64,000 bases of DNA. Origin: Thermus parvatiensis (GTDB lineage Bacteria > Deinococcota > Deinococci > Deinococcales > Thermaceae). This document shows, piece after piece, positions 1 through 64,000 of the stretch. Under the pieces are notes generated by a model. That model saw only the letters and a program-made list of their open reading frames with translations. It made no database searches and was not told the DNA's origin. Numbering within the stretch: the stretch's first letter is position 1; each line of letters opens with the position of its first letter. The stretch is taken from the NCBI RefSeq assembly GCF_001535545.1, contig NZ_CP014141.1, forward strand, positions 1-64,000, in the 5' to 3' direction. Made by a program: the position numbers and the translations under genes.

Positions 1-629
1 AGGCCTTGGGTGAAGGAGTAGAGCCGCTCCGAGAGGGCCTCGAGGGCCTCCCGCGGCGTCCTTTCCTCCCGCCAGGGCCACCTCCCGCGTCCTGGCTTGA
101 GGCAAGCGCCGCAGGGCCTCCTCCACCTCCTTAAGCCGCTTGGCGTGGAGCCCGCTCCACGGGAAAGCCCTCCTCGGCGGCGAAGGCGCGCCAGCGCTCC
201 TGGAGGGTCCACTCCGGGCCTTCCTCCGCCTGGTCCCACCCCTCCAGAAGGGCGCCCCGGCTTCAGGACCCGGATGGCCTCGGCCAGGACCTTGGCCAGT
301 CGGGGACGAGGTGCCAGAGGTGGACGACGATGACCCGTGGACGCTCTCGTCCGGAGGGGGATGGCCCGGGCGTCCGCCTGGACGACCTGGACCTTGCGGT
401 CCACCCCGCGATCTTCTGGCGGAAGACCTCCAGCATGGCGCATCGGCGTCCAGGGCGATGTACCGGTACCCCCGGGCGATGCGCCGTGCCCACCCCGAGC
501 TCCAGGAACACGGGCTCCTCCCCCTTCGGGTGCACCGCGGAGGCCATGGCCGTGGCGATCTGGCCCGCCACCTCGGGCGGGTGGGCCCTCAGCCTGTCGT
601 AGGCGTAGGCCACCCTCAACGCTGGACAT
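1..629 (-). CDS. SAM-dependent class I methyltransferase, frameshifted and cut by the window start
   Basis: Read on the minus strand, the N-terminal part gives AYAYDRLRAHPPEVAGQI and then FLELGVGT, the SAM-binding glycine motif. A shifted frame gives AMLEVFRQKIAG and another VIVVHLWHLVPDWP. The fragments match in order a small methyltransferase from T. thermophilus HB8 that I recall as TTHA0223, whose substrate I do not know. Several single-base frame changes break the frame, and the C-terminus runs off position 1. The ATG at 629 (MSSV...) is the family-like start but also needs one restored base. The number of breaks in 600 bases suggests poor sequence quality rather than decay. Confidence 0.7.
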   Translation of the reverse strand, partial: MSSVEGGLRLRQAEGPPARGGGPDRHGHGLRGAPEGGGARVPGARGGHGASPGGTGTSPWTPMRHAGGLPPEDRGVDRKVQVVQADARAIPLRTRASTGHRRPPLAPRPRLAKVLAEAIRVLKPGRPSGGVGPGGGRPGVDPPGALARLRRRGGLSRGAGSTPSGLRRWRRPCGACLKPGRGRWPWREERTPREALEALSERLYSFTQG

Positions 630-660
630 CCTTACTTATTCTAAGGGGTATGCTTTAGGG

Positions 661-1681
661 CATGAAAGGGCTCATCCTGGCCGCGGGAAGAGGCACGAGG
701 CTCCGTCCCCTGACCCACACCCGCCCAAGCCCGCCATCCGGGTGGCGGGGCGGCCCATCATCCACTACCGTGGAGAACTCCTGGAGCCGGGTCCGGGAGA
801 TCGGGGTCGTGGTCTCCCCGGAGACGGAGCGGACCTGAAGGTGGCCTCGAGGGCTACCCATCCGCTACGTCCTCCAGGAGGAACCCCAGGGGCTGGCCCA
901 CGCGGTGGGTGGCCCGGTTCCTGGGGAAAGCCCTTCGTCCTCTACCTGGGGGACAACCTCTTCCAAAAGGGCATCCGGCGCTTCCTGGAGGCCTTCAAGC
1001 CCAGCGTAAGCGCCGTCATCGCCCTGGTGCGGGTGGAAGACCCAAGGCAGTTCGGCGTGGCCGTCCTGGAGGGCAACCGGGTGGTGCGGCTTTTGGAAAA
1101 GCCCAAGGAGCCCCCCTCGGACCTGGCGGTGGCCGGGGTCTACGTCTTCTCCCCGAGGTTTTGGAGTCGTCCGGGGCCTCAAGCCCTCCGCCCGGGAGAG
1201 TACGAGATCACCGACGCCATCCAGGCCTCATTGACCGGGCAAAACGGTGGTGGGCGTGGAGGTGAGGGCTGGTGGAAGGACACGGGCCGCCACCAGGACC
1301 TCCTGGACGCGAATCGGCTCCTCCTCGAGGAGCTCACCCCCAAGGTGGAGGGGGACGTGGTGGAAAGCCAGCTCACGGCCGGGTGGTGGTGGAGAAGGGG
1401 GCGAAGGTGGTGCGGAGCACCGTGATCGGCCCCGCCATATCGGCGCGGGCGCCGTGGTGGAGGAGGCCTTCGTGGGCCCCTTCACCTCCGTGGGGCCCCG
1501 GGCCCGGGTGGCGCGGTCGGAGGTGGAGTACTCCCTTCTTGAGGAGGAGGCCGTGGTGGAAGAGGTCCGCCTCCGCCTCCAGGAGTGCATCCTCGGCGTC
1601 CGGGCCGAGGTGAAGAGCCGGACGGCCTCCCCGGGCCCACCGCCTCATCCTCGGGGACCTCTCCCAGGTGAGCTGGCCTGA
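661..1681 (+). CDS. Glucose-1-phosphate thymidylyltransferase (RmlA-long type), frameshifted
   Basis: The gene begins MKGLILAAGRGTRLRPLTHT, the nucleotide-binding signature of sugar-1-phosphate nucleotidylyltransferases. Other frames continue with FVLYLGDNLFQKGIRRFL, FGVAVLEGNRVVRLLEKPKE, GEYEITDAIQA and WWKDTGRHQDLLDANRLL. A left-handed beta-helix-like C-terminus ends near 1681. This is the long RmlA/StrD-like form, which makes dTDP-glucose for deoxysugar pathways. The reading frame is broken at least five times, most visibly near 760, 850-930, 1160 and 1380-1430. A TATGCT -10-like box lies seven bases before the ATG, so translation may be leaderless. No other deoxysugar gene is in the window. 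Confidence 0.75.
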
Positions 1682-1684
1682 GGG

Positions 1685-2563
1685 ATGCCCGGGCTTTTGG
1701 ACCTCCTCACGGAGTCCTGGCAAAGCGGCGAGGCCCTGGCCCGAGCCTTGGGGGTGAGCCGGGCCGCCGTCTCCAAGGAGGCCAGGCGGCTCCGGGCGGA
1801 AGGCTACCCCGTGGAGGTCTCCCGCCGGGGCTACCGCATCCTCCCCGGGACCCCCCTCCCCCACCTCTTCCACCCCCGGGCAGGCTGGGGAGGCCCTACC
1901 GCTACCTGGGCCGGGTGGGAAGCACCCAGGACGTCCTAAGGGCCTGGGCCGAGGAGGGCGCCCCGAGGGGCCCTGGTCCTCGCCGAGGTCCAGGAAAGGG
2001 GCCGGGGCAGGCGGGGAAGGCCCTGGGAAAGCCGCCCCGGGGAAAGCCTCACCTTCTCCTCCTCCTAAGGCCAGGCCTTCCCATCTCCGCCCTGGGGCTT
2101 TTGCCCCTCCTCGCGGGCCTTGCCCTCTTTGAGGCGGTGGGGGTGGGGGGGCTCAAGTGGCCCAACGACCTCCTCGCCCCGGACGGCGGCAAGCTCGCGG
2201 GGGTCCTCCTCGAGGCCCGGGCCGAAGGGGAGGAGGTGGGCTACGCCCTCCTGGGCGTGGGGTGAACGTGGCCTGGGCGCCGGAGGGGGCGGCCTTCCTC
2301 CAGGCCTACGCCCCCCTTTCCCGCCGGGAGGTGCTGGAGGGGTTCCTCCTGAGGCTGGAGGCCCTCCTGCCCCTCCTGCAGACCCCGGAGGCCCTCCTAG
2401 AGCGCTACCGCCAGGCCTCCTACACCCTGGGCGAAGGGTGCGGGTGCACACGGGCAAGGGAGTGGTGGAGGGCCTGGCCGAGGACGTCCTCCCCGACGGG
2501 AGCCTCCTCGTGGGCGGGGTGCGGGTGGGGGCGGGGGAGGTGGAGCTTTTGCCCCTCCTTTGA
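1685..2563 (+). CDS. birA: Biotin--[acetyl-CoA-carboxylase] ligase with N-terminal HTH (BirA), frameshifted
   Basis: The first 60 residues form a helix-turn-helix region (SGEALARALGVSRAAVSKEA) as in bifunctional BirA. The catalytic part follows in pieces: GSTQDVLRAWAEEGA, a degraded GRGRRGRPWE-like loop in another frame, LKWPNDLLAPDGGKLAGVLLEA (biotin and ATP pocket) and GVGVNVAWAPEGA. A small C-terminal SH3-like part (VHTGKGVVEGLAEDVLPDG) ends at 2563. The gene starts four bases after the upstream stop, so it is probably cotranscribed. Breaks lie near 1890, 1965, 2060, 2262 and 2440. The HTH suggests it may also act as a biotin-responsive repressor, which is inferred only. Confidence 0.8.
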
Positions 2564-2570
2564 CCCACCC

Positions 2571-2598
2571 CATGCGGGCTTGCGCCGGCATGGGGCCC
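2571..2598 (+). repeat. Hairpin element copy 1 (second copy at 16463-16489)
   Basis: The arms CCCCATGC and GCATGGGG enclose GGGCTTGCGCCG, itself a small GGC-TTGC-GCC stem. It lies directly after birA on the + strand. A near-identical element follows HerA at 16463. It may be a terminator-like or dispersed structured repeat. Confidence 0.6.
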
Positions 2599-2619
2599 CA
2601 GGAGTATGAGTGAGGTAGG

Positions 2620-2650
2620 CTTAGATTTCCCCAAGCAAATGTGCTAGGAT
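2620..2650 (+). promoter_or_regulatory. Candidate sigma-A promoter of the DUF2203 gene
   Basis: TTAGAT and TAGGAT hexamers are separated by 18-19 bases just upstream of the ATG at 2661. The gap between birA and this start is also locally AT-richer. Confidence 0.4.
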
Positions 2651-2660
2651 GGGGGCAGGT

Positions 2661-3084
2661 ATGTTCGCCCGCATCTTCACCAAGGAAGAAGCGGACGCCC
2701 TCCTGCCCGAGATCCAGAGGGTCCTCTCCCAGATGCGCCAAGCCCGGGCGGAGCTCAAGGAGGCCCAGGCCCGCCTCCCCGAGGCCCGGGGCTTGAGCGG
2801 CGGGCCCTGGAGGAGGAGGTCCGCTTCCTCCTGGGCTCCCTCGAGGCCGACGCCCGCTACCTCGCCTCCCTGGGCGTCTTCCTCAAGGATCTGGACCAGG
2901 GCCTGGTGGACTTCCCCGGCCGGGTAGGGGGGCAGGTGGTCTTCCTCTGCTGGAAGGAGGGGGAGCCCGAGGTGGCCCACTACCACCCCCTCTCCGGGGC
3001 TTCGCCGAGCGCAGGCCCCTCGCGGAAGAAACCCCTACCCTTCCCCAGAAGGCCCGCCCCGGCGAAAAGCGTCCAGGCGCCTGA
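2661..3084 (+). CDS. DUF2203 family protein, frameshifted
   Basis: The protein starts MFARIFTKEEADALLPEIQR and continues as a helical hairpin with heptad-like charge (QMRQARAELKEAQARLPEAR). After a frame change come LLGSLEADARYLASLGVFLKDLDQGLVDFPGRVGG and VVFLCWKEGEPEVAHYHPLSG. This is the conserved DUF2203 layout of about 120-140 residues, and the function of the family is unknown. Two frame breaks (about 2800 and 3000) must be restored to give roughly 141 residues. The end overlaps the convergent zincin gene. The start at 2661 is preferred over an ATG at 2649. Confidence 0.7.
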
Positions 3085-3420
3085 GGTCCTCCCGGACGAG
3101 GTCGTCCCGCCCCGCCAGGGACTCCAGGTGGTGCCTTAGCTCGTGGAGGAGGGTTTCCCACACCTCGGCCTCCCAGTCAAACCCCTCCCCCGCCACCTTT
3201 AGGAAGGAGCCATAGTAGAGGGCGATGTGCCGCCCGAGGCCTTCAAACCCTCCAAGGCCGAAGGCGGCCCCGGGTCCAGGTACTCCCCAGGCGCCACACC
3301 CCCTCAAGCCCCGGCTCCGGCTTGGCCTCGGGAAGACGTGCACCCCCTGAAGCCCCCGCTTGAAGTCCTCGGGGACCTCCTCCCAGAGCCTCTCCACCAG
3401 CTTTACGAAGGCCTCGTAGG

Positions 3421-3424
<4 letters not shown>
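3035..3424 (-). CDS. Minimal zincin-type metallopeptidase-like protein (PF06262-like)
   Basis: This 129-residue protein carries [18 protein letters not shown], an HExxH-type zinc motif (HELRH) with a downstream acidic residue as in minimal gluzincins. The N-terminus [20 protein letters not shown] fits the family. It closely resembles an HB8 protein of known structure that I recall as TTHA0227. The middle part (about residues 35-60) looks out of frame, so two compensating indels are possible there. Its ATG overlaps the stop of rlmH by ATGA, so the two are translationally coupled. A physiological substrate is not known. Confidence 0.75.
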
Positions 3425-6049
<2,625 letters not shown>

Positions 6050-6057
6050 GGAGACTT

Positions 6058-7415
6058 ATGCCCAAAGAAATCCTTATGCCCGAACTGGCCGAAAGCGTGG
6101 TGGAAGGGGAGATCCTGAAGTGGCTGGTGGAAGAGGGGGACTACCTGAAGAAGGACCAGCCCTTCGTGGAGGTCATGACCGACAAGGTCACGGTGGAGCT
6201 GCCCTCCCCTTACGAGGGGGTGCTCCTGAAGAAGCTGGCCAAGGAGGGGAGGTGGTCAAGGTCCACGCCCCCATCGCCCTCATCGCCGAGCCCGGGGAGG
6301 CGGTGGAAGGCGCAAAGGAGCCCCCTCCGGTCCAGGCGGTGGAGGAGCGCTCCATCGTGGAGCCCGGCCTGCCCGAAAAGGAGGAGAAGGAGGACCTCTC
6401 CCTCTTCAAGCCCGACCCCACGCAGGTGGCGGTGAAAAACCCCTTCCTCTCCGGGGAGAAGCCCAAGGAAGGAGCGAGGCCCCAAGGCCGGGTCCTGGCG
6501 GTGCCCGCCGCAAGGAAGCTCGCCCGGGAACTGGGCATTCCCATTGAGGAGGTACCGGGCTCGGGGCCCTTAGGCCGGGTCCGGGTGGAGGACGTCCGGG
6601 CCTACGCCGAGCGGAGGAAGGCCGCTCCCGAAAGGCCCGAGGAGGCGCGTGAGGCGCTTCCTTCCGGCTTCCCGCCCCCGCCCAAGTACGCCCCGCCCAA
6701 GGGGTACGAGCACCTGGAGGAGCGGGTGCCGCTAAGGGGCATCCGCCGCACCATCGCCCAGGGGCTTTGGCAGAGCCATCTCTACACGGTGCGCACCCTC
6801 AACGTGGACGAGGCCGACCTCACGGCGCTTGTGGCCCTTCGCGAGCGCCTCAAGCCTGAGGCCGAGGCCCAAGGGGTCAAGCTCACCTACCTGCCCTTCA
6901 TCGTCAAGGCGGTGGTGCGGGCCCTGAAGAAGTTCCCCATGCTGAACACGAGCCTGGACGAGGAACGGCAGGAGATCGTCTACAAGCGCTACTACCACAT
7001 CGGCCTCGCCGTGGCCACGGAAAGGGGCCTCATCGTCCCCGTCCTGCGGGACGCCGACCGGAAAAGCGTCCTGGAAATCGCCCGGGAGATCGTCGAGCTT
7101 TCCCAGAAGGCCCGGGAAGGCCGCCTCGCTCCCGAGGAGGTTTCGGGGTCCACCTTTACCATCACCAACATCGGCTCCGTGGGAGCCACCTTGAGCTTTC
7201 CCATCATCAACCTGCCCGATGCCGCCATCCTGGGCGTCCACTCCATAAGGAAGCGCCCCTGGGTGATGCCGGACGGCTCCATCCAGGCCCGGGACATCAT
7301 GTTCCTGTCCCTCTCCTTTGACCACCGGCTGGTGGACGGGGCCGAGGCGGCTATGTTCACCCGGGAGGTCATAAGGCTCTTGGAAAACCCGGACCTCCTC
7401 CTTCTGGAAATGTAA
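6058..7415 (+). CDS. bkdB: Dihydrolipoyl acyltransferase E2 of the branched-chain 2-oxoacid dehydrogenase complex, one frameshift
   Basis: E2 forms the core of the complex and carries the acyl group on a lipoyl arm. The N-terminal lipoyl domain has EVMTDKVTVELPSPYEG, with the lipoylated lysine in TDKVT. It is followed by a linker and a peripheral subunit-binding domain (VPAARKLARELGIPIEEVPGSG). The catalytic domain ends with the conserved SLSFDHRLVDGAEAA. One G is missing at 6246-6249 inside the lipoyl domain, and restoring it gives 452 residues. The ATG lies eight bases after the E1 beta stop. Lipoylation would need LipA/LipB, which are encoded at 17.7-19.3 kb. Confidence 0.93.
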
Positions 7416-7416
7416 G

Positions 7417-8811
7417 ATGGCAGCTATGAAGAGCTACGACCTCATCGTCATCGGCACCGGCCCGGGCGGCTACCACGCCGCCATAAGGGCCGCCCAGCTC
7501 GGCCTCAAGGTCCTGGCGGTGGAGGCGGGCGAGGTGGGGGGGGTGTGCCTCAACGTGGGCTGCATCCCCACCAAGGCCCTCCTCCATGCCGCCGAGACCC
7601 TCCACCACCTGAAGGTGGCCGAGGGCTTTGGCCTAAAGGCCAAGCCGGAGCTGGACCTGGGAAGGCTTGGGGCCTGGCGGGACCAGGTGGTGAAAAAGCT
7701 CACCGGGGGGGTGGGCACCCTCCTCAAGGGGAACGGGGTGGAGCTCCTCAGGGGCTTCGCCCGGCTAGCGGGCCCCAAGGAGGTGGAGGTAAACGGTGAG
7801 CGCTTTGCGGCGAAAAGCCTAATCCTCGCCACGGGAAGCGAGCCTATGACGCTTCCTGGCTTTCCCTTCGACGAGGACGTCTGGGACTCCACCCGGGCCT
7901 TGAGGGTGGAAGAAGGCATCCCCAAGCGCCTTCTGGTCATTGGGGGCGGGGCGGTGGGCCTCGAGCTCGGCCAGGTCTACCGCCGCCTGGGGGCGGAGGT
8001 CACCCTCATTGAGTACATGCCGGAGATCCTCCCCGCGGGCGACCCCGAGACCGCCGCCCTCCTAAGGCGTGCCCTGGAGAAGGAAGGGATAAGGGTCCGC
8101 ACCAAGACCAAAGCGGTGGGCTACGAGAAGAAAAAGGACGGCCTCCACGTGCGCCTCGAGGCCGCCCAAGGGGGCCAGCAGGAAGAGATCGTGGTGGACA
8201 AGATCCTGGTGGCCGTGGGCCGGAAGCCCCGCACGGAAGGCCTCGGCCTGGAAAAGGCCGGGGTCAAGGTGGACGCCAAGGGCTTCATCCAGGTGAACGC
8301 CCGCATGGAGACCAGCGTCCCCGGGGTCTACGCCATCGGCGATGCCGCCAGGCCCCCCCTCCTCGCCCACAAGGCCATGCGGGAGGGGCTCATCGCCGCC
8401 GAGAACGCCGCCAGCAAGGACAGCGTCTTTGACTATCAGGTGCCGAGCGTGGTCTACACCTCCCCCGAGTGGGCCGGGGTAGGCCTCACCGAGGAAGAGG
8501 CCAGGAAGGCAGGCTACAAGGTGAAGGTGGGGAAGTTTCCCTTCTCCGCCAGCGGCCGGGCCCTCACCCTAGGCGGGGCCGAGGGGATGGTGAAGGTGGT
8601 GGGGGATGCCGAGACCGACCTTCTCCTCGGGGTCTTCATCGTGGGCCCCCAGGCAGGGGAGTTCATCGCCGAGGCCACCTTGGCCCTGGAGATGGCGGCC
8701 ACGGTTTCCGACCTCGCCCTCACCGTCCACCCCCACCCCACCCTCTCGGAAAGCCTCATGGAGGCGGCGGAGGCCTTCCACAAGCAGGCCATCCACATCC
8801 TGAACCGCTAG
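7417..8811 (+). CDS. lpd: Dihydrolipoyl dehydrogenase E3 (FAD disulfide oxidoreductase)
   Basis: E3 reoxidises the dihydrolipoyl arm of E2 with NAD. The sequence shows the FAD-binding VIGTGPGGYHAAIRAAQLG, the redox-active disulfide VGGVCLNVGCIPTKALLHAA, the NAD-binding VIGGGAVGLELGQ and the C-terminal active-site HPHPTLSESLMEAA. It has 464 residues and an intact frame. A second ATG at 7426 (MKSYDLIV) is the start I recall for the HB8 homologue. The stop overlaps the convergent azlD stop by four bases. It is the last gene of the operon. Confidence 0.95.
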   Translation: MAAMKSYDLIVIGTGPGGYHAAIRAAQLGLKVLAVEAGEVGGVCLNVGCIPTKALLHAAETLHHLKVAEGFGLKAKPELDLGRLGAWRDQVVKKLTGGVGTLLKGNGVELLRGFARLAGPKEVEVNGERFAAKSLILATGSEPMTLPGFPFDEDVWDSTRALRVEEGIPKRLLVIGGGAVGLELGQVYRRLGAEVTLIEYMPEILPAGDPETAALLRRALEKEGIRVRTKTKAVGYEKKKDGLHVRLEAAQGGQQEEIVVDKILVAVGRKPRTEGLGLEKAGVKVDAKGFIQVNARMETSVPGVYAIGDAARPPLLAHKAMREGLIAAENAASKDSVFDYQVPSVVYTSPEWAGVGLTEEEARKAGYKVKVGKFPFSASGRALTLGGAEGMVKVVGDAETDLLLGVFIVGPQAGEFIAEATLALEMAATVSDLALTVHPHPTLSESLMEAAEAFHKQAIHILNR

Positions 8812-9080
8812 AGAAGGCCAAGAAGCCCGTAAAGCCCCGCCCCCAGGAAGACGGCAAGGCCCAGATTTCCCGTGAGGCGCGCCCCAATGTAGGTGCCGAG
8901 AAGGGCTAAGAGGGCGCGGAGCCACTCGGAGGAAGGGGGCGGGCCGAAGGCGGAAACCAGGAAAAGGGCCACCACCAAGGCGGGCCCCGCCTGGCCCGCC
9001 CTTAGGCCTTTTTCCGCCCGCCAGGGCAGGAACCGGAGGAGAAAGGTGCCCAGGGCCAGAAGGAGAAGGGCCAAGGTCAT
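8808..9080 (-). CDS. azlD: AzlD-type branched-chain amino-acid exporter small subunit
   Basis: This 90-residue, very hydrophobic protein has about three membrane segments (LALLLLALGTFLLRFLPW, VVALFLVSAFGPPP, LGLAVFLGAGLYGLLGLL). It fits the AzlD half of the AzlC/AzlD amino-acid efflux pair. Its ATG overlaps the azlC stop by ATGA, so it is translated together with azlC. Convergent overlap with lpd places export of branched-chain amino acids back to back with their oxidation. Substrate assignment rests on family and context only. Confidence 0.85.
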   Translation of the reverse strand: MTLALLLLALGTFLLRFLPWRAEKGLRAGQAGPALVVALFLVSAFGPPPSSEWLRALLALLGTYIGARLTGNLGLAVFLGAGLYGLLGLL

Positions 9081-9727
9081 GGACGCCTCCTTTCGCCAAA
9101 TCCCTCTCCAAGGAGCCCGGTGACCCCTGCCAGGAAGAGGCCCCAGGCCGTCTGGCCCAGGAGGTGGAAGCCCAGGGCCACCCCGCCCGCCAGCAGGGCC
9201 ACGGGGTTCTTCAGGTGGGGCAGGGCCAGGAGGAAGAAAAGGGCGGGAAGGGCGAAGGAAAGGGCCTCCCCCAAACCCGGGAAGGCCAAGAGCCCCTGGG
9301 CCCCCAAGACCCCGAGGGCGGTGCCCAGGTTCCAGGAGAGGTAGGCCCCGAGGCCCAAGCCCAGGAAGTAGCCCCGCCTTTCCCCTGGGGGAAGGCCCGG
9401 GAGGGCCCTCAAAGCCACGGCGAAGACCTCATCGGTGAGAAAGAAGGCCTCTAGGGGACCTCCCCTCAGGTAGGGCCTCAGGGCGGGGCCGTAGAAGGCG
9501 TGGCGCAGGTTGAGGAGAAGCCCCAAAAGGGCCGCCAACAAGGGCGGGACCCCCTGGGCCAAAAGCCCCACCAGGGCGAACTGGCTGGCCCCGGCGAAGA
9601 CCAGGAGAGAGGTGAGCTGGACCCAAAGGGGGCTGAGCCCCGCCTGCGCCCCCAAAGCGCCGAAGGCCACGGCCACGGGGAAATACCCCAAGGCGATGGG
9701 CCAAGCTGCCCGTAGCCCCCGCTTCAT
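9077..9727 (-). CDS. azlC: AzlC-type branched-chain amino-acid exporter large subunit
   Basis: This integral membrane protein of 216 residues contains the AzlC signature segment PVAVAFGALGAQAGLSPLWV followed by LLVFAGASQFALVGLLAQG. About five to six hydrophobic helices are visible. The start at 9727 is chosen because its ATG overlaps the stop of the upstream regulator by ATGA. A longer in-frame start at 9769 would lie inside that gene. It forms the exporter with AzlD and is cotranscribed with the HTH-cupin-methyltransferase gene. That arrangement suggests direct control of export by the regulator. Confidence 0.88.
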   Translation of the reverse strand: MKRGLRAAWPIALGYFPVAVAFGALGAQAGLSPLWVQLTSLLVFAGASQFALVGLLAQGVPPLLAALLGLLLNLRHAFYGPALRPYLRGGPLEAFFLTDEVFAVALRALPGLPPGERRGYFLGLGLGAYLSWNLGTALGVLGAQGLLAFPGLGEALSFALPALFFLLALPHLKNPVALLAGGVALGFHLLGQTAWGLFLAGVTGLLGEGFGERRRP

Positions 9728-11439
9728 TTGGGCCTCCTCAGGAGGAAGAGGTGGGTGCCCCCGTCCCAAGAACCGCGGCCATGGGCGGCAAACAAACGGT
9801 GGTGGTGCTCCAGCTCAAAGCCCACGGCAAAGGCCAGCTCCAAAAAACGGCGGGGATAGGTCTTGGTCTCCACCTCGTAGTCCAGCCCGGCCAGAAGGGC
9901 CTGGAGCTCCAGCCGCGCAAAGGTAGCGAAGGCATCGGAACGCGTTTCAAGGTCTTGCAGAGCCTCCTCGGCCAAGGCCCTAAGGCCTCGGGACTCTCCT
10001 TGCAAGGCTAGCAGGCGTAAAGCCCAAAGGGCCTCCGTTTCCTCCAAGGGAAAGGGAAGCAGGTAGGCCGTGTGGTGAAGCACCAGGTTCCGGGCCCGCT
10101 CCTCTCGGGTGGTGAAGGGACGCAAAAACTCGTCCGCCACCGCCAAAAGGCCCCCAGGGCGCAGAAGCCGGTAAGCCTTCTCTAAGAAGCGCCACGTGGA
10201 CATGTGGTGGCTGGCCCCCACGCAGACGATCAAGGGAAAGGTTTCCTCCGAATCCAAAAGGGTGAAATCCTCAGGCAACACCTCCACGCCTGGGATCAAC
10301 TGGGCCAGGGCTTGCCTCGAGGCCGGACTGGGTTCCACCGCCACCGGCTCCAAATGGGGCAACAGCTCCAAGAGCAGGAGAAGGTGATGCCCAGGCCCCG
10401 TGCCCACGTCCAAAAACCTTCCCCTCTCCAGGCCCACGGCCTGCAACCCATAGGCCAGAAAAAGGGGCTGCCTGGCGTAGCCGGGATGGAGGAGTTCCAC
10501 CCGGGCGTAGAGGTCCACCGAGATGCGACTTTCCCAATCCTCTTCCTTTGAAGAGCCCACAGGAGGCCGCGCGGTTTGGACGAGAAGAGAGGCCGGGTCG
10601 GCCACTTCCCCCTTAAGGAGCAACCCCTCCCAAGCCAGGGTGCGTAGGAGGAGGCTGGGGCTTTGCCCATGGGACCTCAGATCTTCTGTAGGGGCATGGA
10701 GGAGGGCCAAGGCCTCGCCCAAAAGCCCCTGGGCCTCGAGGCGGGGTAAGGGGGCCAAAGGGAGGCTAAAGAGGTAGGTGCGGTTTGCGCCCCAACGAAC
10801 AAAAACCCCTTCCTGGAACCCCGGCGCAAGCCAGCGGCCTTCCAAGGCCAGACCCCCCACCCCTAGGCTCACCTCCCGCAGGGCCAAGGAGGCCTTCTCC
10901 GGGCTACCGGCCTCCCCTTGCGGCCGGGGAGGCAGTGGGTAGTGCAGGAAAACCAGGAGGCTCGCCCCCTCCTCGCTGGCGTACACATGGGGTTCATCCC
11001 CAGCGAACTCCACCTCTTCCCCCGGCCCCACCTCCCTGCCTGGAGGCGGTCCCACCCTGGCCTTCCCCCTTAGGCCGATGACCCGCTCACGAAGCCCCCG
11101 CTCGTGCGCCTCCGCCCAACGCACAGAACAGGGGGAGAGGTCCATACGGTACACCTCCAGCGGCTCACCCGACCGCCCTCGGGTTCGTTCAATAAGTTGA
11201 ACCGTAACGCCCTCATCGCCTACAGGGCGGGCTTGGACCAACTCACCAAAGGGCACCTCCAGGGCCTGGGCCAAGGCCCAAAGGGTGGCCAAGGTGGGGT
11301 TGGCGCGTCCCGCTTCCAAGGCGTGAAGAAGCGATTTCGCCACCCCGGCTTTGGCCGCCAAGCCAGACAGGGTCAGCCCCTTGGCCTGGCGCAACCGGCG
11401 GAGGTTTTGCCCCACTTCGTAGAACAGATCGTTCTTCAT
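9724..11439 (-). CDS. HTH (XRE) - cupin - SAM methyltransferase fusion protein
   Basis: This 571-residue protein combines three parts. An XRE-type helix-turn-helix covers residues 8-62 (LRRLRQAKGLTLSGLAAKAG, HALEAGRANPTLATLWAL). A cupin-like sensor follows at about 90-168 (GREVGPGEEVEFAGDEPHVY). A class I methyltransferase begins near 330 (RFLDVGTGPGHHLLLLLELL, then RLLRPGGLLAVADEFLRPF). XRE-cupin proteins upstream of azlCD usually regulate amino-acid export. The added methyltransferase of unknown substrate is unusual. The start is ATG at 11439 (MKNDLFYE): a longer in-frame start at 11784 would run through the promoter and palindromes described separately. It is the first gene of the azlCD operon. 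Confidence 0.85.
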   Translation of the reverse strand: MKNDLFYEVGQNLRRLRQAKGLTLSGLAAKAGVAKSLLHALEAGRANPTLATLWALAQALEVPFGELVQARPVGDEGVTVQLIERTRGRSGEPLEVYRMDLSPCSVRWAEAHERGLRERVIGLRGKARVGPPPGREVGPGEEVEFAGDEPHVYASEEGASLLVFLHYPLPPRPQGEAGSPEKASLALREVSLGVGGLALEGRWLAPGFQEGVFVRWGANRTYLFSLPLAPLPRLEAQGLLGEALALLHAPTEDLRSHGQSPSLLLRTLAWEGLLLKGEVADPASLLVQTARPPVGSSKEEDWESRISVDLYARVELLHPGYARQPLFLAYGLQAVGLERGRFLDVGTGPGHHLLLLLELLPHLEPVAVEPSPASRQALAQLIPGVEVLPEDFTLLDSEETFPLIVCVGASHHMSTWRFLEKAYRLLRPGGLLAVADEFLRPFTTREERARNLVLHHTAYLLPFPLEETEALWALRLLALQGESRGLRALAEEALQDLETRSDAFATFARLELQALLAGLDYEVETKTYPRRFLELAFAVGFELEHHHRLFAAHGRGSWDGGTHLFLLRRPK

Positions 11440-11446
11440 ACAGAAC

Positions 11447-11475
11447 ACCTTAGGGGGACGTCCCCCAAAGGTCAA
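11447..11475 (-). promoter_or_regulatory. Promoter with palindrome in the spacer, regulator-azlCD operon
   Basis: On the minus strand TTGACC (11470-11475) and TAAGGT (11447-11452) are exactly 17 bases apart. The perfect palindrome GGGGGACGTCCCCC (11453-11466) fills the spacer next to the -10. Seven bases separate the -10 from the ATG, so the mRNA is probably leaderless. The palindrome is a likely operator. Confidence 0.75.
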
Positions 11476-11480
11476 CCCTT

Positions 11481-11503
11481 CCCCTTCTCCCAGGGAGAAG
11501 GGG
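11481..11503. promoter_or_regulatory. 23-bp perfect palindrome upstream of the azl promoter
   Basis: CCCCTTCTCCC and GGGAGAAGGGG are arms around a single central A. It lies a few bases upstream of the -35 box and is a candidate second operator or activator site. Confidence 0.6.
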
Positions 11504-11600
11504 CCCCCAATCTGGTTTTCCGGCGAATCTAAGGCGGGGTATAGGGCCGACCCAGCGGACCTGAGGAGAGAACCCGGGGTCTTTTCCCCGTACAGCGCAT

Positions 11601-12008
11601 TTAACCTGAGGGGCGGAAGCTCCGGATGAAGTCGCCGGGGGTGAGGACCCTTAGGGGGAGATCCTGACGGGCCATCAAGGGACCGAAGTGGCGGGTATCC
11701 CCGGTGAGGAGAACAGAAGCCCCTGCGGCCACGGCAGCGGCGAGGAAGGGAAGGTCTTTTTCGGGCACCAGGCCCTCCATCCAAGCCTCGCCTTTGGCTT
11801 CCGGCACCAAGCGCACCACCTTGAGCCGGTCCTTGAGCCCTCTAAGGGCTTGGGGTCGTTTGCGCACGAGGTTTTCCCGGGCCTCCAGCAGGCAGTAAGG
11901 GCTTGTGGCCAGCCGGTACCTTCCCTTCCTGGCCCCCAGCCAGATCGCCTCAAACACCTCCCCCCCGAGGCTTGCCGAGAAAAGGACGTTGGCGTCCAAA
12001 AAGACCAA
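11601..12008 (-). CDS. PIN-domain protein, probable toxin of a type II toxin-antitoxin pair
   Basis: The sequence VFLDANVLFSASLGG at the N-terminus carries the first PIN-domain aspartate. Other acidic residues follow at EARENL, EKDLPFLAAAVAAGA and LLTGDTRHFGPL, the usual PIN layout for an Mg-dependent ribonuclease. It has 135 residues. No ATG fits: the start used here is TTG at 12008, one base after the AbrB stop. That would give coupled, weak translation. The pairing with an AbrB-type antitoxin upstream supports a VapC-like role, although cleavage activity is not shown by the sequence alone. Confidence 0.75.
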   Translation of the reverse strand: MVFLDANVLFSASLGGEVFEAIWLGARKGRYRLATSPYCLLEARENLVRKRPQALRGLKDRLKVVRLVPEAKGEAWMEGLVPEKDLPFLAAAVAAGASVLLTGDTRHFGPLMARQDLPLRVLTPGDFIRSFRPSG

Positions 12009-12009
12009 C

Positions 12010-12255
12010 TCAGAGGCCCCAGGCCCGGCGGAAGGCATCCAGCTCCTCCGGGGTGACCTGGGCGTTTTCGGCGAACTCCCGGATGCGCTCCTCCGTGTAG
12101 AGCTCCACGGGCAACACCACCGCAGGCTCCAAGACAACCCGGCCCGCTTCCACCCGGACCACCAAGGTGTCCCCCGGCTTCAAGCCCAAGGCCCGGCGTA
12201 CCTCCGCAGGGAGGGTGATCTGGCCCCGTTTGGAGAGGGAGGTAAGCGCCTTCAT
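12010..12255 (-). CDS. AbrB/MazE-type DNA-binding antitoxin
   Basis: This 81-residue protein begins MKALTSLSKRGQITLPAEVR, the swapped-hairpin AbrB (SpoVT) motif with the typical RGQITLPAEVRRALGLKPGD core. The C-terminal half (LYTEERIREFAENAQVTPEE) is acidic and helical, as expected for binding a PIN toxin. It precedes the toxin by one base. TATACT six bases before the ATG suggests a leaderless message. AbrB antitoxins normally repress their own promoter. Confidence 0.82.
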   Translation of the reverse strand: MKALTSLSKRGQITLPAEVRRALGLKPGDTLVVRVEAGRVVLEPAVVLPVELYTEERIREFAENAQVTPEELDAFRRAWGL

Positions 12256-12261
12256 GTTTTC

Positions 12262-12290
12262 AGTATATCCGAAGACCGGAAATACAGAAG
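12262..12290 (-). promoter_or_regulatory. Promoter region of the AbrB/PIN pair with repeated GGTCTTC motif
   Basis: A TATACT -10 (12262-12267, minus strand) precedes the ATG by six bases. Two GGTCTTC words in direct repeat, about 18 bases apart, lie just upstream and could be the antitoxin operator. No good -35 was seen. Confidence 0.4.
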
Positions 12291-12336
12291 ACCCCTCACA
12301 ATAGCTCCCCGAGGGCCGAGACGTCTTTGCAGGGTA

Positions 12337-12365
12337 TTGATGAACCAATTCCCCACCATTAGCAT
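12337..12365 (+). promoter_or_regulatory. Candidate promoter of the DndC-like/nurA/herA operon
   Basis: TTGATG (12337-12342) and TAGCAT (12360-12365) are separated by exactly 17 bases. This leaves a leader of about 85 bases before AAAGGAGGAGG and the ATG at 12457. Confidence 0.5.
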
Positions 12366-12456
12366 TGCGCCATGAGGCGAACCGAGCACACTCCTTTGCT
12401 GGAACACACGCCCAAGGCGGGATGGGCAAAGTTCTGGATGCTTAAAGGAGGAGGCG

Positions 12457-13491
12457 ATGCAGGTTTCCCTTGAAGCGCTGGCCGCGGGGATAGGGGAACC
12501 CTTTGGGTCTTTCGACCTCAAAGAGGCCACAGACCTGGCCGAGCGCGCCCTCGAGGCCGCCCTCGCCCAGGGGGCCGAGACCTTCGTCCTCACCTACTCG
12601 GGGGGCAAGGACTCCACCGCCACCACCGTCCTCACCCTGGAGTGGTGGAAGCGCCGGGGGAAGCCCGTGGAGATCCACGTGGTCTACGCCGACACGGGGC
12701 TGGAGATCCCCACCCTCCACGCCCAGGCCCTGGCCTTCCTGGAGGCGGTGAAGAGGCTCCACCCCGGGGTCCACGTTCACACCGCCCGCCCCCGCCCCGA
12801 GGAGAGCTTCTGGGTCCAAATCATCGGCAAGGGCTACCCCCCGCCCCACAACCGCTTCCGCTGGTGCACCCGCAGGTTGAAGATCGCCCCCATGGACCGC
12901 CTGGTCCAGAGCCTTCCCGGGAAGAAGGCCATCCTCACGGGGGTGCGCTTCGGGGAGTCGGACGCGCGGGACGAACGGCTCCTTCTTTCTTGCTCCCGGG
13001 GCGGGGAGTGCGGCCAGGGGGTGCTCTTCCAGGAGGCCAAGCGTCTGAACGCCCTCTACGTGGCCCCCATCGCCTTCTGGCGGGAGTGCTTCGTGTGGGA
13101 CTACCTGAACTTCGTGGCCCCCTCCCTGGGCTACCCCACGGAGGGCCTGGAGGCGGTCTACGGGGGCCGGGACACCCGCTTCGGGTGCTGGACCTGCACC
13201 GTGGTGCGGCGGGACAAGGCCATGGCGCGGGCCCTGGAGAACGGCCACGCCCACCTCCTCCCCCTCTACGAGTTCCGGGAGTGGCTTTGGGCGTGGACCC
13301 GGGATCCCCGGACCCGGGAGAAGCGGAAGGACGGCGAGCCCGGGAGGCTCACCCTGGAGGCCAGGCGGGAGGTGTACCGGAGGTTGAAGGAGGTGGAGGC
13401 GAAGCTCGGGATGGAGTTCCTCACTTCCGAGGAGGAGGCGCTCATTCAGAAGCTGTGGCGTTCCGGGAGGTACAATGGAAAACGCAGGTGA
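12457..13491 (+). CDS. DndC-like PAPS-reductase-fold protein (ATP pyrophosphatase)
   Basis: This 344-residue protein has the PP-loop TYSGGKDSTATTVL (residues 46-59). It also has the blocks that mark the DNA phosphorothioation protein DndC: PPPHNRFRWCTRRLKIAP (128-145), ILTGVRFGES and RFGCWTCTVVRRDK (241-254). Family members activate a substrate with ATP and handle sulfur, and DndC carries an Fe-S cluster. Cysteines sit at 137, 179, 185, 211, 244 and 247. It is shorter than classical DndC (about 500 residues), and the cysteine usually just before RFGCW is missing. It stands first in an operon with nurA and herA, with no DndA, D or E nearby. A standalone oxidoreductase role is possible. Confidence 0.8.
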   Translation: MQVSLEALAAGIGEPFGSFDLKEATDLAERALEAALAQGAETFVLTYSGGKDSTATTVLTLEWWKRRGKPVEIHVVYADTGLEIPTLHAQALAFLEAVKRLHPGVHVHTARPRPEESFWVQIIGKGYPPPHNRFRWCTRRLKIAPMDRLVQSLPGKKAILTGVRFGESDARDERLLLSCSRGGECGQGVLFQEAKRLNALYVAPIAFWRECFVWDYLNFVAPSLGYPTEGLEAVYGGRDTRFGCWTCTVVRRDKAMARALENGHAHLLPLYEFREWLWAWTRDPRTREKRKDGEPGRLTLEARREVYRRLKEVEAKLGMEFLTSEEEALIQKLWRSGRYNGKRR

Positions 13492-13497
13492 ACTCCT

Positions 13498-14625
13498 ATG
13501 CCGTATGCGGGAGAAGGAAGCAATCCCCTTGGCCTCAAGGACTTCCTTGACGATCTCAGGCTAGACCACTACCAGGATCTCCTGCGCGAGCTAGACGAGC
13601 TTTACCAAAAACTCAAGCAGGAGCGCCAAGTGCCCTTGCACGGGGACGGGGAGGCCTACCCTCTCCTCACCCTCACCGTGGACGGAGGCGAGGGACGCGC
13701 CTTCGAAGAGCTTCCGCTCCTCTCCTTCGGCCTCGTGCGCGTTGCCGCAGTGGGGGTGAAGGGTTTCCGCCTACCCTCCATCGCCCACCTCCTCCCTGGG
13801 TATGAAGTCCTACGGGATCCCAAGGGCTACCTGGAAGGTCTCCTCGAGCGCTCCGAAGAAAGCCCCGCCGCTGATGCTTTGAAGACCTTCTTCCGGGCCA
13901 CAGGCATCTCCCTGGAGGATCTGGGAGAATACTACACCAAGGACCTCAGGGCCTTCATGGGGATCTTCCGGGACGTCCTGGAGTGGGCCTACCTGGTTTG
14001 GGGGGTGGAGAAGGTCTTGCAGGAAAGTTACAAAGACTACCTTTTCATCAAAGACGGGCGCCTTGCGCAATTGGGCGTCAGAGAGAGTTTCCGCTCTAAA
14101 CTACAGAACTACTTCGCAAGGAAGCACCTCCTTCTTGCTGGGGTCACCAAACGCTCCCGCCTCCTCGCTGAAGGCCTCACCTCCTTGGTGATGGCGAGGC
14201 TTTTCGCCGAAGCCAGGGGAACCTTCGTGCTCCAGGTCCCCCAGGAACTCATGGAGAAGGCTTACCGCTACGAGCGCCAGTGGAACGCCGACCTCGAGGG
14301 AGCCTTCGTCATGGGCAGGCGTTACGTGGCGCGCCTCCTTGAGGACACCTTTAGACCTCAGGAGGGTGTGGCCATCTTTGATCTCCCCCCCTACTTGGGG
14401 GAGGAGGATGCCGTTAAGGTAGCCCGAAGCCTAAGGGCACACCGTAGCGTCCTCTATGGGGGGAGTGTGGGAACGGTGGTAGAGGCCCACGGGAGGGCCT
14501 CCGTGGCCAGGTCCATCCCTCGCAGGATGGAGGAGGAGATCCTCGCTCGGTTCAGAAAGGCCTTTGGCGAAGATCTCGCCAAGAAGCTCACTGAATGGCT
14601 CAGGCTGGCAGACAGGGAGGACTGA
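13498..14625 (+). CDS. nurA: NurA-domain nuclease
   Basis: NurA is a DNA nuclease that works with the HerA translocase. The protein has 375 residues. It shows the first catalytic aspartate in LTVDGGEGRAF (D62), the second acidic motif in FIKDGRLAQLG (D186), and GVTKRSRLL (215-223), the conserved GVxK segment. A late block FDLPPYLGEEDAV and ARSIPRRMEEEIL fits the RNase H-like fold. It starts six bases after the DndC-like stop and ends two bases before herA. The pair is often used in end resection, but here it is grouped with a sulfur-related enzyme, which points to a different or extra role. Confidence 0.85.
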   Translation: MPYAGEGSNPLGLKDFLDDLRLDHYQDLLRELDELYQKLKQERQVPLHGDGEAYPLLTLTVDGGEGRAFEELPLLSFGLVRVAAVGVKGFRLPSIAHLLPGYEVLRDPKGYLEGLLERSEESPAADALKTFFRATGISLEDLGEYYTKDLRAFMGIFRDVLEWAYLVWGVEKVLQESYKDYLFIKDGRLAQLGVRESFRSKLQNYFARKHLLLAGVTKRSRLLAEGLTSLVMARLFAEARGTFVLQVPQELMEKAYRYERQWNADLEGAFVMGRRYVARLLEDTFRPQEGVAIFDLPPYLGEEDAVKVARSLRAHRSVLYGGSVGTVVEAHGRASVARSIPRRMEEEILARFRKAFGEDLAKKLTEWLRLADRED

Positions 14626-14626
14626 G

Positions 14627-16387
14627 ATGGCCGAAAGCCCCATCGGCGTGGTAGTGTCTTCCAGGCGGAACGGCCCTTGGGCGGAGCTCACCTTAGTGCT
14701 CACCCCCCAGGAGCTGGACCAAGGCAAGCGCCTCCTCCTAGGCGAACTCGTTCGCGTTTCTTCTGGCGGGAAAGACTACGTGGGCATGGTTTTAGACGGC
14801 TACTACGAGCCCGTGGGGCGTAGCGACCCCACCTATACCCTCGCTCTGGCCCACATCAATCAGGTGGACCTGGAGAAGGAGGACCCTTGGGCGCGAAAGG
14901 AAATCAACTTCTACCACCACCGGATCGTCCTCCTAGGGAGGGTCGTGCAGGGAGGGCTCTTCGCCCCCTCCACCCGCCTGCTCCCCCCCGTGGTGGAGGC
15001 TCGGGTCTACCGCATGACGGAGGAGGAACTCCAAAGGTTGCTCGCCGCCGAGGTCAGAACCTCAGGGAGCGTTAAGGCCGAGGGGAAGAGGAGGTACGCC
15101 TTCGGCCACCTGGCCTACGGCCTAGAAGAAGGCGGGGAGTATCCAGAGGTGGTGAAGGAGGTGGACCCCGCCCTCTTCGTGGGCAGAAGGACGGCCAACT
15201 TCGGCAAGACGGGCTTCGGGAAGAGCAACGAGAACAAGGTCATCCTCACCCTTTTGGCCCACGCCTTTCCCCGGGTGGGGATGTTGATCCTGGACCAGAA
15301 CGCCGAGTACCTCCTCCAGACGGAGGCCACCACCTCCCCGGGCCTCGCCCAGGCCTTCAAGGCGCTGGGGATTCGGGGCCGGATCCGCTTCTACACCGCC
15401 AGGGAGGAGGCCTGGGCGAGGAGGTTGAAGGAACACCTGGGGACGGAGTGGAGGGAGTACGTGGAGGTCTTGCCCCTTAAAGTGGACTTCTACCACTTCC
15501 CCGAGCTGGCCGTGGCCCTCGCCTACCAGAGGCGTCGCCTCCAGGGGGCAGAGCCTCCCCAGTACCTGGAGAACGCCTTTTACAACCTCGAGGACTGGAA
15601 GCATATCCCCGACCGCATGGCCTACGTCTACGGGGCGCTTCGGAAAGCGGGCCTCACCCCTCGCAAGGGCCTCAAAATAAAGTACAAGAACGAAAACTAC
15701 GACATATCCGAAGAGAAGTCTTGGGGCAACCTCCAAGAGGCCATGGAGAACAACAGCCAGCGAGGGGACAATAAGGGAGGGGCGAGGGAGCTCTACAGCC
15801 GGGCCAAGGTCTTCTCTTTCCTCCGCGCTTTCCACGCGCCTGGAAAGGAGGCGAACTTCCTCGAAACTATCAAAGAGGATCTCCTCGGGGAGAAAACCGA
15901 GGGAGAAGGTAAGGTGGTCATCCTCGACCTTCCTTCCCTGGGCGAGGCCGCCGACTTCTTCACCTTGCGCCTCATGGACCTCCTTTTCGACAGGGCCGTA
16001 GAACTCTACGGCAAGCGCCAGGCCAACTTCCTCGTGGTCCTGGAAGAGGCCCACAACTTCCTGGAGGACAAGGCAGGGATCTTCTACCGCGTGGCCAAGG
16101 AGGGGAGGAAGTACGGCATAGGAATGCTGTACTCCACTCAGTCCCCCGCCAGCATCCCCATGGAGATACTCTCCCAGACGGAAAACTTTCTGGTGAAGCA
16201 CCTCTCCAGCGAGGAGGACGTGAAAGTCCTCAAGAGGGCTAAAGCTCCTTTTGCCTTTGTGGCCGACTTTCTCCTCTCTGAGCCCATAATAGGCTACTCC
16301 TATGTTTACTTCGAGCCTTATCAGCCTTTCGTGGTCCCACTGCGGGTCAAACTCTTGGAGCATGTCCTCAAAAGCCTCGACTCGTGA
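14627..16387 (+). CDS. herA: HerA-like DNA translocase ATPase
   Basis: HerA forms a hexameric ring that pumps DNA and stimulates NurA. This 586-residue protein has an N-terminal beta-barrel region (to about 150) and Walker A NFGKTGFGKSNENKV (residues 191-205). Walker B is FLVVLEEAHNF (468-478), followed by GRKYGIGMLYSTQSP, the sensor/arginine-finger region. A hydrophilic insert with many Asn and Lys (about 350-385, DNA 15670-15780) is more AT-rich than the surroundings. The ATG at 14627 is chosen because it follows the nurA stop and has GGAGG upstream. Together with NurA it should act on DNA ends. Confidence 0.87.
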   Translation: MAESPIGVVVSSRRNGPWAELTLVLTPQELDQGKRLLLGELVRVSSGGKDYVGMVLDGYYEPVGRSDPTYTLALAHINQVDLEKEDPWARKEINFYHHRIVLLGRVVQGGLFAPSTRLLPPVVEARVYRMTEEELQRLLAAEVRTSGSVKAEGKRRYAFGHLAYGLEEGGEYPEVVKEVDPALFVGRRTANFGKTGFGKSNENKVILTLLAHAFPRVGMLILDQNAEYLLQTEATTSPGLAQAFKALGIRGRIRFYTAREEAWARRLKEHLGTEWREYVEVLPLKVDFYHFPELAVALAYQRRRLQGAEPPQYLENAFYNLEDWKHIPDRMAYVYGALRKAGLTPRKGLKIKYKNENYDISEEKSWGNLQEAMENNSQRGDNKGGARELYSRAKVFSFLRAFHAPGKEANFLETIKEDLLGEKTEGEGKVVILDLPSLGEAADFFTLRLMDLLFDRAVELYGKRQANFLVVLEEAHNFLEDKAGIFYRVAKEGRKYGIGMLYSTQSPASIPMEILSQTENFLVKHLSSEEDVKVLKRAKAPFAFVADFLLSEPIIGYSYVYFEPYQPFVVPLRVKLLEHVLKSLDS

Positions 16388-16462
16388 CGAATACCCTTTT
16401 CCCCTGTTTCGTTTGCTCGCCTACCACCGGAAGTCTCCGCTAAGGCTTTTCCCCAGGACCCC

Positions 16463-16489
16463 CGTGCGGGCTTGCGCCGGTATGGGGTG
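16463..16489 (+). repeat. Hairpin element copy 2 (first copy at 2571-2598)
   Basis: The core TGCGGGCTTGCGCCGG is identical to copy 1. The arms CCCCGTGC and GTATGGGG pair fully only with G-U pairs, so the fold is conserved as + strand RNA. It follows herA, as copy 1 follows birA. Confidence 0.6.
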
Positions 16490-16492
16490 GTA

Positions 16493-17362
16493 TCAGCGGA
16501 TCTCCACCCCGCCCCAGCGCTCCAAAAGCCTCAGGGCCTCCACGTGGTCCGCATCCGGGCCCAGCTCCCGCTTGGCCATCTCGTAGACCTCCCGGGCGAG
16601 GCGGAGAAGGGGGCTTGGGGCCTTCTCCCCGTCCAAAACCCCCATGGCGATCCCCAGGTCCTTCACCAATAGCCCCAAGGCGAAGGTCTTGGGGAAGGCC
16701 CGGGTGAGGACCCTTTGGGGAATGAGGTTCTCCGTGGCGTTGGAGCGGCCCGAGGAGGCGTTGATGACCGAAAGGGCCTTCTCCGCGGAAACCCCCTGCT
16801 TCACCAGGGCCAAAAGCCCCTCCCCCGCCGCCCAGAGGTTCACGGCGAGGAGGGCGTTGTTGATGGCCTTCACCGCATGCCCCGCCCCCACGGGGCCCAC
16901 GTGCACCACTTTGCCGGCGTAGGCCAAATACGGCCTGACCCATTCCACCGCCTCCTCCGGCCCCCCCATCATCACCGTGAGGGTGCCCCTTTGGGCCCCC
17001 AGGGTACCGCCGGATACCGGGGCGTCCAGGTAGGTCACCCCCTTTTCCAGAAGGCGCTCCGCCAGAAGGCGGCTTGCCTCGGGCTCGCCGCTGGTGGCGT
17101 CCACCCAGTAGGTGCCCTCCCTGAGGTAGGGGTAGAGGGCCTCGGCCACCTCGTAGACCTCCCGGGTGGTGGGAAGGCAGGTGAAGATCACCCGGGCCTC
17201 GGCCACCCTCTCCAGGGGCACGGCCTCGGAGCCGAACTCCTCCTGGTGCCTCAGGGCCTTTTCAAAGGTGCGGTTCCAGACCAGGGTGGGGAAACGCCGC
17301 GCCAGGTGCCCCGCCATGGGGTAGCCCATGGCCCCAAGACCGATGAAGGCCACCTTTTCCAT
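16493..17362 (-). CDS. mmsB: 3-hydroxyisobutyrate dehydrogenase
   Basis: This NAD-dependent beta-hydroxyacid dehydrogenase acts in valine breakdown. The 289 residues show the Rossmann start [18 protein letters not shown], the substrate motif [20 protein letters not shown] and the catalytic lysine region [17 protein letters not shown]. The C-terminal [12 protein letters not shown] is also typical. It matches a crystallised HB8 enzyme that I recall as TTHA0237. The frame is intact. It works after the branched-chain keto acid dehydrogenase encoded at 3.9-8.8 kb, so valine carbon may be processed by products of this window. Confidence 0.9.
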
Positions 17363-17371
17363 GGCTTTTTT

Positions 17372-17726
17372 TTACCAGAGGCGAAGCCCCTTGGCGAGGC
17401 CCCTTAGGAGAAGGAGGAAAAGAAGGCTGAACCCCATGGCCACGCCCAAGAAGACGAAGAACCCCACCCCGAAAGTCCCGCCCAAGACCATCTGCCTCAG
17501 CCATAGCCCCGCGGGGAAAGCGAGAAGCCAGGTGAGGAGGAGGTTTTTCCAGGTGGGCCTCCGGTAGGTGCCGAGGAAGGGGCAAGGAGAAGCCAGACGA
17601 AGAGGACGGGGAGGACGTTCCGGGCGAGGCCCCCCAAGGAGAGGGGAAGCCCATGGGAAAGGAGGCCCACCCCGGCGAAGAGGAGGAGGGCGAGGAGGTC
17701 CAGGAGGAAAAGGGCCGTCTTTCGGC

Positions 17727-17730
<4 letters not shown>
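17372..17730 (-). CDS. DUF3054 membrane protein, one frameshift
   Basis: The restored protein has 119 residues and about four membrane segments: [50 protein letters not shown] and [20 protein letters not shown]. The pattern and the early [12 protein letters not shown] motif fit DUF3054, whose function is unknown. One C is missing on the coding strand (run at 17579-17582). Its ATG overlaps the lipA stop by ATGA. Together with the lipA frameshift, the missing base makes the raw sequence look like one lipA-DUF3054 fusion, which I do not believe. Confidence 0.75.
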
Positions 17731-19346
<1,616 letters not shown>

Positions 19347-19454
19347 CTAAGGATACGCCGCCCAGGCCCCCGTGTCCAAAGGCCGGGGCACAAAGCCCCT
19401 AAGCGCCCGCCTTGGCTTCGCAACATGGGAGACCCTGGCTAGCCCTTTTGGGGC

Positions 19455-19482
19455 CCCCGCCGAGGCCAAAGCCTCGGCGGGG
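19455..19482 (-). terminator. Strong hairpin after the SDR gene
   Basis: The arms CCCCGCCGAGGC and GCCTCGGCGGGG (12 bp) enclose CAAA, three bases past the SDR stop. There is no clear T tract on the minus strand, so it may act as an RNA end-protecting stem. The 110 bases between it and lipB hold no gene that I can see. Confidence 0.55.
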
Positions 19483-19485
19483 TAT

Positions 19486-20307
19486 TTAGCCGAGAAACCG
19501 GGCCACGAGCCGGTCCCGTAAGGAGGCAGGAAGGAGCCTGAGGAGGAGGGTTTCCCGGGCCCGGGCCGGGTGGGCCACCAGGTAGCGTGCCCTGGGGTTT
19601 GGGCTTTCCAGGGCCTTGAGCACGGCCTCCGCCACCCTCTCCGGGGGAAGGCCCCTCTTGGCGCTCCGTTCCGCCACGCGCCGCGCCACCTCCAGGCAGC
19701 GGCCATACACCCCCTCGGTCCCGGGGGGCGGGGGTTCCAGGTAGCCCTCGGCCCGCCTTAAGGAGCGCTCCCAGATGGGGGTGGCCACGGAGCCGGGCTC
19801 TATGAGGACCACCCGGACCCCGAAAGGCAGAAGCTCCACCCTAAGGGCGTCCGCCAGGGCCTCGAGGGCGAACTTGCTGGCGGCGTAGGGCCCCATGAGG
19901 GGGAGGGCCACCAGGCCGGAGACGGAGCCCATGAGGACCACCCGGCCCCGGGAGGCCCTGAGGAGGGGTAAAAAGGCCTTCACCGTGGCGAAGGCCCCGA
20001 GGACGTTCACCTCCAAGGCCTCCCGGAAGGCGGAAAGGGGAACGAGCTCTAAAGGCCCCGCCACGGCAAAGCCGGCGTTGGCCACGAGGCCAAAAAGCCG
20101 GTCCGGCACCTCCTCCGCCGCCCGCCTCAGGTCCTCCTCCCGGGTCACGTCCAGGAAAAGGGGCTCCACGCCAAGCCCCTTCAGGGCCTCGGCGTCCTCC
20201 GCCTTCCGCACCCCGCCCAAGACCCTATAGCCCCTTCCGGCCAGAAGCCTTGCGGTGGCGAGGCCGATGCCGCTCCCCGCGCCGGTGATGAGGACCGTCC
20301 TTTCCAT
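19486..20307 (-). CDS. Short-chain dehydrogenase/reductase (classical SDR)
   Basis: The start MERTVLITGAGSGIGLATAR carries the TGxxxGIG cofactor motif. ANAGFAVAGPLELV (NAG motif), VVLMGSVSGLVALPLMGPYAASKFAL (Ser...YxxxK catalytic set) and VLIEPGSVATPI follow. The 273 residues include a C-terminal helical tail often seen in lipid-modifying SDRs. The ATG at 20307 is chosen: a longer start at 20388 would overlap the promoter of the divergent pseudogene. The substrate cannot be read from sequence. Confidence 0.85.
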   Translation of the reverse strand: MERTVLITGAGSGIGLATARLLAGRGYRVLGGVRKAEDAEALKGLGVEPLFLDVTREEDLRRAAEEVPDRLFGLVANAGFAVAGPLELVPLSAFREALEVNVLGAFATVKAFLPLLRASRGRVVLMGSVSGLVALPLMGPYAASKFALEALADALRVELLPFGVRVVLIEPGSVATPIWERSLRRAEGYLEPPPPGTEGVYGRCLEVARRVAERSAKRGLPPERVAEAVLKALESPNPRARYLVAHPARARETLLLRLLPASLRDRLVARFLG

Positions 20308-20339
20308 TTGCACCCAGCTTACGCCGGAGAAACAGGGTG

Positions 20340-20345
20340 GTAAAA
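20340..20345 (+). promoter_or_regulatory. -10 box of the deleted hydroxy-acid oxidase gene
   Basis: TAAAAT lies 14 bases before the ATG at 20360 and looks functional. The downstream gene has lost its middle. Confidence 0.4.
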
Positions 20346-20359
20346 TCCCGGCCAAAGCC

Positions 20360-20724
20360 ATGATCGGCCGCCAAGTGCAGCAGGCCATCTACCTCAAAGG
20401 ACTCCTTGGGGAAAGGTCCCGGTCCTCCTGGATAGCGGCGTCCGCACCGGGGCCGACGCCGTCAAGGCCCTGGCCCTGGGCGCCCGGGCGGTGGGCCTCG
20501 GCCGCCCCTACGTCTACGCCCTGGCCCTGGGCGGGGAGGAAGGGGTGGGGGCGTTTCTGGACCACTTCCTGGCGGAGCTGGAGCTCACCCTGGCCCTTTC
20601 GGGGGTGGGAAGCCTGGAGGAACTCGGCCCCCACTTCCTCGCCAAGGAAAACCCCCGCCCCTCTTGGGACGGGGAGGAGCCTAAGGGGTTTGCCCCTACT
20701 CCTGGGCCACCACGCTCACCTTGA
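20360..20724 (+). pseudogene. Remnant of an FMN-dependent alpha-hydroxy-acid oxidase / lactate 2-monooxygenase with a large internal deletion
   Basis: The first codons read MIGRQVQQAIYLKGLLGE, like the N-terminus of lactate-oxidase-type flavoproteins. From 20413 another frame reads KVPVLLDSGVRTGADAVKAL, then ALGARAVGLGRPYVYALALG and the C-terminal helix LAELELTLALSGVGSLEELG. These contain the FMN-phosphate loop and the C-terminal signature of the family. About 250 residues between the two parts, including the catalytic His region, are gone, and the junction changes frame. The promoter and the C-terminal part are otherwise intact, so the loss is recent or an assembly collapse. Confidence 0.75.
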
Positions 20725-21142
20725 GCTGGATGGGGACCTCGGGATGGGGCTTGTAGGTGAGGACGTACTCCCCAAGCTCCTTGATGGGCTTTTCCAGCGC
20801 CAGGCGCTTGGGGTCAATGGTGATCCCGTGCTGGCGGGAAAGGGCCTCGGCGATGTCCTTGGCGGTGACGGAGCCGTAGATCTTGGTCTCCCCCGCCCGC
20901 ACCGGAATGGTGAGGGTGAGGTTCTCCAGGATCTCCTTAAGCCGCTCCGCCTCCGCCTTGCGCTCCGCCAGACGCTTGGCCTGGGCGCGGATCTTGGCCT
21001 CGAGGGCCTTCAGGTTGCTCTCCGTGGCCAAAACCGCCAGACCCCGGGGCAAGAGGTAGTTCCGGGCGTAGCCGGGCTTCACGTCCACCACCTGCCCCAC
21101 GTCGCCCAGGTTCTCCAGGGGTTCCAAGAGAATGACCTTCAC
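20696..21142 (-). CDS. rplI: 50S ribosomal protein L9
   Basis: This 148-residue L9 binds 23S rRNA at the base of the L1 stalk. The N-terminal domain MKVILLEPLENLGDVGQVVD and VKPGYARNYLLPRGLAVLAT is diagnostic. It is followed by the long connecting helix (NLKALEAKIRAQAKRLAERKAEAERL) and a C-terminal domain (TIPVRAGETKIYGSVTAKDIAEAL). It is the last gene of the rpsF-ssb-rpsR-rplI operon, the usual bacterial order. The start has AGGGGGTGAGCC upstream. Confidence 0.97.
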   Translation of the reverse strand: MKVILLEPLENLGDVGQVVDVKPGYARNYLLPRGLAVLATESNLKALEAKIRAQAKRLAERKAEAERLKEILENLTLTIPVRAGETKIYGSVTAKDIAEALSRQHGITIDPKRLALEKPIKELGEYVLTYKPHPEVPIQLKVSVVAQE

Positions 21143-21152
21143 GGCTCACCCC

Positions 21153-21419
21153 CTACTTCCGCACCAGCTTCTCGGTGAAGGGCAAAAGCCCTAGGATCCT
21201 CGCCCGCTTGATGGTCTTGGCCAGGATCCTCTGCTCCTTGGCGGAAAGCCCCGTGCGGCGGCGGGGAAGGATCTTCCCCGTCTCCGACAGGAACCGCTTC
21301 AGCACCTCCACGTTCCGGTAGTCCCTGAGGTCAAACTCCCCCAGGGTGGCCTTCACCTTAGCCTTGCGGGATGGGCGCCTCTGCGCCTCCTTCTTTGGTT
21401 TCGCGTTCTTCGTGCTCAA
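21153..21419 (-). CDS. rpsR: 30S ribosomal protein S18
   Basis: This 88-residue protein carries the S18 core [20 protein letters not shown] and [20 protein letters not shown]. An N-terminal basic tail ([20 protein letters not shown]) is usual in Thermus. S18 pairs with S6 on the 30S platform. Its ATG overlaps the ssb stop by ATGA. Confidence 0.97.
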
Positions 21420-22207
21420 AACGGCAAATCCTCCTCCGGCGGAAAGTCTTCCAAGCCTTCGTCAATGTCCACCCCACCCGTCTGGGCTTCGCGGGACCTG
21501 CTTCCGCCGGCCTGGGCAGGTCCACGGGTGGGGCGCTCCAGCCTGAGGGCCTCCACGCGGGTCTGGAAGCGCCGCTCGCCGCTGGAGCTGGTCCAGGAGT
21601 CGTTCACCAACCTGCCGATCACGAAAAGGCCGTCGCCCTTCCTCAGCTCGGCGGCCCACTCCGCCAGGTCGCGCCAGGCCTGAACCTCCACGAAGTGGGT
21701 GCGCTCCTCCGCCCCCTGGCGGCGCTCGTTCACCGCCAGGCCCAGCCGGGCCACCGCGGTGCCCTGGGGGGTGTAGCGGAGTTCCGGGTCCCGGGTCAGG
21801 TTGCCCATGAGGAAGACCTGGTTCAGGGCGGCGCGGAGCCTGGGCTGGCCCCGGCTGTCCTCCGCCCGTTCCTTCCCCCGGTCGTCCAGGGGATCCAGGA
21901 AGTCGGCCCGGATCTGGAGCTCGCTCCGCCTCTCCCCCTCCTTTTCCCACTGGCGGTACTCCAGGCGGCCCTCCACGAAAACGAGCTGCCCTTGGTCCAG
22001 GAGGTCGCCCCACATCTCCGCCTGGCGGCCTAAGAGCCGCACCCGGTGGTACCAGGACACCTCCCGCTCCCCCCCGTTATCGGAAAGGAGCAGGTCCTGG
22101 CCGGCGAGGGTCAGGTCCAGGATGGCGAGCCCTGCCGGGGTGTAGCGCATGTCCGGCCGGGTAGCGAGGGCGCCGATTAGGAAAACGCGGTTCAGGCCTC
22201 GAGCCAT
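21416..22207 (-). CDS. ssb: Single-stranded DNA-binding protein with two OB folds
   Basis: The 263-residue protein contains two OB-fold copies: [20 protein letters not shown]...[11 protein letters not shown] and [20 protein letters not shown]...[11 protein letters not shown]. The doubled form, acting as a homodimer, is known from Thermus and Deinococcus. The acidic tail [17 protein letters not shown] is the partner-binding tip. It lies between rpsF and rpsR and overlaps the latter by four bases. Confidence 0.97.
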
Positions 22208-22216
22208 GTCAACAGT

Positions 22217-22522
22217 TTACGCGTTGGCGAGGAAGGGCTCCTGGGATTTCACCACCATCACCCGGCGCACGTTGTCCCGGATGCGGAGCTCCCGGGCCAG
22301 GTCGTTCACCCGGTCCTCGGGCATCTCCACCTGGTACCAGAGGAAGTAGCCCTGGGGGTCCTTGGCGATGGGGTAGGCCAGGCGGCGAAGCCCCAGCTCC
22401 TCCACCTTCTCCACGCGGGCGCCGTAGCTCTCCAAAGCCCGCTGGATGATCTCCTTCTCCAGGGCGAGCTGGCTCTGGTCCAGGTTGGGGTTCAGAACGA
22501 TGTTCACCTCGTACCTGCGCAT
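22217..22522 (-). CDS. rpsF: 30S ribosomal protein S6
   Basis: This 101-residue S6 starts MRRYEVNIVLNPNLDQSQLA and has YGARVEKVEELGLRRLAYPI and GYFLWYQVEMPEDRVNDLAR, as in the crystallised Thermus S6. The ATG at 22522 is chosen over longer in-frame codons because it has a clear GGGAGGTGAAG just upstream. It is first in the rpsF-ssb-rpsR-rplI operon. Confidence 0.97.
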   Translation of the reverse strand: MRRYEVNIVLNPNLDQSQLALEKEIIQRALESYGARVEKVEELGLRRLAYPIAKDPQGYFLWYQVEMPEDRVNDLARELRIRDNVRRVMVVKSQEPFLANA

Positions 22523-22583
22523 CTTCACCTCCCTTCCGGGCCCGGCAGGCCGCACAGAGCCAGATTATACCCCGCCTTCCCCC

Positions 22584-22619
22584 AGAAAAAAAAGACCCAG
22601 GGGGCCCAGGCCCCCCTTT
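22584..22619 (-). terminator. Terminator-like hairpin after tRNA-Asn
   Basis: On the minus strand GGGGGC-CTGG-GCCCCC is followed six bases later by a run of eight T. This probably ends the tRNA-Asn transcript before rpsF. Confidence 0.6.
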
Positions 22620-22695
22620 TGGCTCCGCGGGCAGGACTCGAACCTGCGACCTACCGGTTAACAGCCGGCTGCTCTACCTGCTGAGCTACCGCGGA
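22620..22695 (-). tRNA. tRNA-Asn (GUU)
   Basis: This 76-base cloverleaf has acceptor TCCGCGG/CCGCGGA, D-arm GTAGCTCAGCAGGTAGAGC, anticodon loop CTGTTAA with GTT, T-arm GGTTCGAGTCC and an encoded CCA. It has its own strong promoter upstream. Confidence 0.96.
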
Positions 22696-22711
22696 CCGCA
22701 CCGCAACGCCT

Positions 22712-22740
22712 ACTATATCAACCCCCTGTGGCTCCGTCAA
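22712..22740 (-). promoter_or_regulatory. Promoter of tRNA-Asn
   Basis: TTGACG (22735-22740) and TATAGT (22712-22717) on the minus strand are separated by exactly 17 bases. This near-consensus promoter lies 16 bases before the tRNA. Confidence 0.8.
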
Positions 22741-22747
22741 GCGCTTT

Positions 22748-22770
22748 GGGGGCGGCCCTGGGCCGCCCCC
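22748..22770 (-). terminator. Hairpin at the end of the rplKA operon
   Basis: The 11-bp arms GGGGGCGGCCC and GGGCCGCCCCC enclose one base, ten bases after the rplA stop. It lacks a T tract. The -35 of tRNA-Asn lies directly after it. Confidence 0.6.
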
Positions 22771-22779
22771 AAAATCCTC

Positions 22780-23469
22780 CTAGGAGTGGGGGTTGATGCG
22801 CACGCTGGGGCCCATGGTGGTGGTCACGTAGACGGAGCGGAGGAAGGTGCCCTTGGCCCCTTCCGGCTTGTGGGCCTCGAGGGCGCGGATGAAGGCCCGG
22901 ATGTTGTCCGCAAGCTTCTCCGGCGGGAAGCTCGCCTTGCCCACGGGGGCGTGGATGGCCCCGGTCTTGTCGTTGCGGAACTCAATCCGCCCCGCCTTGA
23001 TCTCCCGGATAATCTCGCCGATGTTGAACCCCACGGTCCCCGCCTTGGGGTTGGGGAGGAGGCCCCGGGGCCCCAGGATCCGGCCGAGTTTAGAGCCCAC
23101 GGCCCCCATCACGTCGGGGGTGGCCACCACGGCGTCAAAGTCCATCCAGCCGTCCAGGATCTTCTGGATGATCTCCTCGCCGCCCACGTAGTCCGCCCCC
23201 GCCTCCTCGGCCTCCTTGATCTTCTCCCCCTTGGCGATGGCCAAGACCCGCACCTGCTTGCCGAGGCCGTGGGGAAGGGAGACGGTGCCGCGCACGTTCT
23301 GGTCGGAGCGGCGGGGGTCAATGCCGAGCTTGGCGTGGACCTCCACCGTCTCGTCAAACTTTGCGGTGGCAAGCTCCTTCACAAGACGGGCGGCCTCGTC
23401 AATGGTGTAGACCTTGTTGGGGTCCACCTTCTCCAGGAGGGCCCGGTAACGCTTGCCGTGCTTAGGCAT
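22780..23469 (-). CDS. rplA: 50S ribosomal protein L1
   Basis: L1 is a 229-residue stalk protein that binds 23S rRNA and its own mRNA. The sequence [60 protein letters not shown] and [14 protein letters not shown] is diagnostic and matches the Thermus L1 used in structural work. It overlaps rplK by eight bases. The rplJ and rplL genes that usually follow in bacteria are not here. Confidence 0.97.
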
Positions 23470-23905
23470 CCTTCACCTCCGGAGCACCCACCACCTCCAC
23501 GCCCATGGAGCGGGCCGACCCGACGATCATGCGGGCGGCGGCCTCCAAGTCGGTGGTGTTCATGTCGGGGAGTTTCTGCTTGGCGATCTCCAGGACCTGC
23601 TCCCAGGTGATCCGGCCCACCTTCTCCCGGCCGGGCTTGTGGGCCCCCTTCTCCAAGCCCGCCGCCTTGCGGATCAGGTAGCTCGCGGGCGGGGTCTTGG
23701 TGACGAAGGTGAAGGAGCGGTCCGCGTAGATGGTGATCTCCACGGGGACGATGGCGTCCCCCATGTTGGCCGTGGCCGCGTTGAAGGCCTTGACGAACTC
23801 CATGATGTTGGCCCCGTGCTGGCCCAAAGCCGGGCCCACCGGGGGCGCGGGCGTGGCCTTGCCCGCGGGCAGCTGAAGTTTGACCACCGCAACAACTTTC
23901 TTCAT
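23462..23905 (-). CDS. rplK: 50S ribosomal protein L11
   Basis: The 147-residue protein shows [40 protein letters not shown] (the thiostrepton-region N-terminal domain) and [18 protein letters not shown]11 is part of the GTPase-associated centre. A good GGAGGGAAAA lies before the ATG. It follows nusG and precedes rplA, as in most bacteria. Confidence 0.97.
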
Positions 23906-23948
23906 TTTTCCCTCCTAGGCTCCCCCCAAGTTAGGGGTGCGAACGCCT

Positions 23949-24503
23949 CTAGGCCTTGACCACCTGGGAGAAGTCCAGCTCCACAGGGGTCTCGCGCCCG
24001 AAGATGGTGACCATGACCTTGACCTTGCCCCGCTCGGGGTTGATCTCGGTCACGGTGCCCGTGAAGTCGGCGAAAGGGCCGGAGACAACCCGGACCTGAT
24101 CCCCCTCGCGGAAGGCCACCTGGGCCTTGGGGGCCTCCTTCTTCCCGAGAAGCCCGGAGACCTCGAGGATGTGCCGCACCTCGTCAGGGGAAAGGGGAAC
24201 GGGACGCATCCCCGCCCCGACAAAGCCTGTGATGCCGGGCGTGCCGCGCACCACTTCCCAAGCCTCGTTGGGCTCCTCCTCGTCCCCCAGGTCCATCTGG
24301 ATGAAGAGGTAGCCCGGGAAGAGCTTCTTCCGGACCACCTCCTTCTTGCCCCCCTCGCGGAGCTCCACCACCTCCTCGGTGGGGATCAGGACCTGAAAGA
24401 TCTTGTCCTGAAGGCCGAAGGCCTTGATGCGCTTCTCCAGGTTGGCCTTGGCCTTCTCCTCCTGCCCCACCAGGGTGTGGACCGCGTACCACTCTATGCT
24501 CAT
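23949..24503 (-). CDS. nusG: Transcription termination/antitermination factor NusG
   Basis: This 184-residue NusG has the N-terminal RNA-polymerase-binding domain ([32 protein letters not shown]). The C-terminal KOW domain ([20 protein letters not shown]) contacts ribosomal S10 or Rho. The linker is short. Its ATG overlaps the secE stop. The position secE-nusG-rplK-rplA is conserved. Confidence 0.97.
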
Positions 24504-24682
24504 CGCAGAAGCCCTATCAGGAAGCGGAAGACCGTGTCGTAAAGCCCGAGGATCACCATGAAAGCTAAGGTGAAGAGGAGGATGGCCTGCGTGCCCTCCA
24601 CAACCTGCTCTCGCGTGGGCCAGGTGACCCGGGCGAGCTCGGCCCGCGCTTCCTGGAAGTAACGGATCAGCCGGGCGAACAT
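24500..24682 (-). CDS. secE: Protein translocase subunit SecE
   Basis: This 60-residue single-span SecE starts [20 protein letters not shown], the amphipathic helix with the conserved [10 protein letters not shown]. The membrane helix [20 protein letters not shown] follows. It is an essential part of the SecYEG channel. It overlaps both rpmG and nusG by four bases. Confidence 0.96.
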
Positions 24683-24846
24683 CAGATCTTCACTTCCCGG
24701 TGCACGGTGTGCTTCCTACACCACGGGCAGTACTTGCGCAGCTCAAGCTTGTTGGGGGTGTTGCGCTTGTTCTTCTCCGTGGCGTAGTTGCGGCGCTTGC
24801 ACTCCGTGCACTCCAAGAGGAGTTTTATCCGGACCTCGCTGGCCAT
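24682..24846 (-). CDS. rpmG: 50S ribosomal protein L33
   Basis: The 54-residue L33 starts [20 protein letters not shown] and has two CxxC zinc pairs (CTEC and CPWC). The ATG at 24846 is used: the longer reading frame upstream has no ribosome binding site and would enter the tuf gene. A CGAGGTGCCGAG site precedes the start. Confidence 0.96.
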
Positions 24847-24889
24847 CTCGGCACCTCGGGAGGGGGAGGCTAGCCTCCCCCCTCTTGGC

Positions 24890-26110
<1,221 letters not shown>

Positions 26111-26166
26111 CTCCGTCCTCCTTACATGCCAAAGCCGCCCTGGGTGGCTCCAGGGCAGTCAAAAAA

Positions 26167-26242
26167 TGGAGCTCGCGGCCGGGCTCGAACCGGCGACCTC
26201 ACCCTTACCAAGGGTGTGCTCTACCTGCTGAGCTACGCGAGC
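26167..26242 (-). tRNA. tRNA-Thr (GGU)
   Basis: This 76-base cloverleaf has acceptor GCTCGCG/CGCGAGC, anticodon loop TTGGTAA with GGT, T-arm GGTTCGAGCCC and an encoded CCA. It is the last of four tRNAs before tuf. Confidence 0.95.
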
Positions 26243-26245
26243 TCG

Positions 26246-26321
26246 TGGAGCGGGAGACGGGACTCGAACCCGCGACCCTCGGCTTGGGAAGCCGATGCTC
26301 TACCAACTGAGCTACTCCCGC
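26246..26321 (-). tRNA. tRNA-Gly (CCC)
   Basis: This 76-base cloverleaf has acceptor GCGGGAG/CTCCCGC, stem TCGGC around loop TTCCCAA with anticodon CCC, T-arm GGTTCGAGTCC and an encoded CCA. It lies three bases from the preceding tRNA-Thr. Confidence 0.95.
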
Positions 26322-26347
26322 ATGGGGTGTGCTGAGCGCACACCGCG

Positions 26348-26433
26348 TGGTGGGCAGGGCTGGATTCGAACCAGCGAAGGCATACGCCAACGGTTTTACA
26401 GACCGTCCCCTTTGGCCGCTCGGGCACCTGCCC
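26348..26433 (-). tRNA. tRNA-Tyr (GUA)
   Basis: This 86-base class II tRNA has a long variable arm, acceptor GGGCAGG/CCTGCCC, anticodon loop CTGTAAA with GTA, and an encoded CCA. Confidence 0.95.
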
Positions 26434-26445
26434 ACGCCCTTCTTT

Positions 26446-26521
26446 TGGAGCCACCCAGGGGAGTTGAACCCCCAACCCCCCGATTACAAGTCGGGTGCTC
26501 TGCCGGTTGAGCTAGGGTGGC
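26446..26521 (-). tRNA. tRNA-Thr (UGU)
   Basis: This 76-base cloverleaf has acceptor GCCACCC/GGGTGGC, anticodon loop CTTGTAA with TGT, T-arm GGTTCAACTCC and an encoded CCA. It is the first gene of the tRNA-tuf transcription unit. Confidence 0.95.
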
Positions 26522-26553
26522 AGGACGGGGGATGGGACCCTGTCCGAGGGTTT

Positions 26554-26582
26554 AGGCTAGCACACCCGCTCGAAAGTGTCAA
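26554..26582 (-). promoter_or_regulatory. Promoter of the tRNA-tuf operon
   Basis: On the minus strand TTGACA (26577-26582) and TAGCCT (26554-26559) are exactly 17 bases apart. The promoter lies about 35 bases before tRNA-Thr(UGU). Its -35 is a consensus match, as expected for a highly expressed operon. Confidence 0.8.
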
Positions 26583-26591
26583 GATAAGGGC

Positions 26592-27887
26592 ATGCGCATC
26601 GTACCTTTTGGGGCGGCCCGGGAGGTGACGGGAAGCTGCCACCTCCTCCTCGCCGGGAGCAGGCGGGTCCTTCTGGACTGCGGGATGTTTCAAGGAAAGG
26701 AGGAGGCCAGGAACCACGCCCCCTTCGGCTTTGACCCTAAGGAGGTGGACGCCGTCCTCCTCACCCACGCCCACCTGGACCACGTGGGGCGGCTACCCAA
26801 GCTCTTCCGCGAAGGCTACCGGGGTCCCGTCTACGCCACCCGGGCCACGGCCCTCCTCATGGAGATCGTCCTGGAGGACGCCCTCAAGGTGATGGACGAG
26901 CCCTTTTTCAGCCCCGAGGATGTGGAGGAGGCCCTGGGGCACCTCAGGCCCCTGGAGTACGGGGAGTGGCTCCGGCTCGGGGCCCTAAGCCTCGCCTTCG
27001 GCCAGGCGGGGCACCTCCCGGGAAGCGCCTTCGTGGTGGCCCAGGGGGAGGGGAGGACCCTGGTCTACAGCGGGGACCTGGGCAACCGGGAAAAGGACGT
27101 CCTCCCCGACCCCTCCCCCCCTCCGCTCGCCGACCTGGTCCTCGCGGAGGGGACCTACGGGGACCGCCCCCACCGCCCTTACCGGGAGACGGTCCAGGAA
27201 TTTCTGGAGATCCTGGGAAGAACCCTAAGCCAGGGCGGGAAGGTCCTCATCCCCACCTTCGCCGTGGAGCGGGCGCAGGAGATCCTCTACGTCCTCTACA
27301 CGCACGGCCACCGCCTCCCCCGGGCGCCCATCTACCTGGACTCCCCCATGGCGGGACGGGTCCTCTCCCTTTACCCCAGGTTGGTCCGCTACTTCAGCGA
27401 GGAGGTCCAGGCCTACTTCCTCCAGGGGAAGAACCCCTTCCGCCCTGCGGGCCTCGAGGTGGTGGAGCACGCCGAGGCCTCCAAGGCCTTAAACCGCGAG
27501 CCCGGCCCCATGGTGGTCCTTGCAGGAAGCGGGATGCTCACAGGAGGGCGGATCCTCCACCACCTCAAGCACGGCCTCTCCGATCCCCGAAACGCCCTCG
27601 TCTTCGTGGGCTACCAACCCCGGGGAGGGCTTGGGGCGGAGATCATCGCCCGCCCCCCCGCCGTGCGGATCCTGGGGGAAGAGGTGCCCTTGCGGGCGAG
27701 CGTCCACACCCTGGGCGGCTTCTCCGGCCACGCCGGGCAGGACGAGCTTCTGGACTGGCTTCAGGGCGAGCCCCGCGTGGTCCTGGTCCACGGGGAAGAG
27801 GAAAAGCTCCTCGCCCTAGGCAAGCTCCTCGCCCTCCGCGGGCAGGAGGTGAGCCTGGCGCGCTTCGGGGAGGGCGTGCCGGTGTAG
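26592..27887 (+). CDS. Metallo-beta-lactamase / beta-CASP ribonuclease
   Basis: This 431-residue protein has the zinc motif LLTHAHLDHVGRLPKLF, later GHLPGSAFVV, YSGDLGNRE, and beta-CASP blocks VLIPTFAVERAQEILYVLY, GSGMLTGGR and LGGFSGHAGQDEL. It matches an HB8 RNase of known structure that I recall as TTHA0252, of the CPSF-73 type. It likely processes or degrades RNA. The frame is intact. It is divergent from the tRNA-tuf operon, and the two starts share about 70 bases. Confidence 0.92.
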   Translation: MRIVPFGAAREVTGSCHLLLAGSRRVLLDCGMFQGKEEARNHAPFGFDPKEVDAVLLTHAHLDHVGRLPKLFREGYRGPVYATRATALLMEIVLEDALKVMDEPFFSPEDVEEALGHLRPLEYGEWLRLGALSLAFGQAGHLPGSAFVVAQGEGRTLVYSGDLGNREKDVLPDPSPPPLADLVLAEGTYGDRPHRPYRETVQEFLEILGRTLSQGGKVLIPTFAVERAQEILYVLYTHGHRLPRAPIYLDSPMAGRVLSLYPRLVRYFSEEVQAYFLQGKNPFRPAGLEVVEHAEASKALNREPGPMVVLAGSGMLTGGRILHHLKHGLSDPRNALVFVGYQPRGGLGAEIIARPPAVRILGEEVPLRASVHTLGGFSGHAGQDELLDWLQGEPRVVLVHGEEEKLLALGKLLALRGQEVSLARFGEGVPV

Positions 27888-27888
27888 G

Positions 27889-28146
27889 TCATGCCTGGAG
27901 CCCCTCGGGCTCCGGGTCCGACCAGGCCAGCTCCACCAGCTGGACGAGCTCCCCCACGGGGACCCCGTAGTCCCGGGCGAGCCGCGTGATCTCCCGCCCG
28001 AGGCGGCGGAGGTGGGCCAGGTGGGCCGGGTCCAGGTCCTCGGCCACGTCCATGAGCCAGCCCAAGAGGAACTGGGCCTCCTCGTCGGTGAGGCCCTCGG
28101 TGAGCCCCTCGTCTTCCCAGAAAAGCTCCCTAGGATCGCGCATCAT
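27889..28146 (-). CDS. Small conserved hypothetical protein
   Basis: The 85-residue acidic protein MMRDPRELFWEDEGLTEGLT... is mostly helical, with DEEAQFLLGWLMDVAEDLDP and REITRLARDYGVPVGELVQL. I do not recognise a family. Its first ATG overlaps the stop of the upstream FtsB-like gene, so it is cotranslated with it. It ends two bases from the convergent RNase gene. A second ATG at 28143 is possible. Confidence 0.65.
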   Translation of the reverse strand: MMRDPRELFWEDEGLTEGLTDEEAQFLLGWLMDVAEDLDPAHLAHLRRLGREITRLARDYGVPVGELVQLVELAWSDPEPEGLQA

Positions 28147-28427
28147 GGCCAGCGACGAACCTCCTCGTCCTTCCGCACCCAGCCCATCCGGCGGAGGAGG
28201 GCCTCGAGGTAGGCGGGGTCGCGGGCGGCCCGCACCTCCTCCTTAAGCCGCTCCACCTCGGCCCGGGCCCGCGCCACCTCCTCCTTAAGCGCAGCCCGCT
28301 CCCGGGCCAGCTCCCAGGCCCTGAGCCCCTCCTGGGCGAGGAGGTAGAACCCGTGCACCAGGCCGAGGAGGAAAAGGAGGCGGAGGAAGCGGTAGACGGG
28401 GCGGTCCAAGGCGCGGCCATTATACAC
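28143..28427 (-). CDS. FtsB/DivIC-like septum formation protein
   Basis: The 94-residue protein has one N-terminal membrane helix (FLRLLFLLGLVHGFYLLAQ). A coiled coil follows (LARERAALKEEVARARAEVERLKEEVRAARD) with DPAYLEALLRRMGWVRKDEE, the layout of FtsB/DivIC proteins. These join FtsL and FtsQ in the divisome. The ATG lies in a 110-base region shared with the divergent Fur-family gene. Family assignment is by architecture more than by exact motif. Confidence 0.72.
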   Translation of the reverse strand: MYNGRALDRPVYRFLRLLFLLGLVHGFYLLAQEGLRAWELARERAALKEEVARARAEVERLKEEVRAARDPAYLEALLRRMGWVRKDEEVRRWP

Positions 28428-28486
28428 CCGGGGGCCCTGCAGGAAAGGGCCTCGCCCTCCTCTACCACCTCCAGATCCGAAAAGCG

Positions 28487-28514
28487 TTGCGTTTGCACAC
28501 TCGGGGTGTATACT
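28487..28514 (+). promoter_or_regulatory. Promoter and possible operator of the Fur-family gene
   Basis: TTGCGT (28487-28492) and TATACT (28509-28514) are 16 bases apart. The imperfect inverted repeat TGCACAC-N5-GTGTATA overlaps the spacer and -10 and could be a self-regulating Fur/PerR-like site. Confidence 0.55.
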
Positions 28515-28538
28515 GAAACTGGTAGGAAAGGAGGAAGG

Positions 28539-28982
28539 ATGCCGAGGACCAAGGAGAAGGAAAGCTACCGCGCGCGGCTAAAGGCGGTGGGCCTGCGCCA
28601 CACCCTTCCCCGGGAGAGGATCCTGAGCTTCCTGGACCGCAAAAACGTGCACCCCACCCCGGAGGAGCTCTACCAGGGCCTGAAGAAGCGGGGCTACGAC
28701 ATCGGCCTCTCCACCGTTTACCTGAACCTGCACGTCCTCAGGGAGCACGGGCTCATCTACGAGTTCAAGGACCCCAAGGGCTACACCCGGTACGACGGCT
28801 ACAACGAGCCCCACGTGCACTTGGTCTGCCTCTCCTGCGGCAAGGTGGAGGACCTGCTCCTTAAGAACCTTCCCGAGCTGGAGGTGAGCCCCGCCATGCA
28901 GGCGGCCGCCGAGCGCACGGGCTGGGCCCTCGAGGGCTTCCGCCTGGAGTTCCGGGGGAAGTGCCCGAACTGCCAGAGGTAG
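28539..28982 (+). CDS. Fur-family metal- or peroxide-responsive regulator
   Basis: This 147-residue protein has a winged helix (LRHTLPRERILSFLDRKNVH, LSTVYLNLHVLREHGLIYEF). A dimerisation domain follows with HVHLVCLSCGKVEDL and a C-terminal CPNCQR. The two CxxC pairs form the structural zinc site of Fur/PerR proteins. The metal-sensing ligands do not decide between Fe and peroxide sensing. A strong GGAGGA site lies before the ATG at 28539. Longer in-frame starts would overlap the divergent gene. Confidence 0.9.
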   Translation: MPRTKEKESYRARLKAVGLRHTLPRERILSFLDRKNVHPTPEELYQGLKKRGYDIGLSTVYLNLHVLREHGLIYEFKDPKGYTRYDGYNEPHVHLVCLSCGKVEDLLLKNLPELEVSPAMQAAAERTGWALEGFRLEFRGKCPNCQR

Positions 28983-28995
28983 CCGCCTAAGCCTG

Positions 28996-29019
28996 GGGCC
29001 CGGGGGGTTCCCCGGGCCC
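28996..29019. terminator. Bidirectional terminator hairpin between the Fur-family gene and the aminopeptidase
   Basis: The 10-bp arms GGGCCCGGGG and CCCCGGGCCC enclose GGTT, followed by a pyrimidine-rich stretch. The genes on both sides converge here. Confidence 0.65.
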
Positions 29020-29066
29020 GCGCCTTCTTTCCTTCCCCGCGGGACCTAAGCCCGCACGGGGCGGCT

Positions 29067-30452
29067 CTACAAGGCCTCCGCCACCTTCAGGATGGTGCGC
29101 ACGCCGAAGCCCGTTCCCCCCTCAGGGCCCAGGGCGTGGGCCTTCCTGGCGAAGGCGGGCCCGGCGATGTCCAGGTGGACGAGGGGCACCTGCACGAACT
29201 CCGCCAAGAAGAGGGCGGCGGCGATGGCCCCGCCGTAGCGGTCCCCCACGTTCTTGAGGTCGGCCACGGGGCTTTTCAGCTTCTCCCGGTAGGCCTTCTC
29301 CAAGGGCATGGGCCAGACCTTCTCCCCGGCCTTTTCCGCCGCCTCCCGCACCCTCTCCCCCCAGGAGGGCTCGGTGGCGAAGAGGGCCGCCACCTCCTCC
29401 CCCAGGGCCACCACCGCGGCCCCCGTGAGGGTGGAAAGCTCCAGGATCCGCTCCGCCCCCTCCCTTTCGGCGTAGGCCAGGGCGTCGGCCAGGGTGAGGC
29501 GGCCTTCGGCGTCGGTGTTCATCACCTCCACGGTCTTGCCGGAGAGGGTCTTGAGCACGTCCCCCACCCGGTAGGCCCGCCCGGAGACCAGGTTCTCGCA
29601 GGCGGCGATGTAGCCCCTCAGCTCCACGGGAAGGCCCAAAAGGGCCGCGGCCTTGAAGGCCCCGAGCACGGCCGCCGCCCCCGCCATGTCGCCCTTCATG
29701 GTGGCCATGCTCTCCGTGGGCTTCAGGGAGTAGCCGCCCGAGTCAAAGGTGAGGCCCTTCCCCACCAGGTCCAGCCGGGCCTTGGCCCCCTCGGGGGCAT
29801 AGCGGAGGCAGATGAACCGGGGCGGGTTCTCCGAGCCCTGGGCCACGGCGAGGAAGGCCCCCATGCCGAGCTCGGCGATGGCCTTCTCGTCCAGGACCTC
29901 CACCTCCACCCCTAGGGCCCTAAGCTCCAAGGCCCGCTCCGCCAGGGCCTCCGGGGTGAGGAGGTTGGGGGGCTCGTTCACCAGGTCCCGGGCCAGGTAG
30001 ACCCCTTCCGCCACCTTCCTCGCCCGCTCCAAAAGGGCCTCGGAAACGCCCGGAAGGAGGAGGGTGAGGGCCTTTTCCTCCCTTTTCGTCTTAAGCCGGT
30101 CAAAGCGGTAGGCCCCGAGGAGAAGGCCCTCGGCCAGGGCGTCGGCGTCCTCCAAAGGCTCCACCAGGGCCTCGGGAAAGGCGAGCCTCTGGAGGGCCTG
30201 GGCGAGCCTCCCCCCGCTTTCCCGGTCGTCCTCGCCCCGCCCGAAGAGGAGGACGGGGCCCTCCTCCGTGTAGAGGAGAAGGCTCTCCCCCGCCTTAAGC
30301 CCCGCCTCCTTCAGGGCCTGGCGGAGCCGCCCCTTGAGGCGGGCGTCCAGGGCCTCCCCCTGGGGGAGGAGGACGCCTTCCTTGGCCCAGACCACCTTGA
30401 GGGGGGCCTGGCCCTCGGCCAGGCCCGTGGAAACGGCGCGCAGGGTGACCAC
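29067..30452 (-). CDS. Leucyl aminopeptidase (M17)
   Basis: M17 enzymes use two metals to remove N-terminal residues. The catalytic part shows VGKGLTFDSGGYSLKPTESM, MKGDMAGAAAVLGAF and NTDAEGRLTLADALAYAE, which carry the metal-binding Lys, Asp and Glu residues. LSTLTGAAVVALG and DIAGPAF follow. It has about 460 residues. No ATG fits the start. A GTG at 30452 lies seven bases after a TAAAAC -10, so leaderless translation is likely; a TTG at 30458 is an alternative. Longer in-frame starts run through the divergent DUF1385 gene. Confidence 0.88.
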   Translation of the reverse strand: MVTLRAVSTGLAEGQAPLKVVWAKEGVLLPQGEALDARLKGRLRQALKEAGLKAGESLLLYTEEGPVLLFGRGEDDRESGGRLAQALQRLAFPEALVEPLEDADALAEGLLLGAYRFDRLKTKREEKALTLLLPGVSEALLERARKVAEGVYLARDLVNEPPNLLTPEALAERALELRALGVEVEVLDEKAIAELGMGAFLAVAQGSENPPRFICLRYAPEGAKARLDLVGKGLTFDSGGYSLKPTESMATMKGDMAGAAAVLGAFKAAALLGLPVELRGYIAACENLVSGRAYRVGDVLKTLSGKTVEVMNTDAEGRLTLADALAYAEREGAERILELSTLTGAAVVALGEEVAALFATEPSWGERVREAAEKAGEKVWPMPLEKAYREKLKSPVADLKNVGDRYGGAIAAALFLAEFVQVPLVHLDIAGPAFARKAHALGPEGGTGFGVRTILKVAEAL

Positions 30453-30492
30453 GTCCAAGGTTTTACCACGGGGGCGTGGCAGAATGGGAGGG

Positions 30493-31374
30493 ATGCGGTG
30501 GCTTCTTCTAGCGAAGCAACTGGCCCTCGGGGGGGCGGCGGCCCTCGAGGGGGTGATGATGAAGGCCCCCTGGGCCTGGGCCCTGGCGGTGCGCCTGCCG
30601 GACGGAAGGATCCACGTGGAACGCCACGAGGAAAGGGCCCTCACCGAGCGCTACCCCTGGACGAGGCTTCCCCTCCTCCGGGGGGTGGTGGCCCTCTTTG
30701 ACGCCCTTTCCGTGAGCTACCGAGCCCTGGCGCGGAGCGCCGAGCTCGCCGGGGGCGAGGAGGTTCCCCGGGGGGCGCTTTGGGGGACGGTGGCGGTGAG
30801 CCTCCTTGTCGGGATCGCCCTTTTCATCGTCTTCCCCGGCTTCCTCGCCGGACTTTTCGTGGACGCCGCCCGCCACCCCGCGCTCTACAACCTCCTCGCG
30901 GGCCTCCTCAAGGTGGGGATTTTGGTGGGCTACCTCCTCTTCATCCGGCGCATGCCGGAGATCCGCCGCTTCTTCATGTACCACGGGGCGGAGCACAAGG
31001 CCATCCACGCCTACGAGAAGGGGCTTCCCCTCACCGTGGAGAACGTCCTGGCCCAGCCCCGCTTCCACCCCCGGTGCGGCACCACCTTCATCGCCTTCGT
31101 CATCGTGGTCTCGGTCCTGGTCTACAGCCTCATCCCCGCCCCCGAGGTGCTCTGGTGGCGGCTCCTCGCCCGGGTCCTCTTCCTGCCCCTGGTGGCGGCT
31201 TTGGCCTATGAGCTCCTCTACTTCTCCGCCCGGCACCAGGACCCCTTCTCCCGCCTCTTCCGGGAGCTCGGCTTCCGCTTCCAGGCCCTCACCGTGGCCG
31301 AGCCCACCCCGGAGATGGTGGAGGTGGCCATCAGGAGCACCGAGGCAGCCCTAGGGGAGAGGGTGGTGGCATGA
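30493..31374 (+). CDS. DUF1385 membrane protein (YqhQ-like)
   Basis: The 293-residue protein has ALGGAAALEGVMMKAP near the N-terminus. Several membrane helices follow, then the family hallmarks YHGAEHKAIHAYEKG and RFHPRCGTTFIAFVIVV. The His, Glu and Cys residues in these motifs look like a metal site. The function is unknown. The start at 30493 follows GGGAGGG. Its stop overlaps the mnmA start by ATGA, so the two are coupled. Confidence 0.85.
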   Translation: MRWLLLAKQLALGGAAALEGVMMKAPWAWALAVRLPDGRIHVERHEERALTERYPWTRLPLLRGVVALFDALSVSYRALARSAELAGGEEVPRGALWGTVAVSLLVGIALFIVFPGFLAGLFVDAARHPALYNLLAGLLKVGILVGYLLFIRRMPEIRRFFMYHGAEHKAIHAYEKGLPLTVENVLAQPRFHPRCGTTFIAFVIVVSVLVYSLIPAPEVLWWRLLARVLFLPLVAALAYELLYFSARHQDPFSRLFRELGFRFQALTVAEPTPEMVEVAIRSTEAALGERVVA

Positions 31375-32474
31375 AGCGGGTTCTCGTGGCCATGTCCGGG
31401 GGGGTGGACTCCTCCGTGGCCGCCCTCCTCCTCAAGGAGGCGGGCTACGAGGTGGTGGGGGCCATGATGCGCTTCTGGCCCGACCTTCCGCCCCCAAGCC
31501 TAGAGGCGGGGAAGCCCCGGGCCTGGGAGAGCTGCTGCACCCCGGACGCCGCCTACGAGGCGAGGCGGGTGGCGGACCGCCTGGGCATCCCCTTCTACCT
31601 CCTGGACTACCGGGAGGTCTTTGAGGAGGAGATCATCTCCCCCTTCCTCCAGGACTACGCCCAGGGGCGCACCCCGAACCCCTGCGCCCGGTGCAACACC
31701 TTCGTCAAGTTCGGGGCCCTCCTCAAGCAGGCGAGAAGGCTCGGCCTGGACTACGTGGCCACGGGCCACTACGTGCGGAAGGAGGGCCTTGCCCTCCTTA
31801 GGGGCCTAGACCCCAACAAGGACCAGACCTACTTCCTCTGGGGCACCCCCAAGGAGGCCCTTCCCCACCTCCTCTTCCCCGTGGGGGGGCTCACCAAGCC
31901 CGAGGTGCGGGCCCTCGCCGAGAAGGCGGGCCTCCCTACGGCGAGGAGGCCCGAAAGCCAGAACCTCTGCTTCGTGGCCGGCGACCTCAAAGGCTTCCTC
32001 AAGGAGCGCCTGAAGCCCAGGCCTGGCCCTCTCGTGGACGCCCTCACGGGGGAGGTGGTGGGGGAGCACGAGGGGGCAAGCCTCTACACCCTGGGCCAGA
32101 GGAAGGGCCTCGGGCTTTACAAGACCCACCTGGAGCGGTACGTGGTGGGGGTGGACCCCGAGAGGAACGTGGTCTACGTGGGCCCCAAGGAGGCCTGCTA
32201 CTTTGAGGGCCTGGAAGGGGAAGGCCTCAACCTCCTCGCCGAGCTTCCCGAGGAGGTGGAGGTCCAGGTGCGCTACCGCACGCCCCCCGTGCGGGCCAAG
32301 GTGGAGTCCCTAAGCCCCTTGCGCCTCCGCTTTGCCCACCCCGTCTTCGCCGTGACCCCAGGGCAGAGCGCCGTCTTCTACCGGGGGGAGAGGCTCCTTG
32401 GGGGGGCGGTGATCCGAAGGGGGCTTTACAACCTGACGGGCCTCGAGGATCCCCGCGCCTTGACCTTCTCCTGA
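31371..32474 (+). CDS. mnmA: tRNA-specific 2-thiouridylase MnmA
   Basis: MnmA adds sulfur to U34 of Glu, Gln and Lys tRNAs using ATP and a persulfide. The sequence shows the PP-loop VLVAMSGGVDSSVAALLL, the catalytic NPCARCNTFVKF (first Cys), YVATGHYVR and NLCFVAGD (second Cys). NKDQTYFLWG and a C-terminal barrel end at 32474. It has 367 residues and an intact frame. In Thermus, thiolation supports tRNA stability at high temperature, but the heat-related s2T54 is made by other proteins. Confidence 0.95.
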   Translation: MKRVLVAMSGGVDSSVAALLLKEAGYEVVGAMMRFWPDLPPPSLEAGKPRAWESCCTPDAAYEARRVADRLGIPFYLLDYREVFEEEIISPFLQDYAQGRTPNPCARCNTFVKFGALLKQARRLGLDYVATGHYVRKEGLALLRGLDPNKDQTYFLWGTPKEALPHLLFPVGGLTKPEVRALAEKAGLPTARRPESQNLCFVAGDLKGFLKERLKPRPGPLVDALTGEVVGEHEGASLYTLGQRKGLGLYKTHLERYVVGVDPERNVVYVGPKEACYFEGLEGEGLNLLAELPEEVEVQVRYRTPPVRAKVESLSPLRLRFAHPVFAVTPGQSAVFYRGERLLGGAVIRRGLYNLTGLEDPRALTFS

Positions 32475-32510
32475 CAAAACCCGGTCAGAGTGTAGGTGGG
32501 AGGTTGAACG

Positions 32511-33476
32511 ATGCGAAAGGCACTCGGTCTTGCGATCCTGGCCCTAGCGGGCACGGCCTTGGCCCAGATCCGGGCGGACGGCTCCTCCACCGTCTACCCC
32601 ATTACCCAGGCGGTGGCGGAGGAGTTCACCGCCCGCAACCCCAACATCCGCGTGGTGGTGGCCTTCTCCGGAACGGGCGGTGGCTTCAAGAAGTTCTGCC
32701 GGGGAGAAACGGACATCCAAAACGCCAGCCGGCCCATCCGGCCGGAGGAGCTCGAGGTCTGCCAGAAGAACGGCATCCAGTTCATTGAGCTCCCCGTGGC
32801 CTACGACGCCCTCACCGTCATCGTCAACCCCAAGAACACCTGGGCCACCTGCCTGAAGACCCAGGAGCTCAAGGCCATCTGGGAACCCAACTCCAAAATC
32901 CAGCGCTGGAGCCAGATCCGCCCGGGCTGGCCCAACCAGCCCCTAAGGCTCTACGGGGCCGGGGCGGACTCCGGCACTTTTGACTACTTCACCGAGGCCA
33001 TCGTGGGCAAGTCCAAGGCCATCCGCACCGACTACCAGCCCACGGAGGACGACAACGTCACCATCAAGGGAGTTGCCGGGGACACCTACGCCATGGGCTT
33101 CCTGGGTTACGCCTACTACGAGGAAAACAAGGACAAGGTAAAGGCCGTGGCCATTGCCCACGGCAAGGGGTGCGTCCTGCCCTCCCGGGAGACGGTCCTG
33201 GACGGCACCTACCAGCCCCTTTCCCGGCCCCTTTTCATCTACGTGAACGTAAAGAGCCTGGACCGGCCCGAGGTGCAGGCCTTCGTGGACTTCTACCTCT
33301 CCCCCGCCGCCCGCAGGGCCATCCGCTCCACCGGGTACGTGGAGCTCCCCAGCGAGGCCTACCGCATCGGCCAAGAGCTGGTGAAGCGGAGGAAGACAGG
33401 CACCTTCTTCATGGAGCTCCCTGCGGGCACGCCCCTCTCCAAGTTCATCCAGGAGCTGGATAAGGAGCTTCGCTAA
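32511..33476 (+). CDS. pstS: Phosphate ABC transporter substrate-binding protein PstS
   Basis: This 321-residue periplasmic protein has a signal peptide (MRKALGLAILALAGTALAQI, cut after ALA). The phosphate-binding motifs ADGSSTVYPITQAVAEEF, SGTGGGFKKFCRGETDIQNA and YGAGADSGTFDYFTEAI follow. No lipobox cysteine is visible, so it is likely a soluble periplasmic protein. It heads the pst operon pstS-C-A-B and is separated from pstC by a strong terminator hairpin. An inverted repeat CTGAC...GTCAG (32471-32488) upstream could be a control site. Confidence 0.92.
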   Translation: MRKALGLAILALAGTALAQIRADGSSTVYPITQAVAEEFTARNPNIRVVVAFSGTGGGFKKFCRGETDIQNASRPIRPEELEVCQKNGIQFIELPVAYDALTVIVNPKNTWATCLKTQELKAIWEPNSKIQRWSQIRPGWPNQPLRLYGAGADSGTFDYFTEAIVGKSKAIRTDYQPTEDDNVTIKGVAGDTYAMGFLGYAYYEENKDKVKAVAIAHGKGCVLPSRETVLDGTYQPLSRPLFIYVNVKSLDRPEVQAFVDFYLSPAARRAIRSTGYVELPSEAYRIGQELVKRRKTGTFFMELPAGTPLSKFIQELDKELR

Positions 33477-33488
33477 CCCTGGGCTCCA

Positions 33489-33518
33489 GGGGGTGGGGGG
33501 TACCCCCCACCCCCTTTT
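33489..33518 (+). terminator. Perfect hairpin with T tract between pstS and pstC
   Basis: The 26-base palindrome GGGGGTGGGGGG/TACC-type (33489-33514) is followed directly by TTTT. It probably stops part of the transcripts after pstS so that binding protein is made in excess. Confidence 0.75.
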
Positions 33519-33532
33519 AGAATGGGGTAGGC

Positions 33533-34435
33533 ATGGAGATCCTGAAGCAGCGGCCCTCCCGGCACCCTGTGGAACGCCTCACCCTCCTCGTCCTCCTTCT
33601 TCTCTCCTCCGTCACCCTCCTCACCACCCTGGGGGTGATCCTGAGCCTTCTTGGGGACGTGGTCCAGTTTTTCCGCCGGGTGCCCCTCGCCGAGTTCCTC
33701 TTCGCCCCCGAGTGGACCCCTCTTTTCGCCGAGCCCCGGTACGGCATCGCCCCTCTCCTCGCCGGCACCTTCCTGGTGACGGCCATCGCCCTCTTCGTGG
33801 CCGTACCGTTGGGCCTCGCCCTCGCCGTTTACGTTTCCGAGTACCTGCCTTCGGACAAGCGGGCCCGGGTGCTCGGGGTGCTGGAGCTCTTCGGAGGCAT
33901 CCCCACGGTGGTCTTCGGCTACTTCGCCCTTCTTTTCGTCACCCCCCTCCTGCAAAAGGTCATCCCCGGCCTAAGCCTCTTTAACCCCCTTTCGGCGGGT
34001 CTAGTGATGGGCTTCGCCATCCTGCCCTACGTCTCCAACGTGGCCGCCGACGCCATGCAGTCCGTGCCCCGGAGCATCCGGGAAGCCGCCTACGCCCTGG
34101 GGGCAAGGCCCTACGAGGTGGCCCTCAAGGTGGTCCTCCCGGCGGCTCTTTCCGGCGTGATCGCCGCCATCATCCTCGCCGCAAGCCGCGCCATCGGGGA
34201 GACCATGATCGTGGCCATCGCCGCCGGGCAACGCCCTACCCTCACCCTGGACCCCCGAGAAACCATCGCCACCATGACGAGCTACATCGTCCAGGCGGCC
34301 ACCGGGGACCAGCCCGTGGGCTCCACTGCTTACTACGCCCTCTTCGCCGTGGGCTTCACCCTCTTCCTCCTCACCCTCGCCCTAAACGTCCTGGCCCAGT
34401 ACATCGTGGAACGCTACCGGGAGCGGTATGAATAG
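33533..34435 (+). CDS. pstC: Phosphate ABC transporter permease PstC
   Basis: The 300-residue permease has six membrane segments, including TLLVLLLLSSVTLLTTLGVI-like helix 1 and AVYVSEYLPSDKRARVLGVL. The EAA loop is AADAMQSVPRSIREAAYALGA, which contacts PstB. The ending [11 protein letters not shown] overlaps the pstA start. It forms the channel with PstA. Confidence 0.92.
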   Translation: MEILKQRPSRHPVERLTLLVLLLLSSVTLLTTLGVILSLLGDVVQFFRRVPLAEFLFAPEWTPLFAEPRYGIAPLLAGTFLVTAIALFVAVPLGLALAVYVSEYLPSDKRARVLGVLELFGGIPTVVFGYFALLFVTPLLQKVIPGLSLFNPLSAGLVMGFAILPYVSNVAADAMQSVPRSIREAAYALGARPYEVALKVVLPAALSGVIAAIILAASRAIGETMIVAIAAGQRPTLTLDPRETIATMTSYIVQAATGDQPVGSTAYYALFAVGFTLFLLTLALNVLAQYIVERYRERYE

Positions 34436-35633
34436 AACCCCTACCCCAGAAGCCTTCGGTCAAGACCCCTGGAAGGCCCGCATTGACCGGGTCTTCGCCC
34501 GGGCCCTCGTCCTCCCCCTCCTCCTGGCCCTAGGGCTTCTCGCCCTCCTCCTCGGGGACACCCTCTACCGCAGCGTTTCCGTCCAGGTGGTGCGGGCCGA
34601 CATGGGGCCCGGGCACACCTACCCCTTCGGCCTTTCGGCGGAGACCATCCTGCGGCAGGAGCTCCTGGCCCAGGGCTACACCGAGGAGGAGGCGGCCTTC
34701 ATGCTCCAAGACCCCAAGGAGCGCAACGCCCTCTTCCTGCAAAACCGGGTGGAGCTCATGTGGAACACCCACGAGGGCCCCTTCCGCTACGTGGTCACCA
34801 ACGTCTACGACGAGCGGGTGGCGGACTTTTCCTTGGCGGAAGGGCTTCGGCGCTGGAACGAGCTAAAGGCGAACCTTCAGGAAGGAGAGCGCCTGGTCTT
34901 AAACCCCTGGCTGGACCAGACCTTCCTCACCCGCCCCCCTTCCCGCTCGCCCCTCACGGCGGGGATCGGGGTGGCCATCTGGGGCACGGTCTGGGTTCTC
35001 TCCCTAGCCCTTTTCTTCGCCATCCCGGTGGGGATCGGGACCGCCATCCTTCTGGAGGAGTACTTGCGGGAGGGCCGGCTTTCCCGGATCCTCGAGGTCA
35101 ACCTCCGAAACCTGGCCGGGGTCCCCTCCATCGTCTACGGGCTTTTGGGCCTGGCCCTCTTCGTGCGGGGGATGGGGCTTGGTCCCTCGGTCCTGGCCGC
35201 CGCCCTCACCCTGGGGCTTTTGGGCATCCCGGTCATCGTGGTCACCGCCCGGGAGGCCCTGAGGGCCGTCCCCGATTCCCTGCGTTTGGCGGCCTTCGCC
35301 CTGGGAGCCACCCAGAGGCAGGTGGTCTTCCGGGTCGTGGTGCCCGCCGCCTTGCCCGGGATGGTCACCGGGGTGATCCTCTCCGCCGCCCGGCTCATCG
35401 GGGAGGCAGCCCCCCTCCTCCTGGTGGGGGCGGCGGCCTACGTGCCCTTCGCCCCCACGGGCCCCCTTTCCCAGTACACGGTGATCCCGGTGCAGATCTA
35501 CCTTTGGATCAGCCAGAACCAGCCCGAGTTCGCCCGGGTAGCGGCGGCGGGCATCCTGGTGATGCTTCTTCTCCTTTCCGCCCTCTACCTTATGGCCCTT
35601 TACCTCAGGAACCGCTTTAGGAGGGAATGGTGA
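34428..35633 (+). CDS. pstA: Phosphate ABC transporter permease PstA with an enlarged periplasmic segment
   Basis: This 401-residue permease has helix 1 ([20 protein letters not shown]). About 110 hydrophilic residues follow ([15 protein letters not shown]... [18 protein letters not shown]) before helix 2 ([20 protein letters not shown]). A standard core with EAA loop [20 protein letters not shown] completes it. Usual PstA proteins are near 280-300 residues, so the insert accounts for the length. It overlaps pstC by eight bases and pstB by seven. Confidence 0.9.
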
Positions 35634-36442
35634 GCCTGGAGCAGCTGAAAGAGCACCAGACCGTGCGCACCGACCCGGTGCCGGAAAGCCAGGCCTTGGT
35701 GGACGTGCGCCAGCTAAGCCTCTGGTACGGGACGAAACAGGCCCTTTACGACATCTCCGTGCGCTTTCCCAAAAACCAGGTCACGGCCATCATCGGCCCC
35801 TCGGGGTGCGGAAAGAGCACCCTCCTCCGCTCCCTCAACCGCATGAACGACCTGGTGCCCGGGGTGCGGGTGAAAGGGGAGGTCCTCTACGAAGGGGTGA
35901 ACATCTACGATCCCCGGGTGGACCCGGTGGCGGTGCGGCGCCACATCGGCATGGTCTTCCAGAAGCCCAACCCCTTCCCCAAGACCATCTTTGAGAACGT
36001 GGCCTTCGGCCTACGGCTCATGGGGGTGAAGGGGAGCGAGCTGGAAGACCGGGTGGTGGAGGCCTTAAAGCGGGCCGCCCTATGGGAAGAGGTCAAGGAC
36101 CGCTTCAAGAAGGAAAGCGGCCTGAGGCTTTCCGGCGGGCAGCAGCAAAGGCTTTGCATCGCCCGGGCCATCGCCGTGGAGCCGCCCCTCCTCCTCATGG
36201 ACGAACCCACGAGCGCCTTGGACCCCATCGCCACCCAGGCCATTGAAGACCTGATCCTGGAGCTGAAGGAGCGCTACACGGTCGTCATCGTCACGCACAA
36301 CATGCAACAGGCTGCCCGGGTCTCCGACCGCACCCTTTTCATGCACCTAGGGGTCCTGGTGGAGGAAGGCCCCACCGAGGTGATCTTCACCAAGCCCAAG
36401 CACCCTTACACCGAGGCCTATATCACCGGGCGCTTCGGCTAA
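35627..36442 (+). CDS. pstB: Phosphate import ATP-binding protein PstB
   Basis: The 271-residue ATPase has Walker [19 protein letters not shown] and the signature [16 protein letters not shown]. Walker B is [15 protein letters not shown] and the His loop is [36 protein letters not shown] near the end is typical of PstB. It is the last pst gene, and no phoU follows. The next gene starts ten bases later. Confidence 0.95.
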
Positions 36443-36451
36443 AATCGGCCC

Positions 36452-37624
36452 ATGTCGCCCCTTGCCCTCCTCTTCCTCACCCTCTTCAACAGCGTCCTGG
36501 GCCTCTCCATCCTCTTCCCCATCCTGGGGCCTTTGGGCAGGGCGCTGGGCCTCACCGAGGTCCAGGTGGGCCTCTTCTCCACGGGCTACGCCCTCATGCA
36601 GTTCCTCCTTTCCCCCTACTGGGGGAGGCGAAGCGAGAAGGGGCGGAAGCCCGTCCTCCTTCTGGGCATCCTGGGCTTCGCGGCGAGCTTTTTCCTCTTT
36701 GGCCTCTTCGCCCTCCTCGGGCAAAAGGGCCTTCTCCCGGGAGGCCTCCTTTTCCCCCTCCTCCTTTTGGCGAGGCTTTTGGGCGGGGCCTTCAGCGCCG
36801 CCACCCTGCCCACGGCCCAGGCCTACGTGGCCGACGTTACGGGGCGGGAGAACCGCACCGCGGGCATGGCCCTCTTGGGGGCGGCCTTTGGCCTGGCGGT
36901 GATCCTGGGGCCCGCCCTGGGGGCGGGGCTTGCCGCCCTCTTCGGCCTCCTCGCCCCCGTCTTCTTCTCGGCGGGGATCGCCCTCCTAAACGCCCTTTTC
37001 GTCTATCTGGTCCTCCCCGAGTCCAAACCCCGGGGGACCGAGGCCGGGGCGCGGCTTTCCCCCTTTGACCCCAGGGTCTTCCCCCTCCTCCTCCTCGGCC
37101 TCGCCCTCAATCTTTCCAGCGTGGCCCTGGAGCAGACCATCGCCTTCTACTTCCAGGACCGGCTTCTCCTCGGCGGGGTGGAAACGGCCCAGAAGGTGGG
37201 CCTGGCCCTGGTCCTCTATGGGGTCGTGGCCGTCTTCGTCCAGGGTGTCCTGGTCCGCAAGACCGGCTGGCCCCCGAGGGTCCTCCTCTCCTTAGGCCTT
37301 CCCCTGGGGATCCTGGGCTTCGTCCTCCTGGTCTACGCGAAGACCTTCTGGGCCCTGGCCCTGGGCCTCGCCCTCCAGGGGGCGGGGCAGGGGCTCGCCC
37401 TCCCCGGGGTCACGGCGGCCCTTTCCTTGGCCGTGGGCGAGGGGGAGCAGGGCCTGGTGGCGGGGCTCAACAGCTCCGCCCAGGCCCTGGGGAGGATGCT
37501 CGGGCCCATCGTGGGCACGGGGCTTTACCGCCTAGCCCCTGAGGGGCCCTATATCCTTGGGGCCTCCCTTCTCCTCCTTGTCCTCCTCTTCCTCCCCGCC
37601 CTCTTCCGCAGGGTAAAGCTCTAA
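36452..37624 (+). CDS. MFS-type transporter
   Basis: The 390-residue protein has about twelve membrane segments. The loop GRRSEKGRKPVLLLGILGF between helices 2 and 3 is the MFS signature motif A (usually GxLaDrxGrkxxl). A second copy lies at RKTGWPPRVLLSLGLPLG. It resembles bacterial multidrug-efflux MFS proteins. The substrate is not predictable. It sits close behind pstB and directly before recF, whose ATG overlaps its stop codon. Confidence 0.85.
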   Translation: MSPLALLFLTLFNSVLGLSILFPILGPLGRALGLTEVQVGLFSTGYALMQFLLSPYWGRRSEKGRKPVLLLGILGFAASFFLFGLFALLGQKGLLPGGLLFPLLLLARLLGGAFSAATLPTAQAYVADVTGRENRTAGMALLGAAFGLAVILGPALGAGLAALFGLLAPVFFSAGIALLNALFVYLVLPESKPRGTEAGARLSPFDPRVFPLLLLGLALNLSSVALEQTIAFYFQDRLLLGGVETAQKVGLALVLYGVVAVFVQGVLVRKTGWPPRVLLSLGLPLGILGFVLLVYAKTFWALALGLALQGAGQGLALPGVTAALSLAVGEGEQGLVAGLNSSAQALGRMLGPIVGTGLYRLAPEGPYILGASLLLLVLLFLPALFRRVKL

Positions 37625-38653
37625 TGCGGTTGCTCCTCTTCCGGCAGCGGAACTTTCGCAACCTGGCCCTGGAAGCCTACCGCCCCCCGCCGGGCCTTTC
37701 CGCCCTGGTGGGGGCCAACGCCCAGGGGAAGACGAGCCTCCTCCTGGGGATCCACCTGGCCCTAGGGGGGAGGTCCCCCTGGGCCTTGCCGACCTCGTCC
37801 GCTTCGGGGAGGAGGAGGCCTGGCTCCACGCCGAGGTGGAAACGGAGCTTGGGGCCTACCGCCTGGAGCACCGCTTAGGCCCCGGGGGGCGGGAGGTCTT
37901 CCTGAACGGGAAGCGGGTGGGCCTTCGGGCCCTTTGGGAGCTTCCCGGCTCGGTCCTTGTCTCCCCTCTGGACCTCGAGGTGGTCCTCGGGGCCAAGGAG
38001 GAAAGGCGGGCCTACCTGGACCGGCTCATCGCCCGCTTCTCCCGCCGCTACGCCGCCCTCCTCTCCGCCTACGAGAAGGCGCTGCGCCAGCGGAACGCCC
38101 TCCTCAAGGCTGGAGGGGAGGGCCTTTCCGCCTGGGACCGGGAACTCGCCCGCTACGGGGACGAGATCGTGGCCCTGCGGCGCCGCTTCCTCCGGCGCTT
38201 CACCCCCATCCTGCGGGAGGTCCATGCCGCCCTCGCCCCCAAGGAGGCGGGGCTTCGCCTGGAGGAGACCGCAGGGGAAGGGGTGCTCCGGGCCCTCGAG
38301 GCCAGCCGGGCCGAGGAGCGGGAGCGGGGCCAGACCCTGGTGGGGCCCCACCGCGACGACCTGGTCTTCCTCCTGGAGGGACGCCCCGCCCACCGGTTTG
38401 CCAGCCGCGGGGAAGCCAAGACCCTGGCCCTGGCCCTGCGCCTCGCCGAGCACCGCCTTCTCGCCGAGCACCACGGCGAGCCCCCCCTCCTCCTTGTGGA
38501 CGAGTGGGGGGAGGAGCTGGACGAGGCCCGCAGGCGGGCCATCCTCGTCTACGCCGAGGCCCTGCCCCAAGCCATCCTGGCGGGGCTGGAAGCCCCCCGG
38601 GGGTGCCGGTATGCTCGGTGGTACGAGGGGTGGTCCTGTGCCCTGGCGCCTGA
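37624..38653 (+). CDS. recF: DNA replication/repair ATPase RecF, two frameshifts
   Basis: RecF is an SMC-like ATPase that loads RecA at gaps. Walker A is ALVGANAQGKTSLLLGIHLA and the signature region is FASRGEAKTLALALRLAEHR. Walker B is PPLLLVDEWGEELDEARRRA. One G is missing near 37764-37770 and one base in the CG run at 38594-38602. Restoring both gives 343 residues, ending VVLCPGA at 38653. It overlaps the start of the DUF721 gene by 16 bases. The order recF then DUF721 is common in bacteria. Confidence 0.92.
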
Positions 38654-39396
38654 AGGAGGTGATCCCCGAGGCCCTGAAGCGGGCCGGGGGCAAGGAGAGG
38701 CTCAGAAGGGGCCTCGTCCTCGCCGCCTGGCGGGAGGTGGCGGGAAAAGACCTCGCCCGCTTCACGGAGGCGGTGGCCCTGGAGGGGGGTGTCCTCGTGG
38801 TCCACGTGCCCGACCCCGTGGTGGGCCACCAGCTCACCTACACCCGCCTCGCCCTCCTCCGCCGCTACGAGGAGCGCTTCCCCGGGACGGTGCGGGAGAT
38901 CCGGTTCCAGGTGGGCCCCATCGAGGCGGAAGGGGGAGAGGCCCCTTCGCCCTCGGACCCCGGCCGCCTGCGGGAGGCGGGCCGCAAGGCCCTGGCCCTG
39001 GCGGAAAAGGCCCCCCCGGAGCTCCGGGAGCGGGTAGCCCGGGCCGCCCTGGCCCTCTTCCAGAGGCAGCGGGGGGACCCCTGCCCCATCTGCCAAGCGT
39101 TGAGCGAGACCCATCCCTGCCCCACCTGCCGCCGCCACCTGGAAGACCCCGGGGTGCGGCGGGCGGCGGAGCGGCTTATGCGGGGCCAGGAGGCGGGCCT
39201 CGAGGGGGACGCCCTCCAAGCCGCCCGCCACTTAGCCCGGGAAAACCTCCTCGCCCAGATGCGGGACCTTTACCCCGAGGCCCTGCGGAGCGAGGAGTTC
39301 CGCCCCCTCCTCGCCGACCTGGCCCGCCGCTACCGCAGCCTCTTCCCCCAGGAGCCCCTGCCCGAAGGGGTGCGGAGCCTGCTTAAGGAGGGCTGA
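38638..39396 (+). CDS. DUF721/DciA-like protein with a Cys-rich insert
   Basis: This 252-residue protein begins VPWRLKEVIPEALKRAGGKE and shows the DUF721 (DciA) core ALVLAAWREVAGKDLARFTE-like region and VHVPDPVVGHQLTYTRLALL. The C-terminal half carries CPICQA...CPTCRRHLEDPGV, a four-cysteine zinc-ribbon-like motif, and a long helical tail. DciA proteins help load the replicative helicase. The start is GTG at 38638 inside the end of recF. The zinc motif is seen directly, but its role is unknown. Confidence 0.8.
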   Translation: MPWRLKEVIPEALKRAGGKERLRRGLVLAAWREVAGKDLARFTEAVALEGGVLVVHVPDPVVGHQLTYTRLALLRRYEERFPGTVREIRFQVGPIEAEGGEAPSPSDPGRLREAGRKALALAEKAPPELRERVARAALALFQRQRGDPCPICQALSETHPCPTCRRHLEDPGVRRAAERLMRGQEAGLEGDALQAARHLARENLLAQMRDLYPEALRSEEFRPLLADLARRYRSLFPQEPLPEGVRSLLKEG

Positions 39397-40032
39397 ATGC
39401 GCCGCGCCTTTCTCCTCGCCTTCCTGAGCCTTGCTCTGGCCCAGGCCACCTACACCGTGGCCCCCGGGGACACACTCTTCTCCATCGCCCGCAGGCACGG
39501 CACCACCGTGGAAGCCCTCATGCGCTTAAACGGCCTTTCCTCTCCGGAGATCAAGGTGGGACAGGTCCTGAGGCTTCCCGAAGGGGGCGAGGCGCCTTCG
39601 CCCCCTCCCCCAGAGCCGGAAGCCCTGGATCCGGAAAGCCCCCTCCTACGGACCGTCCTCCGCTACCTGGGCGTGCCTTACAAGTACGGGGCGAACTCCG
39701 CTTTGGCCTTGGACTGCTCCGCCTTCGTGGCCCAGGTCTACGCCGAGCTGGGCGTGGCCCTCCCCCGGACCACCAAGGAGCAGTACCGCACCCTTCCCCC
39801 CGTTGAAGGGCCTTTGCGCCCTGGGGATCTGGTCTTCTTCAGCTTTGGGGGGAAGGAGGTGGACCACGTGGGGATCTACCTGGGCCGGGGGGTCTTCGCC
39901 CACGCCTCTAGCTACGGAAGCCGGGTGGTCATAGAGAGCCTCGAGGCCCCCTTCTACCGGAAGGTCTACCGGGGGGCGAGGCGGGTCATGGCCAGTCCGG
40001 AACCTCCCCCCGCGCCTTCCGCAACGCCATGA
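39397..40032 (+). CDS. LysM - NlpC/P60 cell-wall endopeptidase
   Basis: The 211-residue protein has a signal peptide ([14 protein letters not shown]) and a LysM peptidoglycan-binding domain ([20 protein letters not shown]...[10 protein letters not shown]). A Pro-rich linker follows, then an NlpC/P60 domain with the catalytic Cys in [17 protein letters not shown] and the His in [20 protein letters not shown]. It should hydrolyse peptide stems in the periplasm. It begins directly after the DUF721 stop and overlaps the convergent nitroreductase gene by 47 bases. Confidence 0.92.
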
Positions 40033-40905
40033 GGAGGGCTTCTCCCGGCCTTCCCTCCCCCCGGAAGGCCCGGGCCTCCTCTTCCAGCCAGACCTCCCCC
40101 TTGCGGAAGAGCACCCCCGGGCCTCCGCCAAGGCCTCCTCCAGCAAGGCCCCCAGGGAGTAGAAGGGGGCCCCTGGGGGCAGGTCCGGGTCAAACCCCTG
40201 CCGGGAAAGGACCTTCCCGTAAGGCTTCTCCCTGGCCTCCATCGTACCCCCCTCGGCGAAGTAGCGCCTCAGGACCCGGTTCCAGTCCCCCACCCGGCTG
40301 TAGGGGGCCATGGCCCGGTAGGCTTCCTCCAGGTCCTCCTCCGTATAGGGGCGGTAGCGGTCCTCGTGGACCACGAGCCTCCGGGGAAGCCTGGGCCTCG
40401 GGGGGCCCTCCTCGTCGGGTACGCCCACGGCCAGGCCCGCCACGGGGAGAACCCCGGGGGGAAGCTTTAGGAGGTCTAGGAGGGCCTCAATCCCGTTCAG
40501 CACCCCCCCGATGAAACAGACCCCGTAGCCCAGGGCCTCGGCGGTGAGGGCCAAATAGGCCCCGGCAAGCCCCGCGTCCAGGATGGCGAAGTGAAGGGCG
40601 GTCCTGGGCCAAGGGGCCATCTTCTGCCCCCGGTGCTCCAAAAGCCTTTCCAGGCGGTGGATATCTGCCAAAAGGACGAAGAACTCCGCCGCCTGCCTTA
40701 TGTGTTCCTGATCCCCGGAAAGCCTTGCGATCTCGTCCCGGAGGGCCGGGTCCTTCACCCGGACCACGGAGTAGAGCTGGGCGCTGGCGTCGGTGGGAGC
40801 TCGCTGCAGGGCAAAAAGGAGCTTTTCCAGGTCCTCCTCGGGGATGGGAAGGGGCTTGAAGCGCCGTACGCTCCGCCTTTTGGCCAGGACTTCCAGAAGC
40901 TCCAT
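39986..40905 (-). CDS. Nitroreductase-family flavoprotein, one frameshift
   Basis: The N-terminus [20 protein letters not shown] is the FMN-binding start of nitroreductases. The rest shows [20 protein letters not shown] and [20 protein letters not shown]. One base is missing in the C run at 40114-40118. Restoring it gives the C-terminus [20 protein letters not shown]...GEVPDWP and 306 residues, longer than average. The raw frame would read on much further into the convergent gene, which is not credible. Substrate and partner are unknown. Confidence 0.85.
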
Positions 40906-40915
40906 GGCGGCTATG

Positions 40916-41416
40916 CTACTCCAGGGGAAACTCCAGCCGCACCACCTTCCAACCCCAAAGCCCCTGCCGCTCCAGGTAAAGCCGGCTTTCCGGATCGTCC
41001 TTGTGGTGGATGTAGGCGGTGCGGAAGCCTTGGTACTTTAGCCGCCAGTTCTTCACCTCCTCCTTGGGGGCCTCCCCGGGCCCAGCCCCGGTGCCCAAGG
41101 CGGCCAGGCCCTCCGGAGAAACGAGGACCTCCACCAAGGGGTCCACCAGTCCGGCGGCGAAGAGGTAGGCGAGGCCGGCGAAGGGGTTGGCCTGGACCTC
41201 CTTCCCCACCTCCTTGAGAAGCTGTGCGTGGATCTGGGCCTTGAGGCCCTCCCGCACCCGGGGGAAGTCCACCATCCTTTCCAGCCGGGCCCGGTCCCCC
41301 TCGAGGATGGCCCCCTGGAGGTCGCGGAGGAAGAGGTAGGGAGAGGCCAAGGTGTAAAGGCCAAGGCCCAAAGCCAAAAGTCCAAGCGCCACCAGGAATG
41401 CCCTTATGCCCCTCAT
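40916..41416 (-). CDS. DUF2939 family protein with membrane anchor
   Basis: The 166-residue protein has an N-terminal membrane helix (AFLVALGLLALGLGLYTLAS). The DUF2939 layout follows with YLFLRDLQGAILEGDRARLE (substitution for a signal-anchored alpha-beta fold) and RTAYIHHKDDPESRLYLERQ near the end. The function is unknown. The ATG at 41416 is used: in-frame codons upstream have no clear ribosome binding site. Confidence 0.7.
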   Translation of the reverse strand: MRGIRAFLVALGLLALGLGLYTLASPYLFLRDLQGAILEGDRARLERMVDFPRVREGLKAQIHAQLLKEVGKEVQANPFAGLAYLFAAGLVDPLVEVLVSPEGLAALGTGAGPGEAPKEEVKNWRLKYQGFRTAYIHHKDDPESRLYLERQGLWGWKVVRLEFPLE

Positions 41417-41453
41417 GGTTTCCAGGATAGGAGAGGGCAAGCCCATCCCCTGT

Positions 41454-42522
41454 TCAAAAGCCCAAAAGGCGAAGGTAAGCTCCCCAGATGGTCTCCCCGA
41501 AGAAGAAGGCCACCACCCCCCCAAGGGCCAGGTAGGGGCCGAAGGGAAGCTTCCTTTGCCTAAGGAGAAGGCCCACAAGGGCTCCGGCGAAGACCCCGAG
41601 GAAGAGGGCGAGGAAGGCGTAAGGGCCAAGCCAGGCCCCGAGGGCCCCCAGAAGCTTCACGTCCCCGTAGCCCATGGCCACGGGCTCCTCCTCCTCGCCC
41701 TCCTCGGGAAGGGGCCGGAAGGCCCAGTAAAGCCCGCCGGCGAGGGCGAGCCCCCGGCAGCGAGGAGGCTTCCCTTAAGGCTTTCCAGGAAGTCCAGGCC
41801 TAGGGCGGGGGCAAGGAGGAAGGCGAGAGGCAAAAGGGGCAGGGTGAGCCGGTCGGGGAGGGCCACCGCCCGCCCCGTGCGGGCGGAGAGGGCCCAGGCG
41901 AGGAAGGCGAGGGCCATCCCCACCCCTGGGCCCAAGAGCGCCCCGAAGAGGGCCGCCATGTGGACCTGGTGGGGCCCCACGGGAACCTCGGCCCTCCCCT
42001 CCTTAAAGCGCCTCAGGAAAAAGTTCCCGTAACCCGCCACCAGGGCGAGCCCCCGGCGGCCATGAGGCTTCCGTCCAGGCTCTCCCTAAAGGGAAGGGGG
42101 AAGGCCAGCGCCCAGGAGGCCAAAAGCCCAAGGAAGAGGAGGCCGTAGGTGAGGGGATCGGGAAGCTCAAAGGTGTCCACGTCAATGAAGGCGAGGGCCA
42201 CGAGAAAGGCGAGGAAGAGGAAGACCAAGAGGGCCTCCACCCCAGGGGGGTAGAAGAGGCTTGCGAGGAGAAAAAGCCCCCCCGTGAGGGCCTCCACCAG
42301 GGGGTAGCGGGGGGAGATGGGACGGGCGCAGTAGCGGCACCGCCCCTTTAGGGCGAGGTAGGAGAGGACGGGGACCAGGTCCCAAGGCCCCAGGCGGTGG
42401 CCGCACTGGGGGCAGCGGGACGGGGGGTAGACGACGGACTCCCCCCGGGGCAGGCGGTGGATGACCACGTTCAGAAAGGAGCCCACCGCGAGGCCGAGGA
42501 ACAGGGCAAAAAGGGGCCACAT
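41454..42522 (-). CDS. pilD: Prepilin peptidase with an internal duplication, two frameshifts
   Basis: PilD cleaves and methylates type IV prepilins in the inner membrane. The N-terminal part has SFLNVVIHRLPRGESVVYPP and a zinc pair CPQCGHRL...CRYCARPI. The two catalytic aspartates of the family appear as ALAFIDVDTFELPD and MGYGDVKLLGALGAWLGPYA. Between them a repeated module appears twice (LPDRLT...ESLKGSLLAAGG and LPDPLT...ESLDGSLMAAGG). Single bases are missing at 42050-42054 and 41751-41755. Restoration gives 356 residues. Thermus is naturally competent and needs processed pilins for DNA uptake. Confidence 0.88.
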
Positions 42523-42581
42523 AAAGGCATTTTAGGGGAAGGACGTTTCCCGGGGCCTTCCCAAGGAGGTATGATGACCCC

Positions 42582-44113
42582 GTGACGCCGGAAGCCGCTT
42601 ACGAAAGCCTCTTGACGTTCCAGAAGGAGACGGCCTACCTGGCCTCCTTAGGCGCCCTCGCCGCCTGGGACCAGCGCACCATGATCCCCAAAAAGGGGCA
42701 CGAGCACCGCGCCCGGCAGATGGCCGCCCTGGCCCGGCTCCTCCACCAGCGCATGACCGACCCCAGGATCGGGGAGTGGCTGGAGAAGGTGGAGGGAAGC
42801 CCCCTGGTGCAGGATCCCCTCTCCGACGCCGCGGTCAACGTCCGGGAGTGGCGCCAGGCCTACGAAAGGGCCCGGGCCATCCCCGAAAGGCTCGCCGTGG
42901 AGCTCGCCCAGGCGGAAAGCGAGGCGGAGAGCTTCTGGGAGGAGGCCAGGCCCAGGGACGACTGGCAGGGCTTCCTGCCTTACCTGAAGCGGGTCTACGC
43001 CCTCACCAAGGAGAAGGCGGAGGTCCTCTTCGCCCTCCCCCCGGCCCCCGGGGACCCCCCTACGGGGAGCTTTACGACGCCCTCCTGGACGGGTACGAGC
43101 CGGGAATGCGGGCCCGGGAGCTTCTTCCCCTCTTCGCCGAGCTCAAGGAGGGGCTCAAGGGCCTTCTGGACCGGATCCTGGGAAGTGGGAAGAGGCCCGA
43201 CACCTCCATCCTCCACCGTCCCTACCCCGTGGAGGCCCAAAGGCGCTTCGCCCTGGAGCTCCTTTCGGCCTGCGGCTACGATCTCGAGGCCGGCCGCCTA
43301 GACCCCACGGCCCACCCCTTTGAGATCACCATCGGCCCCGGGGACGTGCGCATCACCACCCGCTACTACGAGGACTTCTTCAACGCGGGCATCTTCGGCA
43401 CCCTGCACGAGATGGGGCACGCCCTCTACGAGCAGGGCCTGCCCAAGGAGCACTGGGGCACCCCGAGGGGGGAGGCGGTCTCCTTGGGGGTCCACGAGTC
43501 GCAAAGCCGTACCTGGGAGAACCTGGTGGGCCGCTCCCTGGGCTTCTGGGAGCGCTTCTTCCCCCGGGCCCGGGAGATCTTCGCGAGCCTTGGGGACGTG
43601 AGCCTCGAGGACTTCCACTTCGCCGTCAACGCCGTGGAGCCCTCCCTCATCCGGGTGGAGGCGGACGAGGTCACCTACAACCTCCACATCCTGGTGCGCC
43701 TGGAGCTGGAGCTCGCCCTCTTCCGCGGGGAGCTCTCCCCCGAGGACCTGCCGGAGGCGTGGGCGGAGAAGTACCGGGACCACCTGGGCGTGGCCCCCAA
43801 GGACTACAAGGACGGGGTCATGCAGGACGTCCACTGGGCCGGGGGGCTTTTCGGCTACTTCCCCACCTACACCTTGGGCAACCTCTACGCCGCCCAGTTC
43901 TTCCAGAAGGCGGAGGCCGAGCTCGGCCCCCTGGAACCCAGGTTCGCCCGGGGCGACTTCCGGACCTTCCTGGATTGGACGCGCGCGCGGATCCACGCCG
44001 AGGGAAGCCGCTTCCGCCCCCGGGTCCTGGTGGAACGGGTGACGGGGGAGGCCCCAAGCGCCAGGCCCTTCCTGGCCTACCTGGAGAAAAAGTACGCCGC
44101 CCTCTACGGCTGA
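42582..44113 (+). CDS. Thermostable carboxypeptidase Taq (M32), one frameshift
   Basis: The restored 510-residue protein is the zinc carboxypeptidase first described from T. aquaticus. The metal motif [20 protein letters not shown] contains HEMGH, and [19 protein letters not shown] carries the third ligand Glu. [20 protein letters not shown] precedes it. One C is missing in the run at 43055-43060. The start is GTG at 42582. TATGAT lies six bases upstream, so the message may be leaderless, and the AAGGAGGT farther upstream would then not be used. Confidence 0.92.
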
Positions 44114-44133
44114 CGCCGTCCCCGGCACTTAGA

Positions 44134-44164
44134 AAGGGGCCGGGCCTTGAAGGCCCGGCCCCTT
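44134..44164. terminator. Bidirectional terminator between carboxypeptidase Taq and groEL
   Basis: The 15-base arms AAGGGGCCGGGCCTT and AAGGCCCGGCCCCTT are separated by one base, giving T-rich ends on both strands. Both genes end here. Confidence 0.75.
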
Positions 44165-44176
44165 AGCCGCTAGGGC

Positions 44177-45811
<1,635 letters not shown>

Positions 45812-45820
45812 TCACCTCCT

Positions 45821-46126
45821 TTACTGCAGGACCGCAAGCAGGTCGCGCTCGGAGAGGATCACGTACTCCTCGCCGTCAATCTCAATCTCGGTGCCGCCGT
45901 ACTTGGCGAAGACCACGATGTCCCCCTCCTTCACCTCGAGGGGCACCCGCTGGCCGTTCTCCAAGACGCGGCCCGTGCCCACCGCGATCACCTTGCCCTT
46001 CTGGGGCTTCTCCTTGGCGGTGTCGGGAAGCACGATGCCGCCCTTGGTCTTGGGCTCCTCCTCAATCCGCTTCACCACCACCCGGTCTCCTAGGGGCTTG
46101 ATCACCGTCTTCACCTCCGCGGCCAT
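45821..46126 (-). CDS. groS: Co-chaperonin GroES
   Basis: The 101-residue cap protein shows [20 protein letters not shown] (mobile loop region), [20 protein letters not shown] and [20 protein letters not shown]. The ATG at 46126 has AGGAGGGAGTGG upstream. It leads the groESL operon behind a near-consensus promoter. Confidence 0.98.
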
Positions 46127-46177
46127 ATCCACTCCCTCCTTTGACGCCCAAAGGGTGAGAGTGTCAAACCAAGGGTC

Positions 46178-46206
46178 ATTATCCTGGTCTGGCGCCCCTT
46201 TGTCAA
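46178..46206 (-). promoter_or_regulatory. Promoter of groESL
   Basis: On the minus strand TTGACA (46201-46206) and GATAAT (46178-46183) are exactly 17 bases apart. No CIRCE element is present. An inverted repeat TTTGAC-N17-GTCAAA (46140-46168) lies downstream in the leader. Confidence 0.82.
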
Positions 46207-46223
46207 GGGGGTTGAGGGGAGGG

Positions 46224-47006
46224 TTATAAGGGTGCGCCCCCTGAACGCTGCCGCAGGGCCTCGTAGAGGAGGAGGGCGGCGGTGACGGCCACGTTGAGGC
46301 TGTCCGCTCGCCCCCGCATGGGGATCCGCACCCGCACCTGGGCCCGCCTCTTCCAGGCCTCGGGGAGGCCCTTGTCCTCCGCCCCGAGGAGGAAGGCCAC
46401 CCCTCCCCGGTAGTCCCCCTCCCAGTAGAGCCTCTCCCCCTCGGGGGTGGCCGCCACCAGGGGGAGGTTGTGTTCCTCCAGGAAGCGGGCCGCCTCCTCC
46501 TCCGCCACGGGGTAGACGGGAAGGGCGAAGACCGCCCCCGTGGAGTTGCGGATCACCTGGGGGCTAAAGAGGTCCACCCCCTCGGCCACCAGGACGAGGT
46601 CCGCCCCCGCCCCGTCCGCCGCCCGGAGGATGGCCCCCAGGTTGCCGGGCTTCTCCAGGCCCAAGAGGACGAGGACCAGGGGGGCGGCCCCGAGGGTCAC
46701 CCCGGCGAGGCTTCTTCGGGGGAGGCGGAAGACCCCGAGGACCTGGGCGGGGTTCTCCCGGGTGGAGACCCGGGCCAGGGCCCTTTCCGAAAGCTCCAAC
46801 ACCTCCGCGCCCCCGGCCAGGGCGCGGTCCTCGGGGCGGGCCTTGGGCCCGAGGAGGAGGGTCTCCAGGAAGAGGCCCGCCTTAAGGGCCCTTTCCACCT
46901 CCCGCCGCCCCTCCACGAGAAAGCGGCCGGTCCGCTCCCGCTCCTTCCGCTCCTTGAGGGCGGCGAGGGCCTTTACCCGGGGGTTTTGCGGGCTTTCAAT
47001 CCGCAC
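46224..47006 (-). CDS. TrmH/SpoU-family RNA 2'-O-methyltransferase
   Basis: The 260-residue SPOUT enzyme starts [20 protein letters not shown], a substrate-binding domain typical of 23S rRNA 2'-O-methylases. The SAM knot follows: [37 protein letters not shown] and [20 protein letters not shown]. It overlaps the upstream acetyltransferase-synthetase gene by 11 bases and is the last gene of a five-gene minus-strand operon. The exact target nucleotide is unknown. Confidence 0.9.
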
Positions 47007-49233
47007 GGAGGCTTATTGTAAAGGCCGCCACCCGGGGACCGGAAAGCTCCAGAAGGAGCCTTTCCACCTGGGGAAGCTCCTCCAGCATCCGGGAAACCCG
47101 GAGGACGAGCTCCTTGTAGGCCTGAAGCCCCTCCACCCGTCCCGCGAGGGGGCGGAGGAGCTCTTCCGCGTCCTTGGCGGTGAGGGGGGAGAGGCGTTGC
47201 TCCAGCACCTGGTCCCCCAGGGGGGTGGGCAGGACCAGGGCCAGGACGGGCCCGAAAAGGGGGTGGGGCTCGGCCACAAGGCGGAGCCTAAGCCCCTCCT
47301 CCTCGCCCAGGGAGAGGCCAAAAGCGCGCAGCAAGGCCTCCCCTTCCTCCCGGGAGAGGGCGCGCTTCCCCTCCACGAGCCTCCTCGCCTCCTCCAGGCG
47401 GAGGTCCTGGAAGTCGGGGAAGAAGAGAGGCTCCTCCCGCCACCGCCTGTAGCCCCAGGCCCGGGCGAGGGCGATGGCCGCGGACTCGGGGAAGCGGTAG
47501 ACGGGGACGGAGCCCAGGACCCGGGCCCGCCCCGAGGAAAGCCCCATGAGGCAGGCCAGGTAGGTCTTCCCTCCCCGCACCTCCCGCAAAAGCCCCAGCA
47601 CCTCCTCCTCCGGGGCGAAGCCCATGGGCACGAAGAGGAGGAAGACGCTCCCCGCGTCGCTCGCCTCCGCCTCGGCGAGGGCCCGGCGGAAGGCCTCGAG
47701 GTCGGCCGTGGAGCCCAGGTCCACGTGCTCCACCTCCATCCCCCCTTCCTTCAGGGCCTCGAGGGCCAGGTTGGAGGGGCCGGAGGCGTTGGAGATGAGG
47801 CGCACCCGCCCGTTCTCCGGCAAGGGGCCCTGGGCCAAAAGGAGGGCCACGTCAAAGGCCTCCTCCAGGCTGTTGGCCCGCACCACCCCCGCCTGGGCGA
47901 AGAGGGCCCTGACCAAGGGGTCGCGGGAGGGGTGGACCGCCAGGATGGGCTTTTTCTTCCCGATCCTGCGGGCGAGGCGGGAGAAGCGCCGGGGGTTGCC
48001 GAAGTGCTCCAGGTAAAGGAGGATGACCCGGGTCCGCTCGTCCTCCTCCCAGAACTGGAGGAGGTCGTTGGAGGAGATGTCCGCCTTGGCCCCAAGCGAG
48101 ACGAAGCTCGCCACGCCGAGGCCCATCTCCTCGGCGAAGGCCAGCACCGCCCGGCCCAGGGTGCCGGACTGGCTGGAGATGGCCAAAGGCCCCTCCTTGG
48201 GTAGGGGGGCGAGGCCCGCCGCCAGGCGCACCCCGGGGTGGGTGTGGACGAGGCCCAAGGAGCCCGGGCCCAAAAGGCGCATCCCCAGCCGCCTCGCCTT
48301 GTCCGCCAGGGCCTGGGCCTCCTTAGGGGTGAAGCCCGTGGTGAGGACGATGGCCCCCCGCGCTCCCCGGCGCCCCGCGGCCTCGAGGGCCTCCGGGACC
48401 CGCTCCTTGGGCACGGCCACCACCACGAGGTCCACGGGCCCGGGGACGCTCTCCAGGCTGGGGTAGGCGAGGAGGGGCCCCACGGTCCCCCCCTCCCTCC
48501 CGATGGCCTCGTTCACCGGGAAGACCGGCCCCTGAAAGCGGCCGAAGATGAGGTTTTCCAGGACGCGGTAGCCGATGCTCTCCGGGTCGCGGCTCGCCCC
48601 CACCACCGCCACCCCCCGGGGGAAGAAGAAGGGGTGGAGGCTGGCGATGGTGGAGACCTTCTCCCGCCACTCAAAGCGCCGGGCCGTCTCCTCCTCCATG
48701 AGGATCTCAAACTCCACTTCCACCTCCCCACCCTCCCGGTGGGCCCGGACGCGGAAGCCGCTTTCCATAAAAACGCTTAGCATTTGCTTGTTCTCCGCCA
48801 GGACGAAGGCCTGGAAGCGGCGCACCCCCCGTTTGGCGGCGATGAGGGCCAGGCGCTCCAGAAGGAGGGTGCCGAGGCCCTTCCCCTGGAAGGCGTCGTC
48901 CACCAGGAAGGCCACCTCGGCGGTGTCCTCCCCCTTGAGGCGCACGTACTCCCCCGTGGCCACCAGCCGGGGAGGGTCCCCGGCGAGGACGATGAGGGTC
49001 ACCTTTTCCTCCTCGGGCTTGGCGGAGAGGAGGAGCTCCGCGGCCTTCTCCGGGGAGATGGGGGAGAAGAAGCGCATGCGCAAGGACTCTGGCGATAGCC
49101 GCTTCAGGAACTCCACGAAGAGGGGAAGGTCCTGCCGGCTGGCCCGGCGCAAGAGGGCCGTGCGCCCATCCTTCAGGAGGATGGGGCCTTCCTCGAGGCC
49201 GTACTGGGGGGTGGGGGGCGGGACGTAGCCCAT
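46996..49233 (-). CDS. GNAT acetyltransferase fused to a truncated acyl-CoA synthetase (Pat-like)
   Basis: The 745-residue protein has an N-terminal GNAT domain (about 1-180; VAFLVDDAFQGKGLGTLLLE). A CoA-binding domain follows (VAVVGASRDPESIGYRVLEN, IVLTTGFTPKEAQALADKAR), then a succinyl-CoA-ligase-like part (GPLAISSQSGTLGRAVLAFA). In E. coli Pat the GNAT lies at the C-terminus, so the order here is reversed. The C-terminal ATP-grasp region is short: I do not see the usual GYPVVLK-type ATP-lysine block, so it may be a lysine acetyltransferase without synthetase activity. It lies in the MoxR operon. Confidence 0.8.
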   Translation of the reverse strand: MGYVPPPTPQYGLEEGPILLKDGRTALLRRASRQDLPLFVEFLKRLSPESLRMRFFSPISPEKAAELLLSAKPEEEKVTLIVLAGDPPRLVATGEYVRLKGEDTAEVAFLVDDAFQGKGLGTLLLERLALIAAKRGVRRFQAFVLAENKQMLSVFMESGFRVRAHREGGEVEVEFEILMEEETARRFEWREKVSTIASLHPFFFPRGVAVVGASRDPESIGYRVLENLIFGRFQGPVFPVNEAIGREGGTVGPLLAYPSLESVPGPVDLVVVAVPKERVPEALEAAGRRGARGAIVLTTGFTPKEAQALADKARRLGMRLLGPGSLGLVHTHPGVRLAAGLAPLPKEGPLAISSQSGTLGRAVLAFAEEMGLGVASFVSLGAKADISSNDLLQFWEEDERTRVILLYLEHFGNPRRFSRLARRIGKKKPILAVHPSRDPLVRALFAQAGVVRANSLEEAFDVALLLAQGPLPENGRVRLISNASGPSNLALEALKEGGMEVEHVDLGSTADLEAFRRALAEAEASDAGSVFLLFVPMGFAPEEEVLGLLREVRGGKTYLACLMGLSSGRARVLGSVPVYRFPESAAIALARAWGYRRWREEPLFFPDFQDLRLEEARRLVEGKRALSREEGEALLRAFGLSLGEEEGLRLRLVAEPHPLFGPVLALVLPTPLGDQVLEQRLSPLTAKDAEELLRPLAGRVEGLQAYKELVLRVSRMLEELPQVERLLLELSGPRVAAFTISLRAD

Positions 49234-49237
49234 GCCC

Positions 49238-50308
49238 CTATTTTCCCCTAAAGGGCTCGTGCCCCCGCACCACCAGGAGCCGGACCCCGTGGGCCAAAAG
49301 AAGGGCTCGGTAGCGGAGGGCCCTTTCCAGGCCGGGGGGCTTGCCGTGGACGGGCCTTCCCTTCTCCCCGGGGAAGAGGAAGTAGCCCTCGGGAAGGAGG
49401 ACCAAAAGCCCCTCCCGGGCGCGGCGCGCCCCCCTTAGCGCCGCCTTTAGGAAGGCCTCCTCCGCCCCTTGGGTCAAGAGGACGTAGGTGCTCCCCCAAG
49501 GAGCGGGGGGCGGGAGGGGGGCTGCGGGGCTTGGGGCGAGGCGGGCGAGGAGCTCCAGGGCCCGCCTCAGGTGGGCCTTCCCCCGGCCCAGGGGGAGGAC
49601 CTCCGAGGCGGAAAGCCCGTACCTTTCCCCCCGCCTTTCCGCCTCGAGGAGGAGCCCGAGGGCGAGGCTTGCCGCGTGGTCCAGGTAGCTCGGGTGGAGG
49701 CTTTGCGTGTCCACGTGGAGGAAGAGGCCACCTTCCAGCCTCCTTTCCACCTCCCGCACCACGGGGCGCCCCAGGCGGAGGCTCGCCTTGCGGGCGAGGA
49801 GCCTCAAGGGGTCCCCGGGGCGGTAGGGACGGAGGCCTACCGCCTCCAGGGGGTCTTGGAGCCCCCAGGGGGCCCGCCTTCCCTCCAGGAAGAAGGCGGG
49901 GGCGGGAAGGAGGGGGGGAAGGGGCCTTAGGGCGGGGTAGACCAGGGCCTCTCCCAAAGGGAGGGCGAGCCGCCTCTCCCCCAGGCCGAGGACCCCCCGC
50001 GCCCGGAGCTGGAGGGCGGGCAGGGGGTGCGCCCCCCGGCGGCGGTAGCGGTAGGGGAGGGAAAGCCCAAGCTTCGCCCTCCCCCAGGCGAGGGCCAAGG
50101 CCTTCCTGGGGGCGAGGCCCAGGGCCGCCGAACCCCCCACCTCCACCTGGAGGAGGACGGGGAGGGGGGCCTGGACCTCCACCTCCACCCGGCCCTCCCC
50201 CGCTCTCCCGGGAAAGCCCGGGGGGAACCCGTGGACCTTGGCCTTCGCCCGAAGCCAGCGGGGGGCCAAGGCCAGGGCGAGGAGAAGGAGGAGGGCGAGG
50301 GCGCCCAT
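49238..50308 (-). CDS. DUF58 (VWA-like) protein
   Basis: The 356-residue protein has one or two N-terminal membrane segments (ALALLLLLALALAPRW). The DUF58 hallmark is EAVGLRPYRPGDPLRLLARK, here in the usual form 'yrpGD..r.i.wk.sar'. A VWA-type FLHVDTQSLHPSYLDHAASL-like region follows. DUF58 proteins work with MoxR ATPases. It begins one base after the MoxR stop and ends four bases before the next gene. The target complex is unknown. Confidence 0.85.
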   Translation of the reverse strand: MGALALLLLLALALAPRWLRAKAKVHGFPPGFPGRAGEGRVEVEVQAPLPVLLQVEVGGSAALGLAPRKALALAWGRAKLGLSLPYRYRRRGAHPLPALQLRARGVLGLGERRLALPLGEALVYPALRPLPPLLPAPAFFLEGRRAPWGLQDPLEAVGLRPYRPGDPLRLLARKASLRLGRPVVREVERRLEGGLFLHVDTQSLHPSYLDHAASLALGLLLEAERRGERYGLSASEVLPLGRGKAHLRRALELLARLAPSPAAPLPPPAPWGSTYVLLTQGAEEAFLKAALRGARRAREGLLVLLPEGYFLFPGEKGRPVHGKPPGLERALRYRALLLAHGVRLLVVRGHEPFRGK

Positions 50309-51223
50309 CTACCCCGCCTCCACCGGGGCCGGCACCGCCTCCAGGGCCTCCTCCACCAGGCCCTCGGGGGTGAGGCCGGAAAGCTCGGCCTCGAGGGCGA
50401 GCAAAAGCCGGTGGGGAATGGCCGCCCGGAAGGCGGCCTTCAAGTCCTCAGGTAAGACGAAGCCCCGCCCCTCCAGAAGGGCCAGGGCCTGGGCCAGGCG
50501 CTCCACCTGGAGGAGCGCCCGGGGGGAGGGGCCAAGCCGCACCCCCTCCCGCCCTCGGAGGAATCGGGCCAGGGCGAGGAGGTAGTCCGTGAGCTCCTCC
50601 TCCACCCGCACCCGCCGCACCTCCCGCCTCAGGGCCAGGACCTCCTCGGCGTCCGTGACCGGGGCCAGGCCCTCCAGGGGGTCTTGGCCCCTCAGGGCCT
50701 CTAGAAGGGCCTTCTCGTCGGGGTAGCCCAGGGCGAGCCGCGCGGCGAAGCGGTCCCGCTGGGCCACGGGGAGGGGGAAGGTGCCCTCCTCCTCCACGGG
50801 GTTTTGCGTGGCCAGGACGAAGAAGGGCTCGGGGAGGGGGTGGGTCTTTCCCTCCAGGGTCACCTGGCCCTCCCCCATGGCCTCCAGGAGGGCCGACTGG
50901 GTGCGGGGGGTGGCCCGGTTCAGCTCGTCCACCAGGAGGACCTGGGCGAAAATGGGGCCCTGCTCCCAGACCAGGCTCCCCTCCCGGTAGAGGTAGACCC
51001 CGGTGAGGTCCTGGGGGAGGAGGTCTGGGGTCATCTGGATCCGGCCGAAGGAGAGGCCCAGGACCCGGGCCAGGGCCTTGGCGAAGGTGGTCTTCCCCGT
51101 GCCCGGCACGTCCTCCAGGAGGAGGTGCCCCCCGAAGAGGAGGGCGGCGAGGGCGAGCCTTAAGGTCTCCTCCCGGAGGAGGACCCGGCCCCTTAGGGCG
51201 CTTTGGACCCTTTCGTAGAGCAT
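50309..51223 (-). CDS. MoxR-type AAA+ ATPase
   Basis: The 304-residue ATPase has Walker A LLEDVPGTGKTTFAKALARV and the MoxR segments RIQMTPDLLPQDLTGVYLYR and GPIFAQVLLVDELNRATPRT (Walker B). LLEAMGEGQVTLEGKTHPLP and FFVLATQNPVEEEGTFPLPV complete the core. MoxR proteins are chaperones for assembly or metal insertion. It overlaps the upstream DUF4129 gene by 31 bases and is followed directly by DUF58, a conserved trio. Confidence 0.94.
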   Translation of the reverse strand: MLYERVQSALRGRVLLREETLRLALAALLFGGHLLLEDVPGTGKTTFAKALARVLGLSFGRIQMTPDLLPQDLTGVYLYREGSLVWEQGPIFAQVLLVDELNRATPRTQSALLEAMGEGQVTLEGKTHPLPEPFFVLATQNPVEEEGTFPLPVAQRDRFAARLALGYPDEKALLEALRGQDPLEGLAPVTDAEEVLALRREVRRVRVEEELTDYLLALARFLRGREGVRLGPSPRALLQVERLAQALALLEGRGFVLPEDLKAAFRAAIPHRLLLALEAELSGLTPEGLVEEALEAVPAPVEAG

Positions 51224-52454
51224 AGCTCCAGGATACGCAGGGCGAGGGCCTCCGCCTCCTCCGCCTCCTCCCTCTCGGCCTTCCCCCCGTAGCGCACGGG
51301 AAGGTAGAGGGCGGTGAGGCGGGCGAGGAGGGGATGGGCCTCGGGGAAGGCCGCCTCCACCCGCTTCCCGTACTCCACGGGGCCTTCGGCGGGACGCCTA
51401 GGGAGCCCGGCCCCCTTTAGGGCCTCGAGGGCCTCCAGGTAGGCCCGGCGCACCCGGCTTGCGGGGAGGGACCTCTGGAAAGCCCTGGGGAAGGGGAAGG
51501 CCGCCCCCTCGCCTTCCCCGCCCTCGCCTCCCCGCCCCCGCCAGGCCCAGGCCAAGAGGGCGAGGAGGAGGGCCAGGGTAAAGAGGGCGGAAAGCCCGGC
51601 CAGGGCGATCCCCACCTCCCCCAGGGCCCTGGGCCCGTGTACCCATTCCACAGGGCCCTGGGAAGGGGGCGAAGAGGGCGGAGGGCCTACCCCCTGGCCT
51701 CCGGCCCCCTCCCCGCCCCCGAGGCTTCCCAGCAGGAAGAAGAGGCCGAGGAGAAGGGGCAGGGCGAGGAGGAGAGGGAGGAGGTGGAGGCCGCGGAAGA
51801 GGGGGAGGCCCCTTCTCCTACCCAGGAGGAGAAGGCCCAGGGCCAGGAGGAGGGCCAGGGCGAGGGGGAGGGCGTGGGCCAGGAGGCGGTCCACCACCCC
51901 CACCCAGAGGGGAAAGCCCCCCTCCGGGGGCAGGTAGGCCACACTCCCCCCGGGCCCCCCGGCCTCCCCGGGGCTTGCCCGGAAGGTGGGGGCGCGGGCG
52001 GAAAGGGAAAGCGCCGGAAGGCCCGGCAGGGAAAGGTGGCCGAGCCCAAACCCCAAGGCAGCAAGGAAAAGGGGAAGAAGGGGCCCCAAGGGGCCCACCC
52101 CCTCCACCCGGGCGAGGAGGTGGAACCCGTGGAGGAGGCCCAAGAGGCCCAAGCCCCAAGGCCCCAAGGAGAGGGCGAGGGGCAGGAGCCAAAGGGGGCC
52201 CAGAGGCCCTTTTCCCGGCTCAGGTAGAGCCCGAAGAGGAGGAGGGCCAAGGAGGTCTTGGCCCAAAGAAGGGGCCAGCCCACCTGGGGGGCGTGAAGGA
52301 AGCCCGGGAGGAAGGCGAGCCGCAGGAAGCCCTCCGGGTAAAACCTCCGCCCGAGGAGGAGGAGGGGAGGGCCGAGAAGGGTGGGAAGCCCGGCGCCCAG
52401 GGCCAGGAGGAGAAGAACCCAGCCCAGGAGAAAGCCGACCAAAGCGTGCCTCAT
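51193..52454 (-). CDS. DUF4129-type multi-span membrane protein of the MoxR operon, one frameshift
   Basis: The restored 420-residue protein has many leucine-rich membrane segments (VGFLLGWVLLLLALGAGLPT, LLLALPLLLGLFFLLGSLGG, ALFTLALLLALLAWAWRGRG). The C-terminal DUF4129 part is RVRRAYLEALEALKGAGLPR, RPAEGPVEYGKRVEAAFPEA and RLTALYLPVRYGGKAE. One base is missing in the G run at 52194-52198. It is the first gene of the DUF4129-MoxR-DUF58 operon. No transglutaminase active-site motif was seen. Confidence 0.75.
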
Positions 52455-52472
52455 ACCCTTTTCGGTCCACCA

Positions 52473-52508
52473 GCCCCGGTAAGTCCCAAAGGGGCCTCTT
52501 ACCGGGGC
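52473..52508. promoter_or_regulatory. 11-bp perfect inverted repeat between divergent genes
   Basis: GCCCCGGTAAG and CTTACCGGGGC flank a 14-base centre in the shared region of the MoxR operon and pgi. It has no T tract and may be an operator or an RNA leader stem. The rest of the 155-base gap shows nothing else but the pgi promoter. Confidence 0.5.
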
Positions 52509-52596
52509 CCCGAGGGTGCCCTCCCTTCCCTCTGAGCGCCCGGGGGGCGTGGGCTAGGGCCTAGTTTCCTCCGGTAGAGGGAGTTCCGCAAGGGTG

Positions 52597-52602
52597 TAAA
52601 CT
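52597..52602 (+). promoter_or_regulatory. -10 box of pgi, leaderless start
   Basis: TAAACT ends seven bases before the ATG at 52610. There is no ribosome binding site. The -35 is weak. Confidence 0.45.
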
Positions 52603-52609
52603 GCACTCT

Positions 52610-53863
52610 ATGCTCCGGCTGGACACCCGTTACCTCCCCGGCTTTTCCGAGGCCCTAGAGGCCCACCGGGAGGCCCTCCTCCGGGCCCGGGAAAGCCTTT
52701 TGGCCAAGCGTGGGGACAAGGCCCAGATGCTCGGCTGGATGGACCTCCCCGAGGACACGGAGACCCTGAGGGAGATCCGCCGCTACCGGGAGGCGAACCC
52801 CTGGGTGGAGGACTTCGTCCTCATCGGCATCGGGGGAAGCGCCCTGGGGCCTAAGGCCCTCGAGGCCGCCTTCAACGAGAGCGGGGTGCGCTTCCACTAC
52901 CTGGACCACGTGGAGCCCGAGCCCATAAAGAGGCTCCTCCGCACCTTGGACCCCAGGAAGACCCTGGTGAACGCCGTCTCCAAGTCGGGGTCCACGGCGG
53001 AGACCCTGGCGGGCCTCGCCGTCTTCCTGAAGTGGCTCAAAGGGCACCTGGGGGAGGACTGGCGGCGGCACCTCGTGGTGACCACCGACCCCAAGGAGGG
53101 CCCTTTGCGCGCCTTCGCCGAGCGGGAGGGGCTCAAGGCCTTTCCCATTCCCAAGGAGGTGGGCGGGCGCTTCTCCGTCCTCTCCCCCGTGGGGCTTCTC
53201 CCCTTGGCCTTCGCCGGCGCCGACCTGGACGCCCTCCTCATGGGGGCCCGCAAGGCCAACGAGACCGCCCTCGCCCCCCTCGAGGAGAGCCTTCCCCTGA
53301 AGACCGCCCTCCTCCTCCACCTCCACCGCCACCTCCCCGTCCACGTCTTCATGGTCTACTCGGAGAGGCTAAGCCACCTCCCCAGCTGGTTCGTCCAGCT
53401 CCACGACGAGTCCTTGGGGAAGGTAAACCGCCAAGGCCAGAGGGTGGGCACCACCGCGGTCCCCGCCCTCGGCCCCAAGGACCAGCACGCCCAGGTCCAG
53501 CTCTTCCGCGAGGGCCCCCTGGACAAGCTCCTCGCCCTGGTCATCCCCGAGACCCCCCTGGAGGACCTGGAGATCCCAGAGGTGGAGGGCCTCGAGGCCG
53601 CCTCCTTCCTCTTCGGCAAGAGCTTCTTCCAGCTCCTGAAGGCCGAGGCCGAGGCCACCTACCAGGCCCTGGCCGAGGGGGGGCAGAGGGTCTACGCCCT
53701 TTACCTCTCCCAGGTTTCCCCCTACGCCGTGGGCTGGCTCATGCAGCACCTCATGTGGCAGACCGCCTTCCTGGGGGAGCTTTGGGGGGTGAACGCCTTT
53801 GACCAGCCCGGGGTGGAGCTTGGCAAACGGCTCACCCTCGCCCTTCTCCGGCAGGAGGGGTAG
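52610..53863 (+). CDS. pgi: Glucose-6-phosphate isomerase
   Basis: The 417-residue enzyme interconverts glucose-6-phosphate and fructose-6-phosphate. It shows IGIGGSALGPKALEAAFNES, VNAVSKSGSTAETLAGLAVF (phosphate loop) and SYERLSHLPSWFVQLHDESL-like region with the catalytic Glu. QVSPYAVGWLMQHLMWQTAF near the end is the C-terminal signature region. It belongs to the shorter bacterial PGI form. The frame is intact. Confidence 0.95.
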   Translation: MLRLDTRYLPGFSEALEAHREALLRARESLLAKRGDKAQMLGWMDLPEDTETLREIRRYREANPWVEDFVLIGIGGSALGPKALEAAFNESGVRFHYLDHVEPEPIKRLLRTLDPRKTLVNAVSKSGSTAETLAGLAVFLKWLKGHLGEDWRRHLVVTTDPKEGPLRAFAEREGLKAFPIPKEVGGRFSVLSPVGLLPLAFAGADLDALLMGARKANETALAPLEESLPLKTALLLHLHRHLPVHVFMVYSERLSHLPSWFVQLHDESLGKVNRQGQRVGTTAVPALGPKDQHAQVQLFREGPLDKLLALVIPETPLEDLEIPEVEGLEAASFLFGKSFFQLLKAEAEATYQALAEGGQRVYALYLSQVSPYAVGWLMQHLMWQTAFLGELWGVNAFDQPGVELGKRLTLALLRQEG

Positions 53864-53924
53864 GGGAAGGCGCGGTGGAAGCGTGGAAATAAGTTTGTGA
53901 TATCCTTTACTTTAGGAGGCCCGT

Positions 53925-55513
53925 ATGGACCGCCTGAGCTATATTGGCATCCAACCCAAGAAACAGATTTTTTGGAACACGGTTTCCCCCGTTCTGGTGG
54001 AGCACACCCTGGCCCGGGGGAAGGCCTTTTGGCCCACAAGGGGCCCTTGGTGGTGGACACCACCCCCTACACCGGGAGAAGCCCCAAGGACAAGTTCGTG
54101 GTGCGGGAGCCCGAGGTGGAAGGGGAGATCTGGTGGGGGGAGGTGAACCAGCCCTTCTCCCCTGAGGCCTTCCAGGCCCTCTACGAAAGGGTGGCCGCCT
54201 ACCTCTCCGAGCGGGACCTCTACGTCCAGGACCTCTACGCCGGGGCCGATCGGCGCCACCGCCTGGGGGTGCGGGTGGTGACGGAAAGCCCCTGGCACGC
54301 CCTCTTCGCCCGCAACATGTTCCTCCTGCCCCGTCACTTCCCCGAGGACGACGAGGTGGAGGCCTTCCGCCCGGGCTTCACCGTGGTCCACGCCCCCTAC
54401 TTCCAGGCGGACCCCGAGCGGGACGGCACCCGGAGCGAGGTCTTCGTGGGGATCAGCTTTCAGAGGAGGCTCATTCTCATCGTGGGCACCAAATACGCCG
54501 GGGAGATCAAGAAGAGCGTCTTCACCGTGATGAACTACCTCATGCCCAAGCGGGGGGTCTTCCCCATGCACGCCTCGGCCAACGTGGGGAAGGAGGGGGA
54601 CGTGGCGGTCTTCTTCGGGCTTTCCGGGACCGGCAAGACCACCCTCTCCACCGATCCGGAGCGCCCCTTGATCGGCGACGACGAGCACGGCTGGAGCGAA
54701 GAGGGGGTTTTCAACTTTGAGGGCGGATGCTACGCCAAGGTGATCCGCCTCTCCCCGGAGCACGAACCCCTGATCTACAAGGCCTCCAACCAGTTTGAGG
54801 CCATCCTGGAGAACGTGGTGGTGAACCCGGAAACCCGCCGGGTGGAGTGGGACGACGACTCCAAGACGGAAAACACCCGCTCCTCCTACCCCATCGCCCA
54901 CCTGGAGAACGTGGTGGAGTCGGGGAGGGCGGGGCATCCCAGGGCCATCTTCTTCCTCTCCGCCGACGCCTACGGGGTGCTTCCCCCCATCGCCCGGCTT
55001 TCCCCGGAAGAGGCCATGTACTACTTCCTCTCGGGCTACACCGCCCGGGTAGCGGGGACGGAGCGGGGGGTCACGGAGCCCAAGGCCACATTCTCCGCCT
55101 GCTTCGGGGCGCCCTTCCTCCCCATGCACCCCGGGGTCTACGCCAGGATGCTGGGGGAGAAGATCAAGGAGCACGCCCCCCGGGTCTACCTGGTGAACAC
55201 CGGCTGGACCGGGGGGCCTTACGGGGTGGGGCGGCGCTTCCCCTTGCCCGTGACCCGGGCCCTCCTGAAGGCGGCCCTCTCCGGGGCCTTGGAGAACGTC
55301 CCCTACCGCAGGGACCCCGTCTTCGGGTTTGAGGTGCCCCTGGAAGCCCCCGGCGTGCCCCAGGAGCTCTTAAACCCCCGGGAGACCTGGGCGGACAAGG
55401 AGGCCTACGACCAGCAGGCGCGGAAGCTCGCCCACCTCTTCCAGGAAAACTTCCAGAAATACGCCTCGGGGGTGGCCAAGGAGGTGGCCGAGGCCGGGCC
55501 CCGCACCGAGTGA
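53925..55513 (+). CDS. pckA: Phosphoenolpyruvate carboxykinase (ATP), one frameshift
   Basis: PckA converts oxaloacetate to PEP in gluconeogenesis. The sequence shows [20 protein letters not shown], the kinase loop [20 protein letters not shown] and the metal site [20 protein letters not shown]. The start [20 protein letters not shown] has TTAGGAGG upstream. One G is missing in the run at 54016-54020. Restoring it gives 529 residues, the same as the HB8 enzyme as I recall it. Differences in the first 20 residues argue against HB8 itself. Confidence 0.95.
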
Positions 55514-56448
55514 TGCCTTCCCTCCAAGACCTCTACGCCGCCTTCCGCCGCATCGCCCCCTACACCCACCGCACCCCCCTCCTCACCTCCCGCCTCCTGG
55601 ACGGGCTCCTTGGCAAGCGCCTCCTCCTCAAGGCCGAGCACCTGCAGAAGACGGGGAGCTTCAAGGCCCGGGGGGCGCTTTCCAAAGCCCTCACCCTGAA
55701 GGCCCCCAAGGGGCTTCTCGCCGTATCCAGCGGCAACCACGCTCAGGGGGTGGCCTATGCCGCCAAGGTGCTCGGGGTGAAGGCCCTCATCGTCATGCCC
55801 GAGGACGCGAGCCCCTACAAGAAAGCCTGCGCCTGGGCCTACGGGGCCGAGGTGGTGGACCGGGGGGTGACGGCAAAGAACCGGGAGGAGGTGGCCCGGG
55901 CCCTTCAGGAGAAAACGGGCTACGCCCTGATCCACCCCTTTGACGACCCCTTGGTCATCGCCGGGCAGGGGACGGCGGGGCTTGAGCTTCTGGCCCAGGC
56001 GGGGAAGCGGGGCGTCTTCCCCGAGGCCGTCCTCGCCCCCGTGGGGGGCGGGGGGCTCCTCGCCGGAATCGCCACGGCGGTGAAGGCCCTCTCCCCCACA
56101 ACCCTCGTCCTCGGGGTGGAGCCTGAGGCCGCGGACGACGCCAGGAGGAGCCTGGAGGCGGGAAGGATCCTCCGCCTGGAAGCGCCCCCCAGGACCCGGG
56201 CGGACGGGGTGCGGACGCTAAGCCTGGGGGAGCACACCTTCCCCATCCTCAAGGAGAAAGCGGACGGGATCCTTGTGGTGAGCGAGGAGGCCCTCCTCGA
56301 GGCGGAGCGCCTCCTCTTCACCCGCACCAAGCAGGTGGTGGAGCCCACGGGGGCCCTTCCCCTGGCCGCGGTGCTGGAGCACGGGGCGAGGCTTCCCCAA
56401 ACCCTCGCCCTCCTCCTCTCCGGGGGCAACCGGGACTTCTCTCCCTAG
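55513..56448 (+). CDS. PLP-dependent threonine/serine dehydratase-like protein
   Basis: The 311-residue protein has fold-type II motifs LQKTGSFKARGALSKALTLK (the PLP lysine in SFKARGA), AVSSGNHAQGVAYAAKVLGV and LAPVGGGGLLAGIATAV (phosphate loop). It lacks the C-terminal regulatory ACT-like domain of IlvA. It therefore resembles catabolic threonine dehydratase or serine racemase/dehydratase. The ATG overlaps the pckA stop. Substrate choice cannot be read from sequence. Confidence 0.88.
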   Translation: MPSLQDLYAAFRRIAPYTHRTPLLTSRLLDGLLGKRLLLKAEHLQKTGSFKARGALSKALTLKAPKGLLAVSSGNHAQGVAYAAKVLGVKALIVMPEDASPYKKACAWAYGAEVVDRGVTAKNREEVARALQEKTGYALIHPFDDPLVIAGQGTAGLELLAQAGKRGVFPEAVLAPVGGGGLLAGIATAVKALSPTTLVLGVEPEAADDARRSLEAGRILRLEAPPRTRADGVRTLSLGEHTFPILKEKADGILVVSEEALLEAERLLFTRTKQVVEPTGALPLAAVLEHGARLPQTLALLLSGGNRDFSP

Positions 56449-56470
56449 GGGGGCGGGGTAAGCTGACCCC

Positions 56471-58101
56471 GTGATCGTCAAGGAAGGCCTCCTACCCATA
56501 GAGGAAGTGGCCGCCAAGCTCAGCCTGGACCGGGACCGGCTTTACCTCTACGGCCCCTACATGGCCAAGGTCCTGGGGGAGCCCCCAAAGGCCAAGGGCA
56601 AGCTGGTCCTCGTCACGGCCATCACCCCCACGCCGGCGGGGGAAGGCAAGACCACCACGGCCATCGGCCTCGTGGACGCCCTCTGGCGCCTGGGGAAGCG
56701 GGCGGCCTTGGCCCTGAGGGAGCCCTCCTTGGGCCCGGTCTTCGGGGTGAAGGGCGGGGCCACGGGGGGAGGAAGGGCCCGCGTGGAGCCCCGGCACGAG
56801 ATCAACCTCCACTTCACCGGGGACTTCCACGCGGTGACCAGCGCCGTGAACCTCCTGAACGCCCTTTTGGACAACCACCTGCACCAAGGGAACGAGCTCG
56901 GCATAGACCCAAGGCGCATAGAGCTCAAGCGGGCCATTGACATGAACGACCGGGCCCTGCGCCACATCGTCTTGGGCCTTGGGGGCAAAGCCCACGGGGT
57001 GCCCCGGGAAGGGGGGTTTGAGCTCACCGTGGCCAGCGAGGTCATGGCCCTCATGAGCCTGGCCCGGGACTTCCAGGACCTGAAACGCCGCCTCGGCCGG
57101 ATACGGGTGGCCTTCACCTACGAGGGCAAGCCCGTCTACGCCGAGGACCTTATGGCGGTGGGGGCCATGGCCGCCCTCCTCCGGCAGGCCTTCCTCCCCA
57201 ACCTGGTGCAGACCGCCGAGGGCAACCCCGCCTTCATTCACATGGGGCCCTTCGGCAACATCGCCCACGGGACGAACTCCCTGAGGGCAAGCCTCTTCGC
57301 CTTGGGCCTTGCGGACCTCGTGGTGCAGGAGGCGGGTTTCGCCACCGACCTCGGCCTGGAGAAGTTCATGAACGTGGTGGCCCGCACCACGGGCCTCGTC
57401 CCCGAGGCGGTGGTCCTGGTGGCCACGGTGCGGGCCCTCCGCTACCACGGGGGGCAGGACGCCTACGGGATGCCGGACCCGAAGGCGGTGAAGGCGGGCC
57501 TCGCCAATCTGGAAAAGCACGTGGAGAACGTGGAGCTTTTCGGCTACAAGCCCGTGATCGCCCTAAACCGCTTCCCCCAGGACGTGCCGGAGGAGATCGC
57601 CCTGGTGCGGGCCTTCGCCGAGGAAAGGGGCCTCCCTTCGCCCTAAGCGAGGTGTACGCCAAGGGAGGCGAGGGCGGCTTAGAGCTCGCCGAAAGGGTCT
57701 TGGAGGCCCTCTCCCTGCCCCACGCCTACCGGCCCCTCTACCCCCTGGAAGCCCCCTTGGAGGAGAAGGTGGCCATCATCGCCAAGGAGGTGTACGGGGC
57801 CGAGGGGGTGGAGTGGAGCGAGGAGGCCAAGCGGGCCCTTAGAGCGGCCAAGAAGGAGGGGTGCGAGGCCTTGCCCGTGGTCATGGCCAAGGCCGCCACC
57901 TCTCTCTCCGACAACCCCAGGCTCCGGGGAAGGCCCCGGGGCTTCACCGCGCGGGTCACGGACCTGAAGTGCCGCCTGGGGGCAGGCTTCGTGGTGGTCT
58001 ACATGGGGGGGATAGAGACCCTCCCCGGCCTCCCCAAGACCCCCCAGGCCTTCGGGATTGACGTGGACGAGGAGGGGAGCATCCGGGGGATGGACTACTG
58101 A
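56471..58101 (+). CDS. fhs: Formate-tetrahydrofolate ligase, one frameshift
   Basis: This enzyme makes 10-formyl-THF from formate, ATP and THF. The ATP loop is TAITPTPAGEGKTTTAIGLV. Later blocks include LREPSLGPVFGVKGGATGGG, HLHQGNELGIDPRRIELKRA and FATDLGLEKFMNVVARTTGL. One C is missing in the run at 57634-57636. The C-terminal part (SEVYAKGGEGGLELAERVLE...GFVVVYMGGIETLPGLPKTP) then continues to 58101 with 543 residues. The start is GTG at 56471. It ends at a strong hairpin shared with carA. Confidence 0.93.
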
Positions 58102-58105
58102 AAGA

Positions 58106-58133
58106 CCCCACCGCGGCATAGGCCGCGGTGGGG
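58106..58133. terminator. Terminator hairpin between fhs and carA
   Basis: The 12-bp arms CCCCACCGCGGC and GCCGCGGTGGGG enclose ATAG. TCTTT follows on the minus strand, serving carA. It also lies just past the fhs stop. Confidence 0.75.
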
Positions 58134-58155
58134 GCCCCAAAAAGGAGCGGGCGCT

Positions 58156-59330
58156 TTAGATCCCGTGCTGGTCCGCCCGTTGCTTCTCCACGGGAAGCCC
58201 CGTGGCCCCGTGGAAGGCCTCCACCTCCTCCAAAAAGCGGCGGAAGAGGTAGAGGGCATCGTGGGGGCCCGGGGCGGCCTCGGGGTGGTACTGGACGGAG
58301 AAGACGGGGTAGCGGGCGTGGGCCATGCCCTCGAGGGTCCCGTCGTTCAGGTTCACGTGGGTGGGGCGGAAGTCCTTGAGGGAGTCAATGTCCACGGCGT
58401 AGCCGTGGTTCTGGCTGGTGATCTCAATCTTGCCCGTCTGCAGGTTCTTCACCGGGTGGTTCGCCCCCCGGTGGCCGAACTTCATCTTGAAGGTCCGCCC
58501 CCCGCCGCCAGGGCCAAGAGCTGGTGCCCCAGGCAGATGCCGAAGGTGGGCAGAAGCCCCATGAGCTTCCAGATGGTTTCGTGAGCGTAGCGGGGCATGG
58601 TGGGGTCGCCGGGCCCGTTGGAGATGAGGAGGCCGTGGGGCTCCAAGGCCATGATCTGGTGGGCCGGGGTCTTCCCGGGGACCACGATGACCTCAAAGCC
58701 GAGGGCGGCCAGGTTCTCCACGATGGCGTGCTTGATGCCGAAGTCCATGACCACGATGCGCCGCCCCGACTTCAGGGTGGGCCAGGCGTAGGGCAGGGGG
58801 GTGGAGACCTCGGGGGTCATGTCCCGGCCGTCAATGTCCGTCCAGGCCTGGGCCTCCCGGCGGAGGGCCTCCAGCTCCTCCTCCGTGAAGGCGTGGTCGG
58901 GGGCGCCGAAGAGGCTCGCATGGGCGATGGTCCCCTTCAGGACCCCGCCCTCCCGGATCTTCCGCACCAGGGCCCTCGTGTCTATGCCCTCAATCCCCAC
59001 CACCCCGTAGAACTCCATGAACTCCCCGATGGTTTGCTGGGCCCGCGGGTTGGAGGCGATGCGGCTGAACTCCTTGGCCACAAAGCCCTTCACCCAGGGG
59101 CGGTTGGACTGCATGTCGTAGACGTTCACCCCATAGTTGCCCTGGTGAGGGTAGGTCATGACCACGATCTGCCCGTGGTAGCTGGGATCGGTCATGATCT
59201 CCTGGTAGCCGGTCTGGGCGGTGTTGAAGACCACCTCCCCCACGGTCTTTCCCCGGGCGCCGAAGGCGTAGCCGTGGTAGACGGTCCCGTCTTCCAGGAC
59301 CAAAACGGCGCGCTCCTTCACTCCAGCCAT
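58156..59330 (-). CDS. carA: Carbamoyl-phosphate synthase small (glutaminase) subunit, one frameshift
   Basis: CarA supplies ammonia from glutamine to CarB for arginine and pyrimidine synthesis. The start [40 protein letters not shown] and the class I amidotransferase nucleophile [16 protein letters not shown] are present. The His/Glu pair of the triad lies in [18 protein letters not shown]. One base is missing in the run at 58498-58503. Restoring it gives 391 residues. The start overlaps the hicA end by 13 bases. carB is not in the window. Confidence 0.95.
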
Positions 59331-59538
59331 TCCTCCTCCTCTATCCCCGCTTGCCTCAGGATGCGCTTTAGAAGGTCCACGCCAATCTCCCCTCGGTGGG
59401 GATTGGGCAAGACCAGGCGGATGGACCCCCGCACCATGAACTGGTGCCTGCCCCCCCCGTGTAGGGCCCAGAAAATCCCAAGGCCTTAAGCCTGGCCACG
59501 AGCTCCCTCCGGGAAACGGGCCTAAGCCGCCTCGCCAT
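59318..59538 (-). CDS. hicA: HicA-type mRNA interferase-like protein, one frameshift
   Basis: The restored 73-residue protein reads [20 protein letters not shown] and [10 protein letters not shown], then [20 protein letters not shown] and [20 protein letters not shown]. This is the double-stranded-RNA-binding-like HicA fold with the catalytic histidine in RHQFM. One base in the run at 59451-59458 must be restored. HicA cleaves mRNA when free of HicB. It overlaps hicB by 17 bases and carA by 13, so it is embedded in the arginine operon. Confidence 0.75.
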
Positions 59539-59785
59539 GGGGTAGCTCAATGCGGACTTCGCCCAAGGGCGGGGGGGTCTCACCCCGGGAGAGCAGAAAG
59601 AGAAGCCAGTCCTCCAGGGCCGCCTGCAGGTTGGCCTCGCACTCCTTTAAGCTCTTCCCCGTGGCCCAGACCCCGGGGAGGTCGGGGATCTCCCCATAAT
59701 AGGGCTCCTCATCGGCGATGAGCTCGTAGCGGGCCCGGGCCATGGCCTCCTCAAGGTAGCGGGTCAGGGTGCCCATCCTGTCCAT
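59522..59785 (-). CDS. hicB: HicB-type antitoxin-like protein
   Basis: The 87-residue protein shows [20 protein letters not shown] and [20 protein letters not shown], the partially degraded RNase-H-like fold typical of Hic[17 protein letters not shown] follows. No C-terminal DNA-binding domain is visible, so this is the short HicB form. Order hicB then hicA is one of two known orders. It starts one base after the acetyltransferase stop, so it is coupled to arginine gene translation. Confidence 0.8.
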
Positions 59786-59786
59786 T

Positions 59787-60312
59787 CTAGCCCCGGGAAG
59801 CCCCTGGGGAAAACTCCTTGATGACGGCGATCTCACGGCAGTTCTCGTAGAAGGGGCAGGCGTTGCACTCGCTCCAGACCTTGGGGGGAAGGGCCTCCCG
59901 GCTCGTGACCCGGTAGCCGAGGGCGCGGAAGAAGTTCACCTGTAAGGTCCAGGCGAAGACCCGAGGAAGCCCCAAATCCCGCGCCTCCCTCTCCGCCCCC
60001 AGGACGAGCCAGCGGCCCAGGCCCTGGCCCTGCCTTGTGGGGTGCACGGCGAGGCCGCGAATCTCGGCAAGGTCCCGCCAGAGGACGTGGAGGGCCACGG
60101 TGCCCACGATCTTTCCGTCTTCGTCCTCGAGGACCCAAAAGTCCCGGATGTTCTCGTAGAGGTGGCTATGGCTCCTCACCAGCATCAGGCCCTTTTCCGC
60201 CCAGTAGCGGATGAGCCAGTAGATGGCGTCCACGTCGCTTAAGCGCGCCTTCCTGAGCTCCACCCCCGCTTCAGGGCGCACCTCGGGGAGCGCTACCGTG
60301 GGAAGCTCCAGT

Positions 60313-60320
<8 letters not shown>
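59787..60320 (-). CDS. GNAT N-acetyltransferase, probable glutamate N-acetyltransferase (ArgA-type)
   Basis: The 177-residue protein starts [20 protein letters not shown] and has the acetyl-CoA loop [20 protein letters not shown]. The late [20 protein letters not shown] is typical of short standalone ArgA-like proteins, with the motif '[11 protein letters not shown]'. Its place between argH and the carbamoyl-phosphate gene, overlapping argH by eight bases, strongly supports N-acetylglutamate synthesis. Enzymatic proof is not available from sequence. Confidence 0.82.
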
Positions 60321-61690
<1,370 letters not shown>

Positions 61691-61701
<11 letters not shown>

Positions 61702-62892
61702 GGCCCTCCCTCTCCACAAGGGCCCTCACCCGGAGGCGCAGGGCCTGGATCTTGATGAAGCCTTCGGCGTCCTTCTGGTCGTAGCCGCCCGCCTCGTCAA
61801 AGGAAACCAGGTCCTGGCGGTAGAGGCTCTTCGGGGCCTTCCTTCCCACCACGTAGACGTTCCCCTTGTAGAGCTTGAGCCGGGCCACCCCGGTGACGCT
61901 CTTGGCCACGTGGTCAAAGTAGGCCTGGAGGGCCTCCCGTTCGGGAGCGTACCAGAAGCCGTAGTAGACGAGCTCGGCGTACTTGGGGGAGAGCATGTCC
62001 CTTTGGTGGAGGACCTCCCGGTCTAGGGTGAGGCTTTCCACCGCCCGCCTGGCGTGGTAGAGGATCGTTCCCCCGGGGTCTCGTAGACCCCCCGGGACTT
62101 CATGCCCACGAAGCGGTTCTCCACCAGGTCCACCCGGCCCACCCCGTGGCGGCCTCCGATCTCGTTGAGCCTTTGCAGCAGGGCTGCCGGGGAGAGCCGT
62201 TCCCCGTTCACCGCCACGGGATCCCCCCGCTCAAACTCCACCTCCACGTACTCCGGGGCATCGGGGGCTTCCTCGGGGTCCACGGTCATGCGGAACATCC
62301 CCTTGGGGGGTTCGGCCCAGGGGTCCTCGAGGACCCCTCCCTCGTAGGAAATATGCAGGAGATTGGCGTCCATGGAATAAGGTTTCTCCTGGGTCACGGG
62401 AACGGGGATGCCGTGGGCCTCGGCATAGGCGATCATCTCCTGCCGGCCCTTGAAGCTCCACTCCCGCCAGGGGGCGATCACCCGGATGTCGGGCTTCAGG
62501 GCGTAGGCGGTGAGCTCAAAGCGCACCTGGTCGTTTCCCTTACCCGTGGCCCCGTGGGAGATGGCCTCCGCCCCTTCCTCCTCGGCGATCCTCACCAGGT
62601 ACTTGGCGATGAGGGGCCTTGCGATGGAGGTGCCGAGGAGGTAGTACCCCTCGTACACCGCCCCGGCGCGGAACATGGGGAAGACGAAGTCCCGCACGAA
62701 CTCTTCTCTCAGGTCCAGGGCGATGGCCTTGGAGGCCCCGGTCCTGAGGGCCTTTTGCCGGGCCTCCTCCACCTCCTCCCCCTGGCCGATGTCCGCGGTG
62801 AAGGCGATGACCTCGGCCTTGTAGGTTTCCTTGAGCCACTTGAGGATGATGCTGGTATCCAGCCCGCCGGAGTATGCCAAGACGATCTTCAT
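61691..62892 (-). CDS. argG: Argininosuccinate synthase, one frameshift
   Basis: ArgG joins citrulline and aspartate with ATP. The PP-loop is [60 protein letters not shown] and [20 protein letters not shown] follow. One base is missing in the C run at 62070-62074. Restoring it gives the C-terminus [20 protein letters not shown]...LVEREGHGA and 400 residues. The ATG at 62892 is preceded by GGGAGGG and TATACT. It is the first gene of the arginine operon. Confidence 0.96.
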
Positions 62893-62901
62893 GTCCCTCC
62901 C

Positions 62902-62940
62902 AGTATAGCCCCTCGAGGGGGCGTGCATAAGTATACATGA
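62902..62940 (-). promoter_or_regulatory. Promoter region of argG, possible Arg-box-like sequence
   Basis: TATACT (62902-62907, minus strand) lies nine bases from the ATG. An ATGTATACTTATGCA stretch farther upstream is a loose inverted repeat and could be an ArgR site. Confidence 0.45.
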
Positions 62941-62965
62941 ACAAACCCGCGCCATAACCTACCCC

Positions 62966-62994
62966 TTGACGCCCTCCCACAGCAAGGTTAGGAT
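62966..62994 (+). promoter_or_regulatory. Promoter of the small ORF and lipoprotein
   Basis: TTGACG (62966-62971) and TAGGAT (62989-62994) are exactly 17 bases apart. The expected start of RNA near 63001 leaves about 25 bases before the small ORF. Confidence 0.75.
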
Positions 62995-63026
62995 TGGCCC
63001 CGGAAACTGCGAGAAGGAGGTGCTGT

Positions 63027-63092
63027 ATGACCCACACCTATAGGCCTAGGCCCCGGTCGCAAAGGATCCCTTTCGTTAGGGGTGATTTATGA
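63027..63092 (+). CDS. Small upstream ORF (21 residues) overlapping the lipoprotein start
   Basis: AGAAGGAGGTGCTGT gives a strong ribosome binding site before this ATG. The peptide is MTHTYRPRPRSQRIPFVRGD plus Leu, with five Arg in 21 residues. Its TGA overlaps the lipoprotein ATG (ATGA), so reading it would couple the two. I do not recognise the peptide. It may be a leader peptide or only a coupling device. Confidence 0.5.
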   Translation: MTHTYRPRPRSQRIPFVRGDL

Positions 63093-64000
63093 GAAAAGCG
63101 TTAGGGCTCGGGCTGTTACTGGGCGCCCTCCTCCTGGCGGGCTGCGGCCAGGACACCGTCAAGCCCAGCGTCACCATCACCGCCCCCCAGGACGGCGCCA
63201 CCGTCAACCAGGACACCCTCACCGTCCAAGGCACCGCCCAGGACAACGTCCGCGTAAACCGGATCACCTACCAGCTCAACAACGGCCAGGAACAAGAGGT
63301 CCCCATCACCCCAGGAACCTCCGTCAACTTCGCCTTCACCCTCACCCTCCAGCAGGGCCAAAACACCATCACCGTCCACGCCTACGACCAGGCCAACAAC
63401 AAGGGTAGCGCCACAGTCCAGGTAACCTACGACCCGACTCCAGCCCCAGATACTCAAAAGCCCACCATCACCATCACCCAACCCCAGGACGGAAGCACGG
63501 TCAACACCCCCCAGGTCACCGTCCAAGGCTCCGCCCAGGACAACACCCAGGTGGCCCGCATCACCTATCAACTCAACGGCGGCCAGGAACAGCAGATCAC
63601 CATCACCCCCGGACCAAACGTCTCCTTCCAGTTCCAAGTCACCCTCCAGCAGGGCCAAAACACCATCACCGTCCACGCCTACGACCAGGCCAACAACAAG
63701 GGTAGCGCCACAGTCCAGGTAACCTACGACCCGACTGCTGTACACAACCTTTCTGGTACGGTGGTCAGCGAGTACGCCGGCGGGCCCGTGGCCGGAAGCA
63801 CGCTTAAGCTCTACAAAAACGGCAACCTGGTGGCCACGACCCTCTCCGGAGCCGATGGGAGCTTCAGCTTTGGCACCCTGGCCCCCGGCACCTACCGCCT
63901 CGAGGCCCAGAAGCCCGGCATGGCGGGAAGCGTTCTGGAGGGCATCCGGGTGCCGGAGATGACCAGCGTCACCCTCATTCAGCGCCAGGCCTTTGACGCC
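63089..64000 (+). CDS. Lipoprotein with repeated Ig-like domains, cut by the window end
   Basis: The signal peptide [20 protein letters not shown] ends in a lipobox (LAGC), so the protein is lipid-anchored. Two Ig-like repeats of about 99 residues follow (VTITAPQDGATVNQDTLTVQ and ITITQPQDGSTVNTPQVTVQ), each ending QGQNTITVHAYDQANNKGSA. A carboxypeptidase-regulatory-like domain comes next (NLSGTVVSEYAGGPVAGSTL, GADGSFSFGTLAPGTYRLEA). Beyond the window a catalytic or further adhesive part may follow. The frame is open to position 64000. It likely sits on the cell surface. Confidence 0.82.
   Translation, partial: MRKALGLGLLLGALLLAGCGQDTVKPSVTITAPQDGATVNQDTLTVQGTAQDNVRVNRITYQLNNGQEQEVPITPGTSVNFAFTLTLQQGQNTITVHAYDQANNKGSATVQVTYDPTPAPDTQKPTITITQPQDGSTVNTPQVTVQGSAQDNTQVARITYQLNGGQEQQITITPGPNVSFQFQVTLQQGQNTITVHAYDQANNKGSATVQVTYDPTAVHNLSGTVVSEYAGGPVAGSTLKLYKNGNLVATTLSGADGSFSFGTLAPGTYRLEAQKPGMAGSVLEGIRVPEMTSVTLIQRQAFDA
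63343..63736 (+). repeat. Two exact 97-base copies within the lipoprotein gene
   Basis: Positions 63343-63439 and 63640-63736 are identical and 297 bases (99 codons) apart. They encode the end of each Ig-like repeat. Identity at DNA level points to recent duplication or gene conversion. Confidence 0.85.

Follow-up and report, generated by a model that had tools for sequence, protein, structure and literature searches.

In a bicistronic design (BCD), a first SD (SD1) precedes a short leader, a second SD (SD2) lies inside that leader, and the stop codon of the leader overlaps the start codon of the gene. Attenuation leader peptides are also encoded by short open reading frames (ORFs), with several codons for one amino acid. 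Leader ORFs have reportedly raised the expression of GC-rich Thermus genes in older work, which the present literature search did not find. The BCD is an engineered system mentioned in PMC5995908 and in a 2025 review (PMC12548453) that also deals with ribosome-delivering uORFs, MIRUs and engineered use. In mycobacteria, small ORFs coupled to the next gene through an RTGA overlap have been proposed to deliver ribosomes, and in an example it is the position that is conserved and not the peptide (Shell et al., 2015; PMC4633059). Leader genes acting as ribosome antennas, with a spacing peak of 10-11 bp, have been proposed in a range of organisms that includes Deinococcus-Thermus (Korolev et al., 2016; PMC4833913). 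Leaders overlapping the gene were excluded from that study, which may therefore have missed SD-driven ATGA leaders in Thermaceae; attenuation leader peptides appear there as background. The available sections of PMC12340547, on leaderless genes in Deinococcus-Thermus, do not treat the overlapping leader layout, and no description of SD-driven ATGA leaders in Thermaceae was found in the literature.

The leader considered here lies in a 64,000-nucleotide window of Thermus parvatiensis (contig NZ_CP014141.1, the whole stretch of DNA analysed) and joins the coupled small ORFs already described; the kind is known and the case is new. As in the RTGA class of Shell et al. (PMC4633059), an unannotated small ORF has a TGA stop overlapping the next RTG start, and we place the putative cistron among the RTGA-coupled small ORFs with respect to overlap class only. 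Unlike that set, as far as it is described in the source, which consists mainly of leaderless transcripts, the Thermus leader has a predicted 5' UTR of about 26 nt and a strong SD; its layout is also rare in the samples and concentrated at one operon, unlike that of the mycobacterial small ORFs. It resembles the leader genes of Korolev et al. (PMC4833913) in being a short ORF near a gene and in its proposed role of raising initiation by reinitiation, and differs from them in overlapping the gene by 4 nt. The mycobacterial MIRU of the 2025 review (PMC12548453) likewise couples a small ORF to a gene, at a spacing of -4 nt. MIRUs are repeated mobile units, whereas a DNA search of the T. parvatiensis genome found the leader region unrepeated, save for protein-repeat matches. 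The layout of the BCD is shared; the BCD is engineered, and the leader would be its natural counterpart. With attenuation leader peptides it has in common a short leader ORF and several codons of one amino acid, but it lacks a codon run, codon conservation, a biosynthetic gene downstream and a spacer for a terminator.

The leader ORF, MTHTYRPRPRSQRIPFVRGDL (63027-63092, forward strand), begins with ATG and comprises 21 codons plus the stop. Its length, its five Arg codons (four AGG and one CGG) and the overlap of its stop with the lipoprotein ATG are exactly as claimed in an earlier note on this DNA. Upstream lies SD1, AAGGAGGTG (63014-63022, forward strand), all 9 nt of which complement the tail of the T. 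parvatiensis 16S rRNA (GGCTGGATCACCTCCTTT, present twice in the genome), at a distance of 6 nt from the leader ATG in the GGAGG register. The window contains 20 copies of this 9-mer, with 1.0 expected; the SD alone is thus weak evidence, and it stands out only when combined with the ATG and the ORF. SD2, GGTGAT (63081-63086, forward strand), belongs to the lipoprotein gene and lies within the leader ORF, and the ATGA at 63089-63092 (forward strand) is where the lipoprotein start codon shares 4 nt with the leader stop. A sigma70-like promoter, TTGACG-N17-TAGGAT (62966-62994, forward strand), is proposed from its consensus match only (1 found against 0.1 expected from shuffles). It predicts a transcript start near 63001, about 26 nt 5' of the leader ATG, and the leader would therefore be the first ORF of the mRNA. 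A short stem-loop, CCCTTTCGTTAGGGG (63068-63082, forward strand), within the leader overlaps part of SD2 and is flagged as a terminator-like but weak element; the stem has 5 pairs, with 1 such element found and 0.4 expected from shuffles. The fold of the leader is ordinary (z 0.15), and a scan of 62700-63400 against Rfam 15 returned 0 matches at E up to 1.

The 5' part of the lipoprotein gene (63089-64000, forward strand) has the lipobox LAGC and continues beyond the window end. The protein contains Ig-like and carboxypeptidase-regulatory-like domains, and it resembles the DRA0282 family and the dentilisin subunit PrcA in NCBIfam, both below threshold. The next gene encodes a fervidolysin-type prodomain, hence its label as a subtilase. 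This downstream protease gene is found in 11 of the 12 Thermus genomes with the lipoprotein (it was unmatched in G003) and in 0 of the 15 others. In T. parvatiensis the lipoprotein frame is broken just beyond the window end (L051, ~2065-2100), with 571 codons followed by another frame; the open frames of the relatives' lipoproteins have 600-720 codons.

Lipoprotein homologs were identified by protein search in 12 of 27 Thermus genomes, T. parvatiensis included; its named relatives are T. arciformis, T. altitudinis, T. caliditerrae and T. igniterrae. Nine of the 12 are preceded by an ATG mini-ORF of 13-22 codons that has its own SD and ends in an exact ATGA overlap. The leaders have 21 codons in both T. 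parvatiensis and T. arciformis (G013), 19 in G009 and G019 (MERHRPSDLRITFLTKEVL), 22 in G024 (MERHRPSGPQATYLKNPIKEAL), 14 in G004 (MAYRYPRFCGEVAL) and in G016 (MPIGFRFRKREVNL), 13 in G018 (MLRNPKASKEEGL) and 18 in G021 (MMKKWPMERKKKVLGGSL), which has the weakest SD of the set. The SD of the lipoprotein gene is located within the leader, which fits coupling. Most homologs have a promoter placed as in T. parvatiensis. Where a -35/-10 pair was found at a locus with a leader, the predicted start lies 23-43 nt 5' of the leader ATG; G004, G021 and the sister-genus genome G044 each have a single alternative pair that departs from this. An apparent leader match in G006 (L029) was rejected, as the sequence belongs to an unrelated place.

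The three remaining homologs count against coupling. Upstream of the lipoprotein, G001 lacks an SD-preceded overlapping ORF and G023, where the region is near a contig end, lacks a leader; in G003 the upstream ATG, which has an SD, shares the reading frame of the lipoprotein and is fused to it instead of opening a separate leader. Loss of the frame with the lipoprotein kept, which the earlier note held to tell against its reading if found in close relatives, thus occurs in two of the 12 genomes, beside the in-frame fusion. None of these three is the closest relative, T. arciformis, which keeps the frame. The G003 sequence (L053 391-460, reverse strand) may encode a 23-residue N-terminal extension of the lipoprotein.

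A wider search of 121 genomes found core lipoprotein homologs in 31, and upstream regions were taken from the homolog rows with a locus. A tenth leader, MVGSLAGGHKGGYI, also with ATGA, was found in the sister genus (G044). In each of G045, G050 and G065, a TTG frame of 12 codons closes with GTGA; its SD is weak, being AGGAG in two of them and shorter of a match in the third. G048, which is close to but outside Thermus, has no leader. In more distant families, an SD-preceded ATG leader ending in ATGA is absent except for a weak case in G032 (L141), where a 41-codon ORF with a lipobox-like motif lies ~122 nt upstream and has an ATGA overlap with the lipoprotein gene. Distal SD-like motifs were seen by eye 60-95 nt upstream in the distant families. 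A distal SD 6-mer precedes 51 of 246 genes in the Thermus genus samples, and given this frequency nothing is concluded from those motifs.

The background frequency of the layout was estimated in 1.2 Mb of sequence sampled from three Thermus genomes, roughly one fifth of each, with genes predicted by a home-made codon-score method whose gene finding and start choices are approximate. The scan rule called for an ATG leader of 8-30 codons, an SD match of at least 6 nt and an exact 4-nt stop/start overlap, with generous gene starts; it recovers all ten known leaders, compared with six of ten for an earlier, less sensitive rule. It returned 4 hits in 1158 genes (0 of 416 in T. parvatiensis, 2 of 375 in G010 and 2 of 367 in G021), and just one of these relies on the chosen gene start and precedes a gene with a good SD of its own. 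Of 328 genes with sufficient room upstream, only 6 have an SD-preceded ATG at -75 to -30, and 0 of those ORFs end at ATGA. The comparison of 9/12 with 4/1158 gives p ~1e-17 (5e-12 for 6/9 sequence types), values that are guides and not exact, since homologs share ancestry. A Thermus-wide habit of ATGA leaders is rejected on the 4 hits in these 1158 sampled genes. A credible background leader, MEFPRGIIPRYAGLNERRWR (L087 4365, forward strand, G010), has a GTGA overlap with a gene judged by eye to be dehydrogenase-like.

Termination-reinitiation at the leader cistron probably supplies the lipoprotein-subtilase operon with ribosomes. This reading starts from three observations, namely the sequence anatomy, the recurrence before the lipoprotein gene and the rarity elsewhere, and would entail that the leader is translated, that ribosomes reinitiate and that more lipoprotein is made. 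In the proposed mechanism, the lipoprotein-subtilase mRNA would open with the leader as a short cistron. Ribosomes captured by the strong SD1 would translate its 21 codons and terminate at the UGA of AUGA. Reinitiation would then take place on the overlapping AUG, aided by SD2, which lies within the leader and would be cleared by the moving ribosome. The peptide would be mostly a by-product, with selection acting on the SD, the open frame and the ATGA overlap. The suggestion in the earlier note that the ORF might simply deliver ribosomes is supported by the recurrence of a strong SD, a short ORF and ATGA in nine of 12 Thermus genomes despite a changing peptide.

Predicted accessibility at 65 °C may lend coupling mild support at best, with SD1 more open than SD2 at 8 of 10 loci. 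The burial of SD2 is not unusual in comparison with 150 background genes, which leaves a buried SD2 unsupported as the cause of coupling. Given the unremarkable burial of SD2 and fold of the leader, the lipoprotein might also be translated independently.

Across the ten leaders, the layout is kept and the peptide is not; no peptide motif common to all of them was found. The number of Arg residues is 5 in T. parvatiensis, 4 in T. arciformis, 2 in G004, 3 in each of G009 and G019, 2 in G024, 3 in G016, 1 in each of G018 and G021, and 0 in G044. Conservation therefore extends to the ORF layout and not to the Arg codons, both of which the earlier note had proposed to compare among relatives. The leaders of T. 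parvatiensis and T. arciformis differ at 3 of 62 nt. All three codon changes are non-synonymous (0 synonymous), one of them replaces an Arg, and the frame is intact; the first 330 nt of the lipoprotein gene have 11 synonymous and 8 non-synonymous codon differences. Between the G009/G019 leaders and that of G024 there is a 9-nt length change that keeps the frame. Charged residues near the leader ends may partly derive from the purine-rich SD2. As in the pairs of Shell et al. (PMC4633059), the Thermus layout is thus conserved beyond the peptide, and one pair of leaders stands partly against this likeness: G009 and G019 are identical at 56 of 56 nt in the leader, with 249 matches in the first 300 nt of the gene. 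Their identity hints at some constraint that may act on the sequence itself, contrary to a pure by-product view.

This constraint bears on a conditional form of coupling, in which the coupling itself would be regulated and stalling or drop-off in the leader, whatever its cause, would lower the output of lipoprotein and protease, or in which the peptide would have a lineage-specific role. We consider this unlikely. It would fit the G009/G019 identity, the MERHRPS start common to the G009, G019 and G024 leaders and the confinement of the leader to one operon in the sampled genomes; the leaders as a group have no shared peptide motif, conserved structure, Rfam family or known signal that would go with such a gate.

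An improbable alternative is that the ORF has no function and either arose by chance or is left over from a longer N-terminus. DNA of ~68% GC (0.677) is rich in open frames, the upstream ATG of G003 shares the lipoprotein frame, and G001 and G023 manage without a leader. Chance agrees poorly with the excess over background genes and with the exact ATGA in 10 of 10 leaders of differing length and sequence. When the 87 nt upstream were shuffled, only 32 of 5000 shuffles gave an ATG leader of 8-30 codons with an SD of at least 6 nt that ended at ATGA.

Returning to ribosome delivery, a broader claim can be advanced tentatively and with more doubt than belief: that one Thermaceae lipoprotein-protease operon has been under lasting selection for translation via a freely changing mini-cistron, with the coupling possibly setting or gating output under some condition. 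If true, a natural bicistronic design driven by an SD would have become fixed at one gene family and would not be a genus-wide habit. The Thermus leaders provide a clean comparative case in which selection can keep a coupled leader layout while the peptide drifts, and the layout may help to express GC-rich genes in Thermus.

The Arg content of the T. parvatiensis leader is mildly high (P = 0.019 for at least 5 Arg in 20 at the genomic Arg frequency of 0.080), and four of its five Arg codons are AGG, which accounts for 0.19 of Arg codons in the genome sample. From these codons and the divergent argG, the earlier note had raised the idea of arginine sensing, in which ribosomes stalling at the leader Arg codons would report arginine supply and alter expression of the lipoprotein operon. 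This is very improbable, as the Arg counts fall from 5 to 0, the codons are scattered without a run, the closest pair shows only non-synonymous changes including the loss of an Arg, the downstream genes encode an Ig-like lipoprotein and a protease and not arginine functions, the overlap of leader stop and gene start leaves no room for an attenuator between them, the Rfam scan was empty and the only terminator-like stem is the one of 5 pairs inside the leader, and two genomes without an adjacent argG retain the leader. Nothing to the point on arginine control in Thermus was found in the literature, and an Arg-rich mini-ORF beside argG need not be an arginine sensor.

The leader is kept in both genomes in which argG no longer adjoins the lipoprotein, namely T. 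arciformis and G018; in the latter, ~2.3 kb with another ORF lies between the two genes. The lipoprotein promoter of T. arciformis is on one contig and its argG side on another, each meeting foreign sequence at CCTACCCC. The junctions (L056 1-222, L057) show this 8-bp repeat and the inverted ends GGGCTTGCC/GGCAAGCCC, and an insertion element just upstream of the -35 box most likely separates argG from the lipoprotein there. On the argG side of the intergenic region in T. parvatiensis, a conserved stretch holding TGCATAAGTATACA (62899-62937, unstranded) may be an argG promoter or operator. It was matched by DNA search in 20 of 25 Thermus genomes, 13 of which had no lipoprotein match, and it therefore belongs to argG and not to the leader. 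The ORF named argG in the earlier note is indeed the divergent neighbour, with a frame that is broken in the assembly: it is split into 62023-62955 and 61691-62041 (reverse strand) in different, overlapping frames, through either an assembly error or a real frameshift. An analogous frame split is seen at 58156-58485 / 58482-59330 (reverse strand), in an ORF resembling the small subunit of carbamoyl phosphate synthase.
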